Shown here in pieces: positions 1 to 48,433 of a stretch of 48,433 nucleotides of DNA. Under the pieces are notes generated by a model, which saw nothing but the letters and a program-made list of their open reading frames with translations, had not been told where the DNA came from and did no database searches. The position numbers were made by a program, and so were the translations under genes. The stretch comes from Verrucomicrobiales bacterium (GTDB taxonomy: Bacteria > Verrucomicrobiota > Verrucomicrobiia > Limisphaerales > UBA9464). The stretch covers positions 1 through 48,433 of the forward strand of contig JAIXUV010000115.1 in the NCBI GenBank assembly GCA_027483345.1. Direction: 5' to 3'. The first letter of the stretch is position 1. Each line of letters opens with the position of its first letter.

Positions 1-533
1 GTCTCGAGGTTCCGTTCCACGATGCGCTCCGATTCCTCGGGACCCGCAGCGGCCGCGATGGACTCCTCCCGCAACAGATGCAGCGTCGGATAGGGTGCCC
101 GGTTGGTGAAGTTGGTGATGTCGTCCGCCTCGGTCCCGGCGAAGCGGAACTGCGGATGGAAGCTCGCCACCTGCAGCACGCCCTCGAGGCCGGAACGTTG
201 GACACACAGCGCCACCTCGGACTGGAACAGGTTGAAGTCGAAGAAGTCCCCGAGCACCCGGGGATGTATGATCAGCGTGGTCTCGCATTGGCTGCGATCC
301 ACCCCTGCGAGGTGTCGGAGTTCCTCCTCCAGTTCGGCAAGGAGACGTCCCGTGTCCACGGCCGTGCTGACACGGTATCGGATCCGCCGATTCAGGTGCT
401 CCGCGCGGGCAAAAGGACACAGGTTCAGACCGATCACCGCCTTCTCGAGCCAATCCCGCGTCCGATCCAGAACCACGGTGTCTGAGGGCGTCCCGTCGGG
501 GCCGGGGACATTGGACTGGGTGGATGCATCCAT
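1..533 (-). CDS. DUF1415 family protein, 3' end beyond window
   Basis: This leftward gene runs off the left edge, so only its first 177 codons are visible. I translated it by hand on the complementary strand from ATG at 533. The family is recognisable from NLCPFA at residues 37-42, QVASFHPQFRF at 121-131 and APYPTLHLLRE near 146-156, which are the conserved blocks of DUF1415. The function of the family is not established. The conserved Cys-Pro-Phe-Ala near the N-terminus and the invariant His residues could form a metal or active site, but that is inference. A weak GAGAGGG lies about 12 bases before the start. The first 18 residues look like a disordered lead-in, so a slightly later start is possible. 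Confidence 0.82.
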   Translation of the reverse strand, partial: MDASTQSNVPGPDGTPSDTVVLDRTRDWLEKAVIGLNLCPFARAEHLNRRIRYRVSTAVDTGRLLAELEEELRHLAGVDRSQCETTLIIHPRVLGDFFDFNLFQSEVALCVQRSGLEGVLQVASFHPQFRFAGTEADDITNFTNRAPYPTLHLLREESIAAAAGPEESERIVERNLE

Positions 534-697
534 CTGGGCCCGATCCCTCTCATCGACCCGGGCTTCGGTGCAAGCCACGTTTGACTGGGTCATCCGACGG
601 ATCCAGTGCCACGGTCGGAGCAGTCTGGGGTTGATCAAACGTCCATCCCGGGCGATTCCATGGGCAGCACCCAGGACGGAACCATTCCAGATTCGAA

Positions 698-1423
698 ATG
701 CCCAGCGCCTCCAAAGGAAGCTCCTTTGCCGGTATCCCCACCGGACGCGAGATCATCACGGTGATCGAGCCGGAGGACATCTCCGTCCGACGGAAGTCCG
801 CTTCAAGCAAGCCGGCACTCACGATCCGGAAGCCGGAGGGAATGCCGCGCGAGGATTTCGAGGCGCTCTACGGATTCGAAAGGCTGCGCCAACACCACGC
901 AGCACAGATCCTGATCCCGGCCGGAAAGTCCCGACTCGACTGCCTTCAGGACGCCAACCTCTGCCAGACCTACCTCGAACGGCAGCCGATCCTGCCTGCG
1001 GAGCTCATTTCCCAGCTCGGCAAACGTCACGCGTTCTATCGTCGCAACTCGATACCCACCCGGATAGCCCTGCGTGCGGCGGTGCCGGAAACGGCGAACC
1101 TCCCAACGCCACGCCTGCGAAGCCTCTACTCGGACAGCCGCCTTTCGCTGCCTCCGATCGAGGATCTGCTGGTGCTCCTGGTCGCCCACTACGGCGCGAC
1201 CGCCATCCATGGAATTCCACGGGGAGTCCGCGTCCGCGCCGCTGGCGGCGTGGTGAAACTCGTCGACGAGACACTGCAGCTGCAGTTCTCCGAACCGAAC
1301 CGGGATGCCGGTGGCCCCGGCAGCATCTCGGCCGCCGTGATCCCGCTCGGCCGCACCTCGGTCAACCTCCGCCGTCGTGACTCGCTGCGGATCCGCTTTT
1401 CGGACTGGCTTCGCAGCCTTTGA
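698..1423 (+). CDS. unrecognised 241-residue protein
   Basis: I do not recognise this family. The frame has the strong third-position G/C bias of its neighbours, with many codons such as GAG, CTC, ATC and GCC, and it reads as a mixed alpha/beta soluble protein. No signal peptide or membrane segment is visible. A hydrophobic stretch near residues 149-157 (IEDLLVLLV) is followed by AHYGATAIHGIPRGV. Basic residues are frequent. Its 3' end overlaps the 3' end of the convergent DTW gene by 62 bases, so one of the two ends may be mis-set. The opposite strand also has open frames here, but their composition is poorer. The start is uncertain; a later ATG at residue 49 (MPREDFEALYGF) is also possible. 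Confidence 0.55.
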   Translation: MPSASKGSSFAGIPTGREIITVIEPEDISVRRKSASSKPALTIRKPEGMPREDFEALYGFERLRQHHAAQILIPAGKSRLDCLQDANLCQTYLERQPILPAELISQLGKRHAFYRRNSIPTRIALRAAVPETANLPTPRLRSLYSDSRLSLPPIEDLLVLLVAHYGATAIHGIPRGVRVRAAGGVVKLVDETLQLQFSEPNRDAGGPGSISAAVIPLGRTSVNLRRRDSLRIRFSDWLRSL

Positions 1424-2633
1424 CCGCCTCCGCCTCCGCGGCCTTTCCCGTCCCCTCCTCTGGGAGTCCGCGCCGCTGCTCTTCCCGCATCTGTTCCAGG
1501 AAGCCCGCCACGGCGAAAGCCGTCCGTCCGGCGCGCCCCGGCAAGCGCGTTCCCCGCTCGGGAACCCCACCCAAGGCCGCCATGGCCGCTTCCGCCGAGC
1601 CCGGCCGCCGCTTGAAGCGGTGCGCCGCCAGCAGCCGCAGGTCCATTGGGGGCGACGCCGGCCGCCACGTCTCCTGCGCCAGCTGTTCCACCGCGAAATT
1701 CCCCCATCCCGCCAGGATTCCCGACGGACCGACGAAGTCCGTCCACCGCGCCAGTTCCCCATCCACAGTCCCGCCTCCGAGCAGGTCCTCGCGGGTGACC
1801 TCCAGATGATGCGGCGCGCCAGGCGCCAAAGGCCGCCGAGGTGCCAGGAAGGCGTTGAACAGCTCTCCCGACGCAAGTCGCACCGCCGCCAGATGCACCA
1901 GCTCCGGGCGCCCGGGAACACCGCTGTCCCGACGGTGCGCATTCGCTTCCGCCGCGACCGCCACCAGATTAGGCCAGAGCGCTTCGAGATCCGGGGCCGA
2001 CGGCGAGGCCCACCAGGGATCCGCCGGCTTCAAGCGTCTTCGCGGCGGGCCGGTCCTCGCCGCAGCCGCGGCGATCTGGTGGTCGACCATCGATTCGAAC
2101 GCCTTGAGCAACGGAGCGAACCGCTCCTCATCCCGTTCCAGGGCGGCCAGGACCTCGACGACCGCCTCGATGGTGGCCACGCAATGCTCCGCCGGCTCCT
2201 TGCGGATGCGGTAGTTTCCCGGCCTCCGGGGCCGGAAGCCGATCCTCGGCAAGGCGCGCAGGGCCGGGTTCAGCGACAACATCTTCCGCGCCTGCGGCCA
2301 CGTGCCATCGATGACCAACAACGTCTCCGGCGGCCGCTCCAACGAATCCGGGGACACCGCGCCTTCACCCGGGAAAAGCAGGGCCGTTCCCGGCTGGCGT
2401 ATCAGTTCCTCGACCCGTGCGTGCCCGCCGAACTCGACACCCTCGTGCAACTCGCTGGCCAGAAGTCCCAGATGCGCCATCCGTGCCGTGCCGATCGCCA
2501 CGCGCGATTCACGGGGATGCTGCAGGAACACAACGTGGGTACGGGTCCCGACCGGCGTCAGGCCGCCACACCAGCAGGCGGAAACCGGCCGGCGACAGCG
2601 CAGGCAGGTGGGACGGGAAACGGGAACCGACAT
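1362..2633 (-). CDS. tRNA-uridine aminocarboxypropyltransferase (DTW/TapT family) with extra C-terminal domain
   Basis: The first 210 residues are a DTW-domain enzyme, the family that transfers the 3-amino-3-carboxypropyl group of S-adenosylmethionine to tRNA uridine to make acp3U. A zinc cluster (C10, C13, C20, C22) is followed by HVVFLQHPRE and the signature DGTWPQARKM at 109-118. The start at 2633 places the Cys cluster at the N-terminus as usual; the frame stays open upstream but that stretch is poor. The usual family length is about 200-250 residues. Here residues 220-385 add a second domain whose pattern (ELVHLAAVRL, GELFNAFLAP, HHLEVTREDL, ILAGWGNF) resembles a DnaQ-type exonuclease fold with most catalytic acids missing. 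The last 40 residues are low-complexity. The gene is convergent with the unrecognised gene to its left. Confidence 0.85.
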   Translation of the reverse strand: MSVPVSRPTCLRCRRPVSACWCGGLTPVGTRTHVVFLQHPRESRVAIGTARMAHLGLLASELHEGVEFGGHARVEELIRQPGTALLFPGEGAVSPDSLERPPETLLVIDGTWPQARKMLSLNPALRALPRIGFRPRRPGNYRIRKEPAEHCVATIEAVVEVLAALERDEERFAPLLKAFESMVDHQIAAAAARTGPPRRRLKPADPWWASPSAPDLEALWPNLVAVAAEANAHRRDSGVPGRPELVHLAAVRLASGELFNAFLAPRRPLAPGAPHHLEVTREDLLGGGTVDGELARWTDFVGPSGILAGWGNFAVEQLAQETWRPASPPMDLRLLAAHRFKRRPGSAEAAMAALGGVPERGTRLPGRAGRTAFAVAGFLEQMREEQRRGLPEEGTGKAAEAEAVKGCEASPKSGSAASHDGGG

Positions 2634-2769
2634 CGGGCCGCAAACCGAACCACGCCGAAGCCAGGGATTCAAGGCCGCCCCGGTTGATGTTTCCGCCCAC
2701 GCTGGTCGGCCGGGTGGGAGTCCAACGATCTGCTCGATCCGCGACTTCGGCCAAGGCATTGTTCCACGT

Positions 2770-3669
2770 ATGCACTTCCCCCGTCCCTGGCAGACACTTG
2801 CCCTGTTGACGTCCCTGTTCACCGCCCAGGCGGCCGATTCCCCCGTCATCGCTCCCGGCGCGAAGCCCGAGAAGGCGGGTTCAGGCTTCGTGTTTACCGA
2901 AGGGCCGTCCGCCGACAAGGAGGGCAACGTCTACTTCACCGACCAGCCCAACGACCGTATCGTGAAGTGGTCCGTGAAGGACAACGCCTGCACCGACTGG
3001 ATGAAGCCGTCGGGCCGCGCCAACGGCACCGCCTTCGACAAGGACGGCAACCTGCTCGTCTGCGCCGACGAGAAGAACGAGCTGTGGTCCATCTCGCCGG
3101 ACAAGAAGTCCAAGGTGCTCATCTCCGACTTCGACGGGAAGCTGCTCAACGGCCCCAACGACCTGTGGATCCGGCCGGACGGTGCGCTCTACTTCACCGA
3201 CCCGCTCTACAAGCGCGACTATTGGAAGCGGGAGGGCAAACCCGTCCAGGATTCCCAGCAGGTCTACTTCTTCGGTGCCGACCGCAAGACCCTCCGCCGC
3301 GTCACCACGGATCTCCGCCAACCCAACGGCATCGTCGGGACGCCCGACGGCAAGTCGCTCTACGTCTCCGACCTCGGCGCCCGGAAGACCTACGTGTACG
3401 ACATCCGCGAGGACGGCTCGCTCGAGAACCGGCGCCTGTTCTGCGAGCAGGGTTCCGACGGCATGACCCTCGACAACGAAGGCAACGTCTACCTCACGGG
3501 ACGCGGTGTGACGGTCTTCAACAAGGCCGGGGAACGCATCGAGCAGATCAACCTTCCCGAGGGCTGGACCGGCAACGTGAAGTTCGCGGGCAAGGACCGT
3601 AGCATCCTGTTCATCACATCCGGAAACTCGGTCTACACGGTCAAGATGCGCGTGCACGGAACCTTCTGA
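2770..3669 (+). CDS. secreted SMP-30/gluconolactonase-like protein
   Basis: This 299-residue six-bladed propeller of the SMP-30/gluconolactonase/LRE family would open sugar lactones to acids in the periplasm. A short signal peptide ends near the AQAA at residues 19-22. The family metal ligands are visible: Glu44 in FTEGPS, Asn130 in NGPNDLW, Asn186 in QPNGI and Asp230 in GSDGMTLD. The blades repeat the PDG-x-YFTD pattern. ATG at 2770 is chosen because it gives the signal peptide; no Shine-Dalgarno sequence is present. It is followed after 14 bases by a sugar dehydrogenase and then a mutarotase, which fits a role as the lactonase step of exported aldose oxidation. The exact lactone is unknown. 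Confidence 0.88.
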   Translation: MHFPRPWQTLALLTSLFTAQAADSPVIAPGAKPEKAGSGFVFTEGPSADKEGNVYFTDQPNDRIVKWSVKDNACTDWMKPSGRANGTAFDKDGNLLVCADEKNELWSISPDKKSKVLISDFDGKLLNGPNDLWIRPDGALYFTDPLYKRDYWKREGKPVQDSQQVYFFGADRKTLRRVTTDLRQPNGIVGTPDGKSLYVSDLGARKTYVYDIREDGSLENRRLFCEQGSDGMTLDNEGNVYLTGRGVTVFNKAGERIEQINLPEGWTGNVKFAGKDRSILFITSGNSVYTVKMRVHGTF

Positions 3670-3683
3670 ACGTCTCCGACTCC

Positions 3684-5414
3684 GTGAAGTTCCCCTCCCG
3701 TTCCCTGCTCGCCGCGGCCGCCTTGGGCGCCGTTGCCGCCGTCCTTCCGACCTCGGCCCAGACGCCCGACGCGGGCGCCTACCGGAACCACGCGCTCACC
3801 CGCAACGGCGACGTCGGGAACGGCCGCCGGCTCTTCTTGGCGGATCCCCGCCTGAACTGCGCGAACTGCCATTCGATGGATGGCACCGCGTCCAAGGCCG
3901 GTCCGGATCTCCAGTCGGCCGGCGACGCCTTCGGACGCCGGGACCTGATCCAATCGATCCTGCAGCCTTCCGCGACCATCTCGCCGGGCTACGGCCTGAT
4001 GACCGTGGAGACCCGCGACGGCCGCACGCTGCAGGGCACGCTCAAGAAGGCCGACGAAGCCGGAATCGAGCTGATGGGCGGCGAAGGCCAACGCGTCCGC
4101 ATCGCCACCGCCGACGTCGTCTCCCGCACCGGCAGCACCACGTCGCTCATGCCGGAGGGCCTGCAAACCTCCCTGTCCCTGCAGGAGTTCACGGACCTCG
4201 TCGAATACCTCGCCAGCCTGCGGCAACCGGCCCACTCCCTCGCCACGGCCCAAGGCATGCCGACCGAGATTCCCGAGTTGGCCACGCCGGTCGCCATCCG
4301 GCCGTTCTTCGAGCGTCCCTTCACGCTTCCACCGGGCAAGGTCCACACGGGCCTGACCTCGATCCACGCCGTCCCGGGGACGGAGGGAACGTTCCTCGTG
4401 CTCCACCAACGGGGCTTCATCTGGCGCGTGGAGAAATCGACGGCGGGTGAATACCGGTCCGACTTCCTCGACCTCACCGGAGAGGTCTTCAGCGACCGCG
4501 GACCGAACGGCCTGCTCCACCTCGCCTTCCATCCAAAGGTCCGCGCGAACCGCAGGTACTTCCTCAAGTACCAGGTCCTCGAGAAGGGCACGGTCACGAC
4601 GGTGCTCGTGGAACGGGAACTCACCGCGGACCTGAAGTCGGATTCCGGCAAACCGGGACGGCGTCTCATCGCCATTCCCAGCGTGGCCGAGGACCACAGC
4701 GGCGGCTGCGTCGACTTCGGGCCGGATGGATTCCTGTACTTCGCGATGGGAGACACCGGACCGCACCACGACCCGAACGGACACGCCCAGAACATGGGCC
4801 TGCTCCTCGGCAAGATGCTGCGGCTCGACGTCGACCACGTCCCCGCTGGGCAGGCCTACGGGATCCCTTCGGACAATCCGTTCGTCGGCCAGGCCGGTGT
4901 GCGGCCCGAGATCTGGGCCTCCGGACTTCGCAATCCGTGGCGGTTCACCTTCGACCCCGCCAACGGGGACCTCTGGGTCGCCGACGTCGGACAGGACCGC
5001 GAGGAGGAAGTCGACCTCGTCCGAAAGGGCGACAACCTCGGCTGGAACGTCCTCGAAGGCTTCGAGGCGTTCTCCAGCCAGTACCGGAAGGAAGGCAGGA
5101 CGTTCGTGCCGCCGGTGTTCGCCTACGGACGGAAGTTCGGGAACTCGATCACGGGCGGCCCGGTCTTCCGCGGCGACCCGAAGTCCACTTTCGACGGCGT
5201 CTACTTCTGCGCCGACTTCAACTCCAAGCGCCTCTTCGGCGTCCGCCAGGAGAATGGGACCCTGAAACAGGTCCACCAACTCGGCGTGTTGCCGGACCAA
5301 CCGGTCTCCTTCGGCCGCGATCACCGGGGCGGGATCCTCGCCGTCGGCTTCGCTGGAACGGTGTTCGCCATCGACCTCGATTCCACCCGCTTCGACGCCG
5401 TGAAGAAGCCGTGA
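3684..5414 (+). CDS. exported haem-c / quinoprotein glucose-sorbosone dehydrogenase fusion
   Basis: A signal peptide ends near residue 25 (TSAQ). Residues 40-180 form a Pirellula/Verrucomicrobium-type haem-binding domain with CANCH at 59-63 and a likely distal Met near 154. The rest is a soluble-quinoprotein (GSDH) beta-propeller. Its hallmarks are HSGGCVDFGPDGFLYFAMGD, RNPWRFTFD and DLWVADVGQDREEEV followed by NLGWNVLEG. Enzymes of this type oxidise aldoses with PQQ or a related cofactor, and the fused haem domain would carry electrons onward to the respiratory chain. The start is GTG at 3684, which gives a good signal peptide. It sits between a lactonase gene (14 bases upstream) and a mutarotase (62 bases downstream). 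The substrate and quinone cofactor are not proven by sequence. Confidence 0.88.
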   Translation: MKFPSRSLLAAAALGAVAAVLPTSAQTPDAGAYRNHALTRNGDVGNGRRLFLADPRLNCANCHSMDGTASKAGPDLQSAGDAFGRRDLIQSILQPSATISPGYGLMTVETRDGRTLQGTLKKADEAGIELMGGEGQRVRIATADVVSRTGSTTSLMPEGLQTSLSLQEFTDLVEYLASLRQPAHSLATAQGMPTEIPELATPVAIRPFFERPFTLPPGKVHTGLTSIHAVPGTEGTFLVLHQRGFIWRVEKSTAGEYRSDFLDLTGEVFSDRGPNGLLHLAFHPKVRANRRYFLKYQVLEKGTVTTVLVERELTADLKSDSGKPGRRLIAIPSVAEDHSGGCVDFGPDGFLYFAMGDTGPHHDPNGHAQNMGLLLGKMLRLDVDHVPAGQAYGIPSDNPFVGQAGVRPEIWASGLRNPWRFTFDPANGDLWVADVGQDREEEVDLVRKGDNLGWNVLEGFEAFSSQYRKEGRTFVPPVFAYGRKFGNSITGGPVFRGDPKSTFDGVYFCADFNSKRLFGVRQENGTLKQVHQLGVLPDQPVSFGRDHRGGILAVGFAGTVFAIDLDSTRFDAVKKP

Positions 5415-5476
5415 TTCCGACATCGCCCGACATGCCTGGGCTCCAGCCTTTCGCAAACAACTCCAGCCTCCGTCCC

Positions 5477-6562
5477 ATGCGCTCCCCATACCGACTGCTC
5501 GCCGGACTTCTGCTCTCCTCCGCCTTCGGCCTGCTCCAGGCCGCGCCCGGATTCGCCTCGGCCGGCCACGAGGACTTCGGCCGCACCCGCGGCGGCGAGC
5601 CCGTGCGGCGGATCACGCTGAAGAACCGCAAGGGCTTGTCCGCGCGGATCCTCACCTACGGCGCGATCATCCAGGAGATCAACGTCCCCGACCGCGAAGG
5701 GAACTGGACCAACGTGGTGTTGTCGACGGACACCATCGCCCAGTATGAGCGTTTCCCGGGGTCGGCGGCGGTGATTGGACGCGTCGCCAACCGCATCGCG
5801 GGCGCCCGCTTCGATCTGGACGGGGTCACCTACAACCTTGCGAAGAACAACGGCCGCCACTCCATCCACGGCGGCAACAAGGGCTTCGCCAGCGTGGTGT
5901 GGAACCTCGACGGGACCGGCGTGCGTCGCGGCGACGCCTTCGTCCGCCTTTCCTATCTCAGCGCCGACCGCGAGGAGGGTTACCCCGGCAACTTGCGCAC
6001 CACCGTCACCTACACGCTCACCGACGACAACGAGCTGCGGGTCGACTACGAGGCGGAGACCGACAAGGCCACGATCGTCAACCTGACCAACCACGCCTAC
6101 TTCAACCTCTCCGGTGGCGGGAGCTGCGTGGACAACATCCTGACGATTCCCGCCAAGCGTTACACGCCGTCCGACAACGAACTCATCCCCACCGGCGAGA
6201 TCCTTCCGGTGGAGGGAACGCCGGTGGACTTCCGGAAGCCGACCCGTGTGGGCGAACGCTTCAGCCAGCTTCGGAAAGGTCTGAACGGCTATGACCACAA
6301 CTTCGTGCTCGGAGGAAGCCGTCGGCTGAAGTTCGCGGCGAGGTTGAGCGATCCCGCCAGCGGCCGGGTCATGGAGGTGAAGACCACCCAGCCCGCGATC
6401 CAGCTCTACACCGGCAACCACCTCGGCAACACCGCGGTGTGCCTCGAGACCCAGTACTACCCGGATGCCATCCACCACGCGAACTTCCCGTCGATCGTGG
6501 TGCGTCCCGGCAAGCCGCAGAAGGACACCACGGTGTTCACCTTCCGCACGGACCGGCGATGA
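5477..6562 (+). CDS. galM: exported aldose 1-epimerase (mutarotase)
   Basis: This 361-residue galactose mutarotase-family enzyme interconverts alpha and beta anomers of aldoses. Family motifs are GRVANRI at 101-107, HSIHGG at 128-133, the catalytic His206 in TNHAYFNL and the catalytic Glu324 in CLETQYYPDA. E. coli GalM is cytosolic, but this one begins with a signal peptide (residues 1-22, RLLAGLLLSSAFGLLQA), so it should act in the periplasm. ATG at 5477 is preferred because it puts that peptide at the N-terminus; another in-frame ATG lies 45 bases upstream. It is third in a rightward run after the lactonase and sugar dehydrogenase genes and would supply the anomer the dehydrogenase prefers. 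Confidence 0.92.
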   Translation: MRSPYRLLAGLLLSSAFGLLQAAPGFASAGHEDFGRTRGGEPVRRITLKNRKGLSARILTYGAIIQEINVPDREGNWTNVVLSTDTIAQYERFPGSAAVIGRVANRIAGARFDLDGVTYNLAKNNGRHSIHGGNKGFASVVWNLDGTGVRRGDAFVRLSYLSADREEGYPGNLRTTVTYTLTDDNELRVDYEAETDKATIVNLTNHAYFNLSGGGSCVDNILTIPAKRYTPSDNELIPTGEILPVEGTPVDFRKPTRVGERFSQLRKGLNGYDHNFVLGGSRRLKFAARLSDPASGRVMEVKTTQPAIQLYTGNHLGNTAVCLETQYYPDAIHHANFPSIVVRPGKPQKDTTVFTFRTDRR

Positions 6563-6589
6563 GCTGACCGAAAGCCTTCGTCGGCCCAC

Positions 6590-6621
6590 CGATCCCGTGG
6601 TCCCGCAGCCTCACGGGATCG
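6590..6621. terminator. possible hairpin between convergent genes
   Basis: A perfect 10-bp inverted repeat, CGATCCCGTG paired with CACGGGATCG, with a 12-base loop lies between the mutarotase stop and the stop of the leftward esterase gene, which it overlaps. No T-run follows on either strand, so if it stops transcription it does so weakly. Confidence 0.35.
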
Positions 6622-8386
6622 CGGCCGCCCGGGTCAGCGTCCTGCGACGGAAGACCGCGTCGGAGGCACACACGTAGAGGTACGCTTGGTCCGGTCCGGC
6701 AAAGGCGCAGCTCACGATCCCCTTGCCTTCAGGCTTGGCGATGACACCGCCCAACCGCCCGGTCCAGTCGAACATCTGGATGCCGGCGTGCGAGGTCACG
6801 TAGGTGCGCCCGAGGGCGTCCACCGTCGAACCGTCGCCGCCGCTGTCCTTGCGTCCCGGCGGCACGACCAAGGTCATGTAGCGCTCCCCGGCGGACAGCC
6901 CGCCGTCCGCATCGACCACGAAGCTCCACACGTTGGTTCCACCGTACTCGGAGACCAGCAGGAGATCCTGCTTGGGCGAAAGGGCGATGCCATTGGGCCG
7001 GTTGATACCGCCGGCCACGACGCGCGGACGGGGCATGGCCTTTGCGGAGATCGGCACGGCCTGGACCTGGCCGGCGGCGGTGTCGGTGTAATAGACCCAG
7101 CCCGCCTTGGAGACGATCAGGTCGTTGGGCTTCACGTCGACGCCGACGTCCGTGATGGCCTTGGTGGCGGGATCGATGGCGATGATCTTCTGCTTCTCAC
7201 CCTGGGTTGCGGCATAGAGCCGTCCATCAGGACCGAACTTGAGTCCGCTCACCTTCGGCCCGCCTTCGAGCCAAGCCACCGGCTTGGATTCCCCGGCGGC
7301 CACTCGGTACAGGATGCCCTTCGGCAGGTCGCTGAAGTAGAAGTCGCCCTTGGCGTCGCCGCAGGCGCCGTCTGTGAACCCGTAGCCGTCGCCCACCTTC
7401 TCCCACGGAGCGTCGGTGCCGCCACCCGCGAGGACCTTGTTCAACGCCTCGTCGCCATTCCAGTTGTTGGTGCTCGGCTCGGGCGGACGCATCGCAGGCC
7501 TCCACAGCCAGCGCAATGCGTCGGGGAGGATCACACCGCCGTGCTTGCCGCTGTGGGAACCGTCCCCCAGCACGAACTTCGAATCGTAACCGGCGAAGGT
7601 CAGCGCGCTGGACATCTCGCGGTTCGCCAACGGCCAGTCGCCGTGCAGGTTGTTCAGGTCGTTCACGCCGTCCTGCAGGAACACGCGGAGCGGCTTGCGC
7701 TCGGTCTTGCGGATCAGCGCCGGATACACATGGCCGCCGCGGATGTTCACGAAGCTGCCGATCTGGGACAGCACCTTGCGGAACTGGTCCGGCCGCTCCC
7801 AGGCAACCGTGAAGGCGCAGATGGCCCCGGAACTCATCCCGCCGATCGCGCGGAACTCCGGGTCGTCGGTGATCTTCACACCGAACCGCTCCTTCACGTG
7901 CGGGATCAGTTCGTCGACCAGGAACCGGGCGTAGTCGCCACCGAGCGAGTCGTATTCGAAGGAACGGTTGCTCCGGTTGCCCCAACCCGCGGCGGGAGGC
8001 GCGTTCGTCCCGCGGTGCCCAGGATTGATGAAGAGCGCGATCGTCACCGGCATCTCGCCTTTTGCGATCAGGTTGTCGAACACCACCGGAACCCGCTGCG
8101 AACCCTTGTCCGACCGGTACTCATGCCCGTCCTGGAAGACCATCAAGGCGGCCGGCTTCGACCCGTCGTACTGGGACGGGATGTAGAGCCAGCATCCGCG
8201 GGTGGTGCCGGGGAAGACCTTCGAGTCGTTGAACTCGAACTCCTGCACCTTGCCCGCGGGCACCCCGGCAGCCCGTTCCAAGGACTCGCGGGACAAAGAG
8301 TAGTCGTCGGCTCCGAGCAGGCCGGCGGGAACCAGAGTCGACAGGGACAAGGCAAGGATCGCCAGGAACCGTGAGCGGGGAGACAT
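6611..8386 (-). CDS. exported esterase (enterochelin-esterase-like) fused to an SMP-30 propeller
   Basis: This 591-residue protein has a signal peptide to about residue 25 (AGLLGA) and two catalytic modules. Residues 40-300 are an alpha/beta hydrolase of the enterochelin-esterase/esterase-D type, with the nucleophile elbow GMSSG at 183-187 (Ser185), an acid candidate Asp239 or Asp243 and a His in GDGSHSGKHGG near 278-282. Residues 325-590 are an SMP-30/gluconolactonase propeller with PND near 406 and RPNGIALSP. The metal-ligand Glu of the SMP-30 family appears to be Asp (FTDGACGD instead of FTEGPSAD). ATG at 8386 is chosen for the signal peptide. It converges on the sugar-oxidation cluster. 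Release of sugar esters and hydrolysis of lactones is a reasonable but unproven role. Confidence 0.85.
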   Translation of the reverse strand: MSPRSRFLAILALSLSTLVPAGLLGADDYSLSRESLERAAGVPAGKVQEFEFNDSKVFPGTTRGCWLYIPSQYDGSKPAALMVFQDGHEYRSDKGSQRVPVVFDNLIAKGEMPVTIALFINPGHRGTNAPPAAGWGNRSNRSFEYDSLGGDYARFLVDELIPHVKERFGVKITDDPEFRAIGGMSSGAICAFTVAWERPDQFRKVLSQIGSFVNIRGGHVYPALIRKTERKPLRVFLQDGVNDLNNLHGDWPLANREMSSALTFAGYDSKFVLGDGSHSGKHGGVILPDALRWLWRPAMRPPEPSTNNWNGDEALNKVLAGGGTDAPWEKVGDGYGFTDGACGDAKGDFYFSDLPKGILYRVAAGESKPVAWLEGGPKVSGLKFGPDGRLYAATQGEKQKIIAIDPATKAITDVGVDVKPNDLIVSKAGWVYYTDTAAGQVQAVPISAKAMPRPRVVAGGINRPNGIALSPKQDLLLVSEYGGTNVWSFVVDADGGLSAGERYMTLVVPPGRKDSGGDGSTVDALGRTYVTSHAGIQMFDWTGRLGGVIAKPEGKGIVSCAFAGPDQAYLYVCASDAVFRRRTLTRAAAIP

Positions 8387-8751
8387 CGTGGGATCGTCCC
8401 CAAGCTCCCCACCAACGTGAAGCCCCAATCGGCACGAATCGCCCGTTCCCTGTTCGAGGCGCCTCCACAAAGTGTGGATGCCCCGTAAGCCGCGGATTTC
8501 CTCAGGGTATGGAGTCCCGGCATCAGCCGGCGGAAACCATCCCAACCCAAATGCCTCGGATTTCACTCCAGCCAGCCGAAGAGACACATCTCGCGGAATG
8601 GAATCTGTCGCAACCAGGGAGGGTCCCCAGCGGATTTCCAAAGGCAGGGGAACCGCACGTCGCAGAGGGTTCGTGGAGGGTGCGTCCTGGACACGAAATG
8701 GTGGCTCTCGCCGCTCGCATCCGCCCCCGGGCTGGGATATCTCCTGCGGAC
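8387..8751. other. 365-bp gap between divergent genes
   Basis: This stretch separates the leftward esterase gene from the rightward oxidoreductase. It must hold both promoters, but I see no convincing -35/-10 pair. A small inverted repeat, CCACAAAGTGTGG, lies at about 8464-8476. Frames are open on both strands but show no recognisable protein. If the oxidoreductase starts at the ATG at 8698 rather than the GTG at 8752, the gap is 54 bp shorter. Confidence 0.4.
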
Positions 8752-9744
8752 GTGAAAGCCGCCGTCCTCCAAGGCATCAACGAACTCGTCGTCGACACCG
8801 TCCCGCAGCCCGCACCGAAGTCCGGCGAGGTTCTCGTCCGGATCCAGGCCGCGGCCCTGAACCACCGCGACGTCTGGATCAAGACCGGCCAGTATGCCGG
8901 GCTCCATTTCCCGATCATCCCCGGCTCGGACGGCGCCGGCACCGTGGTCGAGGTCGGCGAAGGCGTCGACTCCGCCTGGATGGAACGAGAGGTCATCATC
9001 AACCCGTCCTTCGACTGGGGGAATTCCGAGAAGGCCCAGGAACCGCGGTTCACCATCCTTGGGCTCCCGCACGACGGCACGCTGGCCGAGTTCATCCGGG
9101 TTCCCTTGGCCCAAGTCGCCCCGAAACCTTCTCACCTTACGTGGGAGGAGGCCGCCGCCCTGCCCTTGGCTGGCTTGACCGCGTTCCGGGCGCTCTTCCG
9201 CCGCGCGCAGTTGCAGCCCCACGAACGCATCCTCATCAACGGCATCGGGGCGGGCACCGCGCTCATCGCCCTGCAGTTCGCGGTCGCCGCCGGCGCCCTG
9301 CCCTGCGTCACCTCCAGCACGCCGTCGAAACTGGAGAAGGCCCATGAACTCGGCGCCAAGGCGGGTGTGCTCTACAACCTGCCGGACTGGCACGTGGAGT
9401 TTGGACGCCACCACGGACCGTTCGACGTCATCGTGGACAGCGCCGGCGGCAGCGGCTTCGACCATCTCATCGACCTCGCCGCCCCGGGCGGACGCATCGT
9501 CTTCTTCGGGGCCACCCGCGGAAACCCGCCCGAACTCAGCATGCGCAAGGTGTTCTGGCGGCAACTCTCCCTGCTTGGAACCACCATGGGCAGCCCGGCC
9601 GACTTCGCCGACATGGTCGACTTCGTGAAGAACCATGCCATCCGGCCGGTGGTGGACACCGTGTTCCCGTTGGAAAAGGCCTCGGAGGCGTTCCAGCGGA
9701 TGGAACGCGGCGAGCAGTTCGGCAAGCTGGTGATCCGGCTTTGA
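8752..9744 (+). CDS. MDR-superfamily oxidoreductase (quinone-reductase/alcohol-dehydrogenase-like, YogA type)
   Basis: This 330-residue medium-chain dehydrogenase/reductase has an N-terminal GroES-like domain (LNHRDVWIKTGQY, PIIPGSDGAGTVVEVG) and a C-terminal Rossmann domain with GIGAGTA near residues 164-170. The usual zinc-ligand Cys/His positions and the structural four-Cys lobe are not visible, so it is probably a zinc-free NAD(P)H-dependent reductase of the quinone-oxidoreductase branch. GTG at 8752 is chosen because relatives begin with KAAVL-type strands; ATG at 8698 in the same frame would add 18 residues with no family likeness. It stands alone and converges on cysK. The substrate cannot be told from sequence. 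Confidence 0.85.
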   Translation: MKAAVLQGINELVVDTVPQPAPKSGEVLVRIQAAALNHRDVWIKTGQYAGLHFPIIPGSDGAGTVVEVGEGVDSAWMEREVIINPSFDWGNSEKAQEPRFTILGLPHDGTLAEFIRVPLAQVAPKPSHLTWEEAAALPLAGLTAFRALFRRAQLQPHERILINGIGAGTALIALQFAVAAGALPCVTSSTPSKLEKAHELGAKAGVLYNLPDWHVEFGRHHGPFDVIVDSAGGSGFDHLIDLAAPGGRIVFFGATRGNPPELSMRKVFWRQLSLLGTTMGSPADFADMVDFVKNHAIRPVVDTVFPLEKASEAFQRMERGEQFGKLVIRL

Positions 9745-9803
9745 ATCGGCGGGAGCGCCGCGGATCACGGGGTTTCGGAGATCTTCCACCCCGACAAATC
9801 AAT

Positions 9804-9840
9804 GGCGGCGAACCCGACCCTGTGGATCCGGTCCGCCGCC
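9804..9840 (-). terminator. possible cysK terminator
   Basis: GGCGGCG at 9804-9810 pairs with CGCCGCC at 9834-9840, and GACC/GGTC extends the stem inside with a 5-base bulge. On the leftward strand the hairpin lies 24 bases after the cysK stop and is followed by ATTGATTTG, only moderately T-rich. Confidence 0.3.
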
Positions 9841-9864
9841 GTCAAAAGGGCCCGATATCCCAGA

Positions 9865-10860
9865 TCAGCCGCCGACCTCGGCGCGGGCTTCGGCGGCCAG
9901 CGCCGTCGAGAGGTACCGCTCACCGGTGGAGCATCCGATCGTGACGATCGTCTTGCCCTTGTTCTCCGGACGCTTCGCGACCTCGATGGCCGCCCAGACG
10001 TTCGCACCGCTGGAGATGCCGGCGAGGATGCCCTCCTCCTTGGCGAGACGCCGCGCGATGGCGAAGGCGTCGTCGTTCGAGACCTGCACCGCCTCGACGA
10101 TCTGGTCGTTGCCGTTCGAGTCCTTCAGATGGAGATTCTTCGGGACGAATCCGGCACCGGTGCCCTGGATCTTGTGCGGTCCGGGCTTCACCGACTGTCC
10201 GGCCAGGGTCTGGCTGATCACCGGGGAATCCTTCGGCTCCACGGCGATGGCGTGGAACGACGCCTTGAGCGGCTTGATGTATTCGTACACGCCCGAGATC
10301 GTCCCGCCGGTGCCGACCGCGGCCACCAGGATGTCAACAGCGCCATCGGTGTCCTCCCAGATCTCAGGCCCCGTGGTGGCCGTGTGGATGTTGGGGTTGG
10401 CGGGATTCTCGAACTGCTGCGGGATCCACGAGTCGGGCGTCTCCTTCGCCAACTGCTCAGCCCGGGCGATCGCCCCGCGCATGCCCTCGCTACCCGGCGT
10501 CAGCACGAGCTTGGCTCCCAGCAGCGCCAACAGCGTGCGGCGCTCCAGGGACATGGTCTCCGGCATGGTGAGGATCAACCGGTAGCCCCGCGCGGCCGCG
10601 ACGAAGGCGAGGGCGATGCCGGTGTTTCCGGAGGTCGGCTCGATGATCGTGGTGCCCGGCTTCAACACGCCGGACTTCTCGGCGGCATCGATCATGGCCA
10701 TGCCGATGCGGTCCTTCACGGATCCCAGCGGATTGAAGAACTCGCACTTCAGCAGAACCTGCGTGGAGGGATCGACGCCGAAGCTGGCGGGAATGCGGTT
10801 CAGACGGACCAGCGGCGTGCGGCCGACGGTTTCGACGATGTTGTTGTAGATGCGTCCCAT
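9865..10860 (-). CDS. cysK: cysteine synthase (O-acetylserine sulfhydrylase)
   Basis: A full-length (331-residue) PLP enzyme of fold type II that makes cysteine from O-acetylserine and sulfide. The PLP lysine is Lys49 in [11 protein letters not shown]. The substrate loop TSGNTG is at 76-81, the phosphate-binding loop GTGGTISG at 183-190 and KIQGTGAGF at 230-238. The C-terminus GISSGAN fits CysK rather than a cystathionine beta-synthase, and no CBS domains follow. ATG at 10860 gives the canonical start ([20 protein letters not shown]). It is the last gene of a leftward series, 68 bases after a cytochrome/WD40 gene with no obvious functional link. No Shine-Dalgarno sequence is seen. Confidence 0.95.
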
Positions 10861-10928
10861 GTTCGGAGGGCTTACGGAGTGGACTTGAATTCTGTCCCCC
10901 GGTCGCCCCCGGGCAAGCCTCCATTTCC

Positions 10929-12287
10929 TCAGCGAATTCCCGGAAACGGACGGAACTCCGACACGGACGCCGCTTCCCCGGCCGTCCAGATGCGGATCCA
11001 ACCATCTTGGAAACCGCCGGCGACCCGTTCCCCGACGCTCGTCCAAGCCACGGCCGTGGCACGCCCCGCGGAGCGGAACTCACGGGGCTTCTGAACCGAC
11101 TTCCAGGAATGCCGCCGCACCACGCCGTCCGTTCCCGCGGTCAGGAACCCGTCCGGCACCGAGACCATCGAGGTCAGCTCCGCATCCCCGAACGAGGCCA
11201 CCGTCTTCGAATCCGATCCCGCCACCTCCCAGACCCGGAGCCTCCGGTCCTTGCCGCTGCTGACGACCCGGCCCGCGTCCACGTTGAACTCCGCCGCGAA
11301 GACCACCGCCCCATGCTCGGTGAAGCTGGAGACCGCCTCGCCCGAGGCCGCATCCGCCACCCGAACGGTCCGATCGCGGCTGGCGCTCACCAGGCGTTTG
11401 CCGTCACCGCTCCAGGCCAGGGACAGCACCCAGTCCGAGTGCGGCGGCAGCGCGACCCGTCTCGTTCCGGAGGCTGCGTCATGGACCGACACCACGCCAT
11501 CCGCTCCCCCGACGGCGATCCGGCTGCCATCGGGACTGAATCGCACGGCTGTCAGGACATCGGCCCCACCCCGAAGCCAGGCCCGCAACGTGCCGTCCGA
11601 CGCATGGAGCAGGACCGCCTCTCCCTGCCGTCCGGGACTGCCCGCGGCCACCGCCAGCGAGGCTCCGTCCGGACTCCAGTCCAAGGCGGTGATCCGGTCC
11701 GGCAGCCCGGGAAGCCGACGCTTCAGTCCGCCGCCCAGGGTCTCGACGACGAGCACTTCCCGAAACGCCCCGACCGCCAGTTCCGATCCGTCTCCTGAGA
11801 ATGTCAGCGCTGCGATGGGGACCGGATGGCGGTACGCGACGGGAGCCACGCCGCCGGCACCCCGCGGCAGCCAAGCGGACAGCGCGGCGTCCGCGGACTT
11901 CCCCTCCATCACCGCCCCGCCCTGGATCCAGGACCGGATCCGTTCGATCTCGTCGGCGGTGAGCGGGGCACCGTCCTTCGGCATGCGCTCCTCGGGATCC
12001 TGGCTGGTGATCCAATGCATCCAGGAACTCGCCCCCGGATCGCCGGGAACGACCGGAACTTCTCCGCTGGTGCCGGCCAATCGCAATTGCGCCACCGAAT
12101 CCATCCGATAGCGGCCCTTGGCCTTCGACTCCTGATGGCATCCAAGGCACCGCTCGAGAAGGATTGGGACCACGTCCCTTCCGAAGTCGGCTTTCCGCAT
12201 CGCGGACTCCTGCGCCACAGCCGCTGGAACGAGACAAAAGGCCGACCACAACAGGGCCTTCGCCAGCGGGTTCAACGCCGCCTCCAT
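10929..12287 (-). CDS. exported Planctomycete-type cytochrome c plus WD40 propeller protein
   Basis: A signal peptide ([16 protein letters not shown], residues 11-26) leads to a Planctomycete cytochrome c domain with CLGCH at 47-51 and a likely axial Met102 in RMPKDG. Residues about 150-452 are WD40 repeats, seen as recurring FSPDG, WSPDG, WSGDG and S(A)SRDRTVRV motifs. Such proteins are typical of Planctomycetes and Verrucomicrobia; their role is not defined, though the haem suggests electron transfer at the outer face of the membrane. ATG at 12287 is set by the signal peptide and overlaps the upstream membrane-protein gene by 16 bases, which implies co-transcription. Confidence 0.85.
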
Positions 12288-12685
12288 TCGATGCCCGCCC
12301 AGGCGAGCAGCGCCATGCCGACCGGCGTTCCGGTGATGGAAGTCGGCACTGCGGCGACGACACCCAGGGCGAAGGCCTTGGCGAGTGCGGCAGACCACGG
12401 ATCACGACGTGCGGCTCGTTGAAGCCAGAGCGTTGGCAGGAAGACGCTGAGGAAGCTCAGCGGAATGGTCACCACCCAGAGGAGTGCGGCCCAGTCGGCC
12501 GTCATCCAAAGGTTGTCCACGAACAGGAGGATCGCCGAAGCCGCCGGATGGATTGGGGAGAACTTCCTCTCCAGCAACGGCGGCATTTCCGAGTCGAGGC
12601 TGCCGTCGGTCCCCGGAAGCCGCATGGGCACGCCTGGCGACGTACGGTCTGAGACATCCCGCTTCGTTGGTTCCGGTTCGTGCAT
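12272..12685 (-). CDS. small membrane protein of unknown function
   Basis: This 137-residue protein has a polar N-terminus of about 45 residues and then hydrophobic segments near 63-84 (TADWAALLWVVTIPLSFLSVFL) and 103-130 (FALGVVAAVPTSITG, GMALLAWAGI). It ends in a positive WRRR tail. I do not recognise the family. It lies 15 bases downstream of the exonuclease gene and overlaps the next gene by 16 bases, so it belongs to the leftward transcription unit. The start at 12685 has a weak GGAG about 11 bases upstream; ATG at residue 21 is an alternative. Confidence 0.6.
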   Translation of the reverse strand: MHEPEPTKRDVSDRTSPGVPMRLPGTDGSLDSEMPPLLERKFSPIHPAASAILLFVDNLWMTADWAALLWVVTIPLSFLSVFLPTLWLQRAARRDPWSAALAKAFALGVVAAVPTSITGTPVGMALLAWAGIEWRRR

Positions 12686-12700
12686 TCGTCCGCTCCGCCG

Positions 12701-13603
12701 TCAGAAGAGGCTTCCCTGCGCGGCTGCCTCCTCGGGTCCGAGTTCGGACAGAAGGCTCCGGAATCCCCATCGCCGATAGAGTTCGCGCAACGTCGGGACA
12801 TCCAAGGGCGTCGGCGCTAGGGACGCGAGGTCAGGCCCGCCTTCCAACGAGCATTTCAGGGCCACCATCCGCTGATTGCGCCGGACGTTCTCCATGGCTC
12901 CGAGCAGTTCGGCGCGTTGGCGGTCCGATTTCACCTCGGTCAAACGGGAGAACAGCGCCTCGACGCTGCCAAAACGCCGGAGCAGGTCCGTCGCGGTCTT
13001 CGGGCCGACACCCGGCACTCCGGGGATGTTGTCCACCGCGTCGCCGACCAAGCTCAGCCAATCCACGATCTGCGCCGGCTCGACACCGGACTTCGCCACA
13101 ACCTCCGCCGCCCCCCAGACCTTCTCGGTCTTGTCATTGGGATTGAAGAGACCGATGTGGTCGTTGACGAGCTGCATGAAGTCCTTGTCCGAACTGGCCA
13201 CGACCGTGTTCCAGCCAGCCGCCTCGGCCCGCTTCGCGTAGGTCCCGATCCAGTCGTCGGCCTCCGTACCGTCCTGCTCCCACGAGGAATAGCCCGCGGC
13301 CGCCAGCCAGCCCGGCATCTGGTCGATCTGGACCGCGAGTCCCTCGGGCATCGGAGGACGCTGCTGCTTGTATCCGGGCAGCTCCGCCATGCGCTCCTCG
13401 GCGAGGCCACCATCCCAGATCACCAGGCGATGCGTCGGCTTCAGGATCCCCTCCATCTTCTGGAGCATCTTGATGAAGCCGTAGAGGGCGTTCGTGGGCG
13501 CGCCGTCGGGGCCGTTGAGCGAGCGGATCGCGTGGAAAGCCCGGTAGGCGTAGGCATGACCGTCCACGAGCAGCAGCCGCGGGGTGGGTTCGGACTCGGA
13601 CAT
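12701..13603 (-). CDS. stand-alone 5'-3' exonuclease (PolA N-terminal domain type)
   Basis: This 300-residue protein corresponds to the 5' nuclease domain of DNA polymerase I without the polymerase, as in ExoIX/Xni-type proteins. Metal-binding acids are visible: Asp14 in LLVDGHAYAYRAFHA, Asp64 in VIWDGG, the TEADD cluster at 113-117, Asp139/Asp141 in SSDKDF, and Asp188/Asp191 in VGDAVDNIPGVPG. A helix-hairpin-helix (GVPGVGPKTA) sits at 195-204. It should cut 5' flaps or remove RNA primers. All catalytic clusters look complete, unlike E. coli Xni, which lacks some. ATG at 13603 is the natural start just ahead of the first strand. The gene heads a short leftward unit with a 15-base gap to the next. 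Confidence 0.88.
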   Translation of the reverse strand: MSESEPTPRLLLVDGHAYAYRAFHAIRSLNGPDGAPTNALYGFIKMLQKMEGILKPTHRLVIWDGGLAEERMAELPGYKQQRPPMPEGLAVQIDQMPGWLAAAGYSSWEQDGTEADDWIGTYAKRAEAAGWNTVVASSDKDFMQLVNDHIGLFNPNDKTEKVWGAAEVVAKSGVEPAQIVDWLSLVGDAVDNIPGVPGVGPKTATDLLRRFGSVEALFSRLTEVKSDRQRAELLGAMENVRRNQRMVALKCSLEGGPDLASLAPTPLDVPTLRELYRRWGFRSLLSELGPEEAAAQGSLF

Positions 13604-13649
13604 CGCGGATGAACCTGCTTGGCGACCCGATCCCAGACAAGGCCGGGCT

Positions 13650-14657
13650 TCAGCGGCTCGGCGAAGCGAGCGTCCCGGACAAGAATTCCTCCACGGCCTT
13701 CGTCCACTCCGCAGGCGAAGTCGCCAGCCCTCCCTCGTGACCGGAGTCCGCCAAGCGCACCAACGTGACCGGTCCATCCGCCGCGCGCTTCAATTCCTCG
13801 GCTTCCTCCGACCGCACCCGCGTGTCCCGTTCCCCGTGGATCAGCAGCACCGGGACCCGGATCCGCCGAAGGTACCCCACCGGCTGATGCCGGAACCCGT
13901 CGAAGCCCGCCACCCGGCCTCCCCAGAAGGTCAGCAGCCAACCACCCGGATTCCTCGGAAGCCCCATCGCGGCGAAGCGGTTCTCCACGGCGTCCTGGAA
14001 ACGCGCGAAGGTGCATTCGCCGATGATTCCCCGCGGCTCGATCCCGAGTTCCCCAACCGCCCGCATCACGGCCGCCGCCCCCATCGAGGCGCCATGGAGG
14101 AATACCGGGTTTCCCGCCGCACGGGACGAAGCGGCCGCGAAAACCGCCCGGACGTCCTCCGCCTCGTGGTAGCCCAAGGAGGTGGTATTTCCGCTGGAAC
14201 CGCCGACACCCCGGAAATCGGTCAGCCAGACCTCGAGTCCCATCCGGTGGTAGGCCTCTCCCATTCCCAACAACCCGTCCTTGCTCCCTCCGTATCCGTG
14301 GAAGAGCAGGATCACGCCATGGGTGGGCCCGCCGTTCGGTGCGGGGAGGCGCCAGGTCTCGAGCAGGACATCCGACGAGGCCAAGATCCGGAGCGTTTCG
14401 AACTCCAACCCGAGGTCGCGGGGCGTCCGATGATTGCCTGGACGTGGGAAATCGACACCGCGAACGAGGACCCCAAGACGTTCCAGCCGGCCCAGGCTTT
14501 CGGGCGGACGTGTCCGCACTGTCGCATCCGAGAAGGTCATGAACTTCCGGGCGTGGTTCCACGCCAGCAACTGGGTAAGGAACACCACGGCCGCGATCCC
14601 CAACCCGACACGGACCAGGATCCTTCGCCGCGCGGATGCAATGGACGGGACAGCCAT
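13650..14657 (-). CDS. membrane-anchored alpha/beta hydrolase
   Basis: This is a 335-residue hydrolase with one N-terminal membrane segment at about residues 14-32 and the catalytic domain outside. The oxyanion strand is LLFHGYGGSKDG at 118-129. The nucleophile elbow is GASMG at 189-193 (Ser191), the acid is Asp278 in HGERDTRV and the base is His307 in DSGHEGG. It resembles the BAAT/cutinase-like and YqkD/FrsA-like hydrolases; the substrate is unknown. ATG at 14657 gives a short basic lead into the membrane segment and has GAGGG about 9 bases upstream; in-frame ATGs at 14687 and 14744 exist. It is divergent from the CarF-type gene, and the 98-bp gap must hold both promoters. Confidence 0.8.
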   Translation of the reverse strand: MAVPSIASARRRILVRVGLGIAAVVFLTQLLAWNHARKFMTFSDATVRTRPPESLGRLERLGVLVRGVDFPRPGNHRTPRDLGLEFETLRILASSDVLLETWRLPAPNGGPTHGVILLFHGYGGSKDGLLGMGEAYHRMGLEVWLTDFRGVGGSSGNTTSLGYHEAEDVRAVFAAASSRAAGNPVFLHGASMGAAAVMRAVGELGIEPRGIIGECTFARFQDAVENRFAAMGLPRNPGGWLLTFWGGRVAGFDGFRHQPVGYLRRIRVPVLLIHGERDTRVRSEEAEELKRAADGPVTLVRLADSGHEGGLATSPAEWTKAVEEFLSGTLASPSR

Positions 14658-14755
14658 CGACGCGACCCTCGCCGGCGGGATCGACTGCATCAATGTCGGG
14701 GGAACGCTTTTCGATTCACCGGAACGCGGTGGGATCGGCGACACCGTGCGGCGTC

Positions 14756-15358
14756 ATGAACGCCTGGTTCACCGCACCGCTCGAGACCGCAGGGATCTTC
14801 CTCGCCGCCGACTTCGTCGTCGGCTTCGTCCATTGGATCGAGGACGCCTACATCCGGGAGAACAGCCCGGTGGTGGGCGGACTGATCGGAAGACCCAACA
14901 TCCTCCACCACCACCTGCCCCGTCACTTCACCCGCAAGTCGTGGTGGGAATCGTGTTGGGACCAGATGATCCTCGCGGGTGTCTTCCTCGCGTTCGCCTT
15001 GTGGGCCGGGTTCCTCGGCTGGCAGGCGGTCCTGTTCGCGGCCCTTGTGGGCAACGCGAACCAGATCCACAAGTGGGCCCACCGCAGCCGCCGGGAGAAC
15101 GGTCCTTGGATCAGTCTTCTCCAGGACCTGAAGGTCTTCCAGAGTGCCCGCCATCACGCCCGCCACCACACCGATCCCAAGTCCACCCACTACTGCGTGA
15201 TCACCGAATTCCTGAACCCGGTGCTCGAACGTCTCCGTTTCTGGACGCGCCTCGAGTGCCTTCTCTGGAAGTTCTTCCACCTGCGCCGCCGGATCGACTC
15301 CTCCAACCGCCGCCATGGCGCCCCTCCGGATTGGATCCGGATGGCGTCCCATGCCTGA
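14756..15358 (+). CDS. carF: CarF/TMEM189-type lipid desaturase (plasmanylethanolamine desaturase family)
   Basis: A 200-residue membrane enzyme of the Kua/LDD family. Its characterised members (CarF of Myxococcus, human PEDS1) introduce the vinyl-ether double bond that turns plasmanyl into plasmenyl lipids, using O2 and a di-iron centre. The His pattern is complete: His26 in FVHWIEDAY, HHHLPRHF at 51-58, NQIHKWAH at 102-109 and HHARHHTDP at 133-141 followed by HYCVITEFLNP. Hydrophobic segments lie at 11-25 and about 71-99. It is 18 bases upstream of an LplT-like transporter and heads a nine-gene rightward run. No Shine-Dalgarno sequence precedes ATG 14756; the frame extends upstream but without family likeness. 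The exact lipid substrate is inferred. Confidence 0.87.
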   Translation: MNAWFTAPLETAGIFLAADFVVGFVHWIEDAYIRENSPVVGGLIGRPNILHHHLPRHFTRKSWWESCWDQMILAGVFLAFALWAGFLGWQAVLFAALVGNANQIHKWAHRSRRENGPWISLLQDLKVFQSARHHARHHTDPKSTHYCVITEFLNPVLERLRFWTRLECLLWKFFHLRRRIDSSNRRHGAPPDWIRMASHA

Positions 15359-15376
15359 TTCCCAGCCGTACGACCC

Positions 15377-16732
15377 ATGAATTCCGCCCGCAACTACCCA
15401 CTTCTTCTGCTGAGCCAGTTCCTCGGCGCCTTCGGGGACAACGCCATCCTCGCGGTGATCGTCGGGCAACTCACCTACCTCCAGAAGGCGGGCCGCATCA
15501 CCGAGGCCGAGCTGCGTACCAGCAACACCATCTACACCAGCCTCCTCTTCGTTCCCTACATCCTGCTCGCTCCGTTGGCCGGCTACCTGAACGACCGCTT
15601 CGCCAAGACCCGCTGGCTCGCCGGCGGCAACCTCCTCAAGCTCGCCGGGACCTTGGTCTGCATGCTCAGCGTCCATGGCAGCACCTTCTGGCAGGGACTC
15701 GGATACCTGATCGTCGGAATCGGCTCCTGCCTCTATGCCCCTGCGAAGTACGGGATCCTCCCCGAGATCCTGCCCCGGGAACGCCTGGTGAAGGCCAACG
15801 GTTCGGTGGAACTCCTCACCCTGGTCGCCATCCTCGTGGGCGCGATTGCCGGTTCCGTGATGGCCGACCGGTGGAAGGATGCCGTCCTGAGCTCCTACTG
15901 CGTCGTCCTGGCGATCTTCGGCGGATCCCTGCTCCTCAACCTGCTCATGGAGAAGACCCCCGAGGACCGCTCGGTCCGGCTGGCGGGAAGCGTGACTGAG
16001 TTCACGGACCACCTGCTGGAACTCGTCGGGTCCCCCCGCTTGGGACGTCTCCTGACCACGGGAATCCCAGGCGGAACCGGTTCGGCGGGCCTCTTCGCCG
16101 GCTCGACCCGGCTGCTGAGCGTGCTGGTCGGCACGGCCCTCTTCTGGGTCTGCGGCGCGGCGATGAAGATCAACTTCCAACCCTGGGGACTCGAGGTCCT
16201 GAAGCTGCCGGACAACACCCAGATCGCCCTTCTCGGCCTTTGGCTCAGCATCGGCGTGATGGTCGGCAGCATCGCGGCCGGACAACTCTTCCGACTGGGC
16301 GACCTCCGCAGGACCCGCCTCTTTGGGTTCGCCCTCGCCGGTATCCTCGCGCTCCTCTACACGGTGGAGGACCTCGGGTTCTGGCGGACCCCGGTGGTGC
16401 ACGCCGGGCCGCTGCACCTTGTCGTGCCGGTGGTGCTCCTCCTGGTGGCCGCCGGGATCGCCGCCGGCCTCTTCCTCATCCCGCTCAACGCCGCGCTCCA
16501 GTCCGAATCCGATCCGCGGAAGCTCGGAAAGACCATCGCGGTGCAGAACCTCGCCGACAACCTGGGCATGATGACCGCCGGGGTGATCTGTTTCCTCTGC
16601 GTCAAGGCGGGCATCAGCTCGTCCGGCGTCTTCCTGATCCTTGCCGGGGCCATCGCCTTCGTCGTCACACTGCTCCGGATCCCGCCGCTCCTCCGCGTCG
16701 GACAGACTCAGCCGCCTACGGTTTCCCCATGA
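15377..16732 (+). CDS. lplT: MFS transporter, LplT-like lysophospholipid flippase
   Basis: This 451-residue major-facilitator protein has about 12 membrane segments. The N-terminal signature FLGAFGDNAIL, the loop GYLNDRFAKTRWL and GSCLYAPAKYGILPEILP are typical of LplT, which flips lysophosphatidylethanolamine across the inner membrane for re-acylation. Its stop overlaps the start of the Aas-like gene by four bases (ATGA), the same pairing as lplT-aas in enterobacteria, so the assignment rests on both sequence and context. It follows a plasmalogen-type desaturase gene by 18 bases. The substrate lysolipid here could be a lyso-ether lipid, which is inference. Confidence 0.85.
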   Translation: MNSARNYPLLLLSQFLGAFGDNAILAVIVGQLTYLQKAGRITEAELRTSNTIYTSLLFVPYILLAPLAGYLNDRFAKTRWLAGGNLLKLAGTLVCMLSVHGSTFWQGLGYLIVGIGSCLYAPAKYGILPEILPRERLVKANGSVELLTLVAILVGAIAGSVMADRWKDAVLSSYCVVLAIFGGSLLLNLLMEKTPEDRSVRLAGSVTEFTDHLLELVGSPRLGRLLTTGIPGGTGSAGLFAGSTRLLSVLVGTALFWVCGAAMKINFQPWGLEVLKLPDNTQIALLGLWLSIGVMVGSIAAGQLFRLGDLRRTRLFGFALAGILALLYTVEDLGFWRTPVVHAGPLHLVVPVVLLLVAAGIAAGLFLIPLNAALQSESDPRKLGKTIAVQNLADNLGMMTAGVICFLCVKAGISSSGVFLILAGAIAFVVTLLRIPPLLRVGQTQPPTVSP

Positions 16733-18921
16733 AAGCACTGGTACGCCTGCTCCTCCGGATCTGCTTCCGGTTCCGCGCCCACAACACCGAGGTTCTCGAC
16801 ACACCGGGTCCCGTGCTGCTGCTGCCCAACCACGTCTCCTGGCTGGACTGGCTCTTCCTCGGCGCCGTCCTCGGCGAAGACTGGCGCTTCGTGACCAGTT
16901 CCACGGCGGCCCAGACCACCTGGTTGCACCGGCGGATCATGATCAGTCCCCGGACATTTCCCGTGGACACGGCCTCGCCCTACGCGGCGAAGCGGATGGC
17001 CGAGTTCCTGGAGAAGGGCGGCAGGCTGGTCCTGTTCCCGGAGGGCCGCATCTCCACCACGACCCGCCTGATGCGGCTCTTCGACGGCACCGGATTCCTG
17101 ATCCACAAGACCGGGGCGAAGGTCATCACCTGCTACCTCCGCGAGGCCGTGCGCGTCCCGGTCGTGCAGCACTCGGGCTGGACACGCTGGTTTCCCAAGG
17201 TCTCCGTCCACTTCAGCCCGGTCCGGATCGCACCGACGTTGAGGGAACTTCCCAACACCGTGGCCCGCCAACGCATCACCTCCTGGCTCCGGGACCGCAT
17301 GGTCGAGCAGCAGTTCGAGGTGGAGCAGGAGTTCGGCCCCTCGAACGTGCTCGCCGCCATCGCCGAGACCGCGGCAAGGCTTCCCGGGAAGAAGGTGCTG
17401 GAGGACATCAACCTGAAGCCGTTGACCTATCGGCGCCTCATGGTCGGGACGGAGCTCCTCGCACAGCAGTTCGCCGGGCTCGGACCGCGTTTCGCGGAAG
17501 GCCGCGATCCGATCACCAGCCATATCGGGGTCCTCCTTCCCAACGTCAACGGAATGCCCGTGACCCTGCTCGCCCTCTGGGCCAACGACCTCGTCCCCGC
17601 GGTCCTCAACTTCTCCACCGGAGTGCCGGTGATGCTGCAGTGCGCCCGCCTCGCCGGGCTCCGCCACATCGTGACTTCGCGGGCCTTCCTCGAGAAGGCC
17701 AGGCTCGACATCCGGCCGCTCGAGGCCGCGGGGATCACTTTCCACCACCTCGAGGACGTCCGTGCACGCATCACCACCATCGAACGGGTCACCGCGTTGC
17801 TGCGGCACACCGTGGCCTGCGGGCGATCGTTCCGGGACTCCGGACGCGACTTGGCCCAAGGCCAACGCCCGGCCGTCGTCCTCTTCACCTCCGGATCCGA
17901 AGGTGTCCCCAAGGGCGTCGTCCTGAGCCACGCCAACCTGCTGGCCAACATCCGACAGATGGACGCCTCGCTGGACATCACCGACCACGAGCGCTTCTTC
18001 AACGCCCTGCCGCTCTTCCACAGTTTCGGACTCACCGCCTGCACCCTCCTGCCGCTCGTGCGCGGGCTGTACACGTTCCTCTACCCCTCGCCCCTGCATT
18101 ACCGGGTGGTGCCCACCGCCGTGTACGAACGGAACTGCACGGTCATGGTGGGAACCAACACCTTCCTCAACGGCTATGCCCGCAAGGCCGCGCCGTACGA
18201 CTTCCAGAGCGTGAAGTACCTCGTCGCCGGAGCCGAGAAGGTCCAGGAGGCCACCGCCCAGACCTGGGCCCGCAAGTTCGGCATCCGCCTGCTCGAGGGC
18301 TACGGCGCCACCGAATGCAGTCCCGTGCTCTGCGCCAACAACCGCATCGAGTCCCGGTTCGGCAGCGTCGGCCGCTTCATGCCGGGTATGTCCTGGCGCC
18401 TGGAACCCGTGGAGGGCGTCAGCGAACACGCCTCCGACGGACGCGTCATCTCGGGACGGCTCTTCGTGCGCGGTCCCAACGTGATGCTCGGCTACCTCAA
18501 CCCCGACGCCGACGCCACGTTCCGCGGGCACGGCGGCTGGTACGACACCGGCGACCTCGCCCGCATCGACGACGACGGCTTCGTCTTCCTTCTCGGCCGA
18601 ATGAAGCGCTTCGCCAAGGTCAGCGGCGAGATGGTCAGCCTGACCGCGGTCGAGGACGCCCTTGCCGGCGGGTTCCCCCAACACGGTCTCCGGTGCGAGG
18701 TCGCGGTCGTGGCCGTGGCCTGCGAGGACAAGGGGGAGAAGCTGGTCGCCATCACCAATGTCGGGAATCTGACCCTCGACGAGATCCGCCAGGTCGTCCG
18801 CGCCAAGGGACTCGCCAACCTCTGCGTGCCGCGCGAACTGCGGCATGTCCGCGAGATCCCCAAGCTCGGCACCGGCAAGGTCAACCACCGCTCGTTGATC
18901 GAGTCCCTCGCCAACCCCTGA
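16729..18921 (+). CDS. aas: Aas-like bifunctional acyltransferase / acyl-ACP synthetase
   Basis: This 730-residue two-domain enzyme has an N-terminal PlsC-type acyltransferase with the catalytic NHVSWLD (His35, Asp40) and FPEGR at 103-107. The C-terminal part is an adenylate-forming synthetase with LFTSGSEGVPKGVVLSH at about 383-399, YGATECSP at 525-532 and the YDTGDLARIDDDG motif near 605. In E. coli Aas activates a fatty acid on bound ACP and re-acylates lysophosphatidylethanolamine brought in by LplT. The length (E. coli Aas 719) and the overlap with the lplT-like gene match this. It is followed after 7 bases by a DUF2157 gene. Confidence 0.9.
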   Translation: MKALVRLLLRICFRFRAHNTEVLDTPGPVLLLPNHVSWLDWLFLGAVLGEDWRFVTSSTAAQTTWLHRRIMISPRTFPVDTASPYAAKRMAEFLEKGGRLVLFPEGRISTTTRLMRLFDGTGFLIHKTGAKVITCYLREAVRVPVVQHSGWTRWFPKVSVHFSPVRIAPTLRELPNTVARQRITSWLRDRMVEQQFEVEQEFGPSNVLAAIAETAARLPGKKVLEDINLKPLTYRRLMVGTELLAQQFAGLGPRFAEGRDPITSHIGVLLPNVNGMPVTLLALWANDLVPAVLNFSTGVPVMLQCARLAGLRHIVTSRAFLEKARLDIRPLEAAGITFHHLEDVRARITTIERVTALLRHTVACGRSFRDSGRDLAQGQRPAVVLFTSGSEGVPKGVVLSHANLLANIRQMDASLDITDHERFFNALPLFHSFGLTACTLLPLVRGLYTFLYPSPLHYRVVPTAVYERNCTVMVGTNTFLNGYARKAAPYDFQSVKYLVAGAEKVQEATAQTWARKFGIRLLEGYGATECSPVLCANNRIESRFGSVGRFMPGMSWRLEPVEGVSEHASDGRVISGRLFVRGPNVMLGYLNPDADATFRGHGGWYDTGDLARIDDDGFVFLLGRMKRFAKVSGEMVSLTAVEDALAGGFPQHGLRCEVAVVAVACEDKGEKLVAITNVGNLTLDEIRQVVRAKGLANLCVPRELRHVREIPKLGTGKVNHRSLIESLANP

Positions 18922-18928
18922 TGCCATC

Positions 18929-20098
18929 ATGCGAAAATCCGACATCGAGCAACTGCTGCAGGAAGGGCTGATCACCCGTCTCCAACACGACCTCATCATC
19001 CACCGCCATCGGCTCGACAGGGAATCCAACCGGCTGCTCGTGATCCTCGCCGTCCTCGGTGGGATCCTGTTCGTCTGCGGCGCCGTGCTGCTCGTGGCCG
19101 CCAACTGGGACTCGGTTCCCAAGGCGCCCAAGATCGGCGGCGGCATCCTGCTCATGCTGGGCGCCCATCTCCTGGGATGGCGCCTCGGGAAGGGCGGCGA
19201 CCATCCCGCGATCGCCACCACCCTCCACCTCGTAGGCGCAGGGCTGTTCCTCGCCAACATCGCGTTGGTGGGGCAGATCTACCACCTCGGCTCCCGCGCA
19301 CCCGATGCGGTGCTGCTCTGGCTTGCCGGCATGGTTCCACTCCCATGGATCCTTCGCTCCAGGGCACTCCACATCCTCACGCTCACCACCTTCGGAATCT
19401 GGCTCGGCACGGAACTCACCCAGGACGACGGCCTTCTCCGTTTCGGTGGCGGCGCCCGCATGTGCTCGTTCTACCTGCTCCTCGGCGTGCTCTTCGTCGG
19501 ACTGGGCGGCCTGCTGCGACGCGGACCCTTCGCCGAGTTTGCCGGGGCCACGGAGAAGTTCGGCCTGCTCGGCGTCCACCACGCCTCGTTGCCCCTGATG
19601 ATCGGGGCCTTCTATGGGCAGTCCGCGGTGACCCAGGGAGCCTGGATCCTTTCCGGAGCCGTCGCCGCGCTGGCGCTGGCGCTCGTCGGCACGGCGCTGG
19701 CCCGCAATGTCGACGGCATGCCCGTGAAATGGAGGATGGCGTGGTTCGGGGCGCTGGTCGTCGTCGTCGCCGTCGGCTGGACCGGCCTGCTGGCTGGATC
19801 CGACTCCGCCTTCCATCAACGGGGAGACATCGGCCCCCACTGGCTCGTCATCCCAGTCCTGTTCGCGGTCTCCCTGGTCCAGATCCAGGTCGGGATCCAG
19901 CGGTCCAGCGCCTTCCACGTGAACCTCGCCATCGTCGCCATCGCGGTGCAGATCCTGGCCGCCTTCTTCCAGCTCTTCGGATCAATGGCCGACACGGGAA
20001 TGATCTTCGTCAGCACCGGGCTGCTGCTGATCCTCCTCGGCTGGTACCTCGAGCGACACCGCAGGTCCCTTGTCAGGAGCATGAGGTCCGCAGCCTGA
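18929..20098 (+). CDS. DUF2157 membrane protein
   Basis: This 389-residue protein has an amphipathic N-terminus (RKSDIEQLLQEGLITRLQHD) and about 10 hydrophobic segments, starting with LLVILAVLGGILFVCGAVLLVAANW, the family's hallmark. DUF2157 proteins have no known biochemical role. They are often followed by a GDYXXLXY-domain protein, as here after 18 bases. It ends in a basic ERHRRSLVRS tail. It lies 7 bases after the Aas-like gene, so it is very probably co-transcribed. A part in envelope homeostasis is only a guess. Confidence 0.82.
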   Translation: MRKSDIEQLLQEGLITRLQHDLIIHRHRLDRESNRLLVILAVLGGILFVCGAVLLVAANWDSVPKAPKIGGGILLMLGAHLLGWRLGKGGDHPAIATTLHLVGAGLFLANIALVGQIYHLGSRAPDAVLLWLAGMVPLPWILRSRALHILTLTTFGIWLGTELTQDDGLLRFGGGARMCSFYLLLGVLFVGLGGLLRRGPFAEFAGATEKFGLLGVHHASLPLMIGAFYGQSAVTQGAWILSGAVAALALALVGTALARNVDGMPVKWRMAWFGALVVVVAVGWTGLLAGSDSAFHQRGDIGPHWLVIPVLFAVSLVQIQVGIQRSSAFHVNLAIVAIAVQILAAFFQLFGSMADTGMIFVSTGLLLILLGWYLERHRRSLVRSMRSAA

Positions 20099-20116
20099 AC
20101 CGCACGGAACCCAACC

Positions 20117-20662
20117 ATGAAATCCAGACTCCTCTTCCTCGTGCTCGCCGCGCAGTGCCTCTGGATCCTGGGCACGGTCACGGTGCAGGAATCCCGCCTC
20201 CGCTCCGACGTCACGGTGCTGCTGGAAACGCGCCCGGTCGACCCTCGGGACCTGCTCCGCGGAGACTACGTGATCCTCAACTACGCCATCTCCGACATAC
20301 CCCGGGAACTGTTCCAGGGTCCGGCCTTCCAACAACCCGCCATCGGAACACCGGTCCACGTGGCCCTCGCAAAGCAAGGCGACTTCCATGTCGCCGTCGC
20401 CGCCTACCTGCAGAAGCCGAAGGACGAATCCCGGCCATTGCTTCAGGGGCGGGTCGTCCAATCGCGTTGGACGGCAGGCCAGCCCAACTCGGTGCGGCTC
20501 GAATACGGCATCGAACGTTACTACGTCCGCGAGGGCACCGGAGAACCGCAGGGCAAGTTGACGGTCGAGGCGGCCATTCCGCCCAACGGACGCGCGGTCA
20601 TCCGAAAGCTGTACCTCGATGGAAAACCCTTCGCCGAAGCCATGTCCGACATCGCCCGCTGA
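20117..20662 (+). CDS. GDYXXLXY-domain protein
   Basis: This 181-residue protein has an N-terminal hydrophobic anchor or signal (LLFLVLAAQCLWILGTVTV) and the family-naming motif GDYVILNY at 49-56. A second conserved block is YGIERYYVREGTG near 133-145, also typical. The family is the usual partner of DUF2157 membrane proteins and is of unknown function. It probably faces the periplasm. It lies 18 bases after the DUF2157 gene and 36 bases before a lipoprotein gene, within the long rightward unit. Confidence 0.85.
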   Translation: MKSRLLFLVLAAQCLWILGTVTVQESRLRSDVTVLLETRPVDPRDLLRGDYVILNYAISDIPRELFQGPAFQQPAIGTPVHVALAKQGDFHVAVAAYLQKPKDESRPLLQGRVVQSRWTAGQPNSVRLEYGIERYYVREGTGEPQGKLTVEAAIPPNGRAVIRKLYLDGKPFAEAMSDIAR

Positions 20663-20698
20663 TGCGCCATCCGGACCGGAACCGACTCCAAGACTCCC

Positions 20699-21427
20699 AT
20701 GAATCCCAAGTTCCCGAAATCCCTCCCATTCCGGATCCTTCCGCTCGCCGCCCTGTTCCTCGCCGGGTGTGAAACCACCTCCATCTCCGATCCGGGCGGC
20801 TATTCCGCGAGCCCCGGCATCCCGTCCCGAAGCCGGCTCTACCGGGGTGAGATCGCCGAGTATGAGCTGCTGGGGATCGGTGGGACCAACCGGATCACCG
20901 ACGACGACATCCTCAAGGCGCTGGCATCCGCCCAGCCCGTCCGCCTCCGCCGAGGGGCGTCGCTCCTGCTCGTGCAGTCCGGCGCCATCCAACCCGACGA
21001 GCCGCTGCGTTCGGGACTCGCCGAGGCCTTCAAGGTGGTCCCGTTCGACGGCCGGCCCGGAGATGGCGGCACCGACGGTCGGGCCGTCCGGCTGGCCGCC
21101 GCCCATGCCGGCTGCGACCACATCGTCGCCTGCTGGGGCGTGCTCGAGTCCGCCTCGCAGCAGTACGGGACGGAACTGGTCTCCTGGGTTCCGCTGGTCG
21201 GCTGGGCCATCCCGGAGCAGACGCGTCGGACCCGCATGCGACTGAAGGTCGCGCTCATCGACACCCGAACGGGATCGTGGTCGGTGTTCACCACGCAGCC
21301 CCGCGAGGAAGACGCCACCACGGGCTACCTCAACCGCGACAGCGGACGCGTCGCGCAGGTGGAGAAGCTGAAGCGCGCCTGCTACGCCGAGGCCGTGAAG
21401 ACGCTGCTCGACCGCCACACCGATTGA
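20699..21427 (+). CDS. lipoprotein of unknown function
   Basis: This 242-residue lipoprotein precursor has a signal peptide with lipobox LAGC, giving Cys24 as the lipidated residue, followed by a Ser/Gly/Pro-rich linker. The mature part holds an alpha/beta segment resembling outer-membrane peptidoglycan- or curli-associated lipoproteins (RRGASLLLVQSG, AHAGCDHIVACWG, RMRLKVALIDTRTGSWSVF), in which a stress or assembly role is common, but I cannot name the family. It sits mid-operon between membrane-lipid genes and two hydrolases. Confidence 0.75.
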   Translation: MNPKFPKSLPFRILPLAALFLAGCETTSISDPGGYSASPGIPSRSRLYRGEIAEYELLGIGGTNRITDDDILKALASAQPVRLRRGASLLLVQSGAIQPDEPLRSGLAEAFKVVPFDGRPGDGGTDGRAVRLAAAHAGCDHIVACWGVLESASQQYGTELVSWVPLVGWAIPEQTRRTRMRLKVALIDTRTGSWSVFTTQPREEDATTGYLNRDSGRVAQVEKLKRACYAEAVKTLLDRHTD

Positions 21428-21460
21428 CTGCGGGAGGGAAACCGTCCCGGACGCGCACCG

Positions 21461-22132
21461 ATGCATACGCCCTCGGAACAAACCACGGAAACGGTCGTGC
21501 TGCTGCACGGCTGGTGGTCTGGCCGGATGCATCTGGCCGGCCTTGCCAGGAGGCTGCGGCGTTCCGGATTCACGGTGGTTTCCATCGGCTACCCATCGGT
21601 CCGGATGCCGTTGGAGGAAATCGGCTCCCGACTCCTCGGACGTGAATTGGCGAAGCGGATCCCGCCTGACGGTGGCAACATCCACTTCGTCACCCACTCG
21701 ATGGGCGCCCTCGTCCTGCGGCGGCACCTGGAACTCAACGGCCGCGATCGCCTCGGGCGGGTCGTGATGTTGGGACCACCGAACCAAGGCAGCGAGGCCG
21801 CCGACTTCTGGTCGCGGTCGGCCCTGGTCCGCGCGGTCGCCGGACCGAACCTCGTCGCCTTGGGCACAGGTCCGGATTCCTTCGCGCGGCGCCTGCCACC
21901 GGCCGAATTCCCGCTGCTCGTCGTCGCGGGGACGCGTCCACCGCACCCGCTCGTCTCGCCCCTGCCGAAACCGCATGACGGCCGGGTGAGCGTCGAGTCG
22001 ACCCGACTCGTTGGCATGACCTCGCACCACTCGGTGCGGACCTGCCACACCGCCTTGCCGTGGGATCGCGAGGTGTTCGACGTCACCGTGCGGTTCCTCC
22101 GACAAGGGCGCCGGGAGACCCGGGGGGAATGA
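21461..22132 (+). CDS. alpha/beta hydrolase, lipase-like
   Basis: This 223-residue cytosolic-looking hydrolase has VVLLHGWWSG at 12-21 (the lipase oxyanion region), the nucleophile elbow THSMG at 78-82 (Ser80), an acid candidate Asp in KPHDGRV near 171, and a His in CHTALPW near 194. The pattern MLGPPNQGSE after the core strand is typical of triacylglycerol-lipase/PGAP1-like hydrolases. No signal peptide is seen. It overlaps the next gene by four bases (ATGA). The genes upstream suggest a lipid ester as substrate, which is inference. Confidence 0.82.
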   Translation: MHTPSEQTTETVVLLHGWWSGRMHLAGLARRLRRSGFTVVSIGYPSVRMPLEEIGSRLLGRELAKRIPPDGGNIHFVTHSMGALVLRRHLELNGRDRLGRVVMLGPPNQGSEAADFWSRSALVRAVAGPNLVALGTGPDSFARRLPPAEFPLLVVAGTRPPHPLVSPLPKPHDGRVSVESTRLVGMTSHHSVRTCHTALPWDREVFDVTVRFLRQGRRETRGE

Positions 22133-23022
22133 GCGTCCACGACACTGCCTCAAACCGTGAGGTCCGATGCTCGGTTTCGGGTCCCGAGGACGCGGTCACC
22201 GTGGTCTACCTCCCGGGCCTGCATGGGGACTGCACGCTGTTCGGCGGCCTCCGTGCACGGCTTGCGGTCCGGTTCCAGATTGTCGAGGTGGCCTATCCGA
22301 GAGATCAGGAAGACGGGCTGAACGGATTGGCCACCGCTGTGATCCGGGCGCTGCAGGAGGCCGGAATACGGCGCGGGACGCTGCTCGCGGAATCGTTTGG
22401 ATCCCAGGTCGCCTGGGCCATCCTCCGCGCTGCGCCAACCGGCTTCCAGACCGAGCGCCTGTGTCTCGCCGGTGGATTCGTGTCGCATCCCTGGCCATGG
22501 GCTGTCCGGTTGACAGGCGGATTCCCATTCGGCACAGCGTCTCCCCTGCTCGCCGCCATGGTCCAGCTCTTCCCACGGATCGCTCCGTGGATCGGCGAAT
22601 CCTGGGTGGGGAGGCGGGAGGCGATCCGCCGTTTCGTCGCAGAGCGGAGACGGAACGGCGACCGTCTGGCCATGAGCCGACGTCTCCGGATGATCCTCGA
22701 CGAGGACCTCCGCCCCACCGCGGCCAACACCTCCATCCCGGTGCACCAACTGAGCGGCTTCTGGGATCTGGTCGTTCCTTGGTGGTCGGTGGACCGATGG
22801 CTGCGGAGGCACTGCCCGGGTCGAATTGGACCGTGTCGGCTCGTCAATACCGACCACGCGGTCCTGTTCAACCGACCCGCCGACGCCGCCGCCTGGCTCG
22901 CCGAAATCCTCAACGCCGGTGGGCTCGGGGAAAACACCGGCTTTACTCCGAACCGGCTTGGGTCAGGATCGCCCCCGCGTTCCCCCGGGAACGAACCCGA
23001 ACATGTCAAAGGTCATCGCTGA
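22129..23022 (+). CDS. second alpha/beta hydrolase
   Basis: This is a 297-residue protein with VVYLPGLHGD at 25-34 and the elbow AESFGSQ at 87-93, where Ala replaces the first Gly of GxSxG (Ser89). An Asp in GFWDLVVP near 212 and a His in NTDHAVLF near 242 complete a likely triad. A hydrophobic Trp/Pro-rich cap insert lies around 120-160. The start overlaps the previous stop (ATGA), and a G-run immediately upstream is one of the few purine-rich ribosome-binding regions in the window. Its 3' end overlaps the reductase start by 20 bases. The last 30 residues are low-complexity. The substrate is unknown. Confidence 0.8.
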   Translation: MSVHDTASNREVRCSVSGPEDAVTVVYLPGLHGDCTLFGGLRARLAVRFQIVEVAYPRDQEDGLNGLATAVIRALQEAGIRRGTLLAESFGSQVAWAILRAAPTGFQTERLCLAGGFVSHPWPWAVRLTGGFPFGTASPLLAAMVQLFPRIAPWIGESWVGRREAIRRFVAERRRNGDRLAMSRRLRMILDEDLRPTAANTSIPVHQLSGFWDLVVPWWSVDRWLRRHCPGRIGPCRLVNTDHAVLFNRPADAAAWLAEILNAGGLGENTGFTPNRLGSGSPPRSPGNEPEHVKGHR

Positions 23023-23722
23023 AATGCTTGTCGAGTCGGTGAAGATGGAGCTTCCCGACGTGAAAACCGTCCGGTTCCAGTGGCCCGCCGGATACGAGCC
23101 GGACTTCAAGACCGGCCAGTTCATCACCGTCTACTGGCCCCACAAGACGAAGTACAAGCGCGCGTACTCGCTGAGCTCCTCGGCCCTCGACCGCGGCCAC
23201 TACGAGGTGACCGTGAAGCGCGACGGCAAGATGGGCACGAGCGTCGTCGACTGGCTGGAAGCCGGGGACAAGATGTTCGTCATCCCGCCGGTCGGGAAGT
23301 TCCTCCCGGTCTTCGATCCCCCGGGCAAGCACCTGATCTGCGTCGCCGGCGGCTCCGGCGTCACGCCGTTCCGCGGTTTCGCCCGTGAGGCGACTGCCCG
23401 GAACCTCGATACCCGGATCACCATCCTCTACACGGTCCGCACGACCAACGACATCATCTTCGCCGAGGAGTTCCGCGAACTGGCCGCGAAGAACCCGCGA
23501 TTCCAGTTCCATGTCACCTGCACCCGCCTCGCCCCCGAGGACCCGTGGACCGGCCGTCGCGGACGCATCACGCCGGAGTGGGTGAAGAGCTTCGTCGACA
23601 ACCCGGCGGATTCGGTGTTCTACGCCTGCGGCACCAACGAGATGGTGAACGCGGTGGAACACCTCGTCCTGCACGACCTCGGACTGCCGAAGGAGCAGAT
23701 GAAGCTCGAGAAGTGGGGCTGA
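23003..23722 (+). CDS. ferredoxin-NADP+ reductase-like FAD/NAD(P)H oxidoreductase
   Basis: This 239-residue flavoprotein of the FNR superfamily has FAD-binding RAYSLSS at 53-59, GTSVVDWLEAGD near 78-89, the NAD(P)-binding GGSGVTPFRG at 116-125 and FYACGTNEMV near 208-217. No [2Fe-2S] domain is attached, so it would need a separate partner. It closes the nine-gene run, overlapping the preceding hydrolase by 20 bases, and is followed by a strong terminator. Supplying electrons to the CarF-type desaturase that opens the run is an attractive but unproven role. Confidence 0.87.
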   Translation: MSKVIAEMLVESVKMELPDVKTVRFQWPAGYEPDFKTGQFITVYWPHKTKYKRAYSLSSSALDRGHYEVTVKRDGKMGTSVVDWLEAGDKMFVIPPVGKFLPVFDPPGKHLICVAGGSGVTPFRGFAREATARNLDTRITILYTVRTTNDIIFAEEFRELAAKNPRFQFHVTCTRLAPEDPWTGRRGRITPEWVKSFVDNPADSVFYACGTNEMVNAVEHLVLHDLGLPKEQMKLEKWG

Positions 23723-23759
23723 TCCGCCCCTTCTCAAGCCATCCGACCCCGAATTGCGA

Positions 23760-23793
23760 AAGGCCCCGTTCCTCCGTGGAACGGGGCCTTTTC
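23760..23793 (+). terminator. intrinsic terminator of the nine-gene run
   Basis: A perfect 13-bp stem (AAGGCCCCGTTCC with GGAACGGGGCCTT), 5-base loop and TTTTCG tail lie 37 bases after the reductase stop. Confidence 0.92.
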
Positions 23794-23830
23794 GTTTCCC
23801 GACAACGTCCCCAACGGGCTCCGGAAACAC

Positions 23831-23865
23831 AAAAGAGGCCGGGAAGCGGAACTTCCCGGCCTCTT
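23831..23865 (-). terminator. intrinsic terminator of the LamG-protein gene
   Basis: A perfect 14-bp stem (AAGAGGCCGGGAAG with CTTCCCGGCCTCTT) and 5-base loop, followed on the leftward strand by TTTTGTG. It lies 54 bases after the stop of the large surface-protein gene and 40 bases from the opposing terminator. Confidence 0.9.
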
Positions 23866-23919
23866 GGATGGAACCGTCCTCCGGGGCATCCCTCACGGGA
23901 CACCCCGGATGCGGCGGCT

Positions 23920-26900
23920 TCAGCGAACCGTGCGGAAGAACACGGTGCCCGTGGTCGGGACCGTGTACGGGCTCGTGGCACCGGTCACGTTCTGCCACGG
24001 ACCGGTGATCGCCGGAGCGGACTGCAGCGTGGCGGTATAGGTGATCACCGTGGACCCGCCGCTGACGCCGACCGTGAGGGTCGGGTTGGCGCCGGGGGCG
24101 ACCAGCTTGACCGCGTTGGACGGCACGTAGTTGCCGGGGACGCCGACGAGGACGCGGAAGGTCGCGGTGAAGTCCGCGGCCGCCGTGGCGAAGAACCGGT
24201 AGTTGGCCGCCGTTGCCGTCGCGATGTCGGTGAAGCCCGAGCCGTCGTTCCGCTGCCACTGGTAGGTGAACGGAGCGGCCGCACCCTGGCGGGTGACGGT
24301 CGCGGCGGACTCGAACAGCACCTCCGTCGGAGGCGTGCTGTAGGCGAGCGTCAGGCTGCGGATCTGCCAGTTCGGCGAGGAGCCGACGGTGTTGTCATCC
24401 CAGCCGCCCAGGAACTGGACCGAGATCCGGTCACCAGTCTGGAAGGTGCCGAGGATGGCGGTGGTGGTGATGAACTCGCCCGCGGCGTAGCCCGGGGAGT
24501 TGGCGTTGAACGCGTACTGACCGTTCAGGATGCCGCTGCCCTGGATGGTGCGGCCGGTGGCGTAGCCGTTGGCAGTGAAGTTCTCCTTCGGAACGACCGT
24601 GTAGGCGCCGCCGTTGACGCTGATCAGGACCTGGCCGCCGTCCCAGTAGTCGCCCTCGAAGGAGTAGCGGTGGCTGAAGGACAGGGTCACGCCCTGGCTC
24701 ACCGGAACAGTGAACGGAGGGCTGCTCAGGCGGGAGTTGAACGGTCCGTTGCCGCCCTCGGCGAGCCAGGTGGCGCCGTCGTAGGTGAACGGTCCGGCCG
24801 CGGTCTCGGTGCTGTTGGTCACCGTGAATCCACCGTCGGAGGTGGCAAAGTTCACCGTGGCGAACGTGGTCGAACTGCCCGCGGGAACGGCCTCCTCGTC
24901 GGTCGGCTGCTGCGTGATGGTGACGTCGGCGTTCGGATCGACGTAGGTGGCGAAGAACGTGCCAGCCAGCGGGCGCAGGTCGGTGGCGATGGTGCTGTCC
25001 GTGGACTTGCGCCAAGCGAGCTCGAGCCAGTCGCCGCCGCCGCCCTCCTTGAGGAGCACGAGGATGGCGTACCTACGGCCGGCCTGCAGGGTGATCGGGG
25101 TCGCGGTGGTCGCGGCGTCGCCAGACTCCGGTTCCATGAACGCACCGCAGCAGCCGAGCTCGAAGGCGATCGGGGTGTCGGTCGCCGGGTTCGGCGCGGT
25201 CTCGTTGCTGCTCAGATAGACACGCGAGGCGTCGTCGGAGCGGACGAAGATGTAGTAATCGGCGGTCTCAGTCGGGGTGAGGAAGCCGGTGATCTTCGCC
25301 ATGTAGTTCTCATGGGAGTCGTCGGGGAACACCGTGCGGGTGTTGAAGCTGCCCGTCATGTGGGCGAGGGTCGTCGGAGTTCCGGCGATGACGCGCGGAT
25401 CGGAGAGACCGGTGGTGATGGCCCCGTCGCTGGCGGTCGGGATGTTGTCATAGTGCTCAAAGCGGAGCATGCCCTGAACGAGCGCCCACGACTTGAAGCC
25501 CAGCGTGGTCGACGCGACGGTCGCGGCGGGCAGCATCTGGTCCTTCACGCCGGTGACGGTGACCGTGTAGCTCGCGCCCTGGGTCTGCGCGGAGGTGGTC
25601 AGGTCGACGATGTTGTCGCCGGTGCGGCCGGGAGCGGCCGAGAGGGTGGCGGCGGTGACGGTGAGACCGGGGATCTGGTAGTTGGCCGGATTCTGGGCGG
25701 TGACCGGGTCCAAGGGCTTCGAGAACCAGATGCGGACGCCGGTGAGGCCGCTGAGACCTGAGGCGTACTGGGCGACCGGGGCGATGCCGTCGGCCGGGAG
25801 CACGTCCACGGTGACCGGGGCGCTGGTGGTCGCGCCGAACGGATTGCGGACGACGACGTCATAGATGCCGGAGAGGGCGGTCGTCACGGTGGGGATCGTG
25901 AGGGCGGAGGAGGTCTGGGAACCCACAGCGGTTCCGTTGCGACGCCACTCGTAGCTCAGCGGTGCGGTGCCCTGTGCGGCGACCGACAGCGAGAGCGTGT
26001 AGCCGGCGTAGACCGGGCGGGCCGGGAGGGTCGGCTGGGTGGTGACGACCGGGACGACCTCGGACGAGAAGTAGAGCGCCTGGACCTGCGCCGGGGTCAG
26101 CGCCACGGGAAGGATCGCGACCTCGTCGACATTGCCGCGGAACACGTCACCGGAGACGTTGAAGATGCCGCCGCCGCCGATGTTGAAGAAGTAGGTGCTG
26201 GTGCCGTAGGTCTCGATGGTGCCGCTGAGGCGGCCGATCTCGCGGCCGTTGGCGTAGAGCACGGTGTTGGTGGTCGTGCCGGTCACGACGAACTGGCCCC
26301 ACTCGTTGTCGGCGAACGGATAGGGGGCAACGATGTTGCCGCCACGCGCGTTGACCCAAAGCTCGACGCTGGTTCCGCCGTTGGCGTCACCGAACTCGAG
26401 CAGGTCGTTCTGGCCGAAGTAGCCACCGCGGCCGCTCTTGACGGTGCCGCGCTTGACCCAGCCGGTCATGGTGAACTCGGTGAGATCGTTCATCTGCACC
26501 GGGGTGCCCACGAAGCCCGCGCTGCCATTCAGGGTCGGGGCGCTGTTGCCCGCGCTGAAGCCGGAGTAGGCGGGCGGTTGAGGACCGGCGGCCCCGACCT
26601 GGAGGCCGGGGCTGTAGGAGCCGTTCGCACCGGCGCCGAGGCTGCCGGTCGCGACCGCAGCCGGGAGGGAGGTCGGCGGGGTGTAGGTCGCCTCACCGAG
26701 GCGATAGTAGGCGACGGGCGACTTCGCCTGCACCAGGGTCTGGTACGGGGCGGAAGGGGACGCGCTGGTGCCGTTGGCGTAGTGGGCGGCCACATCGGCG
26801 GCCGACAGGGCGCTGGGGTAGATCGCCACTTCGTCCGCGGCGCCGTTCCAGTAGAAGGAGCTGTCCGCACGGCCGCCGATGGCGAAGCCGCCGGAAGCGC

Positions 26901-27540
26901 CCGGGACGTAGCCCGTGGGCGTGCCTTCGGCGGAAAGCTGGCCGTCCACGTACATCCTCACCCTGGTACCGTCATAGGTCGCGACGACGTGGTACCAGAC
27001 ACCCGCGGAAGGCGCGGGACCTGCGGTGATGTTCAACGACGTGGCCGTTCCGTTGGCGTTGTACGTTCGCAGGTTCCAGCCGGTCTCAGACTGGTAGATC
27101 AGCCAACCGGTGCGAGGGGCGGCGAACTGACCGCTCGACAGCGGGCAGGTCAGCGTGCCGGAGCCGGCGGCGTGGGAAACGGCCGGGTTCAGCCAGGCTT
27201 CCACCGTGAACGGAGCCGGGATGTGCATCGACGGCAGGTACGGGCCGAAGGCCATCGTCCCGGCCGAGCCGTCGAACGACGAAGCGGAATCGGTGCTGCC
27301 GGCCAGTGCGCCGGCTACGGGATGGACGGAGGCTCCCTGGTAGAACGCCGAAGCGGCGCCACCGAGGGTGCCCGTGTTCACGGCCACATCGGCCGCGGGC
27401 GGTTGCGTTGTCTCGTTCAACCGCCAGTAGGCGAGCGGGTTGAAGCCGGACAGCGTGGAGGCGTAGTCGGCCTGCACGACCGTCGTCGCACTGCCAAGCA
27501 GCGCGACAAGGCTGGTGATTTGGAGGATTTGGGGTTTCAT
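23920..27540 (-). CDS. very large secreted LamG / Ig-like / PA14 surface protein
   Basis: This 1206-residue exported protein starts with a signal peptide (residues 1-24, TSLVALLGSATTVVQA). Two LamG/concanavalin-like domains occupy roughly 30-255 and 275-495; both open with an AYWRLNE or AYYRLGE pattern and include FTVEAWLNP or FTMTGWVKR. Ig-like domains follow near 500-590 and 595-690 (the second with WFSKPLDPVTAQNPANY), then a PA14-like domain near 705-880 (HYDNIPTASDGA, YYIFVRSDDASRVYLS), a jelly-roll-like region and a final Ig-like stretch. The C-terminus ends GTVFFRTVR, a style common in verrucomicrobial surface proteins. Glycan binding or cell-surface adhesion is inferred. It lies alone between its terminator and a long gap. 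Confidence 0.9.
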   Translation of the reverse strand: MKPQILQITSLVALLGSATTVVQADYASTLSGFNPLAYWRLNETTQPPAADVAVNTGTLGGAASAFYQGASVHPVAGALAGSTDSASSFDGSAGTMAFGPYLPSMHIPAPFTVEAWLNPAVSHAAGSGTLTCPLSSGQFAAPRTGWLIYQSETGWNLRTYNANGTATSLNITAGPAPSAGVWYHVVATYDGTRVRMYVDGQLSAEGTPTGYVPGASGGFAIGGRADSSFYWNGAADEVAIYPSALSAADVAAHYANGTSASPSAPYQTLVQAKSPVAYYRLGEATYTPPTSLPAAVATGSLGAGANGSYSPGLQVGAAGPQPPAYSGFSAGNSAPTLNGSAGFVGTPVQMNDLTEFTMTGWVKRGTVKSGRGGYFGQNDLLEFGDANGGTSVELWVNARGGNIVAPYPFADNEWGQFVVTGTTTNTVLYANGREIGRLSGTIETYGTSTYFFNIGGGGIFNVSGDVFRGNVDEVAILPVALTPAQVQALYFSSEVVPVVTTQPTLPARPVYAGYTLSLSVAAQGTAPLSYEWRRNGTAVGSQTSSALTIPTVTTALSGIYDVVVRNPFGATTSAPVTVDVLPADGIAPVAQYASGLSGLTGVRIWFSKPLDPVTAQNPANYQIPGLTVTAATLSAAPGRTGDNIVDLTTSAQTQGASYTVTVTGVKDQMLPAATVASTTLGFKSWALVQGMLRFEHYDNIPTASDGAITTGLSDPRVIAGTPTTLAHMTGSFNTRTVFPDDSHENYMAKITGFLTPTETADYYIFVRSDDASRVYLSSNETAPNPATDTPIAFELGCCGAFMEPESGDAATTATPITLQAGRRYAILVLLKEGGGGDWLELAWRKSTDSTIATDLRPLAGTFFATYVDPNADVTITQQPTDEEAVPAGSSTTFATVNFATSDGGFTVTNSTETAAGPFTYDGATWLAEGGNGPFNSRLSSPPFTVPVSQGVTLSFSHRYSFEGDYWDGGQVLISVNGGAYTVVPKENFTANGYATGRTIQGSGILNGQYAFNANSPGYAAGEFITTTAILGTFQTGDRISVQFLGGWDDNTVGSSPNWQIRSLTLAYSTPPTEVLFESAATVTRQGAAAPFTYQWQRNDGSGFTDIATATAANYRFFATAAADFTATFRVLVGVPGNYVPSNAVKLVAPGANPTLTVGVSGGSTVITYTATLQSAPAITGPWQNVTGATSPYTVPTTGTVFFRTVR

Positions 27541-27575
27541 GGGCTATCTTACGGTCGAAGGGACGGCAAAGGCCA

Positions 27576-27593
27576 CGGTGACAACCGTCACCG
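27576..27593. promoter_or_regulatory. inverted repeat in the leader of the surface-protein gene
   Basis: A perfect 7-bp inverted repeat (CGGTGAC, 4-base spacer, GTCACCG) lies 36 bases upstream of the surface-protein start codon. It could be an operator or an mRNA hairpin. Confidence 0.35.
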
Positions 27594-27790
27594 ATGCCCT
27601 TCCGGCGATCGACCGAAGACGAGCCCGCGAAAGTCCTGGGTTGGACAACCCGGTCCCGTTGCGGTGTGCACCGCCGGAATTTCACCCTCCCGTAACCGTT
27701 CAGGACGCAAAGACGAAACCTGCCCGGTCAAGTCAAGGTGGGGTTACCGGCTGTGCCGGAATTGGCGGTCGGAGTGACATTCCAACGCCA

Positions 27791-27821
27791 AAATAGCAGG
27801 CTGTCACCGGAGCGTGACAAC
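27791..27821 (-). promoter_or_regulatory. possible leftward promoter with overlapping operator
   Basis: On the leftward strand TTGTCA (27816-27821) and TATTTT (27791-27796) lie 19 bases apart, a wide but acceptable spacing. The -35 box overlaps a perfect inverted repeat, TGTCAC-6-GTGACA (27803-27820). The implied leader to the surface-protein gene is about 250 bases. Confidence 0.3.
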
Positions 27822-28325
27822 CCGTGGGTTGGCCGGTGACTGGCGAAGACGCGGGTTCGACCGGGCCGAACCAAAAACGTTCGACGAGTCCGGGAAGGAT
27901 TACGGCGGGGAACGTGGAAAAGTTCACGAAAGGAACCGAACTTGGCAAGAAATGGATGGCAGGATCATGATTTTTCGCCATCGCCAGGCGCTCAGCTGGG
28001 CGATGCGGATGCTTCCGGCAAGGCGGACAGGGAACCTGAGCCGACCTAGGCGGGCATTCTCGGTTTGGTGCCACCCAGCGGCCATCCAACCGGACCGCAG
28101 GAAGGCCCTGCCAAGTTCCTTCTTGCAAACACGGGACTTCCAGAGACTGTCCGCGGCGCCGGTCGTCACGTGTGTGGCGGCAATCTCGGCTGAGAAAAAC
28201 AGTTAAACACGTCACCTAACCGCTAACCTCCGTTGCCAACCGCAACGTCGGTCACGTTGGGCAATGGAGTCTTCTGAGGGGCCGGATTCGCGCCCCGCTC
28301 AAGCCTCCTCGCAGCACGAAACCTA

Positions 28326-28344
28326 GCGGACGAGTCCCGTCCGC
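28326..28344 (+). promoter_or_regulatory. leader hairpin upstream of rpsA
   Basis: GCGGAC and GTCCGC form a 6-bp stem with a 7-base loop, ending 10 bases before the rpsA start codon. No Shine-Dalgarno sequence is present between them (ACATTCCATT). A second GC stem (GGGGC/GCCCC) lies at about 28279-28296. Confidence 0.4.
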
Positions 28345-28354
28345 ACATTCCATT

Positions 28355-30031
28355 ATGTCGGCCACCGCCGAATTTGCTGAACTGCTGAAGCAGTATGACC
28401 GCCACTTCCAGGCCGGTCAGATCGTCAAGGGAACCATCATCGAAATCCGTCCGAAGGAAGTCCTCATCGACATCGGCGGAAAATCGGAAGGCGTCGTCTC
28501 CTCCTCGGAGTTCGTCGACTTCGACACCGTCAAGGTCGGGGACGAGGTCAACGTGCTCATCGAGCGCGCCGAGGACAAGGAAGGCAACGTCCACCTCTCG
28601 AAGGAGAAGGCCGAGTTCCAACAGAACTGGGACCGCATCCAGACCATCTGCAACGAGGGCGGCAACGTCACTGGCCGGGTCAAGTCCGTCGTCAAGGGCG
28701 GCCTGCTCATCAACATCGGCGTCGAGGCCTTCTGCCCGTCGTCCCAGGTCGACATCGTCCCCCCGAAGAACCTCGCCGTCTTCGTCGGCAACTCCTACGA
28801 GTTCAAGGTCGTCAAGCTCAACCCCGACCGCCAGAACGTCGTCCTCAGCCGCCGTGAGATCATCGAGGCCGAGCGCAACGCCCGCCGCGCCTCGCTGCTG
28901 TCCGAGATGATGCCCGGCGACATCCGCAAGGGCACGGTCAAGAACCTCACCGACTTCGGTGCGTTCATCGACCTCAACGGCCTCGACGGCCTCCTCCACA
29001 TCACCGACATGTCCTGGGGCCGCCTCAGCCACCCCAGCGAGATGCTCAAGGTCGGTCAGGAGATCGACGTCGTCGTCCTCGACATCAACCGCGAGAAGGA
29101 ACGCGTCAGCCTCGGCCTCAAGCAGAAGCTCGCCAATCCCTGGGACAACATCGAGGGCAAGTACCCCGTCGGCGCCAAGATCAAGGGCAAGATCGTCAAC
29201 CTCGTGCCCTACGGCGCGTTCGTCGAGATCGAACCCGGTGTCGAAGGCCTCGTCCACGTCACCGAGCTGTCCTGGACCAAGCGCATCGCCAAGCCCTCCG
29301 ACGTCCTCAAGCAGGGCCAGGAGATCGAGGCGGTCGTCCTCGGCATCAACCGCGAGGAGCAGAAGATCAGCCTCGGCATCCGCCAGCTCGAGACCAACCC
29401 GTGGGATCTCGCCCACTCCAAGTACCCGCCCGGCACCCAGGTCAAGGGACCGATCCGGAACCTTACCAGCTACGGCGCCTTCCTCGAGCTCGAGGAAGGC
29501 CTGGACGGCATGATCCACGTGTCCGACATGAGCTGGACCCGCAAGATCAACCACCCTAGCGAAGTCCTGAAGAAGGGCGACGAGGTCGAGGCCGTGGTCC
29601 TCGAGGTCGACCGCGCCAACCAGCGCATCAGCCTCGGCATGAAGCAGCTCGCCATCGACCCGTGGGAGCAGATCGAGAAGCACTTCAAGGTGGGCGACCT
29701 CGTCTCCGGCAAGGTCACCAAGCTCGCCTCCTTCGGCGCCTTCATCGGCCTGCCGAACGACATCGACGGACTGGTCCACATCTCCCAGGTCAGCGAGGAC
29801 CGCGTCGACAAGATCAAGAACGTGCTCAAGGTCGGCGACGACGTCACCGCCCGCGTCATCAAGATCGACCGCAACGAGCGCCGCATCGGACTCTCGATCA
29901 AGGCCGCCAACTACAGCGCCGAGCAGCTGAAGGAAGAGCAGAAGCTGCTCGACCAGCTCAAGCCCGGCGAGGACCTCGTCGCCCTCGAGCACGCGTTCGC
30001 CGCCGCCGAGGAGAAGCGCGAGTCCAACTGA
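28355..30031 (+). CDS. rpsA: 30S ribosomal protein S1
   Basis: This 558-residue protein has six tandem S1 RNA-binding domains, near 20-86, 103-170, 186-254, 271-341, 358-428 and 445-515. Domains 3-6 carry the F/YGAF-x-E/D-x-GL-x-G-L-x-H pattern (DFGAFIDLNGLDGLLHITDMSW and its repeats). S1 binds pyrimidine-rich 5' leaders and brings mRNA to the 30S subunit, which is likely important here because most starts in this window lack a Shine-Dalgarno sequence. The gene itself lacks one. It is monocistronic by appearance: a long gap upstream and a strong terminator 26 bases downstream. Confidence 0.97.
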   Translation: MSATAEFAELLKQYDRHFQAGQIVKGTIIEIRPKEVLIDIGGKSEGVVSSSEFVDFDTVKVGDEVNVLIERAEDKEGNVHLSKEKAEFQQNWDRIQTICNEGGNVTGRVKSVVKGGLLINIGVEAFCPSSQVDIVPPKNLAVFVGNSYEFKVVKLNPDRQNVVLSRREIIEAERNARRASLLSEMMPGDIRKGTVKNLTDFGAFIDLNGLDGLLHITDMSWGRLSHPSEMLKVGQEIDVVVLDINREKERVSLGLKQKLANPWDNIEGKYPVGAKIKGKIVNLVPYGAFVEIEPGVEGLVHVTELSWTKRIAKPSDVLKQGQEIEAVVLGINREEQKISLGIRQLETNPWDLAHSKYPPGTQVKGPIRNLTSYGAFLELEEGLDGMIHVSDMSWTRKINHPSEVLKKGDEVEAVVLEVDRANQRISLGMKQLAIDPWEQIEKHFKVGDLVSGKVTKLASFGAFIGLPNDIDGLVHISQVSEDRVDKIKNVLKVGDDVTARVIKIDRNERRIGLSIKAANYSAEQLKEEQKLLDQLKPGEDLVALEHAFAAAEEKRESN

Positions 30032-30057
30032 TCCGTCGTCCACGACGATCCCGACAG

Positions 30058-30092
30058 GGGGCGCACCTTCCATGGTGCGCCCCTTTTTTTTC
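30058..30092 (+). terminator. intrinsic terminator of rpsA
   Basis: A 10-bp GC-rich stem (GGGGCGCACC with GGTGCGCCCC), 6-base loop and a run of nine T. It is the strongest terminator in the window. Confidence 0.95.
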
Positions 30093-30195
30093 GTTTCCGC
30101 TTCCGCCTCAGTCCGTCGACGCGATCCCGACCGCAGCGTCGCCTGTTCCCCGGCCTTGACCTCCGCCTCCGGCGCCCGGAGCTTGGTCCTCAGGC

Positions 30196-30648
30196 ATGGC
30201 CGCCCGGAAACCGAGGAAGTCCGCCACGCCGCCGCCCGCTCCGCTTCCGCTCCCGCCCGACCCGGCGAGACGCCGGCGGGCCGAGGCCGCGGCGAGGTCC
30301 CGCACCGTCGATTCCTGGCGGAGGATGCCCTTCTCCGCCACGGAGAAGGCCTGGAAGGACGCCTCCAAACCCGTCGCAGACATCCTCACCGGCGTCCTCG
30401 GCAAGATGCGCCTCGAGCAGCGGCTCGACGAATCGCGGATCCAACAGGTCTGGCCGCAGGTGATCGACCCCACCGTCGCCGCCCACGCCAATCCGGCCAA
30501 CTTCGCCCAAGGCACTCTCTTCGTCACGGTCGACAGCAACGTCTGGCTCGACGAGATCGTCCGCTACCGACGCCACGAGATCCTCGAACGTCTCCAGACG
30601 GCTCTCGGCAAAACCGTCGTCCAACGCATCTCGTTCCGACTCGGCTGA
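30196..30648 (+). CDS. dciA: DUF721/DciA-family protein
   Basis: This 150-residue protein has a Pro/Arg-rich disordered N-terminus (residues 1-45) and then a DciA/DUF721 domain. The fold signature is IQQVWPQVIDPTVAAHANPANFAQGTLFV with VDSNVWLDEIVRYRRHEILERL. DciA is the ancestral bacterial loader of the replicative helicase DnaB. ATG at 30196 follows rpsA by 164 bases with the rpsA terminator between, so it should have its own promoter. Its stop is one base from the stop of the convergent SDR gene. No dnaC-like gene is visible in the window. Confidence 0.83.
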   Translation: MAARKPRKSATPPPAPLPLPPDPARRRRAEAAARSRTVDSWRRMPFSATEKAWKDASKPVADILTGVLGKMRLEQRLDESRIQQVWPQVIDPTVAAHANPANFAQGTLFVTVDSNVWLDEIVRYRRHEILERLQTALGKTVVQRISFRLG

Positions 30649-30649
30649 G

Positions 30650-31558
30650 TCAAGCCGCCTCCTCCGCCGCAGGTCCACCGGACAGGAACCGTCGGATTTC
30701 CTCGGCATACCCGGAGCGGAAGTCCGTATGGATCGGCGCCCAACCGGACTCCTCCCTGAGCCGACGATTCGAGACACGCTTGTCGGTCGTTCCCCGTTTC
30801 CGAACCGGCGTCGCTTCCCCGGGCGGCGTTTCCGGTGGAAGCGGCAGGCCGGTTTCCTTCGACAGGAAGCCCAGGAAATCCCCCTGCCGCACCGGTTGAT
30901 CGTCCACCACGTTGTACAACCGTCCACCCAATCCGCGTCGCAACACCGCCTCGATGGCGCCGGCGACGTCGTCCCGGTGGACCATGTTGATCCACCGTCC
31001 GCCATTGGCCTCCCGACGGGCGTCTCCCGCGAGGAACTGTCGGAAGAGATGCCCCCGGCCCGGTCCGTAGATGCCACCGACTCTAAGCACGGTCGCCGGC
31101 ACCCTGCCCTCCCGGGCCGCACCCAGGAACACCTGCTCCGTCTCCAGCAACAGCCTGCCGGTTTCCCCCGCGGGCTCCGCCGGGCTCCCCTCGTCGACCC
31201 ACCCGCCGTCGGTCTGTCCATAGACGCTGGTGCTGCTCGTGTAGGCCACGCCGCGGATCCCACGCGACTCCGCCCATCGGACCAGGTTCCGGGCTCCGCC
31301 CAGGTACACGTCACGGTAGGCTTCCACGCCGCCCCGGCTTGAGGAGACGGTGTCGACGACCCAGTCGAACGGCACCGTGAGCGAATCCAGGTCGGCGGCG
31401 CGGGTGAGATCACCGGTGACCGGATGGATGCCCAACGCGGAAAGCTCCGGATCCTCCGCGGCATTGCGCCGGAATCCCCAGACTTCGTCGCCGCGCTGAA
31501 CCAGTTGCCTTCCCAAGGCCTTTCCGACGTAGCCACATCCCACGATCAACACGCGCAT
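30650..31558 (-). CDS. atypical SDR-family NAD(P)-dependent epimerase/dehydratase-like protein (YeeZ type)
   Basis: This 302-residue extended-SDR-like protein starts with the Rossmann motif VGCGYVG at 6-12. YTSSTSVYG near 105-113 and LRVGGIYGPGRG mark the extended SDR fold. The usual catalytic YxxxK is absent: the stretch after SVYG reads ETGRLLLETEQ where Tyr-x3-Lys is expected, as in the atypical SDR5/YeeZ group. Its function is unknown. ATG at 31558 has GGAGGG about 8 bases upstream, one of the few clear ribosome-binding sites in the window. It is divergent from the DsrE-like gene, 84 bases apart. Confidence 0.85.
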   Translation of the reverse strand: MRVLIVGCGYVGKALGRQLVQRGDEVWGFRRNAAEDPELSALGIHPVTGDLTRAADLDSLTVPFDWVVDTVSSSRGGVEAYRDVYLGGARNLVRWAESRGIRGVAYTSSTSVYGQTDGGWVDEGSPAEPAGETGRLLLETEQVFLGAAREGRVPATVLRVGGIYGPGRGHLFRQFLAGDARREANGGRWINMVHRDDVAGAIEAVLRRGLGGRLYNVVDDQPVRQGDFLGFLSKETGLPLPPETPPGEATPVRKRGTTDKRVSNRRLREESGWAPIHTDFRSGYAEEIRRFLSGGPAAEEAA

Positions 31559-31642
31559 CCCGGCCACCCTCCCCCGGTCCGCGCCGCGGTCAAGCCGCCG
31601 GGCCACGTGACAAATCCGCGTCCACAGGGTTCCATCCAACCC

Positions 31643-31963
31643 ATGTCCTCCACTGGACGCAAACTCGGCATCCTCATCTCGGCGGGTCCCTCGACCCCGG
31701 CGTTCCGCCATGGCGTCCGATTCGCCTCCGCGGCCGTGGATTCCGGATGCGACGTCTTCCTCTACTGCATCGACGACGCCGTCGCCGGCGTGAGGGATCC
31801 GGAACTCCAGGCGCTGCCCGCACGCGGCGTCCGCTTCTACGCCTGCGCCTACGGGGCCCACCAACGCGGCCTGCCGGTCGACGATTCCGCCACCTTCGCG
31901 GGACTCACCGTGGTCAGCGACCTCGTCGCCTCCACCGACCGCTTCGTGAGCTTCAACGCCTGA
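31643..31963 (+). CDS. DsrE/TusD-like sulfur-relay protein
   Basis: This 106-residue DsrE-family protein has Cys68 in YACAYGAHQRGLP, which aligns by pattern with the sulfur-accepting Cys of TusD/DsrE (C-x4-QRRG). The DRFVSF ending is also typical. In known systems the subunit forms a DsrEFH/TusBCD hexamer that passes persulfide sulfur between proteins. It is the first of three tightly linked genes; its TGA overlaps the next ATG by one base. ATG at 31643 follows a pyrimidine-rich leader with no Shine-Dalgarno sequence. Confidence 0.78.
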   Translation: MSSTGRKLGILISAGPSTPAFRHGVRFASAAVDSGCDVFLYCIDDAVAGVRDPELQALPARGVRFYACAYGAHQRGLPVDDSATFAGLTVVSDLVASTDRFVSFNA

Positions 31964-32313
31964 TGAAACCCTCCCTGCTGGTCATCGTGGACTCGGATCC
32001 CCGGTCCAATGCCCGCGCCGCCGAAGCCGTCCGCATCGCCGCCGGCGTCGGCACCTGGAAGAAGGCCGAGGTGCTTCTCTACCTGCGTGGCCCGGCGGTC
32101 CTCGCGCTCACCGAGTTCCCGGACGAACTGCTCGAAGAGGACAACTACACCCGCTACCTGCCGATCGTCGCCGAGTTCGGCCGTCCAGTCCGCGTCCAGA
32201 AGGGCGCCATGGAGGGATTCGACCTGGGAACGCCGACGCAGCCCTTCGAGGAGATCGACGATGCGGAGCTGTCCCGGTTGGCTGCCCGTTCCACCTACGT
32301 GCTCCGCTTCTGA
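31963..32313 (+). CDS. DsrF/TusC-like protein
   Basis: This 116-residue protein has an N-terminal strand SLLVIVDSDP and a second strand AEVLLYLRGPAVLAL, as in DsrE/F-fold proteins. It has no Cys residue, as expected for a structural rather than sulfur-carrying subunit. The assignment rests largely on its place between a DsrE-like and a DsrH-like gene, with a 1-base overlap upstream and a 4-base gap downstream. Confidence 0.6.
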   Translation: MKPSLLVIVDSDPRSNARAAEAVRIAAGVGTWKKAEVLLYLRGPAVLALTEFPDELLEEDNYTRYLPIVAEFGRPVRVQKGAMEGFDLGTPTQPFEEIDDAELSRLAARSTYVLRF

Positions 32314-32317
32314 CCCA

Positions 32318-32497
32318 ATGCCCACCCTGCTCCACATCCTGAACCGGCCCGCGGAAAGCTGGGTCCTCGAGCTCATCGAGAACCAGCGGAAGGAAGCCGG
32401 GAACACCGTGGTCGTCGCCGACCTCACTGGACCGGAACCCGACTACGCAGCACTGGTGGAACTCGTCCTCAAGGCGGATTCCGTCCAGACGTGGTGA
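32318..32497 (+). CDS. short DsrH/TusB-like protein
   Basis: This 59-residue protein starts TLLHILNRPAES and ends KADSVQTW. The first pattern (LHxLxRxP) and the last (VQxW) are the two ends of the DsrH/TusB family, which is usually about 95 residues, so the middle is shortened. No Cys is present. It closes the three-gene set. It is too short for confident naming; position in the set is the main support. Confidence 0.55.
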   Translation: MPTLLHILNRPAESWVLELIENQRKEAGNTVVVADLTGPEPDYAALVELVLKADSVQTW

Positions 32498-32590
32498 GCC
32501 GAGGCGGAGTTCATGGCCGTGGGCGGCCGTCCGCGTATCCGGCATTCCGGCCCGCAGCCATTCCAACCCTGTTCTCCTCCGCTCCGCGGT

Positions 32591-32917
32591 TCAGGGGATG
32601 AACGAGCAGATATACTCGCAGATGCCGGACGTCACCTCGATGTCGAAACCGGACTTGGCCGGCACCTCGAAGGTCGCTCCCGCCGCGTAGGTTTCGGTCG
32701 TTGTGGAGCCGTCCAGCTTCACCACGCACGCCCCGGCAACGATCTCCATGATCTCCGCCTTGTCCGTTCCGAAGTGGAACTTCCCCGGGTAGATCAGGCC
32801 GAGGGTCTTCTTGCTGCCGTCGGGTTGCAGGATCGTGTGGGAAACCACCTTCCCGTCGAAATACACGTTGGCCTTGGCGACGGCGGTGACGTTGCGGAAC
32901 TCGGTCGGAATCGGCAT
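32591..32917 (-). CDS. ppnP: pyrimidine/purine nucleoside phosphorylase (PpnP)
   Basis: A small (108-residue) single-domain cupin-type protein of the PpnP/YaiE family, which cleaves many nucleosides with phosphate to give the base and ribose 1-phosphate. Family features include VYFDGKVVSHTI at 18-29, GEYTF-like GKFHFGT at 45-51, AEIMEIVAGA at 54-63, and YAAGATFEVPAKSGFDIEV at 77-95. ATG at 32917 fits the family length. It is convergent with the DsrEFH-like set and divergent from hisA, with 114 bases between starts. Confidence 0.9.
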   Translation of the reverse strand: MPIPTEFRNVTAVAKANVYFDGKVVSHTILQPDGSKKTLGLIYPGKFHFGTDKAEIMEIVAGACVVKLDGSTTTETYAAGATFEVPAKSGFDIEVTSGICEYICSFIP

Positions 32918-33031
32918 CGCGGAAACCTGCCGCGCCGACGCCCCACCCAGCAACTCCGTTCTCTCCTGCAGCGCGGCTCCGATCCGGAGAGGACCACCTT
33001 TCACTGGGACCGGGATCCCTCCGACCGTAGG

Positions 33032-33811
33032 ATGACCTCCGTGTTCCGACCGTGCATCGATCTCCGGAACGGCAAGGTGGTCCAGATCGTCGGCGGGACG
33101 CTCACGGACTCCGGCGCCGGAACCCGGACCAACTTCGAATCCGACAAGCCCCCCGGCTGGTTCGCCGAACTCTACCGTCGCGACGGCCTCGTCGGCGGAC
33201 ATGTCATCGCCCTCGGCCCCGGCAACGAGTCCGCCGCCCGTGAAGCCCTCGAAGCCTGGCCCGGCGGCCTCCAGTACGGTGGCGGCGTGAACTTGGACAA
33301 CGCCGAGTCGTGGCTGGAGGCCGGCGCGGCGAAGGTGATCGTGACCTCCTGGGTGTTCCGGGAGGGCCGCCTCGACCTCGAACGCCTTCAAGACCTCGTC
33401 GCCCGCATCGGGCCCGACAGGCTGGTGCTCGACCTTTCCTGCCGCAAACGCGACGGACGCCATTGGGTGGTCACCGACCGATGGCAGAAGTTCACCGACC
33501 TCGAGGTGGACTCGGCAACCTGCTCGCGGTTGGCCGGATTCTGCTCCGAGTTCCTCGTCCACGCCGTGGACGTCGAGGGCCTCTGTCGCGGGATCGATGT
33601 CGACCTCGTACGCGACCTCGCCGCATGGAGTCCGATCGCGGCCACCTACGCCGGTGGCGCACATACGATCGGGGATCTCCGGACCGTCCATGAGGTCGGC
33701 GCCGGCCGGATCGGACTCACGATCGGCAGCGCGCTCGACATCTTCGGCGGCACGGGCGTGCGCTACTCCGACTGCGTCGCCTTCAACCAGGCGCACCGGA
33801 AGTCGCCTTGA
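33032..33811 (+). CDS. hisA: eukaryotic-type HisA isomerase (HIS6 type)
   Basis: This 259-residue (beta-alpha)8 enzyme of histidine synthesis converts ProFAR to PRFAR. It is the HIS6-type variant: CIDLRNGKVVQIVGGTLTD at the N-terminus, HVIALGPGNESAAREAL, VIVTSWVF, LDLSCRKRDGRHWVVTDRWQ and VDVEGLCRGID near the yeast HIS6 motifs, ending with SALDIFGG. The catalytic Asp near residue 9 (CIDL) and the Asp in LDLSCRK are present. ATG at 33032 has only a weak AGG upstream. No other his gene is in the window. Its stop overlaps the start of an EamA transporter (TTGA). Confidence 0.9.
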   Translation: MTSVFRPCIDLRNGKVVQIVGGTLTDSGAGTRTNFESDKPPGWFAELYRRDGLVGGHVIALGPGNESAAREALEAWPGGLQYGGGVNLDNAESWLEAGAAKVIVTSWVFREGRLDLERLQDLVARIGPDRLVLDLSCRKRDGRHWVVTDRWQKFTDLEVDSATCSRLAGFCSEFLVHAVDVEGLCRGIDVDLVRDLAAWSPIAATYAGGAHTIGDLRTVHEVGAGRIGLTIGSALDIFGGTGVRYSDCVAFNQAHRKSP

Positions 33812-34752
33812 GCGCGCCGGCTTCCATCGGCTCCCGTTCCTCCGGCTCCGGCGTGGTTCCATGGCTTTTGGCGGCCATCCTTCTCTGGGGCGCGAACAAC
33901 GTCTCACTGAAGCAGGTCCTCTCCCGTTGGCCACCGCTCTTCACCGGTTCCACCCGGTTCCTCGCCGCCGGCTTCCTGCTGCTGGCGATCGCCCGGAACC
34001 GAAGGCTCTTCGGTGACACGGTTCCCATGCCGCAAGGCCGGGGTGGCCGCCTCTGGATGGGCGGACTGCTGCTCGCGCTGTACGTGGCCGCCTGCAACTG
34101 GACCCTCCACTTTCTCCCAGCCTCCCACTTCGCCCTGCACATGGCGGTCTCACCCGCCTGGGCGCTCCTGCTCGAAGGCCGCGTCGAAGCCGCCGGCTCG
34201 GTCCGTCTCCGACGTTGGAGCGCCGTGTTCCTGACCTTCTGCGGCGTCGGCGTTTTGCTGCTGCCATCCTTGGGCTCGGACGGTTCCGGCGTCGGGCACC
34301 TGTTCGGAATCTCCACCGGACTGCTTTGGACGTTCTACAGCCGGGAATGCCGGCGCCTCGGAGAGGGCTGGTCCGGTGCCGCCGTCTCCGCGCACACCAT
34401 GTGGCGCGGCGGCCTGCTGCTCGTCCTCCCGGCCACCGTCGAGATCCTCCGGGCCCAGACCCTGCCGGTGATGGATCCGCGCACGCTGGGCTTCCACGTC
34501 TTCTGCATCACACTCGGCGGGATCGTGCCGTTCTCGCTGTGGACCCGATCACTCACCCGATGGCCCGTCTCGAAGGTGGCTCTCTTCGGAAACCTGATCC
34601 CGCTGACCACCGCGTCCTGGGACTTCCTCGTCTTCGGCACCCCCCTGTCCGCCACCTTCTGGGCGGCCACCGTGCTGATCCTCGGCGGCGTCGCCCTTTC
34701 CCAGTGGGAGATCCTCAAACAGGGCGTCCGCTGGTGGATCCCGGAGGAATAG
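33808..34752 (+). CDS. EamA/DMT-family transporter
   Basis: This 314-residue drug/metabolite transporter has about ten hydrophobic segments in two EamA repeats. Typical sequences are AAILLWGANNVSLKQ at the start, CNWTLHFLPASHFAL, and the second-repeat GGIVPFSLWTRSLTRWPVSKVALFGNLIPL. Family members export amino acids or other metabolites; the substrate here is unknown. The start is TTG at 33808, overlapping the hisA stop, which implies translational coupling. It converges on a sensor kinase gene 121 bases away. Confidence 0.85.
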   Translation: MSAPASIGSRSSGSGVVPWLLAAILLWGANNVSLKQVLSRWPPLFTGSTRFLAAGFLLLAIARNRRLFGDTVPMPQGRGGRLWMGGLLLALYVAACNWTLHFLPASHFALHMAVSPAWALLLEGRVEAAGSVRLRRWSAVFLTFCGVGVLLLPSLGSDGSGVGHLFGISTGLLWTFYSRECRRLGEGWSGAAVSAHTMWRGGLLLVLPATVEILRAQTLPVMDPRTLGFHVFCITLGGIVPFSLWTRSLTRWPVSKVALFGNLIPLTTASWDFLVFGTPLSATFWAATVLILGGVALSQWEILKQGVRWWIPEE

Positions 34753-34873
34753 CGCCGTCGCTCGCGCTCTTCGGGCAACCTCCGATGTAGTCCTTGAAGC
34801 GTCGGAGTCATTTCCTCAAGGGTCGCGGCGGAAGGCAAATCACTGAAATCGTCTGCGAGCAGACTGATGCGAT

Positions 34874-37800
34874 TCAAGAGGTCCGGTTCTTCCACTCCGT
34901 GTCCTCCGAGCCCCTGTGGCCACCTCCCGTTGCCCCTGACAAACGTTCGCGGAGTGCGCCCATACGGAAGCCGGCGGCAAGCTGTTCCAGCTCGACGAGG
35001 AACTGGACTTGGTCCGGGTGGATCGACTTCAGGCGGAGGATCTCACGACGCAGCAGGCTGACGTCGCCCCGGTTGGCTGCCTCCCGAAGGACCTCCAATT
35101 CCCCGTCGGGCAACCCGGTCGGAATGTCGGCGGCATTCACCTTCGGATCCGTTCCCCAGGCCGCCGTCCCAGCCCCCGATGGTGCCATCGCCCCTTCACC
35201 CAGGATCCACGGAACCGGCAGCTGCTGGCGAAGCAGCTCGTGGAGCTCCTCCTCCTTGAACGGCTTGGGCAGGAAACCGTGGGCTCCCGCACGCAGGGCA
35301 TCCTCGCGGTTGAATCCAAGGACCGACGCCGAGGTGGCGATCAGGCGAGCACGGAACCCCGGCATGGCGACCAGTCGACGCGTCAACTCGAAGCCGTCCA
35401 TGCCCGGCATCCGGAGGTCGAGCAGGACCAGCGCCGGACAGCACTTCCCGGATTCCAGCAGCGTCAACGCCGCCCGTCCGTCGGCGGCTTCGGTGACCCG
35501 GAAATCCAGCGGCTCCAGGAACTCCCGCAGCAGGCGCCGATTGACTTCGAGGTCGTCCACCAACAACACCTCCAACCGTGGCCCGTCGTAGCCGGTGATC
35601 CGGACGACGGCCCCCGTCGGCGCAACCGCCGCCTCGGCCGACGCCAGCGGGACCGAGAAACGGAACTCGCTGCCGCGTCCGGGTTCGCTCGCGACCCGGA
35701 TCTCGCCGCCCATGAGGCCGACCAGATGCTGGCTGATGGCGAGTCCCAGTCCCGCACCCTGCTCCTGTGGACGTCCCTGCTCGGCCTGCGAGAAGGGCTT
35801 GAAAAGGCGAGCCACATCCTCGGCCGCCATTCCGGGTCCGGTGTCGGCCACCACGAATTCAACTTGGCCGGACTGGGATCCACGCACCGTCAGGGTCACT
35901 TCGCCCACCCGGGTGAACTTCACGGCATTGCCCAGGAGGTTCTCGAGCACCTGACGCAGCCGTTTGGCGTCCCCAAAGACGGCATTGTCGGTCAGGGCCT
36001 CCACATGGACCCGGAAGACCAAGCCCCGTTGCAGCGCCCGCTGAGAGAAACCCGGCTCGATGTCCCGTAGCAGGTCGCGGAGCACGAACGGCGCGGGCCG
36101 CAACTCCACCCGGCCCGCCTCGACCCGGGCCAGGTCGAGCACGTCGTTGATCAGGCCGAGAAGGTGGTCGCCGCTGGAACCGATCACCCGGAGCCGTTCA
36201 CGGTTCCGGTCCGACTGTTCCGGCTCGCGGGCCAGGAGCTGGGCGAAGCCGAGGATGCCGTTCAAGGGCGTCCGCAGCTCGTGGCTCATGTTGGCGAGGA
36301 ACCGCGACTTGGCCCGGCTGGCTTCCTCGGCGACGTCCCGAGCGGTCGCGAGTTCCTGCGTGCGTCGGGCGACGAGTTCCTCCAAGCGGAGACGCTCCCG
36401 CTCGAGCTGGGCCAGCCGTTGCCGCAGGAACCCCCAGACCAAAAGGCCGGCCAAGAGGACATAGCCCGCGTAGGCCGCAACGGTCCGGTACCACGGCGGC
36501 ACGATCACGAAGCCGTACGCCGCCACAGGTGTCCGCCGCAGCAGGCGGTCCACGGCCCGCACCTCGAAACGGTAACTTCCGTCCGGGAGTCCGCTCCATT
36601 CCTTGGCCAACGCGACCGATGGCTCGCTCCACCCAGCATCCCATCCTGTCAGGCGCGTCTCGAAACGCAGCGAAGCACCGGGCTCGAATTCCGGAGCGGA
36701 CCACTCGAATCGGACTGCGCCCCGATCCCACCTCCACAGGTCGTCGCCGGACAGGCTCGCCGCCTCCCGGAGCCCACCGTCCCGCAACCGACGCCGCAGT
36801 CGCACTTCCGGCAGTTCCCGCGGCGGATCCATCCTGCCCAACGCGATCCGGACCATCGGGCCGTCGCCCTTGGCCCAGAGGACACCGCCTTCCGCGTCGT
36901 CTTCGAAATGCAGCAACATCGCCCCATGGCCACCCAACGCCGCCTGGACCGACGCCGCGAACGGTGTGAAAGCCAGTCGACCGTCCGGACCGGATCGGTG
37001 TCGCCCCAGCAGCGATGTCCCCCCGCCGACAATCACGGAGACGAATCCCTCGCCGCCCTTCCCATCCACCGCCGAAGTCACCCGATCCACGGGTTTTCCA
37101 CCGTACTGGAGGCGGTTCTCATCCACCCATCGCCCGCCCCCATCCCGCCGCTTCTGACCGGCCGGCGTGGACGCGGTCGGTCCGCCTGGCAGGAGGAGCA
37201 GACGCACCGGCCCGCTGGCGGATCCCGTCGGCGTGGACCACTCCAAGGTCAGGTCCGAGGATTCCCCAGCGACCGACCAGATCCTTCCGTCCCCGGTTCC
37301 GCAGAGCATGGCCTCGCCATGCTCCAACATGGAATGGACCGGCCCGGAGTTCGTCCAATGACGGAGTTCCCGGACCGCGGCTTCGGCGGACAACTCCGAG
37401 ACGCCCAGTCCCGCAAAGCCACCCGACCAAAGCCGTGACGGCTCCCGGACCGACCGGAGCAGGACCTCATGACACCGCGGAGCCGAGATCGGCGGTAGCG
37501 CCGTGGGGATCTTGGATCCCGGTTTCGTCATGTACCGGAACAGGCCCTCGGTATGTCCGATCAGGATCCGTTCATCGACCACGACGCATCCGCGGGGTTC
37601 CGAAAGGTCCACGCCGGAGATGCCCAATGTGAGTCGACCCGGAATCAGCTTGTTCCACGGGCCGAAGACCCGAAATCCGTCGCCGATGCTCACATGGAGG
37701 TCGCCGCGCCAACGCAGCATCCCGTGGATCGGCCCGTCGAGCATGGAGTCCCGCTCTCCCAGCCAGGACAAACCGCGCCGGTGTGCGAACTGCGTGATGC

Positions 37801-38767
37801 CGCGGCGGGTGGCGAACCACAGGTCGCCCCGGGAATCCTCCAGCGAGGCCACCACTTCGCCGTCACTGAGGCCGTCCTCCGGGGTGAACACCTCCACGAC
37901 CCGGCCGGTCGGCGTGACCACCACCGCACCTGCCCCATCCCGACCGAGCAGCAGGTTGCCGTCCCTCAGCCGGATCGCGGAATTGATCCAGCCACCGCCA
38001 GGAAGCGCCTGAAACTCCTCGCCGATGGACCGCACTTCTTCGCCCACCAGCTTCAGGGGCCCGGCTCGACGCCAAGCAAGAAGGAAGGAACCGTCCGGCT
38101 CGGGGAACAGGCCGTAGGGCTGATCCCGAGCCACAGCCCGGTTCGTGACCCACGCCTGGAACCCCGAACCATCCCAACGCATCAGCCCAACCCGCGTTCC
38201 ATGCAGGAACGGCCGTCCGTCGGCGACGAGCAAGACCAGCGGACCAGCGCCTGGGTTCCGGTACGCCTTCAGCTCTGGTTCCTTCCAACGGAACACCCGG
38301 GTCTCCCCGCCCAGCCAGATCTCGTCCCCGATGCGATACGCCTGCCAGATCGCTCCGAAATCACGGTCCGACGGATCCAGCCGGTCCGAAAGCGATTCGT
38401 AGTTCCATCCGCCGGATCCCCGTCGGGTCAGGATTCCGAATCCACCGGTTCCGGCGATGACGATGCGCCCGCCACCGGCGTCCACGATCGCACGGATGTG
38501 CGCAACCGGAGTCTCATCCGCCCGCCATGCCGATCCGTCGAACTCGATGATCTTCCGTCCTGAGGCGAACAGCATGGTGCCCCAAGGGGACTCGACCACC
38601 GCCCCGACTTGAGCATCCCCACCGTAGTCCTGGGGCATGAATGCACGACCCCAAGGGCGGGCCCTCTCGCTCGGGAGCAGATCGGCTCCCCAAAGTCGGA
38701 AGGCCAAAGTCAGGACCAACCACGAGATGAGTCGGGTGATTCCATTGAGATGGCGAAGTGCGGACAT
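34874..38767 (-). CDS. hybrid sensor histidine kinase with periplasmic beta-propeller
   Basis: This 1297-residue kinase has a signal/anchor (residues 10-27), then about 640 residues of propeller repeats ([12 protein letters not shown]-type blades) and a Y_Y_Y domain near 680-740. A membrane helix lies near 755-778, followed by a coiled coil ([21 protein letters not shown]). HisKA has its His in [12 protein letters not shown] near 825, and HATPase_c follows ([25 protein letters not shown]). A receiver starts at [10 protein letters not shown] near 1060 with phospho-Asp in [13 protein letters not shown]-terminal Hpt-like helical stretch is possible, but no clear Hpt His is seen. There is no DNA-binding HTH, so it needs a separate output. 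ATG at 38767 has GGAG 6 bases upstream. The ligand is unknown; periplasmic propellers of this kind often sense sugars. Confidence 0.92.
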
Positions 38768-38807
38768 CGGCCTCTCCACACGATGTGGATCCCGCACCAC
38801 TCCGACA

Positions 38808-38914
38808 ATCTCCGCAATTCCCACAGGGCAAACATCCACAGAGATCGAAGATCTCCACCAATCCCTCCCCGTTGAGCCCCAATCTGCGTCCATCTGAGAC
38901 ATCTGCGGATGTCC
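38808..38914. repeat. possible dispersed intergenic repeat
   Basis: The gap between the SNF2 and kinase genes contains ATCTGCGTCC, ATCTGAGAC and ATCTGCGGAT in tandem (38882-38910), each about 10 bases, with a related ATCCACAGAGATCGAAGATC upstream (38838-38857). The ATCTGCG/ATCTGAG series resembles an intergenic repeat I recall from many Verrucomicrobia and Planctomycetes genomes. Only one copy is present here, so membership cannot be shown from this window. Confidence 0.45.
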
Positions 38915-38946
38915 CCGCGCGAAGTAGCTCCATCGATCGGAAACGC

Positions 38947-38989
38947 AAAACCGCCGTCGGCGGATCCTGAATGGACCCGGCGACGGCGG
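38947..38989 (-). terminator. terminator of the SNF2 gene
   Basis: CCGCCGTCG (38951-38959) pairs with CGACGGCGG (38981-38989) over a 21-base loop, and on the leftward strand TTTTGCG follows. It lies 26 bases past the SNF2 stop. The large loop lowers confidence. Confidence 0.5.
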
Positions 38990-39015
38990 CGTGGGATCGG
39001 CAGAGACGACCGGGG

Positions 39016-42000
39016 TCAGTCCTCGCTGAAGAGGTACTCGAGGTCGTCCTTGCTGAGGTTGCTGGCGAAGCCCTCCTCGCCGAGGACGTCGGCGATGGTG
39101 GCGGACTTCCTCTGCTGCAGCTCCCAGATCTTCTCCTCGACCGTTCCCGGAGTGATGAGGCGGTAGGCCATCACAGTCTGGGTCTGGCCGATGCGGTGGG
39201 AGCGGTCGATGGCCTGGGCCTCGACGGCAGGGTTCCACCACGGGTCGTACAGGACGACGTAGGACGCGTTGGTGAGGTTGAGGCCGGTGCCCGCGGCTCG
39301 GAGCGACAGGAGGAACACGCACGGCTCCGGATCGGCCTGGAAGGCGTTGACCACCTCCATGCGGCCCTTGGTCTCGCCCGTGAGGATGTGCGTCTTGATG
39401 CCCCGCTCGCGGCAGGCGGCCTCGAGCAGCTTCAGCATCTCCACGAACTGCGAGAACAGCAGCACCTTGTTCCCGGACGCCAGGATCGGCTCGAAGAGCT
39501 CGAACAGGGTCTCGGTCTTGCCCGACGGGGCGTCGTTGCCGACGAGCCGAGGATGGCAGCAGATCTGGCGCAGGCGGGTGAGCGCCGCGAGGACGTGCAT
39601 CTTGGACTTGGCCACGCCCTTCTCCTGCATGGTCTTCATCACCTGCTCGCGGCTGCGGCGCAGCTCCGCGAGGTAGAGCTTGCGCTGTTCCTCGTCGAGC
39701 TCGCTGTCGCGGCGTTCCTCGATGCGGTCCGGGAGGTCCTTCGCGACCTGCTTCTTCACGCGGCGCAGCATGATCGGACGCAGGCGCGCACTCAGACGCT
39801 TGCGCTTCGCGGCGCCGTCCCACTCGGGACCCTCGCCCTTCGACTCGTAGGTCTCGATGAAGTTCTGCTGGTTGCCCAGGTAGGCCGGCTGCGAGAAGTC
39901 GACGATCGACCACAGGTCGAGCATCCGGTTCTCCAACGGCGTTCCAGTCAGGGCGAGGCGGTGGTCCGCCTCGATCTCCTTCACCGCGACGGTCACCTGC
40001 GCCGTCGGGTTCTTGATGAACTGCGCCTCGTCCAAGACCAGCGCGTGGAAGCGGAACTTGCCCAACTCCTCCAGGTCGCGCCGGAGGATCGCGTAGTTGG
40101 TCACCACGATGTCGTACTCCGGGATCTGCTTCCGGAGGTTGTGACGCTGCTGGCCCGACTGCAGCACGAGGACCTTGAGTCCCGGCGCGAACTTCTCCGC
40201 CTCGCGGCGCCAGTTGTGCAGCACGGACGCAGGACACAGCACCAAGGACGGCTTGCGGTCCTTCTTCGGCGCACGCTCATGGAGCCACATCAGCCAGGTG
40301 AGCGTCTGCAGGGTCTTTCCGAGACCCATGTCGTCCGCAAGGATGCCGCCGAGGCGGAGCCGGACGAGGTTGGCGAGGAAGTTGAAGCCATCCTGCTGGT
40401 ACGGACGCAGGTCGGCGACGATTCCCGCGGGTAGCGGCGTCTCCGGCACGCCCTTGAAGTTGGCGAGCTTGGCCCGGAGCTCGGCGACCGCCTTGCCCGC
40501 CCCAAGCCCCTCGATGGTCGCGTCGTCCAGCTGGGTCGCGTGGATGAGGGAAGCCTTCTGCGCATCGGCCGAGAGCCCGTCGAGCCCGAGGGTCGCGGCG
40601 GTCTCATGGGCCTTGCGGTTCGCGTCGGTGTCGATCTCCACCCAGCCGCCATCGGGCAGCTTGACGAAGCGCGAGGTCGAGGCGGCCAGGCGTTCGACGT
40701 CGGCCCGGGTGAGCTTGAGTCCCTCGGCCTCCCACTCGGCGCATACCGACAGCCAATCGATGCCGGATCCGCGGAGGACCAGCTTCGGCTTCACGAGGCG
40801 CCGGCTCAGGAATAGGCGTTGGAAACTGGGATTGCCGAGGTACTCGGCGTCGGTCGGCCGGTCACCCCACGCGGTCGCCAGCTGGGAAAGGCAGTTCTCG
40901 TTCGCATCCAGCACCCAGAGCCCGGGTTCCGGGGTGAACCAGTCGGCGCGCTGGAGCCAGTGGATCGCGGGCATCAGCCGCGGATCGTCGAGCAGCTCGG
41001 GTCTCGAGTCGCCGGCGCGGCGTTCCACGACGCGCGTCCACTCGTGTCCGTTCCACTGCCACTCCGAACCGTCCTTGTCGCTCACCGCCAACAGGCGAAC
41101 CCGGACGACTTCGTCGGCCAGTTCGAAGGTGAACTTGGGCTTCGCCGGATGGGTCTCGCAGAGCTCTTCCCACCGGGCGTTCGGTTGCTCCTTGGCCTGG
41201 GTGCGACGGAGCTCCGTCAGTAGGCGCTGCGAAAGGCGCTTCACGGGAACCACCGGGCGCTCGGCCCAAGGTCCCAGCAGCGCCGGCGGCGGCGCGTTGC
41301 GCAGGACGAAGAACTCGCCCTCCACCAAGACCAGTGGCGGCTCACCCACGAAGAAGCGTGCTTCCTGCAGCCGGTGCTCCGTCCCGTCCGGCAACGCCAG
41401 CACGTGGGTGAAGCTCATCTCCTCGTCGATGGTTTCCAGACGCGGTTTCAGCTCGGCGACACGGCCCACGAACTGGAGGCTCAGCCCCTTGCCCAGCAGT
41501 TCCAGGCGGTTGCCGTGGGCCCACTTCGCCAGCCAGGTCAACAGGTCCGGCCCGTCGAGCACCAGCAGTTCGCCGGCCTTCACCTTGCCGCCCCAGTGTC
41601 CGTGCAGCCAGTCGATCACCTGCCAGTCCTCGGCGGGGAACAGTTCGGCCTCATGGGCGGCCCGAGTCCGGAGGTCGCACAGTTCCGGCAGGAAACGTTC
41701 CTTCTCCCCGGAACGGGAACGGAAGAGGAAGAAGTGGACCGACAACCGCCACTGGTTCACCGCCGCGTCGTCCCGCGTCGGTTCGCAGACCACCCGCAAC
41801 GCCGCCCGCGGCGAGTCCAGGTGGGTGTGGTTCGGCGGGAAGAGCCAGTTCTCCAGTTCCTGTACGAAGCCGGTCTCCTTCTCCGACTGCTCGACCTCGG
41901 CAAACTTCTCGAAGTTGGCGTACTGCAGCAGCTCGGTCGGCAGCGAACGGTTGTTCCTCAGGAACAGCATCGCCACCTCCTCGAGCCGCGGACGCCCCGT

Positions 42001-42291
42001 CGACTGCTGCATCCGGGGCCACCATTCGGTCTGCCCGAAGTCCTTCCGGTTCAGCGCCAGCTTCTCCAGGTAGTCGTCGAGCAGCAGGTAGGCCCGCTGG
42101 GGATCGGTGCAGGTGGCGAAGAGCTTCAACACCGCCTCCCGTTCGCTGACCTTCTCCTTGGAGTCCGAGAGCTCCCGCCGGAGGTCCGCGAACGAACCGT
42201 AGGTCGTGGTCAGCACCTTGTGGTGCGCGTCGTATCGGGAACTGGCCGCGGATTTGTTGGCCACCGCGGTTTTTCGGACATTTCTCGCCAT
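39016..42291 (-). CDS. SNF2/Swi2-family helicase-like ATPase
   Basis: This 1091-residue protein has its SNF2 ATPase in the C-terminal half. Motifs are DDMGLGKT (Walker A region), LVLDEAQ (motif II), [10 protein letters not shown] (motif III), [12 protein letters not shown], and [21 protein letters not shown] (motifs V-VI). The N-terminal 600 residues hold a SNF2-associated region. Bacterial SNF2 proteins remodel protein-DNA complexes or clear RNA polymerase, but the role of this one is unknown. ATG at 42291 is preferred over 42366 because GGAAAG lies 8 bases upstream. It is not next to restriction or anti-phage genes, so a defence role is not suggested. Confidence 0.93.
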
Positions 42292-42456
42292 GATTTCTTT
42301 CCAAGCAGTCCGGAACGGTTCCGGTACGTCCCTGATGTTGTCGTCAGGATAAGCCGCCCCGGTCAACAGGAATCACCGTCCCACCCATGTCGGCACCGGA
42401 CCGTTTGCCGATCCGGAAGGTCGATCCTACGATCGGCCCGTCCGATTCCTCCACCC

Positions 42457-43107
42457 ATGAACACGATCCCTCCCGAACAGCTCATCCAGAACCTCCAGTG
42501 GCGCTACGCCACCAAGAAGTTCGATCCCTCCGCCCGGATTCCCGCGCCGGTCTGGGCCGCCCTGGAGCAGTCCCTGGTCCTCGCCCCTTCCAGCTTCGGC
42601 CTCCAGCCGTGGAAGTTCCTCGTGGTCGACGATCCCGCCCTCCGCGCCCAGCTGGAGCCCAAGTCCTGGGGGCAGAAGCAGATCACCGAGGCCTCGCACA
42701 TGGTGGTGTTCACCGTCCGCACCGGTCTCGACGAAGCCCATGTGGACCGCTTCCTCGACTCGCAGGTCGCCCTCCGCGGCGGCACCCGGGAAGCCCTGGC
42801 GGGTTACAGGGGAATGATCCTCAACAGTCTCAACGGCGCCCGCACCGCCGGCCGCCTCGACACCTGGCAGACCCACCAGGTCTACATCGCCCTCGGCCAA
42901 TTCATGACCGCGGCCGCACTTCTTGGCGTCGACGCCTGTCCCATGGAAGGCATCGAGCCCGCCGCCTACGACTCCATCCTCGGACTCGAGGGAACCGGCT
43001 ACCGCACCGTCGTGGTCTGCACCGCGGGTTACCGCTCGGCCGACGACAAGTACGCCTCGCTGCCCAAGGTCCGGTTCCCGACCGCCGAGGTGATCCGCCA
43101 CGTCTGA
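42457..43107 (+). CDS. NAD(P)H-dependent nitroreductase-family protein
   Basis: This 216-residue flavoprotein of the NfsB-like nitroreductase family has WRYATKKFDPSA at 15-26, APSSFGLQPWKFLVV at 43-57, the central helix QVYIALGQFMTAAALLGVDACPMEG at about 141-165 and VVVCTAGYRS near 190-199. FMN-binding Arg/Lys and Ser residues are in place. It would reduce nitroaromatics, quinones or a related physiological substrate. ATG at 42457 has a pyrimidine-rich leader and no Shine-Dalgarno sequence. It is divergent from the SNF2 gene (165 bases) and followed by a good terminator. Confidence 0.9.
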   Translation: MNTIPPEQLIQNLQWRYATKKFDPSARIPAPVWAALEQSLVLAPSSFGLQPWKFLVVDDPALRAQLEPKSWGQKQITEASHMVVFTVRTGLDEAHVDRFLDSQVALRGGTREALAGYRGMILNSLNGARTAGRLDTWQTHQVYIALGQFMTAAALLGVDACPMEGIEPAAYDSILGLEGTGYRTVVVCTAGYRSADDKYASLPKVRFPTAEVIRHV

Positions 43108-43118
43108 TCCGTTTCCTG

Positions 43119-43154
43119 ACGGCCTCGGGCGCACACCCGAGGCCGTTCCTTTTT
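43119..43154 (+). terminator. intrinsic terminator after the nitroreductase gene
   Basis: GGCCTCGGG and CCCGAGGCC form a perfect 9-bp stem with a 6-base loop, extended by two further pairs, followed by GTTCCTTTTT. Confidence 0.88.
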
Positions 43155-43279
43155 CCCCACCAGCCGTCCAGCCGCAGTTCGGTCCGACTCGCCACTCAAG
43201 CCGCGTTCAGGTCCTGCCGATGCACCACGATGGGCCCCCCGCCCGAATCCCGGGTGGGAGGCACCGGAAACCGTCGTCC

Positions 43280-45391
43280 ATGGCCTCCTACTGCAATCCG
43301 AGCGTCTTCCGTGTCCTGGTGGTCGACCGCAAACCCGCGGTGATCACCTCGCACCTTGTGTCACCGGGAAGCCCGTTGCCGTTGGTGGACGGCGGCGAGG
43401 TGGACGCCTCACCGGTTCGGCCGATCATGTTCGACGCGGACGGTGTCGAGGACGGTGCCACGGCGGTCCAGCGTCTGGAGTCCGCCCTGATGACCGGGCG
43501 TCCCTATTCCGTCGCCTTCGTCTCCCAGACGCTCTCCGGCGAGGTCAGCGGTTTCGAGACCGTCTCCCGCCTCTGGGAATACCAGCCGGACCTCCAGGTC
43601 GTCTTCTGCGTGCCGCCCGGCACCGATCCCAACGAGCTCTCCGCGCGGTTCGAGTCGCCGCAGCACCTGCTGGTCCTCGAGGTTCCGGCCGGAGCCGCCG
43701 AGGTGCATCAGGCGGCCCGCCTGCTGGCGCTCAAGTGGGACCAGTTCTCCGAATACTGCCATCGGCTTCAGGAACTGAACCGGGTCCTCGACCAACGGGC
43801 GCTGAAGCTCCAGACCACCAACACCCGCCTGGAACGCGAGGTCGCAGAACGACGCGCCGCCGAGGCCCGATTCTCCGCGGCCTTCCGCATGAACTCCACC
43901 GCGATGGCCGTGCTGGCCATCGACGATGGCCGCGTCACCGACGCCAACGACCGGTTCTTCGAACTCGTCGGCGCGCATCCGCAGAGCCTGCTGGGCCGCA
44001 CCCTGTGCGACTTCCCGGCGCTGGACGACGCGGTCTCCTGGGCGAGCGCCCGCGCCCTCCTGCCCCAGTCGGGCAAGTCGGCCAGCATCGAATGCCGGTT
44101 CCAGCGCAAGCCCGACGACCTCCGTGACGTGGTCCTTTCGGCCGAGGTCGCCGAGTTCCAGAACGACTCCTGCATCCTGCTGACCATCGCCGACATCACG
44201 CAGGTCCGCCGGCTCGAGGACGAGGTGCGCCTGGCCCAGCGCGCCGAGGCCGTCGCCAAGCTCGCGCTCGGCGTCACCCACCGATTCAACAATCTGCTCA
44301 CGGTGATCCACGGCCAGGCTTCCCTGCTCACGGACGGCGGGTTGAAGTCGCCCGGCGCGACCCATTCCGTGTCGCAGATCCTCGCCGCCACCGAGGAAGC
44401 CACGGTGCTCAGCCGCAAGCTGGCTTCCCTGACCCAACGGGCGCCCGCCAACCGGCAGCCGTTGGGATTGAACGACATGGCCCACCAGATCGAGCCCCTG
44501 CTGCGCCAACTGCTCGACGCCCGGATCTCCCTCGAACTCGACCTCGCCCGCAACCTCCCAGCCGTCCTGGCCGACAGCGCCGGCATCGAGCAGGTCCTGC
44601 TCAACCTCGCCACCAACGCACGGGACTCGATGCCGCTCGGCGGCCGGCTCACGCTTTCCACCTACGAGGTCGGCCTCGACGCCCAGTCCGCACCCCACCG
44701 CCATCGCCTGGCACGCCCCGGACGCTTCGTCTGCCTCGAGGTCACCGACACCGGCGCCGGCATGGACGCCCGGACCCAGGAACGCATCTTCGACCCGTTC
44801 TTCTCCACCAAGCCCCGCGGACAGGGCTCCGGACTCGGCCTGACCGTGGTGGAAAGCATCGTCCAGGAGCACGGCGGCTGGATCGAGGTCCAGAGCGCCC
44901 GCGGCGCCGGTTCCCGGTTCCGCGTGCTGATCCCGGCCCAGGCCGGCGTCCAGGCCGCCGGAACCCGCGTCGAGTCCTCCATTCATCCTACGCCCGGCAA
45001 GGGCACCGTCCTTCTGGTCGAAGACGAAGAGGCCGTCCGTTCGTTCACCCGCACCGTCCTCGAGCAGCTCGGCTACTCCGTCCACGAGGCCTCCAACGGC
45101 ACCGAGGCCCTCCGCCTCTGGTCGTCCATCGGCTCCAAGGTCGACCTGCTGCTGACCGATATCATCATGCCCGGCGATTGGACCGGCCAACGCCTCGCCG
45201 TGGAACTGCGGCGCCAGCGCCCGGACCTCGGCGTGATCCTCATGAGCGGCTACGGGCCCGGTCTCGTGGAGGAGGCGGGCGCCTTGCCCAAGTCCGGAAC
45301 CTTCCTCCCGAAGCCCTACTCGATCCGAGCCCTCCGCGAGACCGTGGAACAGCAGCTCGCCTGCATCGGCGCCGATACGGTCGCCAACTGA
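43280..45391 (+). CDS. hybrid histidine kinase with degenerate N-terminal receiver
   Basis: This 703-residue soluble kinase has an N-terminal receiver-like domain (residues 10-155), a coiled coil (190-215), a PAS domain (215-315), HisKA with its His near 334 in GVTHRFNNLL, HATPase_c (NLATNARDSM, DTGAGMD, GSGLGLTVV) and a C-terminal receiver with phospho-Asp in LLLTDIIMPG near 625. The C-terminal receiver ends SGTFLPKPYS as usual. The N-terminal domain resembles the receiver of PAS-kinases that carry FVDVRMPP, but here FVSQTLSG has no Asp and LEVPAG replaces LKKPF, so it cannot be phosphorylated in the standard way. ATG at 43280 begins the domain. Input and output partners are not in the window. 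Confidence 0.9.
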   Translation: MASYCNPSVFRVLVVDRKPAVITSHLVSPGSPLPLVDGGEVDASPVRPIMFDADGVEDGATAVQRLESALMTGRPYSVAFVSQTLSGEVSGFETVSRLWEYQPDLQVVFCVPPGTDPNELSARFESPQHLLVLEVPAGAAEVHQAARLLALKWDQFSEYCHRLQELNRVLDQRALKLQTTNTRLEREVAERRAAEARFSAAFRMNSTAMAVLAIDDGRVTDANDRFFELVGAHPQSLLGRTLCDFPALDDAVSWASARALLPQSGKSASIECRFQRKPDDLRDVVLSAEVAEFQNDSCILLTIADITQVRRLEDEVRLAQRAEAVAKLALGVTHRFNNLLTVIHGQASLLTDGGLKSPGATHSVSQILAATEEATVLSRKLASLTQRAPANRQPLGLNDMAHQIEPLLRQLLDARISLELDLARNLPAVLADSAGIEQVLLNLATNARDSMPLGGRLTLSTYEVGLDAQSAPHRHRLARPGRFVCLEVTDTGAGMDARTQERIFDPFFSTKPRGQGSGLGLTVVESIVQEHGGWIEVQSARGAGSRFRVLIPAQAGVQAAGTRVESSIHPTPGKGTVLLVEDEEAVRSFTRTVLEQLGYSVHEASNGTEALRLWSSIGSKVDLLLTDIIMPGDWTGQRLAVELRRQRPDLGVILMSGYGPGLVEEAGALPKSGTFLPKPYSIRALRETVEQQLACIGADTVAN

Positions 45392-45415
45392 TCCGCCTTC
45401 CGATACGTTGCCGCG

Positions 45416-47005
45416 GTGCCGGACGTCCTCCTGTCCACGCTCAACGCGAAGTTCATCCACGCCGCCTTCGGGCTGCGTTGCCTCTTCGCGAACCTCGGCG
45501 ACCTCCGCAGCTCGGCCGCGATCGCCGAATTCGACATCAACCAGCGCCCCCTCGACGTCGCCGAGGCCATCCTCGCCCTCAACCCCCGCATCCTCGGACT
45601 CGGCGTCTACATCTGGAATGTCGCCGCCACCACGGAACTGGTCGCGCTCCTCCGACGACTTCGCCCGGATCTGGTCATCGTCCTCGGGGGACCCGAGGTC
45701 AGCCACGAGACCGATTCCCAGGAGATCGTCCGGCTCGCCGACCATGTCGTCACCGGCGAGGCCGACCTCGCCTTCCCCGAACTCTGCCGCGAGCTGCTCT
45801 CCGGCGGCCAACCGCAGCGGATCATCGCCGCCGGGGTCCCCGACGTGACCCGCCTGGCCTCGCCCTACGAGTTCTACGACGACCGCGACCTCGCTCATCG
45901 GGTGGTCTACGTCGAGGCCTCACGCGGATGCCCGTTCACCTGCGAGTTCTGCCTCAGCTCCCTCGACATCCCGGTACGCCAGTTCCCGCTGGAGCCCTTC
46001 CTCGAGTCCATGCAGCGGCTCCTCGACCGCGGTCTGCGACGGTTCAAGTTCGTCGACCGCACGTTCAACCTCCACCTGCTCACCAGCCGGAGAATCCTCA
46101 GCTTCTTCCTCGAACGCTGGACTCCCGACCTCTTTGTCCATTTCGAGATGGTCCCGGACCGCCTGCCGACCGAGCTCCGCGGACTGATCGAGCGTTTTCC
46201 TGCCGGTTCGCTCCAGTTTGAGGTCGGCATCCAGACGCTCAACACGGAGGTGGAGGCCCGGATCGGCCGTCGCCAGAACCACGCACGCATGGAGGACAAC
46301 CTCCGCTGGCTCCGCTCCTCCAGCGGCGTCCATGTCCACGCCGACCTCATCGCCGGTCTGCCCGGCGAGTCCCTGGAGTCCTTCGGCCAGGGATTCGAAC
46401 GCCTCCTCGAGCTCGGCCCGCAGGAAATCCAGGTGGGCATCCTGAAGCGTCTCCGCGGCACGCCGATCGTCCGGCACGATGCCGAGCATGGCATGGTCTA
46501 CAACCCGTTTCCGCCCTACGAGATCCTCGCGAACAACGACCTGGACTTCGCCACCCTCGCCCGGCTCCGCCGCTTCGCGAAGACCTGGGATCTCTACGGC
46601 AACAGCGGCAACTTCACCGAGACGCTGCCCCGGTTGCTGCAGCACGCTGGATCTGCTTTCCGCGCACTCCTGCGGTTCAGCGACCGCCTCCACGAACGCG
46701 GCGTGAAGGGCCACGGCATCGCGTTGCCACGCCAGTACGAACTCCTCTGGGAACATCTCACCCGGGACCTCGTCATGGATCCCGCATCGCTGGGTCCCGC
46801 GCTCGCCCGCGACTACAGGCGGCCCGGCCGGACCGACCTGCCGCCTTGGCTCCTACCTTGGGCCGGTGAGGAGGCGGCCACGCCGACCCGGCGCTCCTTG
46901 CCCCGCCGCCAAACCCGACACCTCGCTTCCGTTCCGGAGCTGGCCGGCAGACAGGAAGGCTCCCCGGATCCGAAACCGGACTCGCCGCCACCCACCTCGA
47001 CATGA
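45416..47005 (+). CDS. B12-binding-type radical SAM protein with DUF4080
   Basis: This 529-residue protein has an N-terminal cobalamin-binding-like Rossmann domain (residues 1-140, LGLGVYIWNVAATTELV, VLGGPEVS) and a radical SAM domain with the [4Fe-4S] motif Cys172, Cys176, Cys179 in GCPFTCEFCLSS. A C-terminal DUF4080 region follows (YGNSGNFTETLPRLL). The DxHxxG cobalamin-ligand motif of classical B12 domains is not visible. The reaction is unknown; related proteins do methyl or ring modification of natural products or lipids. The start is GTG at 45416, 24 bases after the upstream kinase. The last 60 residues are low-complexity. A Ser/Thr/Pro-rich tail of this type may be an over-extension. 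Confidence 0.9.
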   Translation: MPDVLLSTLNAKFIHAAFGLRCLFANLGDLRSSAAIAEFDINQRPLDVAEAILALNPRILGLGVYIWNVAATTELVALLRRLRPDLVIVLGGPEVSHETDSQEIVRLADHVVTGEADLAFPELCRELLSGGQPQRIIAAGVPDVTRLASPYEFYDDRDLAHRVVYVEASRGCPFTCEFCLSSLDIPVRQFPLEPFLESMQRLLDRGLRRFKFVDRTFNLHLLTSRRILSFFLERWTPDLFVHFEMVPDRLPTELRGLIERFPAGSLQFEVGIQTLNTEVEARIGRRQNHARMEDNLRWLRSSSGVHVHADLIAGLPGESLESFGQGFERLLELGPQEIQVGILKRLRGTPIVRHDAEHGMVYNPFPPYEILANNDLDFATLARLRRFAKTWDLYGNSGNFTETLPRLLQHAGSAFRALLRFSDRLHERGVKGHGIALPRQYELLWEHLTRDLVMDPASLGPALARDYRRPGRTDLPPWLLPWAGEEAATPTRRSLPRRQTRHLASVPELAGRQEGSPDPKPDSPPPTST

Positions 47006-47063
47006 CAGTCTCAACGGTCCTTCGGAGTCCCGCTGAGCGGGCCCCGTCGGCCTTCCGCATTCC

Positions 47064-48002
47064 ATGAACGAGTTCGAACTGATCGCCCGGCTCCGTCCCC
47101 GCCTTCCGGGCAATGCCTCGGTCGTCGTCGGCGCCGGAGACGACTGTGCGGTCCTCGCTTCCCCGGGCCCGGGAAGGCAGTTGCTGCTCAAGACCGACTG
47201 CGTGGTCGAGGGAGTCCACTTCCTGCCCGACACCGACCCGGCCAAGATCGGCAGGAAGGCCCTCGCCCGCGCCCTCAGCGACGTCGCCGCCAACGCCGGC
47301 ACGCCCACAGCCGCCGTGATCACCTTGGGATTGCCCGACGGCTTCGATCCCGTCCGCATCGAGGCCATCTATGACGGCATGGCCGACCTCGCACGCCGTC
47401 ACGACGTCGCGTTGGTGGGAGGCGAAACGACCCGTTCGCCGGGAGCGTTCTTCGTCAGCGTCTCCCTGCTCGGTTGGGTCGAGGAAGGGAAGGCCGTCCT
47501 GCGCTCGGGCGCAAAGGTCGGCGACGCCCTGTTCGTCACCGGGGAACTCGGCGGATCGATCCTCGGACACCACCTCGACTTCGAGCCGCGACTCGCCGAG
47601 GCCCGGTGGCTCGCCGAGCACTTCGACGTCCATGCCATGATGGACCTCAGCGACGGCCTTGCAGGGGACCTCCCGCACGTGTTGGCCGAGAGCGGCGTTC
47701 CCGGCGCCGAGATCCACCGGGAGTCGCTTCCGATCCGTCGGGCCGCCCTGCTTCGGGCCCGCGAGGGCGATACCGCCACCCCTGCCGTGGCCGCGGCCCT
47801 CGGTGACGGAGAGGACTTCGAGCTGCTGCTTTGCGTCGCCCCCCGGGACGCCGTTCCGCTGCTCGACGGATTCAAGGCACGGTTCCCGGACACGCGCATC
47901 ACCTGCATCGGCCGACTCACCGCGAACCCCGGCGTCTTCCTTCGGGAACCACGCGGACTGACGCCGGTCACGCGGGGCGGCTATCGCCACTTCGCCGGAT
48001 GA
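47064..48002 (+). CDS. thiL: thiamine-phosphate kinase
   Basis: This 312-residue ThiL phosphorylates thiamine monophosphate to thiamine pyrophosphate with ATP. Metal and phosphate-binding acids are in GAGDDCAVL (Asp26, Asp27), KTDCVVEGVHF (Asp45), RALSDVAANAG and MDLSDGLAGDL, and GGETTRSP is a further conserved loop. No TPP riboswitch is seen upstream. ATG at 47064 follows a pyrimidine-rich leader (CCTTCCGCATTCC). The stop overlaps the tsaE start by four bases (ATGA), so the two are translationally coupled. Confidence 0.95.
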   Translation: MNEFELIARLRPRLPGNASVVVGAGDDCAVLASPGPGRQLLLKTDCVVEGVHFLPDTDPAKIGRKALARALSDVAANAGTPTAAVITLGLPDGFDPVRIEAIYDGMADLARRHDVALVGGETTRSPGAFFVSVSLLGWVEEGKAVLRSGAKVGDALFVTGELGGSILGHHLDFEPRLAEARWLAEHFDVHAMMDLSDGLAGDLPHVLAESGVPGAEIHRESLPIRRAALLRAREGDTATPAVAAALGDGEDFELLLCVAPRDAVPLLDGFKARFPDTRITCIGRLTANPGVFLREPRGLTPVTRGGYRHFAG

Positions 48003-48427
48003 ACGTCGTCGTCACCCACGGCCCCCAGGAAACCGAGGCGTTCGGAGGCCGGGTTGCCAAACTCGTCCGACCCGGCTGGCTGCTCGGACTCGAAGGCGAC
48101 CTCGGCGCCGGCAAGACGGCGTTCGTCCGTGGCCTTGTGCGGGCGCTGGGTTCGCCGGCAAGGGTCCATTCGCCGACCTTCTCCCTGATGAACCGTTACG
48201 CCGGTGGCCGGATGGAAGTGGTGCACCTGGACCTCTACCGGCTCACCTCCCCGGAGGACCTGGTCCCGGCCGGCCTTGAGGAGCCTTTGCTCCGACCCGA
48301 AGGGGTCACCGTGGCCGAATGGATCTCACGGGCCCGGTTCGACGGACTCCCACACCTGCGCACGCTCCGGTTCCGCTGGATCGATGAGAACACCCGTGAG
48401 ATTTCCCATGATCTGCCTGGCCTTTGA
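47999..48427 (+). CDS. tsaE: tRNA threonylcarbamoyladenosine biosynthesis ATPase TsaE
   Basis: This 142-residue protein is the small ATPase that supports TsaD/TsaB in making the t6A tRNA modification. Walker A GDLGAGKT is at 33-40, SPTFSLMNRY follows near 58-67, then HLDLYRL at 76-82 and a C-terminal VAEWISR like the family VEWPER. It is complete, ending 6 bases before the right edge. It starts inside the thiL stop (ATGA), and pairing with thiL is seen in many bacteria. Confidence 0.94.
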   Translation: MNVVVTHGPQETEAFGGRVAKLVRPGWLLGLEGDLGAGKTAFVRGLVRALGSPARVHSPTFSLMNRYAGGRMEVVHLDLYRLTSPEDLVPAGLEEPLLRPEGVTVAEWISRARFDGLPHLRTLRFRWIDENTREISHDLPGL

Positions 48428-48433
48428 GTTCAC

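Follow-up and report, generated by a model that had tools for sequence, protein, structure and literature searches.

The window, the whole 48,433-nucleotide stretch of DNA that was analysed, contains nine rightward genes (14756-23722) that overlap or are separated by gaps of 36 bases or less. The first (14756..15358, on the + strand like all that follow) encodes a predicted membrane di-iron enzyme of 200 residues from the Lipid_desat family (PF10520, 125.3 bits against a cut-off of 26.4). After a gap of 18 bases comes an LplT-like lysophospholipid transporter of the MFS type (15377..16732, 451 residues; MFS_1, 94.6 bits), whose gene adjoins one for an Aas-like bifunctional lysophospholipid acyltransferase and acyl-ACP synthetase (16729..18921, 730 residues), the start of aas overlapping the end of lplT by ATGA. 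The Aas-like protein has both expected domains, an acyltransferase (PF01553, 66 bits) with the HX4D motif NHVSWLD and an AMP-binding domain (PF00501, 182 bits) with the motif TSGSEGVPKG. Downstream lie a DUF2157 membrane protein (18929..20098; gap 7; PF09925, 116 bits), a GDYXXLXY protein with an N-terminal membrane anchor (20117..20662; gap 18; PF14345, 101 bits) and a putative lipoprotein with the lipobox LAGC and no family match (20699..21427; gap 36). Two alpha/beta hydrolases follow, the first with the nucleophile motif HSMG (21461..22132; gap 33; PF12697, 34 bits) and the second, overlapping it by ATGA, with the motif ESFGS (22129..23022). The last gene overlaps its neighbor by 20 bases and encodes an FAD/NAD(P)H reductase of 239 residues without a [2Fe-2S] domain (23003..23722; PF00970 and PF00175), and a strong intrinsic terminator hairpin closes the operon at about 23759..23796 on the + strand (−32.7 kcal/mol, z −5.8). 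Genes, gaps and families all agree with the original prediction of a single terminated run, in which the desaturase is probably co-transcribed with lplT and aas. The desaturase side of the operon is flanked by a divergent gene for a membrane-anchored alpha/beta hydrolase (Hydrolase_4/S33; 13650..14744, − strand), homologues of which have the same divergent position next to the lplT operon in two g139 genomes.

Two activities have been studied in PF10520: plasmalogen synthesis and formation of the trans-3 fatty acid found in the phosphatidylglycerol of chloroplasts. CarF/PEDS1 (TMEM189), the plasmanylethanolamine desaturase, acts at C1'-C2' of the sn-1 alkyl chain, and FAD4, the plant phosphatidylglycerol trans-3 acyl desaturase, acts at C3-C4 of the sn-2 acyl chain of phosphatidylglycerol. 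Like the former, the window protein is small and membrane-bound, its helices surrounding a presumed di-iron site. Compared through published positions rather than authentic CarF or FAD4 sequences, it keeps all eight catalytic histidines (H26, H51, H52, H105, H109, H134, H137 and H138, the counterparts of 96, 121, 122, 187, 191, 215, 218 and 219 in mouse PEDS1; positions from PMC8960569). The essential Asp100 of PEDS1 is also present as D30, four residues past H26, and these residues are spaced as in mouse PEDS1, apart from the loop between H122 and H187, which is shorter here. A dN/dS of 0.09 against one genome of the same genus indicates purifying selection.

Two other positions set the window protein apart. 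Phe118, which is totally conserved across the PEDS1 and FAD4 set and is next to the metal site in the published model of PEDS1 (PMC8960569), is Asn48, and the PEDS1-specific ninth histidine (mouse H131, CarF H113) is Lys61. The F118A and H131A substitutions leave mouse PEDS1 with 5.9% and 7.4% of its activity, changing the ninth histidine inactivates CarF (PMC8960569), and plant and alphaproteobacterial homologues without this histidine do not complement carF (PMC9131029). Across 106 sequences examined, the Phe118 position is Asn in 96 and Phe only in three canonical ones. The ninth-histidine position varies within the clade (N in 48, H in 23, K in 15 and R in 10 of the 106), with His in some members of the window's own genus, and was rejected as a clean marker. 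The full histidine set originally described therefore stands for the eight residues that PEDS1 and FAD4 share; the ninth, specific to PEDS1, is absent.

These residues bear directly on the reading of the protein as a true CarF/PEDS1, which would make vinyl-ether (plasmenyl) lipids from plasmanyl lipids within an operon that remodels ether phospholipids. The shared Pfam family, the intact histidines and aspartate and the phospholipid remodelling context are all in keeping with such a role, as is one survey that found homologues of ether-lipid genes in about 16% of verrucomicrobial MAGs (PMC11868695). Against it stand, besides the two substitutions, the shorter chain (200 residues against a 269-position CarF model) and a score of 71.9 bits on the NCBIfam CarF equivalog model, which does not pass the cut-off of 500 and lies below the 142-146 bits of canonical-type proteins from the same order. 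The genomic context also differs, in the lplT-aas operon and in that no known ether-lipid route was recognized: no homologue of AGPS, ElbD or PlsA/Ger was recognized in the draft genome (95.5% complete). Its PF02913 proteins are of the glycolate-oxidase type only, the best two of its nine PF07993 matches are ordinary reductase/epimerase proteins (the seven weaker were left unread) and PF09989 has no match; in 11 relatives with the operon, each genome encodes no more than two or three PF02913 proteins. Plasmalogen synthesis, as first proposed for this operon, is not borne out by the two diagnostic residues and the gene content, and a true CarF/PEDS1 function appears improbable.

In a tree of window-type and canonical-type homologues, none of them an authentic CarF or FAD4, the window-type proteins fall into a single clade of 80 rows apart from the canonical ones (bootstrap 100/SH-aLRT 99). 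A narrower alternative is an FAD4-like acyl-lipid desaturase that would introduce a trans double bond into the sn-2 acyl chain, close to its carboxyl terminus, one specific case of the explanation preferred below. Such an enzyme requires no ether substrate, Aas handles acyl chains, and the window protein shares with plant FAD4 the family, the eight-histidine set and the missing ninth histidine (PMC9131029). However, judged by published positions and not by direct sequence comparison, it does not have the phenylalanine conserved throughout the PEDS1/FAD4 set (PMC8960569), nor do most of the sequences examined. Furthermore, four genomes of the window's genus encode a separate FAD4-like paralogue (L067) with Phe and Arg at the two diagnostic positions, which indicates that the window clade is not of this type. 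A strictly FAD4-like activity is rated unlikely.

The confident AlphaFold2 model of the desaturase (pLDDT 95) raises the question of whether the protein instead acts on lipids as a membrane di-iron hydroxylase or oxygenase. A Foldseek search by itself returned nothing significant, and no solved-structure relative was found by sequence search. The best solved fold match, obtained in a VIA second look, is the fatty acid 2-hydroxylase Scs7p (4zr0; 153 residues, rmsd 4.1 Å) with a Z of 7.3, too low to rule out helices similarly arranged by chance; the next row has a Z of 3.0. A weak FA_hydroxylase family match (22 bits against a cut-off of 31) and the change from Phe to Asn beside the metal site of the published PEDS1 model (PMC8960569) point the same way. 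The PF10520 score is far higher at 125 bits, however, and a common fold cannot tell desaturation from hydroxylation. Hydroxylase chemistry is considered distinctly unlikely.

The original prediction also linked the desaturase to the LplT-Aas lysophospholipid remodelling pair, and this genetic coupling is upheld. Rather than being absent in all relatives, the carF-lplT linkage is conserved: carF immediately precedes lplT, in the same orientation, in 18 of the 20 desaturase-bearing genomes of the family, which represent three genera. It persists where identity to the window has fallen to about 50% for carF and 61% for LplT, with gaps of 2-34 bases at the loci measured, and the gene order of the window is repeated in two genomes of the same genus. 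This repetition, together with the adjacency among carriers, argues that the operon order is not due to chance. Contamination or misassembly behind the window's odd lplT was rejected because the arrangement recurs in an independent genome (G506), whose LplT is 98% identical. The family in which the desaturase-lplT carriers occur is a freshwater verrucomicrobial one.

It could nevertheless be that the desaturase merely shares the promoter of a well-expressed operon, an adjacency devoid of function. The gene is an accessory one, missing from 30 of 50 family genomes while lplT is present in 47; it is unlinked in two carriers (G420 and G488), and in g139 a MarR-like gene occupies its place. Set against this, close linkage has survived across deep divergence in nearly all carriers, and mere adjacency is judged very improbable. 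Outside the family, in other Verrucomicrobiota, Burkholderiales, Gammaproteobacteria and others, the desaturase gene is solitary or stands beside a LysR-type regulator, implying chemistry that has no need of LplT-Aas. Brevifollis gellanilyticus (L140) is a cultured relative that has the enzyme. A phylum-wide draw of 241 genomes returned the window's own genome only. A plasmid origin was rejected, as tblastn over 72,556 plasmids gave no match for the window desaturase or for a canonical-type homologue.

The pair itself resembles LplT-Aas of E. coli, in which an MFS transporter likewise adjoins an acyltransferase and acyl-ACP synthetase with an ATGA overlap. In contrast to that system, the window pair is embedded in a longer operon headed by a desaturase gene, many relatives have a divergent Lnt-like gene between lplT and aas, and the scores lie below the E. 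coli equivalog cut-offs. For the transporter, NF008397 is the best-scoring model, yet its 213 bits fall short of the cut-off of 297, so that the protein is best described as LplT-like, by context and best model, and not as a strict equivalog. LplT and Aas are known to assemble into a complex, and lyso-PE is known to arise from Lnt activity (PMC11416262). No paper was found on the gene combination of this operon, nor on DUF2157 together with GDYXXLXY.

The reductase gene belongs to the family's housekeeping set: it occurs at 81-100% identity in 45 of 50 genomes, and most of these lack a window-type desaturase. Its closest solved relatives are NqrF. It is kept in 28 of the 30 family genomes that lack the desaturase, and its proposed role as a dedicated, desaturase-specific electron donor was rejected on this distribution. 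Nor does the suggestion that the hydrolases make lysolipids find support: neither has a signal peptide recognizable by eye, hydrolase 1 matches a solved putative lipase weakly (E 0.009), hydrolase 2 has no solved relatives, and neither is constant among linked operons. In genus g134, homologues of hydrolase 2 form the end of the lplT operon. The genes for DUF2157, GDYXXLXY and hydrolase 2 track lplT-aas rather than the desaturase, as seen in G420, where an lplT-lnt-aas-DUF2157-GDYXXLXY-abh2 operon has no desaturase and the genome's own copy lies on another contig.

What stands of the original prediction is a desaturase genetically coupled to LplT-Aas remodelling; plasmalogens, a dedicated reductase and lysolipid-making hydrolases find no support. 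The preferred explanation, held tentatively at somewhat under even chances, is a lysophospholipid salvage and remodelling operon to whose front a lipid desaturase from a third PF10520 clade, a di-iron enzyme dependent on O2, has been added. In keeping with this, the host has three haem-copper oxidase genes, which suggest that it uses O2. LplT would flip lysophospholipid inward and Aas would re-acylate it, with the Lnt-like acyltransferase encoded between them in many relatives. The desaturase, whose substrates are probably phospholipid chains, would dehydrogenate (less likely hydroxylate) a phospholipid-bound chain near the glycerol, as both studied members do. LplT-Aas would afterwards exchange or restore chains. 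Such direct metabolic coupling would let the desaturase and LplT-Aas jointly set the chain make-up of inner-membrane phospholipids.

Since no known ether-lipid gene was recognized in the window's genome, a CarF-like match by itself need not mean plasmalogens. It is about an even call that the window protein belongs to a functional class of PF10520 lipid desaturases distinct from both PEDS1 and FAD4, the third in the family. On this reading the class is spread in Verrucomicrobiota and some Pseudomonadota and in one verrucomicrobial family takes part in lysophospholipid remodelling, its chain modification coupled to LplT-Aas re-acylation. This third bacterial clade has an intact catalytic set and a changed neighbor of the metal site, and its gene order with LplT-Aas offers a handle on the substrate.

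The nine rightward genes at 14756-23722 lie at the positions originally predicted and encode, in order, a desaturase (Lipid_desat, PF10520), LplT (MFS_1), Aas (Acyltransferase and AMP-binding), a DUF2157 protein, a GDYXXLXY protein, a lipoprotein with no Pfam family, a first hydrolase (Abhydrolase_6), a second hydrolase with no Pfam family, and a FAD/NAD reductase, all named domains being Pfam assignments. Successive gaps are 18, −4, 7, 18, 36, 33, −4, and −20 bases, and the strong terminator proposed downstream is borne out by a fold of −32.7 kcal/mol versus −16.1 in shuffles. No sigma-70-type promoter appeared in a scan of 13,000 bases, a result of little weight in the host's phylum. The full operon, from desaturase to reductase, is repeated in two genomes of the same genus (loci L027 and L068), with the first hydrolase of L068 not listed by the gene caller used.

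The association of the desaturase with lplT-aas is real and conserved. Of 50 family genomes, 47 have lplT and 20 have the window-type desaturase; the order proposed for a search in relatives is kept between desaturase and lplT in 18 of these 20 carriers (14 from the window's genus, three from genus g134, and one from g136), directly upstream and on the same strand. The arrangement persists, at 50-56% desaturase identity, in the window's genus and in g134/g136, which are distinct sets. On the desaturase tree the linked label can be explained by 3 changes, versus 16.5 with shuffled labels; the linked state thus shows strong clustering by descent. The two exceptions are the g134 genomes G420 and G488, whose unlinked desaturases (L103/L041 and L102/L188, respectively) nest inside the window-genus clade, suggesting transfer between genera. 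Outside the family the desaturase lies away from lplT, either solitary or adjoining a LysR-type regulator. One conserved regulator of this type is often the neighbor, mostly divergent (L034, L036-L040, L044, L116, L117, L134, L142, L144, L145, L151, and L156), which suggests regulated desaturase expression. Several public metagenome-assembled records titled Akkermansia muciniphila (L100, L104, L106, L145, and L150) group with freshwater relatives, and their titles look wrong.

Residues were numbered by the published mouse PEDS1 positions (PMC8960569). The window desaturase has all eight catalytic histidines and the essential Asp, and the spacing of H96 to D100, F118, H121/H122, and H131 shows no indel in it or in the canonical-type L045. 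It carries Asn48 at the Phe118 position and Lys61 at the ninth-His position, where L045 has Phe and His. Of the 106 sequences examined, 96 have Asn where PEDS1 has Phe118, and only the three canonical proteins keep Phe; the ninth-His position is variable. Mouse PEDS1 retains 5.9% activity as F118A and 7.4% as H131A (PMC8960569), and plant and alphaproteobacterial homologues without the ninth His fail to replace CarF (PMC9131029). The NCBIfam CarF model scores the window protein at 71.9 bits versus 146 and 142 for canonical-type L045 and L046. Window-type proteins form a single clade against L045, L046, and the FAD4-like L067 (support 100/99), in a tree that contains long branches and uses these homologues in place of authentic CarF and FAD4 sequences. 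Four congeners (G494, G497, G500, and G501) carry a second, FAD4-like PF10520 protein (189-194 bits); the sole one read, at L067 1414-2073, has Phe where the window protein has Asn48 and Arg where it has Lys61. In G497 it adjoins a His-rich protein resembling a fatty acid hydroxylase/sterol desaturase relative. The AlphaFold2 model of the window desaturase is confident (pLDDT 95). Among solved structures its best match is the hydroxylase Scs7p, with a Z of 7.3 across 153 residues; this stands well clear of the next row (3.0), yet chance alone can give such a score between helical proteins.

The window's genome, a draft of 402 contigs that is 95.5% complete and holds one PF10520 protein, has no match to PF09989, the marker for PlsA/Ger. 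Its two PF02913 proteins are of the glycolate-oxidase type, with glycolate oxidase scores of 323 and 281 bits compared with 90-104 bits for alkyl-DHAP synthases; eleven linked-desaturase relatives have two or three each, similar in score and frame length, the only features compared. ElbD is not among the two best of nine PF07993 matches, which are dihydroflavonol-reductase-like and epimerase-like. The genome also has three haem-copper oxidase genes, a sign that the host uses oxygen. The original prediction made the desaturase a plasmalogen-type enzyme and the operon a pathway for ether phospholipid synthesis and remodelling; the plasmalogen reading is disfavoured by the residues, the CarF model score, and the known substrate genes not found in the draft, though such a gene may lie in the missing 5% or an ether-lipid route of another kind may operate.

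The reductase, proposed as the electron feeder of the desaturase, occurs in 45 of 50 family genomes at 81-100% identity, with a dN of zero versus the closest relative. These genomes include 28 of the 30 that lack the window-type enzyme, and in the other genera examined the reductase gene has a different location. It could still work for the desaturase, but no specific tie to that role was found. The two hydrolases were cast as lysolipid makers, but no signal peptide could be recognised by eye in either, and lysolipid released by a hydrolase in the cytoplasm would have no need of LplT for delivery. Lysolipid chemistry outside the membrane would be more plausible for the membrane-anchored S33-type hydrolase at 13650-14744, divergent from the operon, whose counterpart also adjoins the lplT operon in two genomes of genus g139.

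In many family members a nitrilase-domain membrane protein lies between lplT and aas (L027, at 13355-14866, L028, L030, L031, L069, L076, L077, and L080). Those of L027 and L028 score 69 and 72 bits against the apolipoprotein N-acyltransferase model, under its cut-off of 133, and a separate bona fide Lnt (248-270 bits) is present in all seven genomes checked; the operon gene is therefore a divergent paralogue. Its location matters because in E. coli Lnt is known to generate lyso-PE, which LplT and Aas recycle (PMC11416262). The gene is absent from the window and several congeners. Compared with L027 of genome G477, window positions 15377-18000, from lplT to mid-aas, are far more divergent than their flanks and lack the lnt-like gene; nucleotide identity is 70% in lplT, and identity is 97% in the desaturase and DUF2157 genes and 99% in the reductase. 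Genome G506 carries the same version as the window, and recombination therefore probably replaced the segment.

The constant part of the operon is lplT-aas. In G420, DUF2157, GDYXXLXY, and a second-hydrolase homologue follow lplT-lnt-aas with the desaturase on a different contig, so these genes belong with the remodelling operon and not with the desaturase. In g139 the desaturase's place is occupied by a gene that reads, by eye, as a MarR-type regulator. The core of the operon is ordinary lysophospholipid remodelling, and the enzyme placed in front of it belongs to a new clade.

Follow-up and report, generated by a model that had tools for sequence, protein, structure and literature searches.

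The window, by which we mean the whole stretch of DNA analysed here (48,433 nucleotides of contig JAIXUV010000115.1 from a Verrucomicrobiales bacterium), carries a hisA gene whose product resembles the histidine enzymes of yeast and plants. The gene and its immediate neighbours are as follows.

33032..33811, plus strand: hisA, predicted ProFAR isomerase of the hisA_euk (HIS6/HISN3) type, 259 amino acids (open reading frame, profile and structure comparison)
33808..34752, plus strand: EamA-family transporter gene, downstream neighbour (Pfam match)
32591..32914, minus strand: pyrimidine/purine nucleoside phosphorylase (Ppnp) gene, divergent upstream neighbour, outside the finding

The hisA frame is open from ATG to TGA and comprises 259 codons and the stop. 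A TTG start candidate of the transporter gene lies at 33808 and overlaps the hisA stop by 4 bases; if this TTG is used, the overlap would suggest coupled translation, and co-transcription of the two genes is possible. No link of the transporter to histidine was seen. The surroundings further include genes for an S1-domain protein, DciA, an epimerase-family protein, a DsrE-family protein and a histidine kinase, and those flanking genes that match Pfam belong to bacterial families. The preliminary description of this DNA had called the gene isolated from other his genes, and indeed a tblastn search with the E. coli his proteins as queries found no other his gene within the window.

Profile comparison with NCBIfam assigns the protein to hisA_euk (TIGR02129), the family of yeast HIS6 and plant HISN3. 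Its score of 359.4 bits exceeds the cut-off of 229.3 (E 1.2e-107) and the match covers the profile nearly end to end, the next best NCBIfam family following at E 2.2e-19. The cut-off of canonical HisA (TIGR00007) is missed by a wide distance (69.6 versus 228.95 bits), and the two best canonical models give 70 bits on this protein, their cut-offs being 243 and 229. When solved structures were compared by sequence, Medicago truncatula HISN3 (9fcf, E 1.3e-83) came first and Saccharomyces cerevisiae His6 (2agk, E 1.4e-71) second; no canonical HisA chain did better than E 8.4e-06. Given the values for hisA_euk, 9fcf and 2agk, the likeness to HIS6-type enzymes is far beyond chance. All motifs on which the HIS6 pattern had originally been recognised (QIVGGTLT, TNF, HVI-LGPGN, AAREAL, VIVTSW-F, DLSCRK-DG, VEGLC-GID and S-LDIFGG) are present in the translation, and the assignment to the HIS6 type rather than to the common bacterial HisA is borne out by the profile scores and by the quick tree described below.

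In terms of identity, the protein is closer to the plant enzyme (56% to Medicago HISN3) than to the yeast enzyme (51% to His6), and shares 24% with E. coli HisA. It differs from the eukaryotic members of TIGR02129 in being bacterial. In the DLSC...W region it reads VVTDRWQ, as do the plant and most bacterial rows of our alignment, whereas yeast has VAMNKWQ; short insertions present in loops of plant HISN3 are absent from it. What it has in common with the family is the score, the near-full-length match, the fold and a set of type-specific invariant residues. In an alignment of 75 hisA_euk-type rows with 12 canonical rows, T105, D134, S136, H177, E182 and S233 are invariant in all 75 of the former and different in all 12 of the latter.

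An AlphaFold2 model of the protein, for which 26 sequences from the window and the loci served as input, has a mean pLDDT of 92.3. The predicted fold is a (beta-alpha)8-barrel, that of the solved hisA_euk members. The model is closest to HISN3 (Z 41.0 for 9fcg and 39.8 for 9fcf, rmsd 1.5-1.9), followed by yeast His6 2agk (Z 34.2), while canonical HisA gives Z about 27 and PriA-type structures Z about 26-27.

The alignment was also inspected for residues of the putative active site. D10 stands opposite E. coli D7 and Medicago D57 and is Asp in 74 of the 75 rows, the sole exception being the plant row, which was solved as the D57N variant; according to the structure titles, D57 is the residue altered in the HISN3 structures 9fcf and 9fcg with ProFAR/PRFAR. 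E182 is Glu in all 75 rows and its canonical counterpart (E. coli D176) is Asp in 12 of 12; the title of a Salmonella HisA-ProFAR complex names D176 as altered to Ala, numbering identical with that of E. coli being assumed. W151, the counterpart of E. coli W145, is Trp in all rows of both types. Judging from these correspondences, D10, E182 and W151 may well be catalytic. On the other hand, the position of E. coli D129 is occupied by Ser and that of D172 by Ala or Gly in all 75 rows, so catalytic details may differ from those of the canonical enzyme, and D134 is invariant in the hisA_euk type only. The protein shares its fold with canonical HisA, and its reaction is very probably the same too, although Glu provides one of the carboxylates and the site is otherwise rearranged in its details. 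In this step, the fourth of histidine synthesis, the HisA barrel would carry out the Amadori rearrangement of ProFAR to PRFAR, which would then be passed to a synthase formed by separate HisH and HisF.

We wondered if the bacterium possesses any other HisA. The source assembly (GCA_027483345.1) consists of 402 contigs, is 95% complete and has a contamination figure of 5.4%. Profile search detected one sequence above the hisA_euk cut-off. For canonical HisA, no entry from this genome was found among the matches listed; its best value on the canonical models (E 1.6e-38) is level with that of its own HisF (E 4.6e-39 on the canonical HisA model). Searching for the His_biosynth family retrieved HisF, the window HisA and a 53-residue stretch lacking an NCBIfam match, and nothing more. 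The search for a second HisA that the preliminary description had suggested thus returned none, with hisA_euk, canonical and His_biosynth profiles alike; with an assembly of this completeness, a canonical hisA could be missing from it. HisF (contig C301, above its cut-off) and HisH (C3) are encoded by separate genes, and an end piece of HisD lies at the edge of contig C172. Since all three sit on contigs other than that of hisA, the pathway is scattered in this assembly. A separate TrpF scoring above a cut-off is encoded on C92. In addition, a partial second PRAI (TrpF) match occurs on the hisF contig (G000:C301:3073-3435, minus strand).

These data bear on the possibility that the protein is a HisA paralogue with another role, for instance a PriA-like HisA/TrpF enzyme, whose fold it shares at the Z scores given above. 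We consider this highly unlikely, because the hisA-trpF model PriA (TIGR01919) yields 33.1 bits against a cut-off of 306.45, the genome has a TrpF of its own and no other HisA was found that would perform step four.

Genomic context in other bacteria provides further evidence for function. Scanning 84,980 species genomes with a sequence pattern gave at least 594 stretches (at least 575 confirmed as relatives), of which the best 80 were kept as named loci; three of these rows lack a phylum. Because they were ranked by match to the plant sequence, this sampling is biased away from relatives of the yeast enzyme. In four of the 80 loci (three Cohnella, one Paenibacillus) the gene lies in the order hisG-D-B-H-[hisA_euk-type hisA]-F-I, i.e. 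between hisH and hisF, the slot filled by canonical hisA in E. coli, which supports ProFAR isomerase function. The other 76 loci have no further his gene in flanks of up to 5 kb, some of them shorter; hisC was left out of all linkage counts due to cross-matching of aminotransferases. Within the source phylum, Verrucomicrobiota, none of 30 hisA_euk loci has another his gene within 1.5 kb, so linkage gives no support for function there, compared with nine of 15 canonical hisA loci of the comparison set that have one nearby.

Further, we examined the distribution of both HisA forms. In the source phylum, 160 of 387 sampled genomes carry the hisA_euk form above cut-off and 195 carry canonical HisA. 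None of the 160 was shown to have canonical HisA: the best canonical-model value among them, E 1.3e-45, is near the level of the HisF from the source genome. The two forms thus substitute for each other genome by genome. Both occur inside a single family in three cases (f4, f6 and f12), and even a single genus (g4) holds a genome with the hisA_euk form (G021), one with the canonical form (G301) and genomes with neither. This mixture within the genus and within single families points to repeated displacement. One genome (G157:C42) has two equal-scoring copies about 1.2 kb apart (48040-48789 and 49977-50726), apparently a recent tandem duplication or an assembly artefact.

Outside the source phylum, the 80 kept loci place the form in at least 14 named phyla. 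Of the 29 genomes behind named loci, 27 have no canonical HisA above cut-off, and both forms are above cut-off in two, both of them MAGs (G402 and G390). In the phylum of Roseburia porci, the single further phylum that was sampled, five of 249 genomes exceed the hisA_euk cut-off, and none of 14 named control genomes does. The form is therefore a main one in the source phylum and a minority one at least in that of R. porci, and the original view of a fungal and plant form rare in bacteria is not supported, given the 160 genomes of the source phylum and the 575 or more confirmed stretches. No description of this form in bacteria was found in titles and abstract openings, in a search that was thin on subscription journals, and a literature search for TIGR02129, IPR011858 or hisA_euk returned nothing.

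Several occurrences were recorded in passing. Two loci (L059, L064) belong to Endozoicomonas and Parendozoicomonas, symbionts of marine animals. A fungal-like histidine pathway is reported from robust corals (PMC6214176). The phage record MT839235 ('Bacteriophage sp.', 4463 bases, unannotated) contains the form at 51% identity and is probably a bacterial fragment. Among six plasmid matches, a record of Paenibacillus cellulosilyticus carries the form, annotated hisA; the other five are at 28-29% identity, and one of them is annotated hisF.

To estimate evolutionary relationships, two trees were constructed. The quick tree (50 rows) includes canonical HisA and HisF and about half of the 42 loci and 30 genomes used in the careful tree. 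All of its 39 hisA_euk-type rows, yeast and plant included, fall on one side of a branch that separates them from canonical HisA and HisF (support 100). Hence the window protein groups with the yeast and plant rows and not inside ordinary bacterial HisA. For the careful tree (75 rows, unrooted), 42 named loci were taken from the 80, and 30 genomes from the 160 of the phylum that carry the form. Here the window protein belongs to a set of 26 rows (95/92), made up mostly of Verrucomicrobiota together with an Oceanospirillum row and yeast, and no tighter supported group surrounds it. Source-phylum rows cluster with rows of Kiritimatiellales and Victivallis; together with the closeness of the window protein to a Verrucomicrobiales row, this suggests that the sampled phylum is Verrucomicrobiota in the broad sense. 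The nearest rows to the window protein come from its own order and phylum, with 67% identity to a Verrucomicrobiales MAG.

The name of the family, like the identities of 51-56% to the yeast and Medicago enzymes, might suggest recent acquisition of the gene from a fungus or plant. This is very improbable in view of the nearest rows, the mostly verrucomicrobial 26-row set, the presence of the form in 160 genomes of the phylum and the bacterial families of the flanking genes. Contamination or a chimeric contig, by which hisA would be foreign to the source bacterium, is suggested by the 5.4% contamination figure; it too has little to recommend it, as the gene lies within a 48 kb contig among bacterial genes (S1-domain protein, DciA, Ppnp, EamA) and another genome of the same order (G295) has the same form (E 1.2e-110). 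We are thus highly confident that the gene is the bacterium's own and only HisA, a putative ProFAR to PRFAR isomerase from a branch that occurs in many bacterial groups and is named after its eukaryotic members. It was plausibly inherited within the phylum. The preliminary description had proposed an ancient exchange or an old bacterial branch: a branch well apart from canonical HisA is what the quick tree displays, but an exchange involving the window gene is not needed to account for it, as the rows closest to it come from its own order and phylum. 'Eukaryotic-type' HisA is best read as a branch of bacterial HisA.

The careful tree includes only two eukaryotic sequences, and these attach to different bacteria. 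Yeast His6, the longest end branch shown, forms one group with 19 bacterial rows (100/99), namely 18 of the source class and Oceanospirillum; the window protein adjoins this set and lies outside it. Medicago HISN3 groups with nine rows (98/94), among them Armatimonadota, Latescibacterota, Gemmatimonadota, Desulfobacter, Scalindua, Nitrospina and Pelagicoccus, apart from the window protein. A single clade of yeast and plant is rejected (log-likelihood 61 lower, p 0.0003, with one yeast and one plant sequence). In agreement with these separate affinities, the signature VAMN[RK]WQ (VAMDRWQ in one row) is confined to yeast and 17 of the 19 bacterial rows grouped with it; L032 and L134 lack it. VVMDRW of one outside row (L058) is picked up by a loose pattern only. 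Yeast is drawn inside the 19-row set (98/84), yet its nesting within bacterial rows is not established: a tree forced to unite these 19 bacterial rows to the exclusion of yeast is not rejected (p 0.32), and an unsupported branch (57/0) already sets the 18 rows of the source class apart. The tree is unrooted and therefore does not tell which way a transfer went. A 2024 paper on Medicago HISN3 reportedly argued for a non-cyanobacterial origin.

A second eukaryote-like feature of the pathway was detected in some carriers of the hisA_euk form.

L139:353-1942 (Desulfobacter latus): HisHF fusion, similar to yeast HIS7; others in G392, G410 and G412

The fusion was found in four of 45 genomes searched (Desulfobacter latus and MAGs of Desulfobulbus, Myxococcota and Nitrospirae), all four of which carry hisA_euk-type HisA. 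All four are full-length or nearly so, the Myxococcota copy being cut by a contig end; that of Desulfobacter aligns end to end with yeast HisHF (1jvn, E 1.4e-169). With the fusion in four of 45 genomes, a general pairing of the two was not seen. HisHF in two delta-proteobacteria was previously explained as a probable transfer from a eukaryote (PMC1963479, 2007). Since the hisA_euk form is broad in bacteria, the direction from bacterium to eukaryote is worth testing for HisHF. We tentatively put forward, as a possibility that we hold to be rather less than even, that 'eukaryotic-type' HisA is a bacterial invention acquired by eukaryotes at least twice: fungal HIS6 would derive from a Verrucomicrobiia-related lineage with the VAMN[RK]WQ signature and plant HISN3 from another bacterial group, and HisHF possibly had a similar history, which would reverse the direction proposed in 2007.

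The window gene itself is an ordinary HisA from an already known family, looks functional and is no exotic import; that the yeast and plant enzymes side with different bacteria emerged from the comparison, not from this gene. The gene explains how the source bacterium performs step four of histidine synthesis, a step that a search with canonical HisA only would wrongly report as missing. The near-exclusive occurrence of two HisA forms in one phylum, sometimes in one genus, is a clear-cut example of gene displacement, and with yeast and plant attaching separately, a bacterial origin of eukaryotic histidine genes becomes testable.
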